From a virus, in the IMG/VR virus record IMGVR_UViG_3300043399_000064, positions 1-33,801 of that record: a DNA stretch of 33,801 bases. One strand, given 5' to 3'. The first letter of the stretch is position 1; each line of letters opens with the position of its first letter. Shown here piece after piece: positions 1-33,801 of this stretch. Below the pieces are notes generated by a model. It did no database searches. It was given only the letters and a program-made list of their open reading frames with translations, and was not told where the DNA came from. The position numbers were made by a program, and so were the translations under genes.

Positions 1-127
1 CATTTAATGTCCTACCGCCATTGCTGTTAAGGATTGCTTGGGCTTCATCGCTTACAAGTTGAGATGTAATAAGGCTAGAGCCAGGCAACAAGTAGTTACC
101 GCCAATAACAGCAGCAGCTTGCAATGG
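1..127. repeat. Terminal direct repeat, copy 1 (assembly overlap)
   Basis: These 127 bases are identical to 33675-33801. A 127-base overlap equals a common largest k-mer of short-read assemblers, so the simplest reading is a circular contig with its ends duplicated, not a biological terminal repeat. The gene crossing the join stays in frame when one copy is removed, which gives a unit length of 33,674 bp. Confidence 0.95.
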
Positions 128-388
128 GTCTCTAATCTCCATCCATGTATCACTGACAACATCTTCTGCGCCAGCAAGACCTTTACTTGTCTCGTCATAC
201 GCACCTTGCAAATCTCCCTGAGCCAATTGCTCGGCAGTCTTAGCTGCTGCTTGAAGTGTATTAGCTGATAAATCAACGCTTCCCTCAACAACAGAAATTG
301 TAGGTTGGACAATAATGTCATCTAGAGTTGAGCCAACATCTTCAACAACATCAACGACAGCGCCTGCCGCAGAACTTACTGCTCCCAT
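1..388 (-). CDS. Ala/Gly-rich probable virion protein, N-terminal part (cut by window start)
   Basis: This is the 5' part of a gene that starts with ATG at 388 and runs off the left edge; its remainder is at 32950-33801. Joined through the 127-bp overlap, the open frame is 1113 nt, or 370 residues. The first residues are MGAVSSAAGAVVDVVEDVG, followed by a low-complexity Ala/Val/Asp-rich stretch. The start overlaps the stop of the upstream gene (376-747) by 13 bases, so it belongs to the late operon between portal and scaffold. I do not recognise a domain. Position and composition suggest a minor head or internal virion protein; that is inference. The reading frame is certain, the function is not. 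Confidence 0.85.
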   Translation of the reverse strand, partial: MGAVSSAAGAVVDVVEDVGSTLDDIIVQPTISVVEGSVDLSANTLQAAAKTAEQLAQGDLQGAYDETSKGLAGAEDVVSDTWMEIRDPLQAAAVIGGNYLLPGSSLITSQLVSDEAQAILNSNGGRTLN

Positions 389-747
389 ACGTCTGCTCTC
401 CAGTTATAACCTTCAATATCTGATTCTTTTATCTTAACTCCAGCAGAGATTAAGATTTGAAAGATGCCTTCATTGTCTGCATTTCCATAGACAGTGCGAA
501 TACCAGACTCAGAAACTTTATTAACAAGCTCCCTGATTGATTGAATAAGTTTTCTTACTGGCTCAACTGTGAACAAATGAAGCTCTGCGGTGTACGGAGC
601 AATCATTTTCACAATCAAAACAGAGTCGTCAACTTGAATCAATGTTGATCTGCCAGCCTTTAAATCAGGCTTCATAGACGAAATCACCTTTGTTGGCGAC
701 ACGCCATTACGCGCTGCGTCTGCTTTGATAATTTCGGTTGGGGTCAT
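376..747 (-). CDS. Conserved phage protein between portal and capsid genes, possible GNAT-like fold
   Basis: A 123-residue protein whose ATG overlaps the portal stop codon (ATGA at 744-747), so it is translationally coupled to portal. It starts with a helical segment (MTPTEIIKADAARNGVSP), followed by alternating hydrophobic strands (SVLIVKMI, AELHLFT), an amphipathic helix (PVRKLIQSIRELVNKV) and a strand-turn-strand (GIRTVYGNADNEG). This beta-alpha-beta order resembles small acetyltransferase-fold proteins found next to portal genes in podoviruses. No acetyl-CoA binding motif is clear, so catalysis is doubtful and a structural role is equally possible. No signal peptide or membrane segment is visible. 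Confidence 0.8.
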   Translation of the reverse strand: MTPTEIIKADAARNGVSPTKVISSMKPDLKAGRSTLIQVDDSVLIVKMIAPYTAELHLFTVEPVRKLIQSIRELVNKVSESGIRTVYGNADNEGIFQILISAGVKIKESDIEGYNWRADVWEQ

Positions 748-2828
748 CCTGGAATCTCCACGTTAGAAGTAATGCCTGCACCAACCTTCATGGCCTTCAA
801 TCGAGCTTCAGCCATAAATTCTTCTTCTTTCAGTTGAAGATTTGCCAATGCTTTCTCACGTTCCAACTGAATCTGTGCTGCGTTCTTTTCGCGCATCAAC
901 TGCAATTCAGCAATGGCTTTTTGTTGTGCCAATTCAATGTCAGCCTGAGCCTTCATCTGTTGCGCTTGAATGTCAGCCTGAGTTTTAGCCATGTACGCTT
1001 GAACTTCAGGCGGGATTGGTGGCTGTTGAGGCTGTTGAGGCTGGCTCATCATCTGATCTTCTTCAGGTGTGATGGCCTTGTAGAACTCAGCAGAATCTTT
1101 GAAACCAGCGGCTTCAACCATACGGCCCAAGGTGTTACGGTACTGGCCCATTGAAACCAGCGGGTTAGCTGGCCCCATTTGCTGAAGAACTTGCTCTTGT
1201 TTAGCAAGAACCATGTTCAACATAGCCATTTGCTCTTGACGGTTGCCAGCGCCAAGGCCCACGTTAATGTCCACATCATACTGATTTGACCATTCGCGGG
1301 GGTCAAAGGAAACGTAGTTACCACGCATCCGAACGATACGAGGCTTATCTTGGTACTTACAGAGAAGGTGCAAGATGCCCTTGAACAGCTCTTTAACGCC
1401 TGTCTCAGCAAAGATGCGAGCCATCATCTCAATCTTGCCAGCAGCACTTTGTTGCATAGAAGCAACGGCGGCGGCAGTGACGTTTTGCAGGATAGATGGG
1501 TCAAGACCTTGGCTTGCTTCAGTTACACCAGTGCGCTTTTGTTGGATTGAATCCAAGTATTGCAGCATTGGGAAAGCCTGTGCAGCCACGTTTTGCACTG
1601 CCAACTGAGTAACAGCACCAGCAGATTTGACGCGAATCACACCGCCAGCGGTAGATGTAAGCAGGTCATCCATGTTTACTTGACCGTCAACAGCCGTAAC
1701 ACGGGCGTTGTTTGTCAGGTAAAGGTTATCAAGAATCTGGCGTGTAATGGTCGTTTTAATCAACTGAATGTCAGTTGTACGGTCTGCCAGAGATTGACCA
1801 AAGAACTTGTGAGGAACTGGAATAGGGCAGATTGAGTAGAACGGCACATAGTCACATTCTTCATCGCTCAAAATGTCGTTGCCAGCAAAGAACACTTGGC
1901 GCAACTCAGCAATGCCGTCATCATCCATGTCGCACTTAACGTAGCACTCAAAGACCTCTACGGTTGTCATTGCCTCATCGCCACCAGCCAAGTCTTCAGC
2001 CAATTCACCATTGGAGAAACGAGCCAAATGCTCTGGTGTGTACGTTAGCGCACTAGATGAAGGTAATTTTGCTACTACGTCTTCATCAAAGCCCATAGCA
2101 ACCAAGTCGCTTCGGGTCATCAATCTGCGGTGAGCAACAAAAGGCGAATCTTCAATTGTCTTGGCACGTTTGGAAATCAGGAATTCTTCAGGCGGCACGT
2201 TCTCAACGACAACGCGACCAGACTTAGACTTCTTGCCGACTGTGACGCTGAAAGACTTGTAAGTAACTGGCTGGCCCATCTGGTCAAGCACTTCATTACC
2301 TTGTGGGTCAAGCAAAGGATTCTCGACTTCATCCTTTTCAAGCACTTCCATTGTCTTGTCAGACAACAACATTGCAAGCTCATCTTCAGAAAGATCGCGA
2401 TACTTTTCTTTGCGCACATCTTCTTTGTCTTCCCAATAGGCTTTAACCACGCCAACCTTTTGCAGTAGCGCGTCTTTGAACCAGTTGTGAAGAATGATCG
2501 TGCCTGAGTTGTCGCGGTTAAACACCCAATTGACGTATTCAGTCGCTTGTTTAGCGCCAGCTTCATCATTAGGGCCACGCGGGTCAAAGCGCACAACCTC
2601 ATCAGAAGCTGTGAAGATTCGAACCAAAGGCGGCAAAGCGCCATCAATGGCCTCTGCTACTTCGCCAGTTACGATGCTTGACTTGCCTTCAATCTCGTTA
2701 CCGTAAGGATTACGAAGGTATGCCTGCAACGCCTCTTGGCGCTGTTGGGTTGTTTCTGTTTCTAAGAATCCGAGGCTACCGTCAATCTCGGCTTGGATTA
2801 TCGACTTTAGTTTGTCTTGGCTCATCAT
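744..2828 (-). CDS. Portal (head-tail connector) protein
   Basis: A 694-residue protein directly downstream of TerL, with the size and position of a podovirus portal of the P22 class. Portals form the dodecameric ring at the capsid vertex through which DNA is packaged and ejected. The N-terminal part carries features usual in this group (SIVTGEVAEAIDGALPPLVR near residue 55, then FKDALLQKVGVVKAYWED near 120). A mixed core follows, then a long Gln/Ala-rich heptad region at about 600-685 (repeats such as AQQMKAQADIELAQQKAIAE) that probably forms the coiled-coil barrel. The start has two consecutive ATGs (2828 and 2825) behind an AAAGGT ribosome binding site. It overlaps the preceding small gene by 47 bases and the next gene by ATGA. 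Confidence 0.9.
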   Translation of the reverse strand: MMSQDKLKSIIQAEIDGSLGFLETETTQQRQEALQAYLRNPYGNEIEGKSSIVTGEVAEAIDGALPPLVRIFTASDEVVRFDPRGPNDEAGAKQATEYVNWVFNRDNSGTIILHNWFKDALLQKVGVVKAYWEDKEDVRKEKYRDLSEDELAMLLSDKTMEVLEKDEVENPLLDPQGNEVLDQMGQPVTYKSFSVTVGKKSKSGRVVVENVPPEEFLISKRAKTIEDSPFVAHRRLMTRSDLVAMGFDEDVVAKLPSSSALTYTPEHLARFSNGELAEDLAGGDEAMTTVEVFECYVKCDMDDDGIAELRQVFFAGNDILSDEECDYVPFYSICPIPVPHKFFGQSLADRTTDIQLIKTTITRQILDNLYLTNNARVTAVDGQVNMDDLLTSTAGGVIRVKSAGAVTQLAVQNVAAQAFPMLQYLDSIQQKRTGVTEASQGLDPSILQNVTAAAVASMQQSAAGKIEMMARIFAETGVKELFKGILHLLCKYQDKPRIVRMRGNYVSFDPREWSNQYDVDINVGLGAGNRQEQMAMLNMVLAKQEQVLQQMGPANPLVSMGQYRNTLGRMVEAAGFKDSAEFYKAITPEEDQMMSQPQQPQQPPIPPEVQAYMAKTQADIQAQQMKAQADIELAQQKAIAELQLMREKNAAQIQLEREKALANLQLKEEEFMAEARLKAMKVGAGITSNVEIPG

Positions 2829-2982
2829 TTACCTTTGCTGGCCTGCCCAACTTCGGGCGTTGCTCCGATTGTAACGACTTTACGAGATTTTCAAGCTCTG
2901 TAACACGGTTTTGTAAAAGTGCAAAAGCACGAGCATCAATCAGGTTTCCCTGTTTCATCATTAGTTGCATCAGACTACCCAT
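2782..2982 (-). CDS. Small coiled-coil protein between TerL and portal
   Basis: A 66-residue ORF overlapping the end of TerL by 13 bases and the start of portal by 47 bases. Residues about 18-42 form a clear heptad pattern (ARAFALLQNRVTELENLVKS), followed by a basic, Pro-rich tail (RPKLGRPAKVN). Several ATGs at the N-terminus (residues 1, 5, 8, 9) leave the start uncertain, and the ribosome binding site is weak. It fills an otherwise empty gap of about 140 bases, which supports it being real. The function is unknown; small coiled-coil proteins in this slot may assist packaging or portal assembly, but nothing here proves it. Confidence 0.65.
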   Translation of the reverse strand: MGSLMQLMMKQGNLIDARAFALLQNRVTELENLVKSLQSEQRPKLGRPAKVNDEPRQTKVDNPSRD

Positions 2983-4229
2983 TTCGCAGGTTGGTTAATA
3001 GATTTGCCCCAAGTAGACGTAGATTCGTCTAACCCGATGGCAAGGTAACGGAAAGCGTCACTTGCGTGTGACGACCAATCGTGTAGTGGGCGCTCAAAGT
3101 AGATTTTGCGCTTTTCATCATAGGCTCGGCGGTAATTCTTTAGCGCGTTCAAGCCAATCTTGACGTTTGGCACGTTAAACCAGCATCTTGGCAGAATCCT
3201 GCGAACAGCCTGAATACCGTCATCAACACCCATTCTTGGGGCGATCTTGATGTTTAATCCTGCGTCTGTCAGCATTTCCATGCGGCTTTTACCTGTCCCA
3301 AGCTCTCGAACTTGTACGTCATGCGGCAAGATATGCTCGGCTTTGTCGTAATTGTTGTTACGCAGCCACGAGACATAATTATCAAGACCAACGCCATTGT
3401 TCTCGTAATAGTCAATCAAGCGAATCTCTGAGCCTGCAATCTGAGCCACCCAAATAGCCGTACTGTCGCCCATGCCTAAGTCCCAAGCAGTAACCATCTT
3501 GCACAGGTCATCCCTTGGAATCTCTTGGATATGCTTCTTTTCCTCTAGGTCGTTAATCAACGAACCATAGTAAGAACCCTCAACAGCGGCATCAAACGAA
3601 CACTCAAACTCTTGCAGGTACTTGTCGTCACCCATCTCTGACCTAGCGGCTCTTAGCTCGGACTCAGCAATTACCTTGGTTTCTGAGGCTTTGAACTCAA
3701 GCAAACCCCAATCGTCTTCTTTTTCTGCTCTGTCTCGCAGTTCTTTGAAGTGATTGTGGCCTTTAGGCGTTCCGATAAATAAGCACCAACCGAGTCGGTC
3801 TGCAAGTGCAGGTCGAACAATGTCAGTCCAGATTTTTGGGTTTTGGTCGCCAATTTCATCAAGAATCACCCCGTCAAAGTATTGACCGCGAAGGCTCTCA
3901 GGGTTGTCTGAGCCGTACAACTGGATGCGTCTACCCCAGAAGTCAACTCGTAGCTCTGAGATGTTTTCAGTCCCGCCCATTGGCATTGCGTACTTCACAA
4001 GGTAATCCCACGCTACCCGCTTGGCTTGCCCGTAAGTTGGAGCAATGTAGGCGTAGCGAGGCGCTTCTTTGCCATTCAGGATTGCAGCTTTAATTAAGTG
4101 ATTGATAGCCGAAACGGTCTTACCCATCCTTCGATGAGCCACCACAACCGAGAAACGCTTTTCGTCAATCAGGTCGTGAATTTCAGATTGTTGCTCCCTT
4201 GGCGAGTAAGGAATTACTATTTCGCCCAT
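2970..4229 (-). CDS. terL: Terminase large subunit (packaging ATPase/nuclease)
   Basis: A 419-residue two-domain terminase that drives DNA into the procapsid and cuts the concatemer. The ATPase domain has Walker A AHRRMGKT at 31-38, Walker B VILDE at 121-125 with D124 and E125, and the coupling motif GTPKG at 153-157. The RNase H-like nuclease domain begins around AWDLGMGD, with acidic residues D250 and D255; the late acidic cluster is SSHASDAFRY near residue 395. All core motifs are present and the length is typical. The ATG at 4229 follows GAAGGT and overlaps the small-subunit stop by 13 bases. Confidence 0.97.
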   Translation of the reverse strand: MGEIVIPYSPREQQSEIHDLIDEKRFSVVVAHRRMGKTVSAINHLIKAAILNGKEAPRYAYIAPTYGQAKRVAWDYLVKYAMPMGGTENISELRVDFWGRRIQLYGSDNPESLRGQYFDGVILDEIGDQNPKIWTDIVRPALADRLGWCLFIGTPKGHNHFKELRDRAEKEDDWGLLEFKASETKVIAESELRAARSEMGDDKYLQEFECSFDAAVEGSYYGSLINDLEEKKHIQEIPRDDLCKMVTAWDLGMGDSTAIWVAQIAGSEIRLIDYYENNGVGLDNYVSWLRNNNYDKAEHILPHDVQVRELGTGKSRMEMLTDAGLNIKIAPRMGVDDGIQAVRRILPRCWFNVPNVKIGLNALKNYRRAYDEKRKIYFERPLHDWSSHASDAFRYLAIGLDESTSTWGKSINQPAKWVV

Positions 4230-4507
4230 GTGACCTTCATCTCAATTGGGCCATCGTTATCACCAACGTGTTCAGTACGCGCCAACTTGGGAATGTGATA
4301 CTCAATCGCTCTGAGATATAAGTCAGCAGCTTTTGCGGGGTCTGGTCGGTTTCCACCTACACCCATAGCAACGTCATCAAGCCACTCTTGCAGTTTATGG
4401 GCATTACCCTCTGCGAAGACTGAGATCGCCTCTCTAACGGCTGCTGTGGCCTTATTAGGGCTACCTTTTGGGCGACCCATTCCACTATTTTCAATTTGTT
4501 TAGTCAT
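4217..4507 (-). CDS. terS: Terminase small subunit (probable)
   Basis: A 96-residue protein immediately before TerL and overlapping it by 13 bases. The N-terminus MGRPKGSPNKATAAVREAI and the later AADLYLRAIEYHIPKLART are features of a small DNA-binding terminase subunit common beside this TerL type. It is expected to recognise the packaging site and regulate the TerL nuclease. The basic Gly/Pro/Lys N-terminus suits DNA contact. A GTAAGGAATT stretch lies about 10 bases before the ATG. The assignment rests on position plus the family-like sequence. Confidence 0.85.
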   Translation of the reverse strand: MTKQIENSGMGRPKGSPNKATAAVREAISVFAEGNAHKLQEWLDDVAMGVGGNRPDPAKAADLYLRAIEYHIPKLARTEHVGDNDGPIEMKVTWAK

Positions 4508-4552
4508 TTGTTTACCAATTCCTTACGGCTCGTTGGTTTAGTTGATATAACT

Positions 4553-4963
4553 TTAGTCTAACAGACCTACTGGAACTTTTATGTCATTTTGTGAAGCGAA
4601 TGGGCTTAACCCTTGTTTCCTTCTACTGTTTGCCCAAGAAATTGCTTTTCCATAAATTGAATCTGTTGGCTCTGCACCTGATAAAAGATGATTTATTTCA
4701 TCTTTAGACAATGTTGGAACCATCAAAGGAAATTCACCTAAATCATCTTCAGACGATATTTCGGTTGAAACTCCACCGCCATCTAATGTTGGTAAAGGCC
4801 CAAAATACCCTTTTCCTTTGGCAGATTCTCCACTATGCCTAAGACCATATGGGGCTATGCCGCCTTCGGATTGACTTAAAAGACCTGCCATAAGTATTTT
4901 TTTACGATACTCATCCATCAATGACAAATCATCTGATTGCAACAGGCCTTTTGAATTTGCCAT
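4553..4963 (-). CDS. Conserved phage protein of unknown function in the packaging cluster
   Basis: A 136-residue protein whose start overlaps the previous stop (TAATG at 4961-4965). The C-terminal two thirds has a pattern I associate with a conserved podovirus domain: GKGYFGPLPTLDGG, then EFPLMVPTLSKDEINHLLSG, then SIYGKAISWANSRRKQG. In some phages this segment is attached to larger virion proteins; here it stands alone behind a short N-terminal extension. No catalytic motif or membrane segment is visible. It is followed by a 45-base gap before TerS. Its role is not known to me. Confidence 0.8.
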   Translation of the reverse strand: MANSKGLLQSDDLSLMDEYRKKILMAGLLSQSEGGIAPYGLRHSGESAKGKGYFGPLPTLDGGGVSTEISSEDDLGEFPLMVPTLSKDEINHLLSGAEPTDSIYGKAISWANSRRKQGLSPFASQNDIKVPVGLLD

Positions 4964-5136
4964 TACTTCATCCGTTTTTTCATCATCTTGGCAGCTTCAG
5001 AGATGGAGATTGCCACTGCCTGCTTTGGGTTTGTGACGACTTTGCCACCTTTGCCTGAATGAAGCTCGCCTTTTTTGTACTCACCCATCACTTTTGCAAG
5101 TTTGTCGTGAGCCGCTTTATTGAGCTTAGTTCCCAT
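4963..5136 (-). CDS. Small basic DUF6496-like protein
   Basis: A 57-residue Lys-rich protein. The start at 5136 is chosen because its ATG overlaps the previous TGA (TGATG), and the longer open frame upstream lies inside that gene. The core VMGEYKKGELHSGKGGKVV followed by NPKQAVAISISEA matches the pattern I know from DUF6496-like small phage and bacterial proteins. No function is established. The high positive charge suggests nucleic-acid contact, as an inference. It is the second gene of the late operon and is tightly coupled on both sides. Confidence 0.8.
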   Translation of the reverse strand: MGTKLNKAAHDKLAKVMGEYKKGELHSGKGGKVVTNPKQAVAISISEAAKMMKKRMK

Positions 5137-5552
5137 CAGTCTTCTTCCTTCATTGGCGCGGCTTTTTCCCAAGCCTTGCAAACACGAAGGTTGTGACAAA
5201 TGAACTCAAACTTGTGGCAATAACCGCGACCACCACCGTCTTTGTCAAATTCGTCTTGTGGCACGACTTCCATAGCCTCTAGGGTTTCTGGTTGGTCATC
5301 AAAGTATTCGCAATTAGCGCACAGCTTGCGTTTTGCTTGATCTGGAGAGATGCGCCAGACGTTAGCTAGACCACGCCAGAATTCGCCATTTGCTTCAGCC
5401 GTTTTGATTGGGCCAAGCATTTGCGTTTCCACCAAGGTGTCGCGTGTTTTTTTGTTTGATTCTGCTGTCAAGCCTTCGATAACGGGCTTTTCTGCCTCGA
5501 TTTCCTCGATTTCAATCTTGATTTCAGCAGCAGGGGCGAGTAAGCCAGCCAT
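5136..5552 (-). CDS. Cysteine-rich conserved phage protein, first gene of the late operon
   Basis: A 138-residue protein with an acidic N-terminal third (IKIEIEEIEAEKP) and a cysteine-rich C-terminal half: C78 and C81 as CANC, then C112, C119 and C125 (GYCHKF, FICHNLRVC). Five cysteines with His113 and His120 could bind zinc or an Fe-S cluster. Small proteins of this type recur near podovirus packaging genes, but I know of no function. It is the first coding gene after the roughly 250-nt structured leader. The downstream small gene starts on its stop codon. Confidence 0.82.
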   Translation of the reverse strand: MAGLLAPAAEIKIEIEEIEAEKPVIEGLTAESNKKTRDTLVETQMLGPIKTAEANGEFWRGLANVWRISPDQAKRKLCANCEYFDDQPETLEAMEVVPQDEFDKDGGGRGYCHKFEFICHNLRVCKAWEKAAPMKEED

Positions 5553-5573
5553 ATAGAGCCTTTCAGTTAAAGT

Positions 5574-5662
5574 TGTTGGTTGCCTAGGAGCGACCTAAGA
5601 CCTCTTGGGATGCGCTTACACCCCCTCATTCTTTGCCTAACAAAGAACCATCTCAACCAACA
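5574..5662 (-). ncRNA. Cloverleaf-like structured leader RNA candidate (89 nt)
   Basis: Read on the minus strand, a perfect 9-bp closing helix (TGTTGGTTG at 5662-5654 with CAACCAACA at 5582-5574) encloses three hairpins. These are a 7-bp stem (5629-5635 with 5641-5647), a 6-bp stem with one wobble pair (5607-5612 with 5619-5624) and a 6-bp stem (5583-5588 with 5594-5599). The loops of the last two contain AGCG and CGCT, which could pair. It lacks tRNA landmarks (no T-loop TTCRA, no anticodon-arm geometry). It sits 21 bases before the first late gene, so a role in late gene control is the natural guess. Confidence 0.5.
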
Positions 5663-5805
5663 CGGCTGAGGACTGTTTAGGGTAGCAACTCCCATGATCT
5701 CATCGGGTTTAAGAACTTGTAGTCTGCTGGCTTGCAAGACACAGAACTATCAGAGGCTCAGTGACCGATTCTATAACCCAATCCTCATGCGTCTTGGTTT
5801 TCTAT

Positions 5806-5833
5806 ATTTTACCAAAAAAGTGGGCAGAATCAA
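5806..5833 (-). promoter_or_regulatory. Candidate late promoter
   Basis: On the minus strand, TTGATT (5833-5828) and TAAAAT (5811-5806) are separated by 16 bases, close to the sigma70 pattern. The -35 box lies in the loop of the early terminator, so termination of the early operon and initiation of the late operon are packed into the same 35 bases. It would drive the leader and the packaging genes. Assigned by eye. Confidence 0.45.
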
Positions 5834-5840
5834 CTACCCA
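5814..5840 (-). terminator. Rho-independent terminator of the early leftward operon
   Basis: On the minus strand, TGGGTAG and CTGCCCA form a 7-bp stem with one G-T pair and the loop TTGATT, followed by CTTTTTT. It lies 24 bases after the stop of the last early gene (YbcO-like). Confidence 0.85.
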
Positions 5841-5843
5841 TAA

Positions 5844-5862
5844 GTGCAACTGCAAATTGCAC
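5844..5862. promoter_or_regulatory. Short perfect palindrome after the early operon
   Basis: GTGCAA (5844-5849) and TTGCAC (5857-5862) form a perfect 6-bp inverted repeat with a 7-base spacer, directly after the stop of the YbcO-like gene and just before the terminator hairpin. It may extend the terminator or be a protein-binding site for late control. Confidence 0.4.
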
Positions 5863-5863
5863 C

Positions 5864-6205
5864 TTATTCTAGTTCGTAATATCGTCTTAGGTCAGGCACT
5901 GGTACGTCTTGAGGCCAGAGTTTTGCAGACACCAAGCGTTGCACCGTCTTTCTATGCGCCATCTGCCATAAGTCCTGTCTTTGCTCTTTTGTTAGGGTAG
6001 ACCCTTGGTCAATAGATGCGTGACAGGTAAAACATAGGCTTGCAATCAGGTTGTCGTCTGCCTTTCGCCCCATTCCTTTGCCACCGCCCCAATTTGTGTG
6101 GGCAGCTACAACAGTGCCATCTTCAGCGTAGCAATGTTGGCAAGGAATGTCTCTTGCGGCTTCCAAGAGCTTCTTGCTTCGGATATAAGTGTGTTTCTGA
6201 ATCAT
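5864..6205 (-). CDS. YbcO/DUF1364-type HNH-like nuclease
   Basis: A 113-residue protein with the layout of YbcO-family nucleases: CQHC at 22-25, AAHTNWGGGKGMGRKADD at about 34-51 with H36, then CFTCHASID at 58-66 (C58, C61, H62). The four cysteines probably hold zinc and the histidines serve the HNH-like site. In lambdoid phages such genes lie in the nin region with ninB, as here, and act on branched or single-stranded DNA during recombination. Its ATG overlaps the upstream stop (ATGA, 6202-6205). It is the last gene of the early operon, followed by a terminator. Confidence 0.88.
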   Translation of the reverse strand: MIQKHTYIRSKKLLEAARDIPCQHCYAEDGTVVAAHTNWGGGKGMGRKADDNLIASLCFTCHASIDQGSTLTKEQRQDLWQMAHRKTVQRLVSAKLWPQDVPVPDLRRYYELE

Positions 6206-6675
6206 GCAATCGCTTCAATTTTCCGCATTTTGTTGGCCTTGAACTCTTTGGCAATGTCATCCAATGCTAACTCTAAAGTGCGAACAGAGCAGTTTTTTAG
6301 CTGTTCATCATGCAATTCAAGGATAGTTTGCACTGCTTGAAGCTCTTGACCAGTGAAAGTAAACGACTTTCCGCTTACTCCGCGCTGTGCCATGTGATAA
6401 ATAGCGTCTTGCGCTTCCTTTATTTCATCGAGCCAATCACGACCTAGCTGGCGTTTTGCCAAGGCTTCGGCACAGTTGACCATTGAAATCAAGTTATCAA
6501 CATGGTCTGTGTCTCCACGACCTTCACGGATTTCGTCAAAGGAAACGTGGTTCTTCAGCATTAGCTTAGTTCCTGCATCTGGAACGTCTGCGACTTTTTT
6601 AAATCCAGAGATAACCCAAGATAAGGCATCCATGCGAACGCCTTTTGGTTTGTACTTTTTGCGAGTTTTACTCAT
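6202..6675 (-). CDS. Conserved phage protein of the nin-like cluster, function unknown
   Basis: A 157-residue, mostly helical protein beginning with a basic RKKYKPKGVRMDALSWVISGF segment that I have seen in small phage proteins annotated only as hypothetical. It continues with LISMVNCAEALAKRQLG and a C-terminal helical half. No catalytic motif stands out. It overlaps the NinB-like gene by 8 bases upstream and the nuclease gene by ATGA downstream, so it is expressed with recombination nucleases. A DNA-metabolism accessory role is inference from neighbours only. Confidence 0.8.
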   Translation of the reverse strand: MSKTRKKYKPKGVRMDALSWVISGFKKVADVPDAGTKLMLKNHVSFDEIREGRGDTDHVDNLISMVNCAEALAKRQLGRDWLDEIKEAQDAIYHMAQRGVSGKSFTFTGQELQAVQTILELHDEQLKNCSVRTLELALDDIAKEFKANKMRKIEAIA

Positions 6676-7075
6676 TTACTGTAATTCCATTGTGAGCGCA
6701 CCAGGCAAGCAAGAACTCCACAAACTCGCTTGCCTGTTCTTTAGTGAACTTGCGGGTTTGTTGCCCAAGTTGCACCACGCCTGTCATATCTAGGCTTGGG
6801 ACAATCTTTCCAGCGTCAATTTGCTTTTCTTTGCAAAACTGCCATACAAGCAAGCGTTTCCAGCTTTCAGCATCCCATTTAGAACCCAAGTGGCTTGATT
6901 GCTTGGCAATGTCACCAATGATGGCGTGATACTTTTCCTCTTGCTCACGGCTTTTGCTTGCGGCTTTGATTTCTAGCGTTAGCTTTTTGCCATAAACCAA
7001 AGCCTCACGAACTTTAGGCCAAAGATTTTTCATCAAGGCTTGCGCCTGTTCGTAGCTGTCAAGGTCGTATTTCAT
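6668..7075 (-). CDS. ninB: NinB-like recombination protein
   Basis: A 135-residue protein with the NinB (lambda Orf) signature: EEKYHAIIGDIAKQ at about 46-59, then WDAESWKRLLVWQFCKEK at about 68-85, and a C-terminal helix FTKEQASEFVEFLLAWCA. NinB proteins bind single-stranded DNA and help load recombinases in RecF-pathway-like exchange, working with the phage annealing protein; here that partner would be the ERF protein of the rightward operon. The length is close to the family norm. The ATG at 7075 overlaps the previous stop (ATGA). Confidence 0.88.
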   Translation of the reverse strand: MKYDLDSYEQAQALMKNLWPKVREALVYGKKLTLEIKAASKSREQEEKYHAIIGDIAKQSSHLGSKWDAESWKRLLVWQFCKEKQIDAGKIVPSLDMTGVVQLGQQTRKFTKEQASEFVEFLLAWCAHNGITVNE

Positions 7076-7260
7076 TTATCCAACTCCTGCATTGCTCGGC
7101 GTAAATAAATAGCTTGGTCTAAACACTCTTGGTAAGCGTGTTCAAGCCATTCACGCAAAGACAAAGGATTGTCTTGAACGCTAATTCCGTATTTGTTCAT
7201 GCCAAGCTGTTGACGCGCTTCAATGTCAGCACATACCTTTTTTTCAATTCCGTGTGTCAT
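7072..7260 (-). CDS. Small conserved phage protein (MNKYGISVQDNPLSLREWL motif)
   Basis: A 62-residue protein with the recognisable stretch QLGMNKYGISVQDNPLSLRE followed by AYQECLDQAIYLRRAM. Similar short proteins are common in phages of Proteobacteria; the helix with Glu/Asp spacing resembles a minimal MazG-like or ribonucleotide-handling fold, but no function is established. It is ATGA-coupled to the VRR-NUC-like gene before it and to the NinB-like gene after it. There are no cysteines forming a metal site and no membrane segment. Confidence 0.8.
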   Translation of the reverse strand: MTHGIEKKVCADIEARQQLGMNKYGISVQDNPLSLREWLEHAYQECLDQAIYLRRAMQELDK

Positions 7261-7568
7261 ATAACCCCCAACATTCTTAAAGCCGCTTCAGGGCCATCTA
7301 CAACAGCCAAGGAGCCACCTTTCCATGCTCCATGCCAAGTTAGCTGATCTTCAGTCAATCTTTGCGCTGACGGCGATTTATTCCCGTCTTTAACTTCCAT
7401 AAGCAATGTCTGGCCTTTGTATCCAACCAACAAATCAGGTACGCCCTTGCCAACAGCCGACAAAGACTGAACCGAAGCGCCAGCCGCCCGTAGCGCACTG
7501 ACAACTTGAATTTGGTTGCTATCAATTTTTGAAGCTCTACGCACATCAAGCCCTCCAAAATTCGCCAT
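7257..7568 (-). CDS. VRR-NUC-like PD-(D/E)XK nuclease
   Basis: A 103-residue protein with the VRR-NUC core: GVPDLLVGY at about 42-50 (D45), then LLMEVKDG at 56-62 (E58, K60), and a following helix with Q75. The family acts on branched DNA such as Holliday junctions or flaps, and stands where lambdoid phages keep rap or rusA. The start at MANFGG (7568) is chosen over the longer frame (7601) because the N-terminus GGLDVRRASKIDSNQ is family-like and the longer part overlaps the HNH gene. The preceding mobile HNH gene ends 23 bases inside this one. Confidence 0.85.
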   Translation of the reverse strand: MANFGGLDVRRASKIDSNQIQVVSALRAAGASVQSLSAVGKGVPDLLVGYKGQTLLMEVKDGNKSPSAQRLTEDQLTWHGAWKGGSLAVVDGPEAALRMLGVI

Positions 7569-8028
7569 GATATTTTTTTGCAGCATTGCAATAAGCATCA
7601 TGAGCTTGTTTAGGGCAAGAAAAAAGTCCTAAATAAACTTGTTTACCATTTAATTTAATTGTTGCTTGAAATTTTTTTCTGTATTTATGAAAACTTACAC
7701 CTTTAAACCCGCTTTTATTGTTTGACATTTTTGGTCTGTTCATAAAGTTTTGAGATTGAGTTGCTATGCGCAAATTTTCAATCTTATTATTTGATGGGTT
7801 GTAATCTATGTGATCTATCAACTCAGGGAAAAATCCGTAATGCCACATCCAGATGAGACGATGATTTTTGTATTTATTTCCATCTAAAGTGGTTTGAATG
7901 TAGCCCTCATTGTTTTTGCTACCAGCTTTTTTACCAACTTTTACATTGTTTGATTTTTGAACTTTCCAAATCAAATCACCGTCTTTGTAATCAAAGAGTT
8001 CTTTTAAATATGCTTGTGTAATTTTCAT
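7546..8028 (-). CDS. HNH homing endonuclease with AP2 DNA-binding domain (mobile gene)
   Basis: A 160-residue free-standing homing-type nuclease. The N-terminal HNH domain shows N55-H56-R57, then DHIDYNPSNNKIENLR at 72-87 with the D72-H73 pair. The AP2-like three-strand domain follows (SGFKGVSFHKYRKKFQA near 106-122, then VYLGLFSCPKQAHDAY). The start is placed at MKITQAYLK; the longer frame begins in non-coding sequence. The gene is visibly more A/T-rich and Lys/Asn-rich than its neighbours, sits behind a 90-base non-coding gap in an otherwise gapless operon, and overlaps the downstream gene by 23 bases. All of this suggests recent insertion. Confidence 0.9.
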   Translation of the reverse strand: MKITQAYLKELFDYKDGDLIWKVQKSNNVKVGKKAGSKNNEGYIQTTLDGNKYKNHRLIWMWHYGFFPELIDHIDYNPSNNKIENLRIATQSQNFMNRPKMSNNKSGFKGVSFHKYRKKFQATIKLNGKQVYLGLFSCPKQAHDAYCNAAKKYHGEFWRA

Positions 8029-8118
8029 ACGTTCTTCCCTAGAACATCCCAAGAAAAGTGTGGCAAGCTGTGGGATAAACAGCGATTCGGATGCCTCCTA
8101 GCCACAACTTATTTTATC
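8029..8118 (-). other. Short non-coding gap before the HNH-AP2 gene
   Basis: Ninety bases without a gene, unusual within this operon. It holds GTGGC and GCCAC repeats about 40 bases apart and an AGGAGG-like sequence not followed by a start codon. It could be the left edge of the inserted HNH unit or the remains of a small gene. Confidence 0.4.
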
Positions 8119-8274
8119 TCATTTAACTTCCAATGGCAAAGTCACAACAGGCAAAGCAATCATGCTTTCTTTTGCCCATTCAACTCCTAAGTCATAAGCG
8201 TTTGACATAGCTGTAATTGTGTTTTCATCGCAGCCTACGCCACGCAGCATTGAAATCATGTCTTCTTTGGTCAT
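8119..8274 (-). CDS. Small hypothetical phage protein
   Basis: A 51-residue protein starting MTKEDMISMLRGVGCDENTI, mostly helical, with an N-terminal segment resembling a small degraded HTH or UBA-like helix pair. The start at 8274 is chosen because it overlaps the previous stop (ATGA, 8271-8274); a longer frame upstream lies inside that gene. The helix ITAMSNAYDLGVEWAKESM is followed by a hydrophobic tail. No function is recognised. It is the last gene before the HNH insertion, so it once probably adjoined the VRR-NUC-like gene. Confidence 0.75.
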   Translation of the reverse strand: MTKEDMISMLRGVGCDENTITAMSNAYDLGVEWAKESMIALPVVTLPLEVK

Positions 8275-8717
8275 GTATTCTTCTCCTTGAGTTTGGCTTC
8301 GATTACTGGTGCAATATCCCAACCAACGCCATCAAATTCTTCGACAATTTCAGCCATTTCCTCATCCGTCAGCCCAACCCATGTGCGTTGTGGTGGTGTA
8401 ATGTAGAGCTTCATGCCAACGGGTAAATATTCAGTAATCTCGTCACTGTGACCGTCTGGACAATAAGGATTGTCTTTTACTTCTGCCACAGGCTCACCCT
8501 CTTGCTTTGGTTGTGCCATGTCATAAAGTACCTGCATCCGCATTACCAATGTACGAAGTGCGACACCTTTTCGGATAGTCACATGACCAACTTTCACATC
8601 ACATGGCAACGGCGTGTTCATTGGATCAATATCTACCGCTTTTTGTTGTTTTTCTTTAGAAACCCTTGCAGTTCCAACATGGCGGTCTTCGCCTCGCAAA
8701 TAACGTCCAATATTCAT
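8271..8717 (-). CDS. Hypothetical phage protein with GEPVAEV...TPPQRTWVGLTDEE module
   Basis: A 148-residue protein. The centre reads GEPVAEVKDNPYCPDGHSDE, then LPVGMKLYITPPQRTWVGLT and DEEMAEIVEEFDG. The same module order (GEPVG, LYTTPQQRKPLTDDE) occurs in the gene at 8918-9337, so the two are distant paralogues or share a domain. Such proteins are common in phages of Burkholderiales and have no known function. The ATG at 8717 has an AAGGAG site made from the last codons of the upstream gene. It is ATGA-coupled to the next gene. Confidence 0.8.
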   Translation of the reverse strand: MNIGRYLRGEDRHVGTARVSKEKQQKAVDIDPMNTPLPCDVKVGHVTIRKGVALRTLVMRMQVLYDMAQPKQEGEPVAEVKDNPYCPDGHSDEITEYLPVGMKLYITPPQRTWVGLTDEEMAEIVEEFDGVGWDIAPVIEAKLKEKNT

Positions 8718-8720
8718 GTC

Positions 8721-8921
8721 TTACTCCTTAATGCCGTGGGCGGCTACAAAGACCTTGACAAACTTTACTCGTGCAAGATGTTCTTTGTGGTACTTTTCTG
8801 GGAAACCTTCAAGATATGCGGCCTTTGCATCCTTTCTCGTAGAACGAACACAAGTCCAAATAATCCAAGGTTTGCGACCTGCTGTAACAACTGGCGCCCA
8901 AAGGTTGTTAGTGCGAATCAT
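8721..8921 (-). CDS. Small hypothetical phage protein sharing its C-terminal tail with its neighbour
   Basis: A 66-residue basic protein (residues about 30-60 rich in Lys/Tyr/His, FPEKYHKEHLARVKFVKV) whose ATG overlaps the previous stop (ATGA, 8918-8921). Its C-terminus AAHGIKE is identical to the tail of the upstream protein, encoded by a 22-base direct repeat (8724-8745 and 8927-8948). The repeat includes the AAGGAG ribosome binding site of the next gene. No domain is recognised. Confidence 0.75.
   Translation of the reverse strand: MIRTNNLWAPVVTAGRKPWIIWTCVRSTRKDAKAAYLEGFPEKYHKEHLARVKFVKVFVAAHGIKE
8724..8745 (-). repeat. 22-bp gene-junction direct repeat, copy 1
   Basis: Identical to 8927-8948. 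On the minus strand it encodes the AAHGIKE protein tail and supplies the AAGGAG ribosome binding site for the following gene. It marks a junction duplicated or recombined between two tandem small genes. Confidence 0.85.
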
Positions 8922-9337
8922 GTGTTCTCCTTAATGCCGTGGGCGGCTTCGGCTTTACGAATTGCCTCACAAACCGTGTTTGTCTCCCACACAATTTTTA
9001 GACACTCATCATCCGTCAAAGGCTTGCGTTGTTGTGGTGTGGTGTAGAGAGTTTCCCCAATCATCGGCATAACATGACGTGTCAGCTTTACATGGAAACC
9101 ACCAGCTCCTTGAATTGCGGACTCAACAATACCTACAGGCTCACCCAGTTGCTCGCTAACGCTACGCTGCTCTTGCTTGGCTAGTGCTTCTTCTAGGGCT
9201 TTGATGGCTTTTTGCGCCTTATGTTTACCTTCAACCCAATATTCGTTCCCTTCCATTGCCTCAATTACGTCATCTTCGGCAACGTAAAATTTCAACGCCT
9301 CAAGCGCCAGCTTAGCTGCATATTTCAAATCACTCAT
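8918..9337 (-). CDS. Hypothetical phage protein, paralogue-like to the 8271-8717 product
   Basis: A 139-residue protein with a helical N-terminal half (residues about 30-60 EYWVEGKHKAQKAIKALEEA) and a C-terminal half carrying GEPVGIVESA, GETLYTTPQQRKPLTDDECL and the tail AAHGIKENT. The middle motif matches the module in the protein at 8271-8717. The final Lys-Glu codons form the AAGGAG site for the next gene, whose ATG overlaps this stop. Proteins of this type are frequent in Burkholderiales phage early regions without a known role. The start overlaps the HNH gene end by 8 bases. Confidence 0.8.
   Translation of the reverse strand: MSDLKYAAKLALEALKFYVAEDDVIEAMEGNEYWVEGKHKAQKAIKALEEALAKQEQRSVSEQLGEPVGIVESAIQGAGGFHVKLTRHVMPMIGETLYTTPQQRKPLTDDECLKIVWETNTVCEAIRKAEAAHGIKENT
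8927..8948 (-). repeat. 22-bp gene-junction direct repeat, copy 2
   Basis: Identical to 8724-8745. It encodes the AAHGIKE part of the 139-residue protein's tail and the ribosome binding site for the 66-residue gene. Confidence 0.85.
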
Positions 9338-9833
9338 GCCTATTTCCCTTTGCGATGTTTTGTGATGCCGTAATCACTTGAAGATTGTGCTGAGAATGAA
9401 AGCCTGAAACATTCTTGCCTTGCAATGGAGCAATGTGGTCTACATGAAACTTGACTCCGCTTCTGCTTAAAACTTCAGCGATTTCGTACCACATTGCAAT
9501 TTCTTGTTTATCAGCCCAAGCTGGTGTTAGTTTTATCTCCGCCGCCCTGCGCTTTGCAGACCTTGCATTGACAACAGCTTTGTTGTTCTTTGCGTAGCAA
9601 CTTACGTATTCTTGCTTTCTCTCTTTGTTCTTTAAATACCAATTTTTTGCATTGGCTTTTACTGTTTCAAGAACAAAGTCGCGATTCTTTTGCTGCCAAA
9701 GTGAAATCGTTGCGTTTCTGCATAATTTGCAATGACTTAAATAGCCATCTTTGCTAACCTTTTGCCTGTAAAAGTCAGCCAGATTTTTTTCAACAAGGCA
9801 TTTGTTGCAAGTCTTTTTGGCTTCTTTACTCAT
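9330..9833 (-). CDS. HNH endonuclease with N-terminal zinc ribbon
   Basis: A 167-residue protein. Two CxxC knuckles (C9/C12 and C35/C38) frame KNLADFYRQKVSKDGYLSH, a zinc ribbon seen in phage HNH proteins. A basic helical linker follows, then the HNH site H130-V-D-H133 with IAPLQGKNVSGFHSQHN and H149-N150. It may be a DNA-nicking enzyme for packaging or recombination, or a selfish homing enzyme. Unlike the HNH-AP2 gene it is ATGA-coupled to the gene before it and has operon-like base composition, which suggests long residence. The target is not known. Confidence 0.85.
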   Translation of the reverse strand: MSKEAKKTCNKCLVEKNLADFYRQKVSKDGYLSHCKLCRNATISLWQQKNRDFVLETVKANAKNWYLKNKERKQEYVSCYAKNNKAVVNARSAKRRAAEIKLTPAWADKQEIAMWYEIAEVLSRSGVKFHVDHIAPLQGKNVSGFHSQHNLQVITASQNIAKGNRHE

Positions 9834-10069
9834 GGCGTTTCCTTAATAGATACATTAATTCCAATTAATTCACAAGGTTGAAAAGATTCAACAACAACAG
9901 TTTTTCCTTCTAATTCTTTTTCTGGCATTTCATCAAAATCGGCATTTACGGTTAAATCAACCATCAATGTTTGACCAGCGTACATTTTTGGCTCATCAGT
10001 TTCAATAACTTTGCAAATGCTAGTCAATCTATCTTCATCAAATTTTTTTACAAATAAAACTGTTGTCAT
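9830..10069 (-). CDS. Small hypothetical phage protein
   Basis: A 79-residue acidic protein starting MTTVLFVKKFDEDRL. The start at 10069 is chosen because its ATG overlaps the previous stop (ATGA, 10066-10069); the longer open frame upstream covers other real genes. It has alternating hydrophobic strands (QTLMVDLTVN, GKTVVVESFQ, CELIGINVSI), suggesting a small beta barrel. Its last codons (IKETP) supply the ribosome binding site of the HNH gene. Function unknown. Confidence 0.78.
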   Translation of the reverse strand: MTTVLFVKKFDEDRLTSICKVIETDEPKMYAGQTLMVDLTVNADFDEMPEKELEGKTVVVESFQPCELIGINVSIKETP

Positions 10070-10173
10070 AGCGGAGCCTCTGGCAGTTGTGCGAATTTCT
10101 CTTGTTGATACGCTTTGATTTGTTTGGCAGTCCAAGGAACTGCGCCTGTTGCTGGTGGGAAAGGCCAGTTCAT
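10066..10173 (-). CDS. Tiny hypothetical protein (35 residues)
   Basis: This 35-codon frame starts MNWPFPPATGAVPWTAKQIK and is Pro/Trp-rich at the N-terminus with a Gln/Lys helix after it. It is supported by exact ATGA overlaps with both neighbours (10170-10173 and 10066-10069); without it the operon would have a 100-base hole. I recognise no domain. Confidence 0.7.
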   Translation of the reverse strand: MNWPFPPATGAVPWTAKQIKAYQQEKFAQLPEAPL

Positions 10174-10322
10174 AGACGCTCCAATGCAAAGTCAATTGCC
10201 ACAAGTGCTTTTTCTTCTACGTCAAACTGGTCTGACATGAAGTTAGTCTCTGTGTTTTCCAATGCTTGACGGGCAAGTTGCAGGGCTTGTTTAATCTGTT
10301 CAATCATGGCTTGTTCGCTCAT
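10170..10322 (-). CDS. Small helical hypothetical protein (50 residues)
   Basis: A 50-residue protein (start MSEQAMIEQIKQALQLARQA) that reads as two amphipathic helices, the second DQFDVEEKALVAIDFALERL. ATGA overlaps at both ends (10319-10322 and 10170-10173) place it firmly in the coupled chain. Similar short helical proteins are common in phage early operons. No function is known. Confidence 0.75.
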   Translation of the reverse strand: MSEQAMIEQIKQALQLARQALENTETNFMSDQFDVEEKALVAIDFALERL

Positions 10323-10522
10323 TTGGTCACCTCTGCGTCAACAATGCGAATCAGGGCGGCAATCATGTCTTTGGCTTGTTCTTTGGTCAAAGTTACATGG
10401 CAACGGGCAGCTTCCACCACCATGCTGACCCAAACTTCATCGCCGTGTTGGTCAATGTTTAACCAACGGCGCTTGCGAGTTGTTTCAATTCTTGTATCGA
10501 GTTCCATTTCATAGCCTTTCAT
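10319..10522 (-). CDS. Small hypothetical phage protein
   Basis: A 67-residue protein with a basic N-terminus (IETTRKRRWLNIDQHGD) and a C-terminal helix EQAKDMIAALIRIVDAEV. The middle reads like two short beta strands (EVWVSMVVE, RCHVTL), giving a beta-alpha layout reminiscent of small DNA-binding or Arc-like folds, but not diagnostic. ATG at 10522 overlaps the previous stop (ATGA). A second possible start is MELDTR six residues in. Confidence 0.78.
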   Translation of the reverse strand: MKGYEMELDTRIETTRKRRWLNIDQHGDEVWVSMVVEAARCHVTLTKEQAKDMIAALIRIVDAEVTK

Positions 10523-10692
10523 TTACGTTCGTTTACTCGTTCTCTTACCGCTTCAACCAACCCAACCCACAACCCTGACGGGTCTTTTTCAAGTTCCTGC
10601 GCCCTTTGTTTCGCGTAAGCAATCCAGCCCTTCTGCAAAGCCATCTTTGTCAGATGCTCCACTTGTTGCTCGAATACTTGGTTGAAATCCAT
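10519..10692 (-). CDS. Small helical protein (57 residues) overlapping the preceding gene
   Basis: A 57-residue, charged helical protein (MDFNQVFEQQVEHLTKMALQ, then WIAYAKQRAQELEKDPSGLW, then VEAVRERVNERK). Its composition is much more protein-like than the other frame over the same DNA. The stop overlaps the next start (ATGA, 10519-10522), which supports it. Its first 104 bases overlap the end of the gene at 10589-10795. It is typical of small phage early proteins; function unknown. Confidence 0.75.
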   Translation of the reverse strand: MDFNQVFEQQVEHLTKMALQKGWIAYAKQRAQELEKDPSGLWVGLVEAVRERVNERK

Positions 10693-10795
10693 CTAGGTCG
10701 CCTGTCAGTTCAAGTGCTTTGTTGATTGTGTCTAGATTATAAGACAGATTATCCTTGATTCCGTCAAGAATTTCGTGTGCTTGAAAATAATTCAC
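10589..10795 (-). CDS. Small hypothetical protein with out-of-frame C-terminal extension
   Basis: A 68-residue frame that starts with GTG overlapping the previous TGA (GTGA, 10792-10795). The first 36 residues (NYFQAHEILDGIKDN, TINKALELTGDLDG) look like a genuine small helical phage protein. The remaining 32 (RATSGASDKDGFAEG and on) read through the start of the next gene in another frame and look random. The ancestral stop was probably near GDLDG, lost by mutation. The N-terminal part is credible; the tail is probably an accident. Confidence 0.6.
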   Translation of the reverse strand: MNYFQAHEILDGIKDNLSYNLDTINKALELTGDLDGFQPSIRATSGASDKDGFAEGLDCLRETKGAGT

Positions 10796-11532
10796 TTGTA
10801 TTCCGTTTCAGCCATGTGGCAAAAAATGGAACATTCAATGTTTTGTTCTTTTGGGTAATCGCCTGCATCTGGCGGCAGCTCGTCAAGGTAGACCCGTTCA
10901 CCCTTTGACTTTGTGATACTTGCGCCAATCACACGCTCAAGTTTTGCCATGCGTTCAAAGTGTTGCGGAAAATCAACACGAATCTTGTTCCAGTAGCCAG
11001 CGCCACATTTCACACAGCCAATGCAGTTGTTGTTGTGATAGCCAAGGCGGTACATAGCAGGCAATTCAATGTTGGCGTTTTGAAGCATTGCCAGGCAATC
11101 TTCTTTAGACAATCCCTTGTCAATCAGCGGTGTCCAAATGTCCACATCGTTGTTTGCATCAATGAAACGGTCTAGGCGGTGCTGTTCTTCAGCCGTGTAG
11201 CCAAACACTTGCCTGTCTGTCAATTGCTCAAACTTCTGACGAACTTCTTTTTTTAAGAACTTGGTGCATGGAGCGCCAGCGATTCCAACAATGTAGCGTT
11301 GCTTTTCAAAGACGTTAAAAATGCTTCCCTGATACTTTTCGTTTCTCAGAATCTGAATTTCTTGACCAAACCAAGTTTCACATTCTTTTAAGAATCGCTT
11401 GTTGTCTGGGTGTTCTTCTGCCACCTCGGTGTAAGCAATGATTAAAGGCAATTTGCCAGCGTTTTCAGCAATAGCAAGTTTTGTAGCGACTGCGCTTGCG
11501 GCTCCGCAGCTAAACCAACATACGATTCTCAT
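10792..11532 (-). CDS. PAPS-reductase-like PP-loop protein
   Basis: A 246-residue protein of the phosphoadenosine phosphosulfate reductase/PP-loop ATPase superfamily. The nucleotide-binding loop is SCGAASA at 8-14 after a hydrophobic strand (MRIVCWF), followed by LPLIIAYTEVAEEHPD. Cysteines are grouped as GAPC (C89), CIGCVKC (C170, C173, C176) and C234/C238, suggesting a metal or Fe-S site as in DndC-like and thiolation enzymes. Phage members are common, but their substrate is not settled; sulfur transfer to nucleic acid is plausible. The start at 11532 is set by a TAATG overlap with a tiny upstream gene; the longer frame is a shadow of the replication gene. Confidence 0.82.
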   Translation of the reverse strand: MRIVCWFSCGAASAVATKLAIAENAGKLPLIIAYTEVAEEHPDNKRFLKECETWFGQEIQILRNEKYQGSIFNVFEKQRYIVGIAGAPCTKFLKKEVRQKFEQLTDRQVFGYTAEEQHRLDRFIDANNDVDIWTPLIDKGLSKEDCLAMLQNANIELPAMYRLGYHNNNCIGCVKCGAGYWNKIRVDFPQHFERMAKLERVIGASITKSKGERVYLDELPPDAGDYPKEQNIECSIFCHMAETEYK

Positions 11533-11618
11533 TAGCGACCCCAAACAAAAATAGTGCATGAAATAAAGTAGCCAAGCCACAAACCTAATGCAAAAATAAA
11601 ACGTTCTTTTGTGTTCAT
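11532..11618 (-). CDS. Tiny one-pass membrane protein (28 residues)
   Basis: A 28-codon frame: a short charged N-terminus (MNTKERF), then a hydrophobic span IFALGLWLGYFISCTIFVWG ending in Arg. It is joined precisely to both neighbours: ATGA with the replication gene (11615-11618) and TAATG with the PP-loop gene (11530-11534). It fills the only gap between them. The role is unknown. Confidence 0.75.
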   Translation of the reverse strand: MNTKERFIFALGLWLGYFISCTIFVWGR

Positions 11619-12439
11619 GCTTGTACCCCTTTACGCAACTCTGCCAATTTAGCCAATGTTTCCAAAGATGGTGGCACAGCCTTCTTTCGGTCTTCTTCAA
11701 TCTTGCGCAACGCAGCGTCTTGGTTTGGCGGTGGTGGTGTTGTAACGTGAGCAACATCGTATTTGTTGGCAAACTGTTGTTTTTCGTGAATCTCAAAAAC
11801 ATCTTGCCAGCTACTTGTAATTGATTTCTCAAGGACAGCCTGAATGTTTTGCCCATTCGCCTTAAATCTTGCCAATTTATCAACAAGCAACTTCATTGCG
11901 TAATCAGTAGGTGGCTTCTTGATTCGCTTACGCATAGCCAAAAACGCTTCCCAAGTTTCCAATGGCATCCAATCTGGCAAAACAAGAGCGTCAGCGACCT
12001 TTTCTTTTTTAGATGGAGATGAAGAAGAAGATGTAGATGAAGGGGTTGGTTTTTGCTTATCCTCAAGGTTAACCTTACCCTTATCCATCAAAGCAGGGTT
12101 TCCACCCTTAGAACCGCCCGCAGCCCTTATCTGGCGTAGGTTTTCATCACGAATCATGCGTTTTGAGTAAATCACACCTTCGTCAGTTGTTTCATACACA
12201 CCAGCCTGTGAAAGCTCCAAAAGCCAATCAGCAACAACCTCTGCACTATCCCCAACCATACGGGCAAGGTTTGAAGGAAGGATAACCTTATCTCCAACCT
12301 TTAAGTGCCCGTAAGGTGAACCTTCGTGCATGAAACAAATCATATCCATCCACAAACCACGCGCACCTGTTGAACAAGAGCGCAAAGCAGTGTCGCGCAA
12401 CCAATCGCTTGGGTAAAACTGAAATGATGGGCGTTTCAT
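11615..12439 (-). CDS. Replication initiation protein (DUF1376/phage O-like)
   Basis: A 274-residue protein with the layout of phage replisome-organiser proteins. The N-terminal domain (about 1-115) starts RPSFQFYPSDWLRDTALR and has the winged-helix content seen in DUF1376 proteins. A Ser/Lys linker rich in TSSSSSPSKKEK lies at about 125-145. The C-terminal domain carries LPDWMPLETWEAFLAMRKR, DYAMKLLVDKLARFKANGQN and SITSSWQDVFEI, a typical phage replication-protein tail. It probably binds the phage origin and recruits the host helicase; no phage polymerase or helicase gene is visible. An origin may lie within this gene, but I see no clear iterons. It is ATGA-coupled to both neighbours. Confidence 0.85.
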   Translation of the reverse strand: MKRPSFQFYPSDWLRDTALRSCSTGARGLWMDMICFMHEGSPYGHLKVGDKVILPSNLARMVGDSAEVVADWLLELSQAGVYETTDEGVIYSKRMIRDENLRQIRAAGGSKGGNPALMDKGKVNLEDKQKPTPSSTSSSSSPSKKEKVADALVLPDWMPLETWEAFLAMRKRIKKPPTDYAMKLLVDKLARFKANGQNIQAVLEKSITSSWQDVFEIHEKQQFANKYDVAHVTTPPPPNQDAALRKIEEDRKKAVPPSLETLAKLAELRKGVQA

Positions 12440-12618
12440 TCTGCCCCCAATGCTTCACGAATGATGGTTTTTTCATGATTAAAAATTGTCTCAAACTGGT
12501 GAACAGACAGCCAAATAACCGATTCTTCACCATCTGGTCTTTTTTGCAAAATTGAAATAAATCCATCACCATCACCGCAAACTTCAGTTTCTAACTCTGC
12601 TTTCAAAAAGATTGACAT
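12436..12618 (-). CDS. Small hypothetical protein, first gene after the RNA element
   Basis: A 60-residue protein starting MSIFLKAELETEVCGDGDGF, with a beta-rich N-terminal half (FISILQKRPDGEESVIWLSV) and a helical end. The start at 12618 is chosen by its GGAG ribosome binding site, which lies directly after the U-run of the upstream terminator. The longer open frame would begin inside that terminator. Expression therefore needs read-through or a new transcript. It is ATGA-coupled to the replication gene, so control of this start may gate replication. Confidence 0.75.
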   Translation of the reverse strand: MSIFLKAELETEVCGDGDGFISILQKRPDGEESVIWLSVHQFETIFNHEKTIIREALGAE

Positions 12619-12627
12619 ACAAACTCC

Positions 12628-12676
12628 AAAAAAAAACCCTTGACAACCTGTGGTACTAGCACAAGTCATCAAGGGT
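12628..12676 (-). terminator. Strong rho-independent terminator
   Basis: On the minus strand, ACCCTTGA (12676-12669) pairs with TCAAGGGT (12643-12636), extended inward to 17 bp with a 7-nt loop and followed by nine T. It separates the cro/mazG-like genes from the replication genes, so early transcripts need antitermination, read-through or a separate promoter to reach the replication genes. Confidence 0.9.
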
Positions 12677-12733
12677 CAGCCATTGAAGGCTTAGATGTAT
12701 TCGTATCTAGTACATACGACACCTAAACCTTCT
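12628..12733 (-). ncRNA. Candidate small RNA / attenuator with two complementary 7-nt loops
   Basis: A 106-nt element on the minus strand. Hairpin 1 (12732-12685) has 14 bp with two G-U pairs, a 3-nt bulge, 5 more bp and the loop GUACUAG. After an 8-nt linker, hairpin 2 (12676-12636) has 17 bp with three G-U pairs and the loop CUAGUAC, followed by nine U residues. The two loops are exact reverse complements, so they can form a 7-bp kissing helix within or between molecules. A TATAAT box at 12746-12741 would start RNA at about 12733, one base before hairpin 1. No matching family is known to me. An RNase III processing site is an alternative. Confidence 0.65.
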
Positions 12734-12740
12734 GGAAAAA

Positions 12741-12746
12741 ATTATA
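12741..12746 (-). promoter_or_regulatory. Candidate -10 box of the small RNA
   Basis: A perfect TATAAT on the minus strand, correctly placed for initiation at about 12733. No convincing -35 hexamer lies 15-19 bases upstream (CTGTGG at 17 is poor), so it would need an activator or be weak. Confidence 0.4.
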
Positions 12747-12748
12747 CC

Positions 12749-12901
12749 TCAGTTAAACCAAAGCCACAGCCCATGCAGGATGCCAATTGGAAAAAAGATT
12801 GCGCCAGCTACCAAGAAGCCCCAAAAGCCATGTGCAAAGCAAGTGAAGATGTGGGTAAGCCAAGCAAGCGTGACTGTGATGCCAATAAACCAGCCCATCA
12901 T
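12749..12901 (-). CDS. Small two-span membrane protein (50 residues)
   Basis: A 50-residue hydrophobic protein starting MMGWFIGITVTLAWLTHIFT, then CFAHGFWGFLVAGAIFFPIG and ending GLWLWFN. The first ATG overlaps the MazG-like stop (ATGA, 12898-12901). Two short spans joined by a Gly/His segment resemble small inner-membrane proteins frequent in temperate and lytic phages, sometimes linked to superinfection exclusion, though that is not shown here. The plus-strand open frame across the same bases has no features. Confidence 0.78.
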   Translation of the reverse strand: MMGWFIGITVTLAWLTHIFTCFAHGFWGFLVAGAIFFPIGILHGLWLWFN

Positions 12902-13203
12902 GCTTCCTTCACAAAAATGCCGTCAGCGTTCATTGAACCCTTACGGTCTTTAATTTGCTCATAGGCGGCTTCAAGGCAATATTCCAAGTTCACATCCATC
13001 AAAGCGCAGACGTTAATCAGACAAACCACCGTGTCGCCAATAGCGTCTATCGTTTCCAACGTGTCTTTGGCTTTCAAAGCATCCATCAACTCGTTTAATT
13101 CTTCAATAGCTTTTACCCATTGAGCGCCAGGCGTACTGTTTGGGATGATTTTTCTCGCTTCCGACCAGCGAATCACTTTAAGTTCTGTTTCTGCGTAGCT
13201 CAT
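12898..13203 (-). CDS. MazG-like nucleotide pyrophosphohydrolase
   Basis: A 101-residue, all-helical protein with the MazG/dUTPase-like pattern: KAIEELNELMDAL at 31-43 (E34, E35, E38) and LETIDAIGDTVVCLIN at 49-64 (E50, D53, D57), where the acids bind the magnesium of an NTP. Phage MazG-like proteins hydrolyse non-canonical or signalling nucleotides to monophosphates and may lower ppGpp or cleanse the pool. The length fits a single-domain member. It is the second gene of the leftward operon, ATGA-coupled to the Cro-like gene before and the membrane gene after. Confidence 0.85.
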   Translation of the reverse strand: MSYAETELKVIRWSEARKIIPNSTPGAQWVKAIEELNELMDALKAKDTLETIDAIGDTVVCLINVCALMDVNLEYCLEAAYEQIKDRKGSMNADGIFVKEA

Positions 13204-13361
13204 TTTTTTCCTTTAAACCATTGTGGTTTTAACAATCTCAATTGCCAAATGCGAGCTTTTGGCACTTCTTTCCAAGCGGCAACAGCAGGTTGACTTATGC
13301 CAAGCAATTCGGCAAGCCTAATCTGCGAACCAGCTAATTTGATAAGTTCTTGTTTAGTCAT
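13200..13361 (-). CDS. Cro-like helix-turn-helix regulator (53 residues)
   Basis: A 53-residue protein starting MTKQELIKLAGSQIRLAELL, then GISQPAVAAWKEVPKARIWQ. The stretch SQIRLAELLGISQPAVAAWK is a textbook helix-turn-helix of the Cro/YdaS kind, with the recognition helix PAVAAWKE. It is the first leftward gene at the divergent control region, and two overlapping palindromes lie within 45 bases of its start, so it probably binds there. The stop overlaps the MazG-like start (ATGA). No CI-type partner or integrase gene is seen, so it may set early gene timing in a lytic phage. Confidence 0.85.
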   Translation of the reverse strand: MTKQELIKLAGSQIRLAELLGISQPAVAAWKEVPKARIWQLRLLKPQWFKGKK

Positions 13362-13370
13362 GCTTGAAAT

Positions 13371-13398
13371 GTAACATAAGCTGGCTTGTTGCAGTCAA
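13371..13398 (-). promoter_or_regulatory. Candidate early leftward promoter
   Basis: On the minus strand, TTGACT (13398-13393) and TGTTAC (13376-13371) are separated by 16 bases upstream of the Cro-like gene. The -35 is good and the -10 weak. The -35 box lies in the spacer of the TGTTGC/GCAACA palindrome, as expected for a repressible promoter. Confidence 0.4.
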
Positions 13399-13404
13399 GC
13401 AACA
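13384..13404. promoter_or_regulatory. Operator candidate: two overlapping palindromes
   Basis: GCTTG (13384-13388) pairs with CAAGC (13396-13400), and TGTTGC (13387-13392) pairs with GCAACA (13399-13404), both perfect. The sequence AACATAA also occurs twice nearby (13373 and 13402). This is the likely binding site of the Cro-like protein, controlling both early operons. Confidence 0.5.
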
Positions 13405-13427
13405 TAAACAAAATATTTTTTGCCTTC

Positions 13428-13457
13428 TTGCTAAATCTGCATAATCTCGGTTATAGT
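13428..13457 (+). promoter_or_regulatory. Candidate early rightward promoter
   Basis: TTGCTA (13428-13433) and TATAGT (13452-13457) are spaced by 18 bases and sit about 45 bases before the first rightward gene. It points away from the Cro-like gene and would drive the recombination operon. Confidence 0.5.
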
Positions 13458-13501
13458 TCATACATCCCGCAGCGCAACGCAAACGGTACTTAGGAAACAA
13501 A

Positions 13502-13702
13502 ATGAAACTTAACGACACCACCCGCACTTACCCCCGCACTATGCAGGAAGCCTACCCAAACACATATGACGCCATTGAAGCTCGTCAGCGTTGGGAATGG
13601 TTAGAAGGCCACCAATCAAACGCAGCAGCACAAGCTGAATTCTGGGTTTATATCGCCTGCGCTTTTGCCGCTGGTTTCGTAGTCTCTCAACTTTGGGGTT
13701 AA
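13502..13702 (+). CDS. Small membrane-anchored protein, first rightward gene
   Basis: A 66-residue protein with a soluble N-terminus (TTRTYPRTMQEAYPNTYDA) and a C-terminal membrane span (VYIACAFAAGFVVSQLW, about residues 48-64). The RTYPRT-EAYPN segment is a pattern I associate with short proteins in Burkholderiales phages, without known function. It follows TAGGAAAC, a fair ribosome binding site, and is the first gene after the divergent promoter region. The next tiny gene starts three bases after its stop. Confidence 0.82.
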   Translation: MKLNDTTRTYPRTMQEAYPNTYDAIEARQRWEWLEGHQSNAAAQAEFWVYIACAFAAGFVVSQLWG

Positions 13703-13704
13703 AC

Positions 13705-13791
13705 ATGGACTTTGGAATTGGATTCGCACTAGGATGGTTTTGCTGTCTTATTTTTGTTTTCTTGTTTACAGAATTAAGGAATAAATTATGA
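13705..13791 (+). CDS. Tiny one-pass membrane protein (28 residues)
   Basis: A 28-codon frame with a hydrophobic span (GFALGWFCCLIFVFLF) and a charged end (TELRNKL). Its stop overlaps the ERF start (ATGA, 13788-13791) and it begins just after the previous stop, so it fills the gap exactly. It resembles the 28-residue membrane gene at 11532-11618 in size and in the FALG-W pattern, which may be chance. Confidence 0.7.
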   Translation: MDFGIGFALGWFCCLIFVFLFTELRNKL

Positions 13792-14318
13792 AAAACATCG
13801 CATCTGCTTTGGTCAAAGCACAAAAAGCCTTTGGCCCTGCGCTCAAGACTTCCACCAATCCACACTTTCGCTCAAAGTATGCTGACCTTTCAGCTTGCGT
13901 TGAGGCTGTGATTGACGCTTTAAACAACAACGGCATCTTCCTTCTGCAAAAGAACTATGACTGCGCCGATGGCATCATGTGCGAAACAGTCTTTGTTCAC
14001 GAATCAGGCGAAATGCTTGAATGTGGAATTGTTCATTTTCCTGCTGTTAAGAAAGACCCACAGGGTTACGCTTCTGCGCTGACATACGCCAGACGATACA
14101 GCTTGATGGCGGCTTGCGGTATTGCTCCAGAAGATGATGATGGCAACAAAGCATCACGCCCTGTTAAAGAAGAAAAACCAACGCTAGACGCTAAACGCTT
14201 GCAAGGTGCAATTGACAAGATTCTTGCAGGCCAGTACACCACCGAGAAGCTGCGCGATACGTTCACACTTACGCCAGCACAAGATAAACAAGTTATTGAG
14301 GCACTTGCAAATGCTTAA
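13788..14318 (+). CDS. erf: ERF-family single-strand annealing protein
   Basis: A 176-residue recombinase of the ERF family, which anneals complementary single strands and circularises or repairs phage DNA. Diagnostic parts are NPHFRSKYADLSACVEAV at about 24-41 and the core GYASALTYARRYSLMAACGI at 93-112, followed by the acidic EDDDGN. A short C-terminal helical tail (KDTFTLTPAQDKQV-type) closes the protein. It lies directly before a YqaJ-type exonuclease, the standard exonuclease/annealase pair, and an SSB-like gene. It is ATGA-coupled to the tiny upstream gene and overlaps the exonuclease by 8 bases. Confidence 0.93.
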   Translation: MKNIASALVKAQKAFGPALKTSTNPHFRSKYADLSACVEAVIDALNNNGIFLLQKNYDCADGIMCETVFVHESGEMLECGIVHFPAVKKDPQGYASALTYARRYSLMAACGIAPEDDDGNKASRPVKEEKPTLDAKRLQGAIDKILAGQYTTEKLRDTFTLTPAQDKQVIEALANA

Positions 14319-14937
14319 AATTCGCGCCAGCTCACTCGCTGAGATAATGACAGACCAAAAAGGCAAGGATGAAACCTTGTCGGTTGGAGCCAAGACAGCC
14401 ATCACCAAGCAAGCAAAAGAGTTTGTTTACGGCTATGACGAACACTTCTCAAGCAAATACACCGAGAAGGGTTTGCTTGTTGAAGACCGTTCTATTGAGT
14501 TGCTTAACTCTGTGCTGTTCACGGACTTTAAAAAGAACACAGAGCGTAAAACAAACGAATGGCTAACTGGCGAAGCAGACATTGTTGCTGACCGCATTAT
14601 TGATATTAAGTCGCCTTGGTCTTTGTCTACGTTCCCATGCCTAGCATCAGAAGGTGAAAATAAGACTTATGAATGGCAGCTTCGTGGCTACATGATGCTC
14701 TGGGACTTGGATGAAGCACAGATTGCATATTGCCTTGTAAACACGCCTGACCACTTAGTTGGGTTTGAAAACAAGGCATTGCATCAAGTTGAGCATATTG
14801 CGCCAGAGCTTCGGGTTACGTTGCTCAACTACAAACGCGACAAAGCACTTGAAGACAAAATAAAATTCAAGGTTGACGAAGCGCGTAAGTTTTACGATTT
14901 GGTCGTAAAGCAAATTTCAGATGAACACTCTAAGTAA
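14311..14937 (+). CDS. YqaJ-type recombination exonuclease
   Basis: A 208-residue PD-(D/E)XK exonuclease like lambda Exo. Catalytic parts are LTGEADIV (D90) and IDIKSPW (D98, K100), with E57 as a helper acid and the family helix WQLRGYMMLWD at 122-132. It would resect double-stranded ends to feed the ERF annealing protein. The start at MLKIRASS (14311) is chosen: it overlaps the ERF stop by 8 bases and gives the family N-terminus RASSLAEIM; the longer frame upstream lies inside ERF. Length and context fit the family. Confidence 0.92.
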   Translation: MLKIRASSLAEIMTDQKGKDETLSVGAKTAITKQAKEFVYGYDEHFSSKYTEKGLLVEDRSIELLNSVLFTDFKKNTERKTNEWLTGEADIVADRIIDIKSPWSLSTFPCLASEGENKTYEWQLRGYMMLWDLDEAQIAYCLVNTPDHLVGFENKALHQVEHIAPELRVTLLNYKRDKALEDKIKFKVDEARKFYDLVVKQISDEHSK

Positions 14938-14946
14938 GGAAACAAA

Positions 14947-15198
14947 ATGGCAACAATTTATGAAGTGACTGTTCGCGCTGGCACATACCAAAAAGACGGA
15001 CAAGAAAAAGTGCGTTATCAGCGCATTGGCAGCGTCATTGAAACCAAGAAAGGTCCAATGCTAAAACTTGACCAAGTGCCATTGGTTGAAGGCGGCTGGA
15101 CAGGTTGGGCTTATCTCTTTGAACCACGCGAAGAAGGTCAAAAAACAGAGCCTAGCAAACCACGCGATAATTTCATGGATGACAAAATCCCGTTTTAA
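14947..15198 (+). CDS. SSB-like protein with bacterial SSB C-terminal tip
   Basis: An 83-residue protein 9 bases after the exonuclease. The N-terminal part is beta-rich (IYEVTVRAG, VRYQRIGSVIE, PMLKLDQVPLV, GWAYLFEP), fitting a small OB fold. The C-terminus NFMDDKIPF matches the conserved acidic DDxIPF tip by which bacterial SSB recruits repair and replication proteins. It is therefore probably a phage single-strand binding protein serving the ERF/exonuclease pair and able to dock host SSB partners. It is much shorter than typical SSBs (about 110-180), and the fold is inferred. Confidence 0.75.
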   Translation: MATIYEVTVRAGTYQKDGQEKVRYQRIGSVIETKKGPMLKLDQVPLVEGGWTGWAYLFEPREEGQKTEPSKPRDNFMDDKIPF

Positions 15199-15207
15199 TT
15201 GATTTTT

Positions 15208-15298
15208 GGGGGAAAGCGGATGCTGTAATGGAAAGCAGGGATGGTCTAAGGACACACCCATAAAACGCTGAGAGTACGGACAGTGCAGCGAGTACCCC
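15208..15298 (+). ncRNA. Structured RNA candidate between SSB-like and wHTH genes
   Basis: The 122-base gap between genes contains, on the plus strand, a GGGG/CCCC closing pair (15208-15212 with 15295-15298) around three hairpins: TGCT/AGCA (15221-15224, 15234-15237), GGG-GTC/GAC-CCC with an internal loop (15238-15259), and CGCTG/CAGCG (15266-15270, 15286-15290). GAGTAC occurs twice (15272 and 15290). The only open frames here are very short. The stems are short, so chance is not excluded. Confidence 0.35.
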
Positions 15299-15320
15299 AC
15301 CTTTTTGCATAGGAACCAAT

Positions 15321-15623
15321 ATGTTTAAATTTATACGAGCAAGAGCAACAGACGCAATCACCAGCTTTCAAGCGGCTGATTCAATCAAAGACGCAGCCAA
15401 GATGCACCAAGAAGTCATTGTGGCTGCACTGCAACGATTTGGGCCAATGGGTAAGGATGGAATTGCCAACGCCACAGGGCTTCAAAGCAACCAGGTGGCA
15501 AGACGTTTAAGTGAGTTAGAGAAGATGGATTGCATCGAGCAAACAGGCATAACCGTCAAATCAAACAGCGGTAGGCAAGAGCGTGAATGGCGCTACAAAC
15601 CAGTGCAAGAGAGTTTCCTATGA
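15321..15623 (+). CDS. Small winged-helix (MarR/ArsR-like) protein
   Basis: A 100-residue protein with a winged helix-turn-helix at about 27-80: EVIVAALQRFGPMGKDGIAN, then GLQSNQVARRLSELEKMDCI and a wing IEQTGITVKSNSGRQERE-W. The pattern of a helix, recognition helix and wing is common in small phage proteins related to MarR/ArsR domains. It has an N-terminal basic helix (KFIRARATDA). It may regulate the rightward operon or act in DNA handling; the exact role is unknown. ATG follows AGGAACC. Confidence 0.82.
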   Translation: MFKFIRARATDAITSFQAADSIKDAAKMHQEVIVAALQRFGPMGKDGIANATGLQSNQVARRLSELEKMDCIEQTGITVKSNSGRQEREWRYKPVQESFL

Positions 15624-15673
15624 GCCTTGTACTATTTGGACTTTTTATTGATTGGATTCTTGATGACTGTTAA
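15620..15673 (+). CDS. Possible 17-residue hydrophobic peptide
   Basis: A short frame (MSLVLFGLFIDWILDDC) that starts on the previous stop (ATGA, 15620-15623) and ends 11 bases inside the next gene. The exact coupling is suggestive, and the peptide is membrane-like, but it is so short that it may simply be a re-initiation bridge. Confidence 0.35.
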   Translation: MSLVLFGLFIDWILDDC

Positions 15674-15914
15674 TGCTTTTTCTCCAAAATACGTTGAAAC
15701 GTATATGCCAGAATTTATTTCTTCTATCCGTAAAGAAGCCGCCCAAAAAGCAAATGGCGTGAAGTACGGAACGATGGCACGAGCCACACGCGAAAGCGAT
15801 GGAACAACTAAGTCTAGTCCTTTGAGCGACTTTCCAAAGACTAAGCGCGTTTCGATTGAGCCAACTCAGTTTTACACTTATGCAAAGGCAGGTATGCCAA
15901 AGGGGTTTAAATGA
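15663..15914 (+). CDS. Small basic hypothetical protein
   Basis: An 83-residue protein starting MTVNAFSPKYVETYMPEFIS, Lys/Arg/Ser/Thr-rich with a helix (ISSIRKEAAQKANG) and a disordered basic middle (TRESDGTTKSSPLSD). A TTG start at 15627 would add 12 hydrophobic residues; the ATG at 15663 is preferred, with GGATTC ahead. Its stop overlaps the next ATG (15911-15914). No domain is recognised. Confidence 0.7.
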   Translation: MTVNAFSPKYVETYMPEFISSIRKEAAQKANGVKYGTMARATRESDGTTKSSPLSDFPKTKRVSIEPTQFYTYAKAGMPKGFK

Positions 15915-16105
15915 CTAAAGACACAGGCGGCGCAGCATTTCCAGACTTTATTAAAGATGGAATGACCTTGCGTGATTACTTTGCTGCCAAGGCGATGCAG
16001 GCATTTATTTCAAGTCCACATGTAAAGCCTACGTGTAAAGATAGTGAGATTTCTAAAGCAGCTTATTTGGTAGCAGACGCAATGCTGAAAGCGAGGGAAC
16101 AATGA
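15911..16105 (+). CDS. Small conserved phage protein (GMTLRDYFAAKAMQAF motif)
   Basis: A 64-residue protein with the very widespread phage motif DTGGAAFPD then GMTLRDYFAAKAMQAFI and a C-terminal helix AAYLVADAMLKARE. Hundreds of phages carry versions of it, in my recollection, always with unknown function. ATGA overlaps join it to both neighbours (15911-15914 and 16102-16105). The sequence suggests a compact helical fold with no enzyme motif. Confidence 0.85.
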   Translation: MTKDTGGAAFPDFIKDGMTLRDYFAAKAMQAFISSPHVKPTCKDSEISKAAYLVADAMLKAREQ

Positions 16106-16296
16106 GCGCAGGCGGAAAAGGACACGCACAACGGCCCACAGACCAAGCAAAGTTTTCTAGTGGCTATGACAACATTAAATGGACAAAAGAAGAAGATGAA
16201 GAATTTGAACGAATCACCGAAATACAAGACGGTTCTAGCACCCAACGCACCTTGGCCCAAGCAAGAAGTGCAAAAGAAACCTTACCGCCAGCGTGA
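16102..16296 (+). CDS. Small hypothetical phage protein (GGKGHAQRP motif)
   Basis: A 64-residue protein starting MSAGGKGHAQRPTDQAKFSS, a pattern seen at the start of short phage proteins, then IKWTKEEDEEFERITE. The last 20 or so residues look unstructured and share DNA with the start of another frame (16196-16441). ATGA coupling to the preceding gene supports the start. Function unknown. Confidence 0.7.
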   Translation: MSAGGKGHAQRPTDQAKFSSGYDNIKWTKEEDEEFERITEIQDGSSTQRTLAQARSAKETLPPA

Positions 16297-16441
16297 AGTT
16301 GGATTGAAAACAGTAAGGATTTCGTCAGAAAATGGGTCTTTAGACTATTTCCTGAAAACACATGAAGAACTTAATCAATCAAAGATTGCCACGAAATCTA
16401 GAGTCCGTGACAAGTTATCGGGGCGATTCACGAGTAATTGA
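16196..16441 (+). CDS. Small hypothetical protein overlapping the previous gene by 101 bases
   Basis: An 81-residue frame starting MKNLNESPKYKTVLAPNAPW, with a Pro/Lys-rich first half and a helical second half (GSLDYFLKTHEELNQSKIAT). An AAAGAAGAAG stretch lies just before the ATG. The C-terminal half occupies DNA that no other good frame uses, which supports it. The overlap with the gene at 16102-16296 is unusually long for this phage. Function unknown. Confidence 0.6.
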   Translation: MKNLNESPKYKTVLAPNAPWPKQEVQKKPYRQREVGLKTVRISSENGSLDYFLKTHEELNQSKIATKSRVRDKLSGRFTSN

Positions 16442-16448
16442 AGGCTGG

Positions 16449-16562
16449 ATGGGTCGTCAACAACGCATTGCAACTGTCAGAGAACAAAAGCTCTGGCGTT
16501 GCAAAGTGTGTGACGAATACTTCCAAACTCTAGGAGAAGCAAAGGGGCATCAACATGGTTGA
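16449..16562 (+). CDS. Tiny zinc-finger-like protein (37 residues)
   Basis: A 37-residue basic peptide (MGRQQRIATVREQKLWRCKV) with C18, C21, H34 and H36, the spacing of a one-finger CCHH module. The ATG at 16449 is chosen for its GAAGG site 8 bases after the previous stop; an upstream ATG at 16362 would give 66 residues but overlap the previous gene by 80 bases. It may bind nucleic acid or protein; the target is unknown. Confidence 0.65.
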   Translation: MGRQQRIATVREQKLWRCKVCDEYFQTLGEAKGHQHG

Positions 16563-16647
16563 AATTATTTGTTTTTTATTTGTTGCAGCAGTCTTTTATG
16601 TAACTGTGTTTTGCGTTGTACTTGCTTTGCTAATTAGTCAAGACTGA
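16555..16647 (+). CDS. Tiny one-pass membrane protein (30 residues), last rightward gene
   Basis: A 30-codon frame with an acidic start (MVE), a long hydrophobic span (ICFLFVAAVFYVTVFCVVLA) and the end SQD. It overlaps the zinc-finger-like gene by 8 bases and runs 18 bases into the convergent endolysin gene. It could be a regulator of lysis or simply a small membrane protein; nothing distinguishes these. Confidence 0.65.
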   Translation: MVEIICFLFVAAVFYVTVFCVVLALLISQD

Positions 16648-17232
16648 TAACGCTTGCGTGATGTGCTTCACGCGATCTTCAAGGCCAATAGTCCCGCCAT
16701 TGATCTTCTTGGTTAGGCCAATCCAATCACCATTTGCGGCTAGTCGGTTGCAATCGTGAGTAGACCAAAACCAGCCAGCAGTTAGGGCGGCAAACTTTGG
16801 AGTTGCCACAAGGTCAGGCTCCATCACAAAGTCAACGCCTAGTGCTTTTCCAGCGTGAAAATAATTTGCATGACCAGTAAGCTGAATACAGCCACGACCA
16901 CGGAAACGATACCCATCTCCAGACGCCTCGTCACGGTTTCCCATTCGATTTGAGTAAACCATGTTTGCAATTTTCTTAGGATTACCACCATACTGATTTG
17001 CAACTTCTAAAGTAGGAAAACGCTTTGCCCACAACTTCATTAAGGTTGCGGCACGATAGTTTAGATTTTCCTCAAGGATGCGAAAGTTACCGCACTCGTG
17101 AGAACACTGCCCAATGAAGGCAGCTTGTTTGTTAGGCGTATCAATCTGAAAACGCTCAAATGTCTCGTTTAGAGCATCTACCCATTCAGGGCCAATGTGC
17201 AACTTTGCTAGTTGTTCAGCGGTTACTGTCAT
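16630..17232 (-). CDS. Endolysin, GH19 chitinase-like lysozyme
   Basis: A 200-residue GH19-type phage lysozyme that cuts the glycan strand of peptidoglycan. The catalytic region is AAFIGQCSHECGNFRILEEN at 37-56 with the acid E46 and the second acid E54/E55 before NLNY. The substrate cleft motif GYRFRGRGCIQLTGHANY lies at about 107-124. There is no signal peptide or SAR-like N-terminal span, so it depends on a holin for export. It overlaps the spanin gene by 17 bases and is the last gene of the late operon. Confidence 0.93.
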   Translation of the reverse strand: MTVTAEQLAKLHIGPEWVDALNETFERFQIDTPNKQAAFIGQCSHECGNFRILEENLNYRAATLMKLWAKRFPTLEVANQYGGNPKKIANMVYSNRMGNRDEASGDGYRFRGRGCIQLTGHANYFHAGKALGVDFVMEPDLVATPKFAALTAGWFWSTHDCNRLAANGDWIGLTKKINGGTIGLEDRVKHITQALSVLTN

Positions 17233-17674
17233 TTACTTGGCTCCTTACTTGCTCATAAGCTGCGATGCAGGCGTTGAGCTTGTTGATTGCTCTGTCGCCT
17301 TCTGCTGCGAGTTCTGCAATAGCTCTAAGAGTCGCTTGCTCAGATTCGCTTCCTGCTTGGTTATCTCCGCTGGCAGTGGTGGAACTTGAACTCCCTTGTG
17401 GGCAACTTGAGTTGAGGCGCACCCTACCAGCACGAATGGCAATATCAAGATCAGTTTGTTTTTTAGTGACAACATCATTAGCCTCTTTCAGTTGTGAAGA
17501 TGTTTGGTTAAGGTCTTCAGCAAGTTTTTGCTCTTTAGCGCGTGACTGCTCATTAAGATTAGCAATCTCTGCTTGCATTTCTTGATTTCGCTCTTTGTAA
17601 CCAGTGTGTGTGCCGTACTTGTAAGTTCCAAGCACCACACAGATTACGCCAATAATCATCCATGGGTTAATCAT
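17216..17674 (-). CDS. Rz: Inner-membrane spanin (Rz)
   Basis: A 152-residue i-spanin. One N-terminal membrane span (MIIGVICVVLGTYKYG, about 6-21) is followed by a periplasmic coiled coil (MQAEIANLNEQSRAKEQKLA to about residue 70). A Ser/Gly-rich segment lies at 95-115 and a C-terminal helix with a cysteine (KLNACIAAYEQV) completes it. With Rz1 it fuses inner and outer membranes as the last step of lysis. The start at 17674 is chosen since the longer frame lies in the holin gene; it overlaps that gene by 8 bases. Confidence 0.9.
   Translation of the reverse strand: MINPWMIIGVICVVLGTYKYGTHTGYKERNQEMQAEIANLNEQSRAKEQKLAEDLNQTSSQLKEANDVVTKKQTDLDIAIRAGRVRLNSSCPQGSSSSTTASGDNQAGSESEQATLRAIAELAAEGDRAINKLNACIAAYEQVRSQVNDSNR
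17245..17478 (-). CDS. Rz1: Outer-membrane spanin lipoprotein (Rz1), nested in Rz
   Basis: A 77-residue lipoprotein entirely inside the Rz gene in another frame. It has a signal peptide (MMLSLKNKLILILPFVLVGC) with lipobox LVGC and lipidated C20. The mature part contains the Pro cluster VPPLPAE (about 32-38) and a Gln/Ser-rich helix, as in Rz1 proteins. Full nesting follows the lambda Rz/Rz1 architecture and fits a Gram-negative host. Two ATGs occur at its start (residues 1 and 2). Confidence 0.92.
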   Translation of the reverse strand: MMLSLKNKLILILPFVLVGCASTQVAHKGVQVPPLPAEITKQEANLSKRLLELLQNSQQKATEQSTSSTPASQLMSK

Positions 17675-18131
17675 TTGATACCCTTGCAAGTGCCAACTGC
17701 TCACGTTCTTGATCTGATTCAAGATGCTCTGGTGGCGTTGTAGGTGGTGGTGGTGGAGTCCACGATTCATCTAAAGCAGGATTGACCCATACAGGCAAAG
17801 CGCCCGATGGGTCGTTAGGCTTTGGGGGCGTTGTATCTCCCTTTACCTCTACCTTTGAAGCAATAGCCTGCGAGCCTGCTTGAATACCTTTACGGCTCAT
17901 TACGCCACCAATGCCACCAACAACAAGAAGAACAATGTCATTCAACATCTTGGTGTAAGCCATGTCAATAGGGGCCATTGACTTGATTGGCTGGACAACA
18001 AAAGTCACTGAGTAAAGCAAGGCAATCACAATGAAAGCCAAGATTAGCGTGACGACAACAACAACAAAACCCCAGACTAGGGTTTCAATCTGTTCAACGC
18101 TCAGACGATGCGGGTGGTTGGGCTGGCTCAA
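17667..18131 (-). CDS. Holin candidate with Pro-rich cytoplasmic tail
   Basis: A 154-residue protein with a long membrane segment (FVVVVVTLILAFIVIALLYS, about 22-41, possibly extending to 48) and a second weaker span (IVLLVVGGIGGVMS, about 66-79). A charged, Pro-rich tail (PPKPNDPSG, WTPPPPPTTPP) follows. It stands directly before the spanins and endolysin, the usual holin place, and is the best holin candidate. The long tail is atypical, and the 19128-19331 product is a possible alternative or antiholin. Confidence 0.7.
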   Translation of the reverse strand: MSQPNHPHRLSVEQIETLVWGFVVVVVTLILAFIVIALLYSVTFVVQPIKSMAPIDMAYTKMLNDIVLLVVGGIGGVMSRKGIQAGSQAIASKVEVKGDTTPPKPNDPSGALPVWVNPALDESWTPPPPPTTPPEHLESDQEREQLALARVSND

Positions 18132-18303
18132 TTTTCTTCTCCAAGATTGGTGCGACTAAATACTCAGGGCAAGTTTGAGTAAACAAACAACGTGGCTTCT
18201 GACATTCTGGCAAGTTGAACTTATCAGGGTCTTGGCAAACATAGCGATAGCGGTCTTCACAGCCAACCATCACAAAAAGAACAATTGTTAGTAGATATTT
18301 CAC
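18094..18303 (-). CDS. Small cysteine-rich lipoprotein
   Basis: A 69-residue protein with signal peptide MKYLLTIVLFVMVGC and a lipobox ending at C15. The mature chain is Cys-rich (C24, C34, C39, C45), with EDRYRYVCQDPDKFN and LPECQKPRCLFTQTCPE. Lipoproteins of this CEDRYRY type recur near late genes of aquatic phages, in my recollection, and their function is unknown; superinfection exclusion or envelope modification are guesses. It overlaps the holin candidate and the gene before it. Confidence 0.82.
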   Translation of the reverse strand: MKYLLTIVLFVMVGCEDRYRYVCQDPDKFNLPECQKPRCLFTQTCPEYLVAPILEKKIEPAQPPASSER

Positions 18304-18491
18304 TTTGTCATTTCCTTCAATTCCTCTTTCAGTTTTCTCAACTCACGAGCCTCTTTTTTAATCTCTGCCTTCATCCACAACGTATCAACATAAGCCATGA
18401 ATGAGAAAGTAAAGACAATCAACAGCACAACCAAAACAATCAGGTGTGCCAAAAAGACGCTCGTGCTATCGCTTGATTTTTTACTAGCCAC
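18300..18491 (-). CDS. Small membrane protein with coiled-coil tail
   Basis: A 63-residue protein: basic/Ser N-terminus (MASKKSSDSTS), one membrane span (FLAHLIVLVVLLIVFTFSFM, about 13-32) and a charged C-terminal coiled coil (AEIKKEARELRKLKEELKEM). The start lies inside the end of the gene at 18440-19126 (52-base overlap) and the stop overlaps the lipoprotein start by ATGA. It may interact with the neighbouring membrane proteins of the lysis region. Function unknown. Confidence 0.75.
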   Translation of the reverse strand: MASKKSSDSTSVFLAHLIVLVVLLIVFTFSFMAYVDTLWMKAEIKKEARELRKLKEELKEMTK

Positions 18492-19126
18492 AGAATCAAC
18501 CCCATAAAAATCAACATCACAACAGCAATTCCTGCATCCATTGATTTCACTCGCACTTCTTCCATCAGTTCTTCATGCTCAAGCCTTGCAATCCTGTCTT
18601 CACGATCTTGCTTCTCACGAGCCAACCTTTGTTCTTCTTCAATCTGTTCGCGCATTTCTTCAAACTGCGACCACAACGCACCAAGTTCAGGTGGGCTGTG
18701 ATAAACCATTTGCTCTCTCAACTCAACCTGCATTGCAAGTAGCTTCTGCCTCACCATAATGCGCCTTAAAGCCATTCTTTTTAGTGATACATCCTTACCC
18801 TGCAACTTCTTGGCTTCTCGCTCCTGCTCCCAAAATAAAGCCTCAAGCGTGTCAAACGCATCAAACATATTTCCAAGTTCGTCACCAATCTTGAAAATAA
18901 CTTGGTCAGGGTCAGCCTTTGCTATCTCTTGAACACGCGCCTTCTCAGCTTCAACCTTTTTAGCTTGTTCCTTAGAAACCTTCTTGCCAGAAAATTGAGA
19001 GTTAATATCATCAATAATTCCTTTGACGTTTCCAGCTACACCCTTCACTTCTTTGTAAAGAGCGCAGCCTTCTTTGACTAGCTGAAAAGCCGTTGTCGCC
19101 GCGAATAACGCAGTTCCAATTGGCAC
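18440..19126 (-). CDS. Long coiled-coil protein with C-terminal membrane anchor
   Basis: A 228-residue protein. The N-terminus is hydrophobic then helical (MPIGTALFAATTAFQLVKEG). Residues about 45-190 are highly charged helix (EEMREQIEEEQRLAREKQDR is typical), and a membrane span lies near the C-terminus (GIAVVMLIFMGLILWLV, about 200-216). Similar proteins occur in aquatic phages next to tail and lysis genes, without a defined role. It could be a virion-associated or a membrane organising protein; I cannot choose between these. Confidence 0.8.
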   Translation of the reverse strand: MPIGTALFAATTAFQLVKEGCALYKEVKGVAGNVKGIIDDINSQFSGKKVSKEQAKKVEAEKARVQEIAKADPDQVIFKIGDELGNMFDAFDTLEALFWEQEREAKKLQGKDVSLKRMALRRIMVRQKLLAMQVELREQMVYHSPPELGALWSQFEEMREQIEEEQRLAREKQDREDRIARLEHEELMEEVRVKSMDAGIAVVMLIFMGLILWLVKNQAIARASFWHT

Positions 19127-19127
19127 A

Positions 19128-19331
19128 TCACAGACCGATTAGTTTCTTGAAGAACTCAGCACCAACGCCAGGGCCAAGAAGCACAACAGCCATCACCGCA
19201 TACAACAAGTATTCAATTTTGGTCATGCGCTTATCACCGTTTTCTAACGAATGATTGATCTTTTCATATCTAAGCGCACAAATTTCTTCATGCGTAGACA
19301 AACGTGCTTCTGTTGCATCAATTGTCGCCAA
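19128..19331 (-). CDS. Small one-span membrane protein, holin-like
   Basis: A 67-residue protein with a charged helical N-terminus (ATEARLSTHEEICALRYEKI) and a C-terminal span (IEYLLYAVMAVVLLGPGVGA, about 39-58), ending FFKKLIGL. One-span proteins of this layout are often annotated as phage holin-like or hypothetical. It begins 3 bases after the tail-fibre assembly-like gene and ends just before the coiled-coil gene. It may be a second holin or antiholin; the evidence is only topology. Confidence 0.7.
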   Translation of the reverse strand: MATIDATEARLSTHEEICALRYEKINHSLENGDKRMTKIEYLLYAVMAVVLLGPGVGAEFFKKLIGL

Positions 19332-19333
19332 GA

Positions 19334-19765
19334 TTACACTCCTTCAGGCCAGTTCTGAGTACCCACAACAATAGCCAATGCCTCAACATCAGCAGCGTCA
19401 GCAATAGCAGCCAACAAGCGATCACACTCAACTAAAACAGCAGCGCGGTAGGCAACAGTATTAGCAGGGATTGCAACGTCACGCTCGGCCTTGCGAATGA
19501 CCATCCAATCTGTTTCAGCAAGCAACTTGTTTGTAGCATCTTTGATCTGTGCAGACCAGTTTGATTTAAGTGCAGTTAAATCTTTTGGATTTCTAACGCC
19601 CCAATAAAAGCGATCATCATAAGAAGCAGCATCATCCACTTCCGTGATGCCAATAGCAGCGCGTTCTTCTGGAGTTGCCAAGCGAAGCCAGTTGGCAGGG
19701 TAAGAGATTTCGTTGTGAACAAATGGCACATCTAAGGCCAATGGGTTGTTATCTAGTTGAAACAT
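19334..19765 (-). CDS. Tail-fibre assembly/chaperone-like protein
   Basis: A 143-residue protein right after the tail-fibre genes, with the typical C-terminal helix pattern: ATNKLLAETDWMVIRKAERD then IPANTVAYRAAVLVECDRLL. The N-terminal part (SYPANWLRLATPEERAAIGI) also fits phage proteins of this class, which chaperone or cap host-binding fibres. It is slightly shorter than typical TfaE-like proteins. The start is at 19765; a 9-base gap separates it from the gene before. Confidence 0.78.
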   Translation of the reverse strand: MFQLDNNPLALDVPFVHNEISYPANWLRLATPEERAAIGITEVDDAASYDDRFYWGVRNPKDLTALKSNWSAQIKDATNKLLAETDWMVIRKAERDVAIPANTVAYRAAVLVECDRLLAAIADAADVEALAIVVGTQNWPEGV

Positions 19766-19774
19766 TGTTTTTCC

Positions 19775-22105
19775 TTATCGTGCAAGTGAGTTCTTGAATG
19801 GGTTTTCAGCAAAGGCTGCGTAGATGATTGTGTTGCCAGAACCGTTGCCAACAGCCGATGCCCCACGGAATTTGAATCCGTTAGAAAGGAAATCAATGCA
19901 GTTGTTCACATTGTCCGTTGCTTCTGCGTCCGAAGTGTTTGGGTACAGTTGCTGACCGTTGACGTTGTATGTCCCTCTAGCGCTGTCAAATGTAATCCAT
20001 GTGTATGCACCAGATGCGTTCTTAATCATCACAAAGCGCGGCCTGAACCCCAAGTACACAAACGGCCCATCAGCAGACCCGTTGCCCGTGTAGCTGCCGA
20101 ACTTGGAGAAGCCAGCGACTTCTGCGAACAGGTAGGCGACATAAGTTCCACCGCTCAAATTGGTTAAGTTATCAGTACCAACACCAAACACGCTAGACGT
20201 TGGAGCAGTGTTCCAAACAGCAGAGCTTGTTCCTTTTGCGCTTGTCAGGTTTAGCCACAAGTAATCAGGGCTACCACCAAGGCTTGCGTGATAAACAATC
20301 CAGTTATCAACAGCGTTTGTATGCTTGGCGATAATCATCTTTGGAGCAACACCAAGACCATGAGCAATAGTGCGGTTCACACCAGTACCCGTATAGGTCA
20401 CAATGTCAAAGCCAGCGGTGACGGATTCTTTCCAACCCCAGTAAACGTATGAGATTCCGTTGGTGTTGATGTTTCCTGTCGAGGTCACGTTCATGCCTGT
20501 TGAGGTGAACGTATTACCTAGGCCAGAGTCTTCTGCGTTTGTTGCGTTTGAGTAGAGCGCCTTGTCAGGCGTTCTGACCGAATCCATCAGAACATGGTAT
20601 TCAGTGTTGGCACGAGCTTTATTCCAAACAAAATCTGGCTGAAAGCCTAGTTGTGTAAGTGACTGAGTTCCACCGTTACCTGTGTAAAGACCTATGTTGA
20701 AATAGCTGCTTGCCTTCTTGATAGTCGCATCAGGCAAGTTCTGCGTGTTCAGTGCCTTGAAGCCTGTGGGTGGGGTGTAGGCGAAGGGGCGTTGACCGAA
20801 GTTATATCGAACAGTATTCTGATAAGTTGCTGTAAAAGGAAATAAATTTATAGGGCTTACAGCAAATGTCTCATTGGTGTTTCCAGATGGGTTTCCTGTC
20901 GTTGAGCCTGTGGAGTTCCAAAAGACGTTATTTTTTCCAATCCAAATTTTTCCATTGTCACAATCAGCCGCAATTTGAATGATGTCTCCAGCAGAGAAAA
21001 CTCCAAGTGTTGATGCTGTTTGTGTTCCGTTGGAATACAAGTTACCAGTTGCGGCAGCTTGCGCTTGATATTGTCCAGTAGTGTTAAAGTTATTCAGAAC
21101 AGCAGATGCAGAACATACGCCAATAGAAGCTCCAACACTAGCGCTTGTTGTAGTGCCTATTGTTGTTTCCCAGTACCATTTTCCACTTGTTGGTAATTGG
21201 AAATTACCTCTTGAGCATAACCAAGATGCACCAGTGGTATGAGCCAAATTGCCTTCAGAAACGGTAACGCTAGGGTCTTTGTCTAATGGGTTTACAACCG
21301 CATAGTTACCACGACCATTACCGCCATCAGCGTAAGGCGTTGGCGTGTCCAGCATTGAATCGTATGTAACGCCGCTAGTCACAGAGATGTTGTTTGGCGT
21401 CCAGTTGTTACCGTTGCCAGAACTGTCCTTGCCAATCGCAGCAGCAGTTGCAGCGCTGTTGTCGCTGAAGTTCAGATAGAAGCCGTTTGTGCCGTATGTG
21501 CCAGCGTACTTCTTTGGCTTCCACACGCCAGTTACTGCATCGGTTTCGCCGAAACTGCTTGGGGTTAGGGCTTGACCGTCAATGAAGTTGACTTCGGTTA
21601 GGTAGCCGTCGAAGTAGTTTGCTGAACCGACCTGACCAATAACCATACCAGTCCCGCTGGTGTTGTAGGACGTATTAGCATTTTGAGTTGGATACGATGC
21701 AGAGCTAAATGACGTAACTGCCACGCCATTTACCCAAACCAAAACACGGTTGGCGGCTGTCGCTTGTGTTGTGTCAATAGCAACAATTACGTGATAGAAA
21801 GCTGAAGGGTCACGATAAACTGCGGTAGTCTGTATGGCGCTAGTTCCGCCTGCGAATGACACACGCAAGCTATCCGCGTTGAAACCAATGTAGTCCACGC
21901 TTGCCGCGCCATTTGCAAACAAGTTAAACAATGACGAACCAAGTGCGCCTCTTTTAACCCATCCAGACCATGTTAGCTTTTGCCGATTTCCAGTGACTGC
22001 TGTTGATCTATCAAAATAAGCACTCGCACTTGAGCGAAGACGCACAGAACGACTAATCTGGTAGCCCTCTGGAGTCATCAATAAGTTGTTTTGAATTACG
22101 CTCAT
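19775..22105 (-). CDS. Tail fibre/spike-like protein with LamG-like, SPRY-like and repeated domains
   Basis: A 776-residue probable receptor-binding protein. Domains by eye: a short N-terminal adaptor; a LamG/ConA-like sandwich (about 20-220, with [11 protein letters not shown] and [12 protein letters not shown], then VLVWVNGV); a SPRY-like domain (about 305-450, with [16 protein letters not shown] and [14 protein letters not shown]); and three C-terminal repeats (about 468-540, 585-660, 675-750) each starting near YTGNG or YTGTG and containing [18 protein letters not shown] or LGFRPRFVM. Such domains bind sugars. Start overlaps the upstream fibre gene (ATGA, 22102-22105). It is followed by the assembly-like protein. 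Confidence 0.85.
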
Positions 22106-22968
22106 TTCACATCGCCAATCAAACGTGCAGTGATACGGGTAGAAGATTCAACGTAGTATGCCAGCACATCGACAGCCGATGCGGTTGTTGTCAGTGATGG
22201 AGCAGTTCCGTTAGCAAACTTGAAGTAGCTTCCATAGGCTAGTGTACGCGAGCCTGTACCGTCTTGGGTGATTACAATTACACCTGATTGACCTGCAACC
22301 AAGTTCGTAGGGTTAGCCAATGTACGGTTACCGCCCAAAGTCACGCTAAAGTTGTTTGATGCGGAAAAGTCTGGGGTTATAGTTGCCGCATCTGTTAACG
22401 CATTAATTGAACCACGTTGCGCAACTGTGAAAGAGTTAACAACATCAGTTCTTGCGACAAGACTTCCAACCGTCAAAGTCGGATTTCCTGATACGCCATT
22501 TCCGTTTGTTACAGTAATTACGTTTGTTGTTCCTGTAATTGTTCGCTCAACAGCAGTACCAGCTCCTGTTTTAGTAATTAGTCCAGTTGAAGCCAAACCA
22601 GCAATTGCCGCAAGTTCTGCGTCATACGCTTGAACGTCAGTTCCGATTGCCAAGCCAAGGAATGAACGAGCAGAAGCGCCGCCAGCACCTAGCGTTGTAA
22701 GGTCTGCATCGTAGGCTTGTACGTTAGTTCCGATTGCAAGCCCCAAAGCAGTACGCGCCGCGCTTGCAGTAGTTGAGCCTGTACCGCCTGAAGCAATCGG
22801 CAATGAGTCACCAGACAAGCCAGCTTGAAAGTCCTTCAAGTGACCCATAATGGCACGAATAGCGTTGTTGATACCGCTAGGAGCGCAACCTTCATCAATG
22901 TTGATTGAGGCTACGTCTGTGTTGGAGTTAGCGGTACTGCTGTACTCGCTGATTTTGGTTTTTGGCAT
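22102..22968 (-). CDS. Tail fibre protein with internal repeats
   Basis: A 288-residue protein with typical fibre features: an N-terminal segment [20 protein letters not shown], then [20 protein letters not shown], in which LGLAIGT-VQAYDA-L recurs about 29 residues later (about 73-88 and 103-118). The C-terminal half is Thr/Ser/Asn-rich beta structure ending GDVK. The N-terminus probably docks the tail and the repeats form a shaft. It starts directly after the stop of the preceding gene and is followed by the larger fibre. Confidence 0.85.
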
Positions 22969-24882
22969 TTATTTCTCCGTTAATCCAAATGAAGCGCCAT
23001 AGCCTGCGGCAATAGCTTTGCGTTGAAGTTCTTTGCTCAATGGCTCAATTGACACCACAGAGGCTTTGCTCATCAGTCTAGATGCAAGTTTAGGGTCAAG
23101 CATTGCGTCAACCAACAATTCACGAATCTGGTCATCAGTTCCGTTGTAAAGCCAGTTTAATGGAGCTGCGACCTTATTGACAGCAGCAGGCACTTCGCCA
23201 AACATTTGCTTACCAATAAAAGCACCAATGACGTTCGCTGTACTCAGGTTCTTAAATGTATCAGAGCCAGGTACTTTGCCTGCGCGTTGCAACACACCAG
23301 CATCTAAATCTTCTGCAACCTTCTTCAAGACTGCAAACTGAGTAGTAGACAGGTTTGTGTCATTTTCAGCAGCACGAATTGCACGAGTAAAAGCAGGCTG
23401 TGAAATCATGTAATCACCAGCACGATATGGGTCAGGCGTAGTGGTTAAGACTTTTCCTTTGAAATCTTGAGCAGCTTCAAGGCGTTCAATGCCTTTGCTT
23501 GACTTGGCATACTTGTTTAAGTAGTCACGATAGCCAGGCGCTGCACCTTCAATAGTGTCGTCAACAGCACGAATTACTTGCTCAAGCTGACTTTTAGCCA
23601 AGCTGTACTGAGAGCCTTCTTTATCAAGCAAGCCTTGTGCAGCACTACGCAGGTCTTTACGGACTTCGTACATACGTTGCGGAGTCGTACCTTCAGCCAA
23701 TTGCTCTTTGGCCCAATTCATTGTCTTCTTGACAGTGCCACGAGCGCCAGCATCAGAAGCAAGAATGTCATCAATTGTTTGATTGACGTTCAATGTAACA
23801 GCAGATTGGAATGTCTCTGGGCTTACCGTAGACTTTGCAAACGCTGCTTCACGCAATGGAGAAGTGACTTCATTTCGCTTTGTAACAGCAGATTCAACAG
23901 CAGCCTTATCCTTAGCCATTCGGTCAAGAATAGCCAATCGAGCTTGGTTAGCCTCACCGATTTGAGCGCCAAACTTGCCTGTCATATCCAAAGCACGAAT
24001 TGGTGTCTCAGCAGCGATTAAACCAACATCACGGCTTGCTTGAGCTGCGGTAGGTGTATAGCCACCAATAGGAGCTTGATAGCCTTCCATGGCCTTAATA
24101 GCCGTTTCAGGCTCGCGTGACAATTGACGTAACACACCGCCAGCGATTGCTTCACGGCCTGCTTGTGTGCCAGGTCGGACAATCTCTTTAACAGCACGAC
24201 CAGCGGCAGGGCCAACAGCCATTGCACCTGAAGGAGTAGCAGCTCCACCAATACTTGCAATCAATTGCATCAATGGGCTTGCATCGTTTTCTCGTGCAGC
24301 ACCAGCAGCCATTGAACCACCAGTAGCAGCCGCCAACTGTGCAGGCATATTCTCACCAAAGAACTTGGCAAGCTCTTGTGTGCGTGTAGCCAATTGCGGA
24401 GTAACAGCTTGAGTTACTTTTTGTGCCAATGCGCCAGGGCCAGCAACCCCACCAATTGCAGCAGCAGATTCTGTAAGCAATCGTTCAGGCGCTGTTTTTG
24501 CTTGTGGCACACCAATAGCCGAAAGAAAATCATTCAACGCTTCAGTTTGTGGCTTGTATACCTGACGACCTGCGGCAATGTTAATCAAGCTCACAGGTGC
24601 ATCAGCAATCATGGCTGGCAACGAAGCTGCACCAGTTAAAGCGCCACGGGCAGTTAAACCAATATCGCGCAACAACTCACCACTTGTTCTAGCGGGTTGC
24701 TTTGGCTTATCAAAACCGAAAGCTGCTTGGACTTCCTCTTTGGCAGTCATCTTCTTTGGTGGAGCCAATTTTTCAGGCTCACCAGAGATAATTGAAAGAC
24801 CAGCATCAGACATAGAACTTAGATCGTTGTTTAACAACGCATCCAAATCCTTGTCAGATAGTTTTGTAAGGTCTAAGGACAT
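22969..24882 (-). CDS. Large candidate DNA-ejection (internal virion) protein
   Basis: A 637-residue protein, Ala/Gly-rich and mostly helical, in the third position of a run of three (24-27 kb) between the tail nozzle and fibre genes, where P22- and T7-like phages encode ejection proteins. It starts MSLDLTKLSDKDLDALLNND, has a hydrophobic Ala/Gly-rich middle (GGVAGPGALAQK, GAMAVGPAAGRA) that could span or disturb membranes, and long helices after residue 300. No transglycosylase motif is seen. The TAATG overlap (24880-24884) couples it to the gene before. The role is inferred from position and composition. Confidence 0.75.
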   Translation of the reverse strand: MSLDLTKLSDKDLDALLNNDLSSMSDAGLSIISGEPEKLAPPKKMTAKEEVQAAFGFDKPKQPARTSGELLRDIGLTARGALTGAASLPAMIADAPVSLINIAAGRQVYKPQTEALNDFLSAIGVPQAKTAPERLLTESAAAIGGVAGPGALAQKVTQAVTPQLATRTQELAKFFGENMPAQLAAATGGSMAAGAARENDASPLMQLIASIGGAATPSGAMAVGPAAGRAVKEIVRPGTQAGREAIAGGVLRQLSREPETAIKAMEGYQAPIGGYTPTAAQASRDVGLIAAETPIRALDMTGKFGAQIGEANQARLAILDRMAKDKAAVESAVTKRNEVTSPLREAAFAKSTVSPETFQSAVTLNVNQTIDDILASDAGARGTVKKTMNWAKEQLAEGTTPQRMYEVRKDLRSAAQGLLDKEGSQYSLAKSQLEQVIRAVDDTIEGAAPGYRDYLNKYAKSSKGIERLEAAQDFKGKVLTTTPDPYRAGDYMISQPAFTRAIRAAENDTNLSTTQFAVLKKVAEDLDAGVLQRAGKVPGSDTFKNLSTANVIGAFIGKQMFGEVPAAVNKVAAPLNWLYNGTDDQIRELLVDAMLDPKLASRLMSKASVVSIEPLSKELQRKAIAAGYGASFGLTEK

Positions 24883-26144
24883 TATTGAGCCTTTCTACGG
24901 CGAGCCTGTTCTTGACGAGCTGCACTTAGCAAATCAATTTGACCTGTTGAATCAGTTGGCAACTTTGGGCTGAAAACATCAGCGTAAGGGTCTTTGATGA
25001 AATCACCAGTTCCACCCAAATTGGTAGACAATGATTTGTAGTTAGCCTGATCTGATTGCAACTGCTTCTGACGCTCTTTAACCATTGCGCCAGCAACAGA
25101 ATAAAGACCTTTGCGTTCTTCAGGCAGCAATGAACCGCCAGTAAACACCTTCTGAGCATACGCTTTGACTTCGTTAGGAATTGAGCGATTGCCAAGAATT
25201 GTGTTTTTGTCTCCTTCTTGCACAGCTCCTGAAGGGTCGTAAATCTTGCCAATGTTATAGATGATCGCGCCATCAGCCGCTTTGTTTCCTTTATCGGCTT
25301 CGCCAATGGCAGCACCCAATGAACGGAAACGGTTAGCAACTTCGGTTGCGCCACTGTCTTTAACAACACTACGCCAATCTTTCAGCAAATCAGCTTGTGC
25401 TTTTGCAACAGCAGTTGGGTCTTTCAAATCAACAGCCACCTTTGGAGACTTCAAGGATTCTTGACGATCAATATATTGACCAATCGCTGTGCGCTCTTGT
25501 GGCGTGACTTGAGCAAAAGGCTTCATGATGCCAAGCACTTGCATTGCCTGCTTTACAGGGCCAGCCAAATCTTCTTTAGCTGTTCCAGCCACAGTGCTAA
25601 CACCTGTCAATGGAGAAATCTCCACCAATTGACCATTAACTTCTTTGTATTCTGGTTTGTACTTGGCATAAGTCTCAGGAGAAACCAAAGCCAAGCGTTG
25701 CAAAGCATCACGGTTAATAGTTGACGGGCCTTGTTGAGTTGGGATTTGACCTGTTTGAAAGTAATTACCAATCTGCTCAGGAGCGCCAGACCAGTTTTGT
25801 TCAACAGCACCAGGCTGGATAAGTTGAGGCAAGAACTGACGAACAGCTTGAGCCTCTTGCTGTTTACGCAACTGCTCTTGCACCTGCATACCAACCATCT
25901 TCTCTTGCAGACCTTGGTTCAACGCCTGTTTATACATTTGTTGACCAGCTTGCAAGCCTTGAGCAATAGCCAAAGCGCCACCGCCAGGAGTACGACTAGG
26001 AGCGCCAGCCTGAAGCAAAGCAGTAGCCATGCTCAGATTTGATTGACCCTGAGCTTGACCTTGAAGGCGCTTCAGCTCATCTTCACCAAGAAGACCGCCA
26101 AGGTAAGAAGGCGTTTCGCCGTAGAAAGAATCTAGAAGTGCCAT
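24882..26144 (-). CDS. Candidate DNA-ejection protein, Gln/Ala-rich
   Basis: A 420-residue protein, second of the candidate ejection proteins. The N-terminus (MALLDSFYGETPSYLGGLLG, then Gln-rich ELKRLQGQAQGQSNLSMATA) is followed by helical, Gln/Ala-rich segments (AQGLQAGQQMYKQALNQGL), and the C-terminal part is more polar and ends in a basic stretch (ARQEQARRRKAQ). Gln/Ala-rich helices of this size fit the internal proteins that exit the capsid to form a conduit. No enzyme motif or signal peptide is present. It begins 11 bases after the upstream gene. Confidence 0.75.
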   Translation of the reverse strand: MALLDSFYGETPSYLGGLLGEDELKRLQGQAQGQSNLSMATALLQAGAPSRTPGGGALAIAQGLQAGQQMYKQALNQGLQEKMVGMQVQEQLRKQQEAQAVRQFLPQLIQPGAVEQNWSGAPEQIGNYFQTGQIPTQQGPSTINRDALQRLALVSPETYAKYKPEYKEVNGQLVEISPLTGVSTVAGTAKEDLAGPVKQAMQVLGIMKPFAQVTPQERTAIGQYIDRQESLKSPKVAVDLKDPTAVAKAQADLLKDWRSVVKDSGATEVANRFRSLGAAIGEADKGNKAADGAIIYNIGKIYDPSGAVQEGDKNTILGNRSIPNEVKAYAQKVFTGGSLLPEERKGLYSVAGAMVKERQKQLQSDQANYKSLSTNLGGTGDFIKDPYADVFSPKLPTDSTGQIDLLSAARQEQARRRKAQ

Positions 26145-26155
26145 ATTTACCCCAA

Positions 26156-27019
26156 TCAGACGAAGCCATTAGGATTGCTACCGCTACCCCATGCGCTAGA
26201 TAACCAGTTCATCCCTTTATCAACGTAAGGAGATGCAGAATTAAGCAGTTGAACTCCTAACAAACCAGTTCCCAAGGCAGTAGCCGTTGGGTTGGTGAAG
26301 TAAGGCTGTTGTGTTGTTGAAGTCTTGCCAGCAGGGAATCCGTAGGCTTGATTCAAGTAGTTTGTCAGTTGCTGTTGTGGCAATTGTTGCTGATAGTTGT
26401 ACTTAGCCATATCAGCTTGCAGGGCTGTGTTTTGATAGCCTTCACCCAACTGACCAGCGGCAAGTTGTTTGTTAATGTCAGCGTAATCAGCTTCAGCCAT
26501 TGCAGGTGCGCCAAATGTTGCCTGCTGTTGGCGAGCGCGTTCATCAGCGTAATTCTGATATGCAAGTTGTCCAGCAGTGCCTGTCAGCTTTTGAGCCAAT
26601 TGACCAGCAGCAGCAGTTTGCAGATTTTGCATAGCACCAGAGCCGTAACGACCAGCTTTAGAAGCAGCAGAAGTTACGTTACCGATTGCAGTGTTGAATT
26701 CGTTAGTTGCGGCTTGGGCAGCAGGCTGGAAAGCACCAGAAAAGAATGGATTTCCACCAAGGTAGTCGCCTTGAATAGTTCCATACAACTGATTCTGAGC
26801 AGCGCCAGTTAAAGGACTTCCAGCTTGAGCGCGAGCTTGCAAGGCTTGAATACCTGTCTGAGTAGCTTCAGACGGGCCTACATAGCCTTGACCTTGATAG
26901 TATTGAGGCCCACCAGATTGATAGAGGCGTTGAGCTTCCTCAAGACCGTATTTGAGATACGGCTGAATGGTTGGGTCAATCTGCGTGGTCTGTGTGGATG
27001 TGGTTGTTTCGACTGCCAT
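26156..27019 (-). CDS. Candidate DNA-ejection/internal protein, low-complexity
   Basis: A 287-residue Gln/Ala/Gly/Tyr-rich protein. The first part (TTTSTQTTQIDPTIQPYLKYGLE) leads into repeated Gly/Gln/Tyr tracts (YQGQGYVGPSEATQT, AGQLAQKLTGTAGQLAY), and the C-terminus has a weakly hydrophobic stretch (LGTGLLGVQLLNSASPY). Composition resembles the small internal proteins of podoviruses (T7 gp14, P22 gp7 types), a match by type and place, not by motif. A 56-base hairpin-containing gap separates it from the gene before. Confidence 0.72.
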   Translation of the reverse strand: MAVETTTSTQTTQIDPTIQPYLKYGLEEAQRLYQSGGPQYYQGQGYVGPSEATQTGIQALQARAQAGSPLTGAAQNQLYGTIQGDYLGGNPFFSGAFQPAAQAATNEFNTAIGNVTSAASKAGRYGSGAMQNLQTAAAGQLAQKLTGTAGQLAYQNYADERARQQQATFGAPAMAEADYADINKQLAAGQLGEGYQNTALQADMAKYNYQQQLPQQQLTNYLNQAYGFPAGKTSTTQQPYFTNPTATALGTGLLGVQLLNSASPYVDKGMNWLSSAWGSGSNPNGFV

Positions 27020-27039
27020 AAGTGCCTTTCTTTAAGGGA

Positions 27040-27063
27040 CTCCGTAGCGGGTCATCCACGGAG
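27040..27063. other. Intergenic hairpin
   Basis: In the 56-base gap between the genes at 27076 and 27019, CTCCGT (27040-27045) and ACGGAG (27058-27063) form a perfect 6-bp stem with a 12-base loop. No T-run follows, so it is not a plain terminator; it may be an mRNA processing or stability element before the ejection genes. Confidence 0.45.
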
Positions 27064-27075
27064 CCGATTATACAT

Positions 27076-27384
27076 TTAACCGATCACAACGTACGCATAT
27101 GTCATTACTGAGTTATGGTTTCCGTGTGAAATTGTTGCTGTGCCTTTCCCTCTTGAAGACACATACATATGCCCATGAGCCATCTCATCGGCAGCTTCTG
27201 CTGTTATTGGCATAAACAGAATTACACTGTTATATCCAATTCTTTCGTCAGTTATCACAGTAGTTACTTCAGCCTGACGCAAAGTAACTGCTCCAGTGTT
27301 ATTGGTCTTGCCGTTCATTATTCCATTGACGACCTCAGCAATATCGCGTTGATCGCCACCAAAAGGCGGTAGAACCCTAAACAT
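27076..27384 (-). CDS. Conserved tail-region protein of unknown function
   Basis: A 102-residue beta-rich protein following the nozzle-like gene and coupled to it by a TAATG overlap. Recognisable segments are RVLPPFGGDQRDIAEVVNGI, the VTTVITDERIGYNSVILFMP core and GHMYVSSRGKGTATISHGNH. This pattern (a small trimeric-like beta protein ending in TYAYVVIG) is common between nozzle and ejection genes of short-tailed phages, where it is annotated as hypothetical. It may cap or decorate the tail. Confidence 0.82.
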   Translation of the reverse strand: MFRVLPPFGGDQRDIAEVVNGIMNGKTNNTGAVTLRQAEVTTVITDERIGYNSVILFMPITAEAADEMAHGHMYVSSRGKGTATISHGNHNSVMTYAYVVIG

Positions 27385-28823
27385 TAGCGAACCCCCTGCG
27401 ATACAAGGTCAATATCAACGGCAACGGCTGACTTCCAGCGGTCACCAGTAGGGTTTACCTGAATACGGTGATATTTGCCTGAGCCACGCAATGACACACG
27501 GTTGTCGTCACTTGCCGCAACTGCTGTGCTGTAAGTAATGTCCTGACTTAAAAGTCTGCGCGAAGCAATTGAAACAGTCGCAGAGCCTTGATCTATCTGA
27601 GGCCTAGCCAAAGTAACCAAAGACTGACCGCCAGCTTCAATGTCACCTGTCTGAATCCTTGCAGACAATGGCAATCCTGTATATGTCATTACCTTAGTGG
27701 CAAGAGTTCCACCTAAGAAATACTTGCCGCCAGCAAAAAGGATTGAGTCCATTGGCGTAGTAAGCGCGTCAATCGAAGAACTAACGCCATCCAATTCTTC
27801 AAGGGTAGAAGATGCGCTAGAAGCATCAGAGATAAAATCTGTGCCAGCGTCTGTGTAAGTCCACTTCTTTGTATTGAAGTTGTAAGCCAACAGTTTACGA
27901 CTGCCGTCTTTACTTTTGTAGTTCCACAGAATCAACTTGCGAGTAGGGTCAACAGCCGCAGACATACTGCCATAGTCGTTTTCGCTTACGTCATCCAAGA
28001 ACCATCGATCTACCTTCTCAGAGCCAATAGGCATGATCTGTTGCCCATCGCACATATAAAAGCCATCGTCACTCAAGAAAAAGGTAATGCCTTGATATTG
28101 AGTAATTGAGCCTGAAACCATGCAGCCCTTGTTTCGGCTAATGTTGTCAAACTGAAAAATCAACGGAGAGCCAATGTAGGACATTCGTTGAATACCGCGC
28201 TCTAGCAAGATCAGTCCAAACTCACCACCACGGATGCCCATGATTTGACCGCCATCGGCAATGTCTTGATAGTCAGATTGGTTTGTTGAAGAAGGTGTCC
28301 AAGTAGTCTCATCATTGATGCCAGACCAGCGAACACGATATTGCTCTTGTTTTGAGCTTTCATAGGTATTCGCAACAACAACAAAATCACGAACAACCGT
28401 GATGTATTTAGCCACTGGAGCAGAAGCAGCCAAGTCAGCAAATGTTGTTGAAGTGCCTAATGTCCAAGACTGCAACTTTGAAGAATTGTCGGTTGCAATA
28501 ACAACATCACCAAACTGAGTAAAGCGAAAACGCTCATCTGCTGACGTTGAATAACCAGTGTTTACCTGAGTTAATGCGCCAACTCCAGAAACTGTATAAA
28601 TCTTTGTGCGACCAGCAGCGAACAGCTTTGTCGAGTTGTCTGGCTGTTTACTAGCAAACAAACTTGTCAGATTTTCAGAAGCAGCTTCAGAAAATGTAGC
28701 GGCTTGAGGAAATGGGCCATACCCAACAGCTTGAGAAACACAGTTCTTTGCGTCACTCAAAGCGCCTGAAATGCCAGGCTGATCTGGCATCCACTCACCA
28801 AAAACAATACGTTGCGTTGCCAT
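27384..28823 (-). CDS. Tail nozzle/hub protein (T7 gp12- or P22 gp10-like)
   Basis: A 479-residue beta-propeller-like protein (repeated strands such as STKLFAAGRTKIYTVSGVG, FRFTQFGDVVIATDN, KYITVVRDFVVVAN, FGLILLERGIQRMSYIG, ITFFLSDDGFYMCDGQQIMP) ending in a barrel (GKYHRIQVNPTGDRW). These features and its place after the adaptor fit the short-tail nozzle through which DNA leaves. The start MATQRIVFGEWMPDQPGI at 28823 follows the previous stop by three bases with an AGGG site; an ATG at 28874 would overlap the previous gene by 49 bases and is less likely. Confidence 0.85.
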   Translation of the reverse strand: MATQRIVFGEWMPDQPGISGALSDAKNCVSQAVGYGPFPQAATFSEAASENLTSLFASKQPDNSTKLFAAGRTKIYTVSGVGALTQVNTGYSTSADERFRFTQFGDVVIATDNSSKLQSWTLGTSTTFADLAASAPVAKYITVVRDFVVVANTYESSKQEQYRVRWSGINDETTWTPSSTNQSDYQDIADGGQIMGIRGGEFGLILLERGIQRMSYIGSPLIFQFDNISRNKGCMVSGSITQYQGITFFLSDDGFYMCDGQQIMPIGSEKVDRWFLDDVSENDYGSMSAAVDPTRKLILWNYKSKDGSRKLLAYNFNTKKWTYTDAGTDFISDASSASSTLEELDGVSSSIDALTTPMDSILFAGGKYFLGGTLATKVMTYTGLPLSARIQTGDIEAGGQSLVTLARPQIDQGSATVSIASRRLLSQDITYSTAVAASDDNRVSLRGSGKYHRIQVNPTGDRWKSAVAVDIDLVSQGVR

Positions 28824-28825
28824 TT

Positions 28826-29416
28826 TTAACCCTGTCTCAGCCAAGTATTTGAGCTGCTTTGTGTTTGTGTCCAAGTGTTGTTATTTTGCGACACATCAGA
28901 CCATGAGTTGTCACTACTTGAGACGTTTGACCAGTTGTCTCCAATTCTCACGCCACTGCATGAAACTGAAGACTGCCCAAAAATAGATGATGCAGATTGC
29001 CAAATTGCATACGGCAAAGCAGAAGCCTGTGCATAAGCAAAAACAGAAGCCTCTGCCGAAGCATCCAACCCGCCAAGTCCTGTGACAGTTGCATAGCCGT
29101 TTGCTGAACCTTCTGCCATTCTTACAATGGTAGAAGATGAAGATGCTTGAGCGCTTGCTGCTATATCAGCAGAAGACAACCTAAATCTAATTGCAGATAT
29201 GGATGTGCTTGCATATCCGCTGATAGAAGCAGAAGAATTTGCAATCCTGTAAGCAGACCCACTTAATGTTCCGATCGCATTTACTGACGATGATGCTTCA
29301 AGAATACAAACATTGACATCAGTCCATATAGAACTGTCCAAAGAGAACTGAAGACTATCAAGCGACCCGAACGAATCGAGTTGTTCAAGTGTGAACGGGC
29401 CGCATACGTCTGCCAT
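28826..29416 (-). CDS. Ser-rich structural protein with C-terminal Trp repeats
   Basis: A 196-residue protein rich in Ser/Ala. The start MADVCGPFTLEQLDSFGSLD, then LQFSLDSSIWTD is a pattern I associate with short-tailed phage minor structural proteins. The middle has repeated Ser-Ala strands and the C-terminus repeats an N-x-W unit (NWSNVSSSDNSW, SQNNNTWTQTQSSSNTW). The order and composition suggest a tail or decoration protein, not an enzyme. One base separates it from the gene before. Its stop lies three bases before the preferred nozzle start. Confidence 0.78.
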   Translation of the reverse strand: MADVCGPFTLEQLDSFGSLDSLQFSLDSSIWTDVNVCILEASSSVNAIGTLSGSAYRIANSSASISGYASTSISAIRFRLSSADIAASAQASSSSTIVRMAEGSANGYATVTGLGGLDASAEASVFAYAQASALPYAIWQSASSIFGQSSVSCSGVRIGDNWSNVSSSDNSWSDVSQNNNTWTQTQSSSNTWLRQG

Positions 29417-29417
29417 A

Positions 29418-29804
29418 TTAGGCCAGCGTCACAGTCAAAGAACCAGAAGCAATCTTAAACACATCGCCTGTTTCAATAACTTTTGATGTTGTCAAAGCGC
29501 CGTGATACATCAAGTTTCCTGCTGTAAGCGCATCAAAAATACCAAAGTGGGTAATCGTTCCCCATGAGCCGCCAGCTTGAGCGAATTGCACATCTGCATT
29601 AGTTGAGCTTGCTCCATTAGAAGGCGATGCAAATGTTGCTGATTGTCGTGCGTAAGACGTACCCGAACACTCAGTGCCAGAGCCTGCATCTGTTGGGTCG
29701 CTCGTGAACAAAGCAACATACACGGTTGATGGAGCCGTATAGCTAGAAGCGCGAAGCGTTCCGTTGATTAAAGCGTTTTCTAAGTAGTTGCTTAAAGCAG
29801 ACAT
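29418..29804 (-). CDS. Small beta-rich structural protein (decoration or tail-fibre-like)
   Basis: A 128-residue protein with the pattern MSALSNYLENALINGTLRAS, then APSTVYVALFTSDPTDAGSG and WGTITHFGIFDALTAGNLMY, ending in GDVFKIASGSLTVTLA. This is a widespread phage structural protein often annotated as a tail fibre or hypothetical; its size and all-beta nature fit a capsid decoration or tail sheath-like accessory. It starts four bases after the adaptor stop. The precise location in the virion is not known. Confidence 0.82.
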   Translation of the reverse strand: MSALSNYLENALINGTLRASSYTAPSTVYVALFTSDPTDAGSGTECSGTSYARQSATFASPSNGASSTNADVQFAQAGGSWGTITHFGIFDALTAGNLMYHGALTTSKVIETGDVFKIASGSLTVTLA

Positions 29805-29807
29805 AAA

Positions 29808-30428
29808 TTACCTCAGTGTGGTTGTCATTGACAGTGGAACACCAGAATACTGAGAAGATTCGTCAGACTTGGTGAGCGTGGAAATTGCGCGATCATACAT
29901 AGTTCCCCATGTATTGATTCGAGCATCGTTCATGATGTAAGGCTCTGCCTCAATCAATGAAGCGTACAAAAGCGCATCAGGCGAATTTGCAAGAAATACG
30001 TTGCTTGAATTTGTGTCACCCAAGAATGTAGGGGCAGCAAAGTACAGCAGTTTTAGCGTGTAAGTGCCATCAGGAACTGGAGCCAATTGAAACTCAGAAG
30101 CCAAGATTGTGTAATCTAGAGGCTTGCCGCTTTCAGTTGAACGTGTGTTGCGACTAAAGATAGCAGGGCTTGAGTAAGTCAAAGGCTGAATTGGATTCGT
30201 AGAAACTGAAAAGTCACGAATCTCAAGAAAGTCACTTGGCAATTCAACAGTGGAATCACCACCTGTTGTTGAAGTCGTCACCGATTTGAGCATTTGACGA
30301 ATACGCAACTCGCGGCGCAAACGAAGCTCTGCAAATCGAATGAAGTCAGGAATTTGGTCGGTTAAGTCAGTACGGGCCAAGTAATTGGCAACGGCTGTCT
30401 TTAACTCAGAGTAGGTTGCGATGCTCAT
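29808..30428 (-). CDS. Tail adaptor protein (podovirus gp4/gp11-like)
   Basis: A 206-residue mostly helical protein with the adaptor-type start MSIATYSELKTAVANYLART, then DFIRFAELRLRRELRIRQML, an insertion of beta strands (TVELPSDFLEIRDFSV) and a final helix with LLYASLIEAEPYIMNDAR. Adaptors bind the portal and carry the nozzle in short-tailed phages; the motif DxIPDFIxxAExRLxRELRI is characteristic of this family. The start at 30428 is chosen for its ATGA overlap with the upstream stop; a longer frame adds 8 residues. Confidence 0.88.
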   Translation of the reverse strand: MSIATYSELKTAVANYLARTDLTDQIPDFIRFAELRLRRELRIRQMLKSVTTSTTGGDSTVELPSDFLEIRDFSVSTNPIQPLTYSSPAIFSRNTRSTESGKPLDYTILASEFQLAPVPDGTYTLKLLYFAAPTFLGDTNSSNVFLANSPDALLYASLIEAEPYIMNDARINTWGTMYDRAISTLTKSDESSQYSGVPLSMTTTLR

Positions 30429-30739
30429 ACTTGTCCTGGTCGTGTGCGCCAAGCGCGATTCATTGGGTCATTTAGGAATGATGCAAAACGCACTTCATCC
30501 ACAATTGCAAACCCACGCATGATGCCTTGCTTGTTCAAGTCGTCAATCACGGTGTTTGGAATAGATGCAATCTTGTTTCCAAATAGGTTATCCGACCATT
30601 TGGCACGTTCATCATAGGAATTAAATTCACGCTTATTCGTTTCAATAATTCCAGAAACATCTTGCTTGGTAGCAATGATTACGCCGCCATCACCATCTTG
30701 GTGGGCAGAATGTTGACGGTATTGAATAGGTGTGTCCAT
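30425..30739 (-). CDS. Conserved phage protein after the capsid gene
   Basis: A 104-residue protein in the post-capsid position, starting MDTPIQYRQHSAHQDGDGGV and containing REFNSYDERAKWSDNLFGNK then IPNTVIDDLNKQGIMRGFAI and DPMNRAWRTRPGQ. I associate this pattern with short-tailed phages between capsid and adaptor, and know of no function. It lies just after the strong terminator that follows the capsid gene, so its expression depends on read-through. It is ATGA-coupled to the adaptor. Confidence 0.8.
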   Translation of the reverse strand: MDTPIQYRQHSAHQDGDGGVIIATKQDVSGIIETNKREFNSYDERAKWSDNLFGNKIASIPNTVIDDLNKQGIMRGFAIVDEVRFASFLNDPMNRAWRTRPGQV

Positions 30740-30753
30740 GGGTAGATTCTAAC

Positions 30754-30784
30754 AAAAACGCCCCTATGCGTGAACATAGAGGCG
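30754..30784 (-). terminator. Terminator after the major capsid gene
   Basis: On the minus strand, CGCCTCTATG (30784-30775) and CATAGGGGCG (30768-30759) make a 10-bp stem with one G-T pair and the loop TTCACG, followed by five T. It is 22 bases after the capsid stop, in mid-operon. It should let a fraction of transcripts end after capsid and so raise capsid over tail expression. Confidence 0.9.
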
Positions 30785-30806
30785 CTTTGTTTTGCTTTTT
30801 TACCTA

Positions 30807-31742
30807 TTAGGTAATGTCAGCGATGATGCCGTGAGCAGCTTCGTTAGACACTTGCAAGGTGTATTCCACCAGCAATTGAGTCATTTCAGCGTCACCAGTT
30901 TTAGCCAATTCGTTGGTTTGGAATGGGCGCAGGTAAGCAACAGAAGCCATATCTGGGTCAACGATAAACGCAACATCAGTTGTAGTGATGAAGCGGTTAG
31001 GCACAACAGAGATAGAGCCGAAGTCGCTCATGTAAACGTCAGCAGCACCGATGATGGTCGTAGGAGCATCAGCAGGAGCCATGTAACGCTGTGCAGCGAT
31101 ACCAGCAAAGGCAGACACAACTTGCTTGTGGTTAGGGCGAACCATCAACACTTTTGGCGAACCGCCAGCGGTGTAGACTTCTTTAACCACAGTCTTCAAG
31201 ATGTCTTCAGTGAAGGTGCGGTCTGTACCAGTAGTACGGGCTGTTGAGCCAGAAGCGCCAGCAACGCCATCAGTACCGAAGTCGCCGTTAGTTGCCAACC
31301 ATGCTTGCAAGCCACCCAATTTACGGGCAGTAGAAGCGTCACCAGCAGAAGATGCTTGGTTGCTCAACAAGATGGCTTCCATGTCGCGCTTGATTTCAGC
31401 AGAGGCTTTAGCCAAGCTGTAAGCCTTTTCAGACTTACGACCAGCTTTGTCCACAGCATCCAAAGTACCAGAGACTTTGACAGTCTTTTGGCTGATCTGG
31501 GTGCGGTTGCCAGCACGAGTTGTAGGAGACATAGTTGCATCAGATGCAGCAGCGCCTTCAACAGCGTAGTTAGAAGTGTTGACCGAAGCCAAGCTGTCAG
31601 TTTGCCACTCGTGGTAAGTAGCAGTAGCTTTGCCCTTGCCAATGGTAGACATGAATGGGGTGTCTGTTGGGCTGATGTTATAGATAACGTCAGACAGGTC
31701 TTCGCGCTGACCAACAGCGGTGTAGGTTTGGTAGGTTGCCAT
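30807..31742 (-). CDS. Major capsid protein, SU10-type (DUF5309-like)
   Basis: A 311-residue HK97-fold capsid protein of the SU10-like class: N-terminal arm (MATYQTYTAVGQREDLSDVI, then NISPTDTPFMSTIGKGKATA), YHEWQTDSLASVNTSN in the arm, a spine-helix region (KAGRKSEKAYSLAKASAEIK) and C-terminal parts GSPKVLMVRPNHKQVVSAFA then FGSISVVPNRFI with the final strand LLVEYTLQVSNEAAHGI. It has a strong ribosome binding site (AAGGAAAC) and is followed by a terminator, as expected for the most abundant late protein. The scaffold gene precedes it. Confidence 0.92.
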   Translation of the reverse strand: MATYQTYTAVGQREDLSDVIYNISPTDTPFMSTIGKGKATATYHEWQTDSLASVNTSNYAVEGAAASDATMSPTTRAGNRTQISQKTVKVSGTLDAVDKAGRKSEKAYSLAKASAEIKRDMEAILLSNQASSAGDASTARKLGGLQAWLATNGDFGTDGVAGASGSTARTTGTDRTFTEDILKTVVKEVYTAGGSPKVLMVRPNHKQVVSAFAGIAAQRYMAPADAPTTIIGAADVYMSDFGSISVVPNRFITTTDVAFIVDPDMASVAYLRPFQTNELAKTGDAEMTQLLVEYTLQVSNEAAHGIIADIT

Positions 31743-31755
31743 GATTCAAGTTTCC

Positions 31756-32706
31756 TTATAAGAATCGTTCAAATGCGTTTGCAGCGTCACGAACTTTACC
31801 AGTTCGCTTCAACTGCGCCAATGTGTTTTTTTGCTGTTCTGAGGCTGAATTTCGTGGCGTAGATGTTCCAGCCTTCATCATCTTCGGAGCTGCTTCCACC
31901 TTTTTGGCGATTGAAGGCTTATTGCTCTGAAGTTTTGAATACTTCATGCCATGATACAAACTCAAAACAGCACGAGAGTCGTACAACCCTGCAAGCTCTT
32001 GGTCACTCCATCCGATTGATTTCGCGTAATCGCGAATGTCTTTGCGGATTTGGTCGCCCTCTTTAGGGTTTCCGTAACCTGGGATAGCTGACGTAAGTTT
32101 CTGACTTTCTTCAGCGAGATGGCTTTGCAGGCGCTCAGATTGCTCGGCTTGTTGCTGTTGGGCAATGCGTTGCTGTTCTTGTTGCAGGACTGCTAACTGC
32201 TTCTCTCGTTGGTTTTGTTCAGCGACTTTAACGGCATAGCCGATCGGGTCAACTTCTTTCAAAGCCTCAAGATTTTCACCTTTGTTTTGCTGATTCAGGA
32301 ATTGTTCCATCATCTGCAAGCGTTGGGCGTACTGGTCTCTTAATTTGTTTGCTTCTGCGATCTTTGTGCGTTCAGCTTCAACGACACGCTTATCTTCAGA
32401 GAGCTTTTGGGTTTTCTTTGTGTAGTCTTGACCTAGTTGGTAGCCCTCAATAAGCTGCTCAAGAGTAACTTCACGTTCTTCGCCAGCCGCTTTGACCTTA
32501 AAAGTGCTAGTTTGCTCTTGCTCTGCTTCTTCAGAATCCACCAACTCAGCTTCAGACTCGCCTTCAATGACTTCTTCGTCTTCGGTTACTTCTTCTGGTT
32601 GGCTGGTTTCAGCGCCTTCGTCAGTACCCATCATGCCGAAAAAAGCATTTGCAGCTTGATTCACATTTAACGATTCACTACCCGTAGGTGTCGTGGCTTC
32701 GCTCAT
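31756..32706 (-). CDS. Scaffolding protein
   Basis: A 316-residue protein immediately before the capsid gene. An acidic N-terminus (EEVTEDEEVIEGESEAELVD) is followed by long Gln/Glu-rich helices (about 95-205, for example QQEQQRIAQQQQAEQSERLQ) and a basic C-terminal part (about 265-316, IAKKVEAAPKMMKAGTSTPR) suited to bind the capsid interior. Length, charge pattern and place are those of a podovirus scaffold that guides procapsid assembly and leaves before packaging. The start at 32706 has a GGGTAG site. No protease gene is evident, so the scaffold is probably recycled or exits intact. Confidence 0.9.
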   Translation of the reverse strand: MSEATTPTGSESLNVNQAANAFFGMMGTDEGAETSQPEEVTEDEEVIEGESEAELVDSEEAEQEQTSTFKVKAAGEEREVTLEQLIEGYQLGQDYTKKTQKLSEDKRVVEAERTKIAEANKLRDQYAQRLQMMEQFLNQQNKGENLEALKEVDPIGYAVKVAEQNQREKQLAVLQQEQQRIAQQQQAEQSERLQSHLAEESQKLTSAIPGYGNPKEGDQIRKDIRDYAKSIGWSDQELAGLYDSRAVLSLYHGMKYSKLQSNKPSIAKKVEAAPKMMKAGTSTPRNSASEQQKNTLAQLKRTGKVRDAANAFERFL

Positions 32707-32753
32707 TTTCTACCCAAGTTGTCAGTCAATCCGTGACCACGGTGTAAGTTTCC

Positions 32754-32993
32754 TTACAGAATCTTCCAGCGCTTCTTATCAATCTTGCTTGTGGCGGCAA
32801 TTGATTCAAAATGCGCGATAACTAATTGTAATGCGTTTATCTTGGAATACGCAACCTCTCGTTCTTCCACCTGATTCGGTAAGGAATAAACGATAGTCTG
32901 CAACTCTGCGTTCTTCAGAGCTTCAAGCTCACCAATGAAAAACTCATCGTTAAGCAGATTTCTGGCTAGTTGCGGCTTGTCCAAGGATTGCAC
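32754..32993 (-). CDS. Small helical hypothetical protein before the scaffold
   Basis: A 79-residue, helical protein starting MQSLDKPQLARNLLNDEFFI and continuing GELEALKNAELQTIVYSLPN and INALQLVIAHFESIAATSKI, ending with basic KKRWKIL. Its first 44 bases overlap the end of the Ala/Gly-rich virion gene, and a 47-base gap precedes the scaffold. The helical, amphipathic pattern could be an assembly factor. Function unknown. Confidence 0.75.
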   Translation of the reverse strand: MQSLDKPQLARNLLNDEFFIGELEALKNAELQTIVYSLPNQVEEREVAYSKINALQLVIAHFESIAATSKIDKKRWKIL

Positions 32994-33801
32994 TCACGAT
33001 CTGGTTAATGTCAACGGGCGTACCCATTGGCGTTTGTTGTTGTCCTGATGCAAATATATCATTGAATGACACATTTGGCTGTTGGCTAGGCAGGTTTTGC
33101 CATTGTGTGCCGCCAAGCATATTTTGGTTGCTAAAGATTGAACTTAGATCAATCGGCGCAGAAGGTGCGGCATAAGTTGGAGATTTCCACTCAGCAGGAA
33201 TATCAACTTGCCCAAACCCTGTCGGGCCACTCACACCACCGCCACCGCCACCACCAGACAAGCCAAGTGGGTCGCCAGTTAAAGCATTAACCAAAAGACC
33301 AGCCTTTGCATAGTCAATTAGAGACATACCAGCAGCTTTTGCCGCAGCCGTTTGTGCAGGAGTCGCAGCAGCAGCCGCTTTTGCCGCTTCAGCCTCAGTA
33401 TCAATCATTGCCTGAGTTTCTGCCGCTGTTAGTTCTCCAGCAGAAGCTGCTTGCTCTTTAGCAATCATGTCTGTTACTTCTTGCGCAGTCAGCTCTTTTG
33501 CGCCTTCAGAAGCGGCAGCACTGCCAGGGTTAAACCCACCACCAACGTCAATGTTGTCTGGGCCTGTTACTCCGCCAACAGCATTTGGGTCGGTAGATGT
33601 AAAACCAGCAGATTCGCCAATTTTTCCATAGTTTGCTGTATTGCCTTGATAGCCACCAGTAGCGCCAGCCGCGACATTTAATGTCCTACCGCCATTGCTG
33701 TTAAGGATTGCTTGGGCTTCATCGCTTACAAGTTGAGATGTAATAAGGCTAGAGCCAGGCAACAAGTAGTTACCGCCAATAACAGCAGCAGCTTGCAATG
33801 G
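32950..33801 (-). CDS. Ala/Gly-rich probable virion protein, C-terminal part (cut by window end)
   Basis: This is the 3' part of the gene that starts at 388; the visible frame reads in from the window end. Residues include two copies of a helical unit (LTAQEVTDMIAKEQA and LTAAETQAMIDTEAE), an Ala/Gly-rich zone with a Gly run (SGGGGGGGV) and a Gln/Pro-rich C-terminus with DIFASGQQQTPMG and PVDINQIVSAILGQ. The mix of low complexity and two short helical repeats suggests a flexible minor head or internal protein. No known domain. The stop overlaps the following gene by 44 bases. Confidence 0.85.
   Translation of the reverse strand, partial: PLQAAAVIGGNYLLPGSSLITSQLVSDEAQAILNSNGGRTLNVAAGATGGYQGNTANYGKIGESAGFTSTDPNAVGGVTGPDNIDVGGGFNPGSAAASEGAKELTAQEVTDMIAKEQAASAGELTAAETQAMIDTEAEAAKAAAAATPAQTAAAKAAGMSLIDYAKAGLLVNALTGDPLGLSGGGGGGGVSGPTGFGQVDIPAEWKSPTYAAPSAPIDLSSIFSNQNMLGGTQWQNLPSQQPNVSFNDIFASGQQQTPMGTPVDINQIVSAILGQAATSQKSA
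33675..33801. repeat. Terminal direct repeat, copy 2 (assembly overlap)
   Basis: Identical to 1-127. See copy 1: it shows that the contig is circular or circularly permuted with a unit of 33,674 bp. Confidence 0.95.

Follow-up and report, generated by a model that had tools for sequence, protein, structure and literature searches.

A family of two-hairpin phage leader RNAs with covarying kissing loops upstream of DNA-replication genes

Layout of the leader element

The window, meaning the whole 33,801-nucleotide stretch analysed here (IMG/VR virus record IMGVR_UViG_3300043399_000064), comes from a phage with an SU10-type portal; judged by that protein, its closest relative in culture is Methylophilales phage Venkman, at about 51% identity. 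On its minus strand, genes for MazG and a small membrane protein lie upstream of a two-hairpin element. Behind the element the first gene is a small conserved ORF, MSIFLKAELETEV..., at 12436-12618 (ATG at 12618-12616), a place where relatives often have an HNH endonuclease gene. It is followed by an O-like replication initiation gene at 11615-12439 (PHROG 678, E 2e-19). Directly after this gene comes a phosphoadenosine phosphosulfate reductase-like gene (10792-11886, minus), the listed ORFs overlapping. Elsewhere in the window, 16630-17232 (minus) encodes a probable endolysin of glycoside hydrolase family 19 (chitinase-like).

The element itself occupies the gap between the two gene groups. 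A -10 box, TATAAT, can be read at 12741-12746 (minus), accompanied by a weak -35 box; TTGGCA- or TTTACA-like boxes are found in many relatives. Hairpin 1 (12685-12732), supported by the fold and by stem covariation, consists of a 14-bp lower stem, a 3-nt bulge, a 5-bp upper stem and a 7-nt loop. This loop, GUACUAG (12707-12713), is the exact complement of loop 2 and forms one strand of a kissing helix. The bulge, AAT (12699-12701), lies on the 3' side and is a possible hinge. An 8-nt linker (12677-12684), in which copy comparison reveals a conserved GGCTG(A), leads to hairpin 2 (12636-12676), a 17-bp stem with a 7-nt loop that is predicted from the fold, a scan for terminator-like sequences and covariation to be the stem of an intrinsic terminator. 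Its loop, CUAGUAC (12653-12659), is the partner strand of the kissing helix, as judged by covariation. The U-tract of the predicted terminator, seen in the sequence and in the terminator scan, spans 12628-12636; its first T (12636) pairs with A12676, and the scan accordingly allows the stem to be counted as 18 pairs. The ribosome-binding site of the next gene, GGAG (12624-12627), is evident in the sequence and in relatives.

The minimum-free-energy structure is exactly these two hairpins (-50.8 kcal/mol, z -8.6), and shuffled sequences never fold as well. The original prediction, which had described two adjacent hairpins ending in a U-run, is thus correct in its hairpin, loop and U-run coordinates, both as read from the sequence and as folded. 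At the sequence level, hairpin 2 has the G+C-rich stem and following U-tract of an intrinsic terminator, and with its 17-bp GC-footed stem it is a good candidate for one. The linker motif GGCTGA was also considered as an antisense seed and rejected, its complement being frequent in the window without a usable pattern.

The arrangement of these parts is shared by the relatives. Among 53 distinct contexts, a TATAAT-like box (4-6 of 6 positions) ends 7-9 nt ahead of hairpin 1 in 50, and the ribosome-binding site begins 8-10 nt past hairpin 2 in 51, with the start codon 4-9 nt later. Spacings this tight leave no room for a further promoter and make the predicted start, hairpins, U-tract and ribosome-binding site contiguous, without slack. 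Like a cis-regulatory leader, the element has the orientation of the gene behind it and lies between a predicted transcript start and that gene's ribosome-binding site; if the start is as predicted, it is the gene's whole 5' leader.

Copies of the element and covariation of their loops

The element, designated type A, is about 105 nt long and has 68 copies, namely 67 in IMG/VR contigs including the window and one in a GenBank phage genome, MW202710.1. Relatives were first sought among IMG/VR phages with a neighbouring O-like replication gene or MazG gene. A few of these carry the element, and their loops have already changed together, for example to GTACAAG/CTTGTAC (L102) and GGACAAG/CTTGTCC (L144). 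Three scans of the collection, anchored on the 3' arm of hairpin 1 plus the linker, on hairpin 1 alone and on hairpin 2 alone, all reach one family. A covariance model built from 40 sequences, with rough E-values and with the loop-loop pairing left unencoded, recovered the 67 IMG/VR copies. Many contigs come from related freshwater samples, so that copy numbers overstate the independent observations; the independent evidence amounts to 48 distinct sequences and about 20 independent loop changes.

The dimensions of the element are nearly constant over the 48 distinct copies. The 5' arm of hairpin 1 measures 19 nt and the loops 7 nt, hairpin 2 has 17-18 nt per arm, and the bulge is 3 nt in 44 copies and 4 nt in the other 4, reading RAT in most. 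The linker is 6-8 nt long in 47 of the 48 and 11 nt in one, with GGC present in all. Every copy has a U-rich tract behind hairpin 2. Loop 1 follows the pattern GNNNNAG (the first letter is A in one copy), and loop 2, its complement, begins with C.

Searches outside the collection returned little. In Rfam 15 the window element has no match at gathering thresholds, and the best sub-threshold match in a permissive search is rnk_leader, at 17 bits where the cut-off is 50. Scanning 84,980 bacterial and archaeal species genomes for the pattern yielded no true match; six pattern matches were rejected because the two-hairpin structure is absent in all of them. A Blastn search of cultured phages with the window element was negative; another family member matched the single GenBank genome, whose loops are GGTTCAG/CTGAACC. 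A match in plasmid CP027479.1 was dismissed as chance, there being neither a covariance-model match nor a two-hairpin structure, and weak plus-strand model matches in the window and its relatives are the mirror image of the hairpins. No description of the element was found in a literature search that covered few subscription papers. Type A is a large RNA family, of which the window element is the founding case.

In all 68 copies the two 7-nt loops complement each other exactly (by script comparison for the 67), and 14 different pairs of sequences occur. The original claim that a full-length match of this kind is unlikely to arise by chance is upheld by these copies, 67 of 67 of which were found with a model that ignores the loop-loop pairing. 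Across the alignment of 40 sequences, all 280 cells of the loop-loop helix are Watson-Crick pairs; four of its seven pairs have changed on both sides, none on one side only. None of 500 shuffles equals it in percentage paired or in covariation score, and shifting the partner loop by 1-3 columns abolishes the pairing. Over the 48 distinct copies the helix comprises 336 of 336 Watson-Crick cells, with no G-U pair and no mismatch; the stems, which also covary, contain many G-U pairs and some mismatches. When the loop columns are left out of tree building, about 21 changes of loop type are counted on the resulting tree, and no fewer than 19 on any of 20 resampled trees; every change is matched on the opposite side. 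Independent variation of the loops, which would have spoken against a kissing pair, was thus looked for among relatives and the opposite was found. Because the exact match has been kept through about 20 independent loop changes, the contact is real. Both stems and the loop-loop helix are RNA pairs under selection, and a two-hairpin, kissing-loop structure is near certain.

The stems also identify the folded strand, as their G-U pairs are asymmetric between strands and point to the minus-strand RNA. The same asymmetry bears on the idea that the repeats act in DNA, as origin, cruciform or recombination sites. Loops and stems are indeed inverted repeats in DNA as well, and they adjoin replication genes. 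The many minus-strand G-U pairs would nevertheless be mismatches in DNA hairpins, on which ground the cruciform reading was rejected, and the element fits precisely between promoter and ribosome-binding site; a DNA-level role is hardly credible.

An exchangeable leader slot

The element precedes DNA-replication genes in many freshwater phages. The following gene or operon usually encodes one of several unrelated replication initiators, and the downstream genes include initiators or primosomal proteins of PHROGs 1408, 2509, 5810, 6451, 26426 and 678. Other following genes are an HNH endonuclease, a helicase-methylase or a small ORF, several of which precede an initiator or primosomal gene; the second copy in one contig (G058) sits before an antirepressor-like gene. 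In several phages the upstream gene is Cro-like, and a Cro-like gene ahead of replication genes is the gene order of lambda's early operon.

Comparison of closely related phages shows where the element begins and ends as a unit. Homology between the window and L002 or L003 runs through mazG and the membrane gene and stops at 12736, the predicted transcript start; in the slot where the window has type A, these two phages carry another RNA, type C. With L088 the window shares homology from 12635, inside the T-run, and onward over the small ORF and the O-like gene. The slot of L088 holds a third RNA, type B, with the MSIFLKAELETEV... ORF homologue directly behind it. Two further contigs, G021 and G044, are 92% identical over the preceding helicase gene and then have type A in one and type C in the other. 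G021 carries two type A leaders (17530-17649 and 15202-15319, minus) that flank a helicase-methylase gene and differ in their loop pairs; G040 and G044 have a type C leader in the position of the second. Related phages have type B or type C in the slot, with homology breakpoints at the predicted transcript start and the U-tract, which shows type A to be an exchangeable leader module.

Type B leaders are found in at least 120 IMG/VR stretches, among them L018:3301-3446, L088:2687-2832 and L100:2664-2809 (all plus strand) and loci from L288 on. They are built from a TTGGCGG/CCGCCAA stem, a CTGG-loop-CCAG hairpin, a terminator and a ribosome-binding site. The 92 distinct sequences have 20 loop types, and in 83 of them the terminator loop pairs with a segment further upstream, against 13% with swapped partners. 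A T-run follows in 92 of 92 and a ribosome-binding site in 87 of 92. Type B thus shares the logic of type A, a terminator loop being paired with an upstream segment.

Type C leaders (L002:1597-1743, L003:3457-3601, L005:1610-1756 and L227:8120-8264, all plus strand) follow the pattern GAAAC..CGGCTAGG-hairpin-YGAAAAG..CCTGCCG..GTTTC and have no obvious U-tract. They contain a covarying pseudoknot, in which the segment between GAAAAG and CCTGCC pairs with a stretch shortly 5' of the ribosome-binding site; the best complementarity averages 5.8 nt, compared with 4.1 for shuffled sequences and 4.6 for swapped partners. Their internal hairpin loop often has a 4-6 nt palindrome (TCATGA, TAATTA, TAGCTA or GATC), and such loops (L002-L006, L014, L077, L133 and others) resemble self-dimerising hairpins. 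The type B and type C loci tested have no Rfam match at gathering scores. Types B and C are two further undescribed structured RNAs.

Type C is able to replace type A and lacks an obvious U-tract, so the function that the leaders share need not be termination. In a second reading, the folded 5' end blocks 5'-end-dependent decay, the U-rich stretch and ribosome-binding site yield strong translation, and termination either does not occur or is a side effect. In favour of such a stability or translation leader, types A, B and C all fold right at the predicted 5' end, each with a tertiary pairing, and the U-rich spacer ahead of the ribosome-binding site is near-constant in length. Simple hairpins would be enough for 5' protection, however, which leaves selection on the kiss unexplained, and the GC-footed stem of hairpin 2 with its U-tract looks like an intrinsic terminator. 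We regard this explanation as unlikely.

Proposed attenuation and relation to known RNAs

Among the roles initially suggested, an attenuator in control of the replication operon has the best support, since the gap from promoter to ribosome-binding site is filled by the element, which also precedes replication-initiation genes and is swapped with other leaders. Transcripts reaching the replication genes, whether from this promoter or from upstream, must cross hairpin 2. In both type A and type B the apical loop region of the terminator, which is made before the 3' arm, has its pairing partner further upstream, and from this attenuation is inferred. The element is best described as a 5' leader RNA that acts in cis. 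Most likely it attenuates transcription, with the loop of an upstream hairpin capturing that of the terminator, a reading we hold to be somewhat likelier true than false. Action in cis on the next gene would follow from the same arrangement.

Under this attenuator model, host RNA polymerase would start at the foot of hairpin 1, at about 12735 on the minus strand. Hairpin 1 would form first, exposing its 7-nt loop. As the apical part of hairpin 2 emerges, loop 2 would kiss loop 1 before or during closure of the terminator stem. The kiss may thereby set how often polymerase stops at the U-tract or reads through to the ribosome-binding site and the replication operon, the captured loop either preorganising the terminator or else delaying it. 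A stop at the U-tract would release a stable RNA of about 105 nt. The contact could be made within one molecule or between two; if within one, the hinge would be the 3-nt bulge, which lies five pairs below loop 1.

Geometry speaks to this choice. By our own estimate, the stems and kissing helix would stack into a coaxial rod of 43 bp (19+7+17) with a linker of 8 nt, which makes an intramolecular kiss tight but possible and counts against the attenuator; by the same estimate, a complete kiss of this kind would require a sharp bend at the conserved bulge. The total absence of G-U pairs in the kiss could be a sign of a stricter contact, made between two molecules. Once terminated, the RNA of about 105 nt might instead pair with a second copy of itself, loop 1 to loop 2 both ways, in a two-fold symmetric dimer or in chains. 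Such a dimer, or free RNA on a nascent leader, could report gene dosage and feed back on the replication genes. A double-kiss dimer would avoid the strain of the cis kiss (our estimate), and strict Watson-Crick loops and a predicted promoter and terminator of its own suit a small RNA. Whole-record searches also found four contigs with two copies, and within all four the loops differ and do not match. The chance of this is about 0.5 by our estimate from loop frequencies, so four of four is not unusual and the two-copy phages were rejected as proof of orthogonality. The tight spacing from hairpin 2 to the ribosome-binding site and the swap with type C, itself part of an mRNA leader, both point to cis action, and the hinge-like bulge would have no obvious role in a dimer. 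A self-dimerising or chaining RNA therefore appears rather unlikely.

Several known RNAs offer parallels. ColE1 RNA I and RNA II have 7-nt loops that form a fully paired loop-loop helix in replication control, and they are antisense transcripts of one DNA region. Type A is likewise replication-linked and has fully complementary 7-nt loops, but both are on one strand behind one promoter-like box, and an antisense RNA is not indicated, as the stems tolerate G-U only on the minus strand. The likeness to ColE1 drawn in the original prediction holds for loop geometry only; the opposite-strand RNAs that define membership are not found. In pT181/pMV158-type control, an antisense RNA makes its contact in the leader of the replication-initiator gene. 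Such control of the initiator gene is described for pMV158 (PMC4485353). There the antisense RNA is separate, whereas the type A leader holds both partners.

Like phi29 pRNA, type A has two mutually complementary loops per molecule, with sequences that differ between phages. It consists of two simple hairpins without a three-way junction, in contrast to pRNA, and ends in a predicted terminator. It also adjoins replication genes, not packaging genes, a position that argues against a role in a packaging motor as for pRNA, as far as gene order can tell. The dual hairpins recognised by ANTAR proteins have loops of six nucleotides, the first being A and the fourth G (PMC3369931). Type A resembles the EutV-type dual hairpin in having two hairpins with a short linker in a terminator-linked leader. 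Its loops, however, are 7 nt long, loop 1 starting with G (A in one copy) and loop 2 with C, and hairpin 2 is itself the predicted terminator, where the ANTAR element prevents a separate one. Type A was checked for the features that define membership of the ColE1, pRNA and ANTAR families, and lacks them.

GOLLD and ROOL phage RNAs have conserved covarying kissing loops, which are intermolecular in cryo-EM structures (PMC12286853). Type A is also a phage RNA with covarying kissing loops, but at about 105 nt and with two hairpins it differs from these multi-branched RNAs of several hundred nucleotides, often found near tRNA islands. The put RNAs of HK022 (putL and putR) suggest a further role, in which the nascent two-hairpin RNA would bind RNA polymerase and make it resist later terminators of the early operon. 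The put RNAs, about 70 nt long, have two stem-loops and lie close to early promoters (PMC9378689); hairpin number and kind of position are alike. Put suppresses later terminators, and the text read reports no loop complementarity for it; the second hairpin here is terminator-like, with its own U-tract and a ribosome-binding site behind it. Put-like antitermination seems very unlikely.

With both kissing partners on one RNA, type A might also be a self-recognising leader, in which RNAs released at the terminator bind nascent leaders of their own type and so report phage gene dosage. This is improbable on present evidence. If true, each phage would have a private loop code that tunes replication-gene expression and drifts by paired changes, and two leaders in one genome would work independently.

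The functional assignment as a whole is moderately supported, and the element probably helps control the timing of phage replication-gene expression. Type A adds an RNA family absent from Rfam 15, with an unusually clean covariation of a tertiary loop-loop contact, in which the loop of a predicted terminator hairpin is paired with that of an upstream hairpin. The element is short enough for in-tube tests, and the 14 natural matched loop pairs provide a ready series for kissing-loop energetics. Taken with types B and C, it shows that this group of phages reserves a position ahead of unrelated replication initiators for exchangeable structured leader RNAs, a pattern suggestive of RNA control as a general layer of phage replication.
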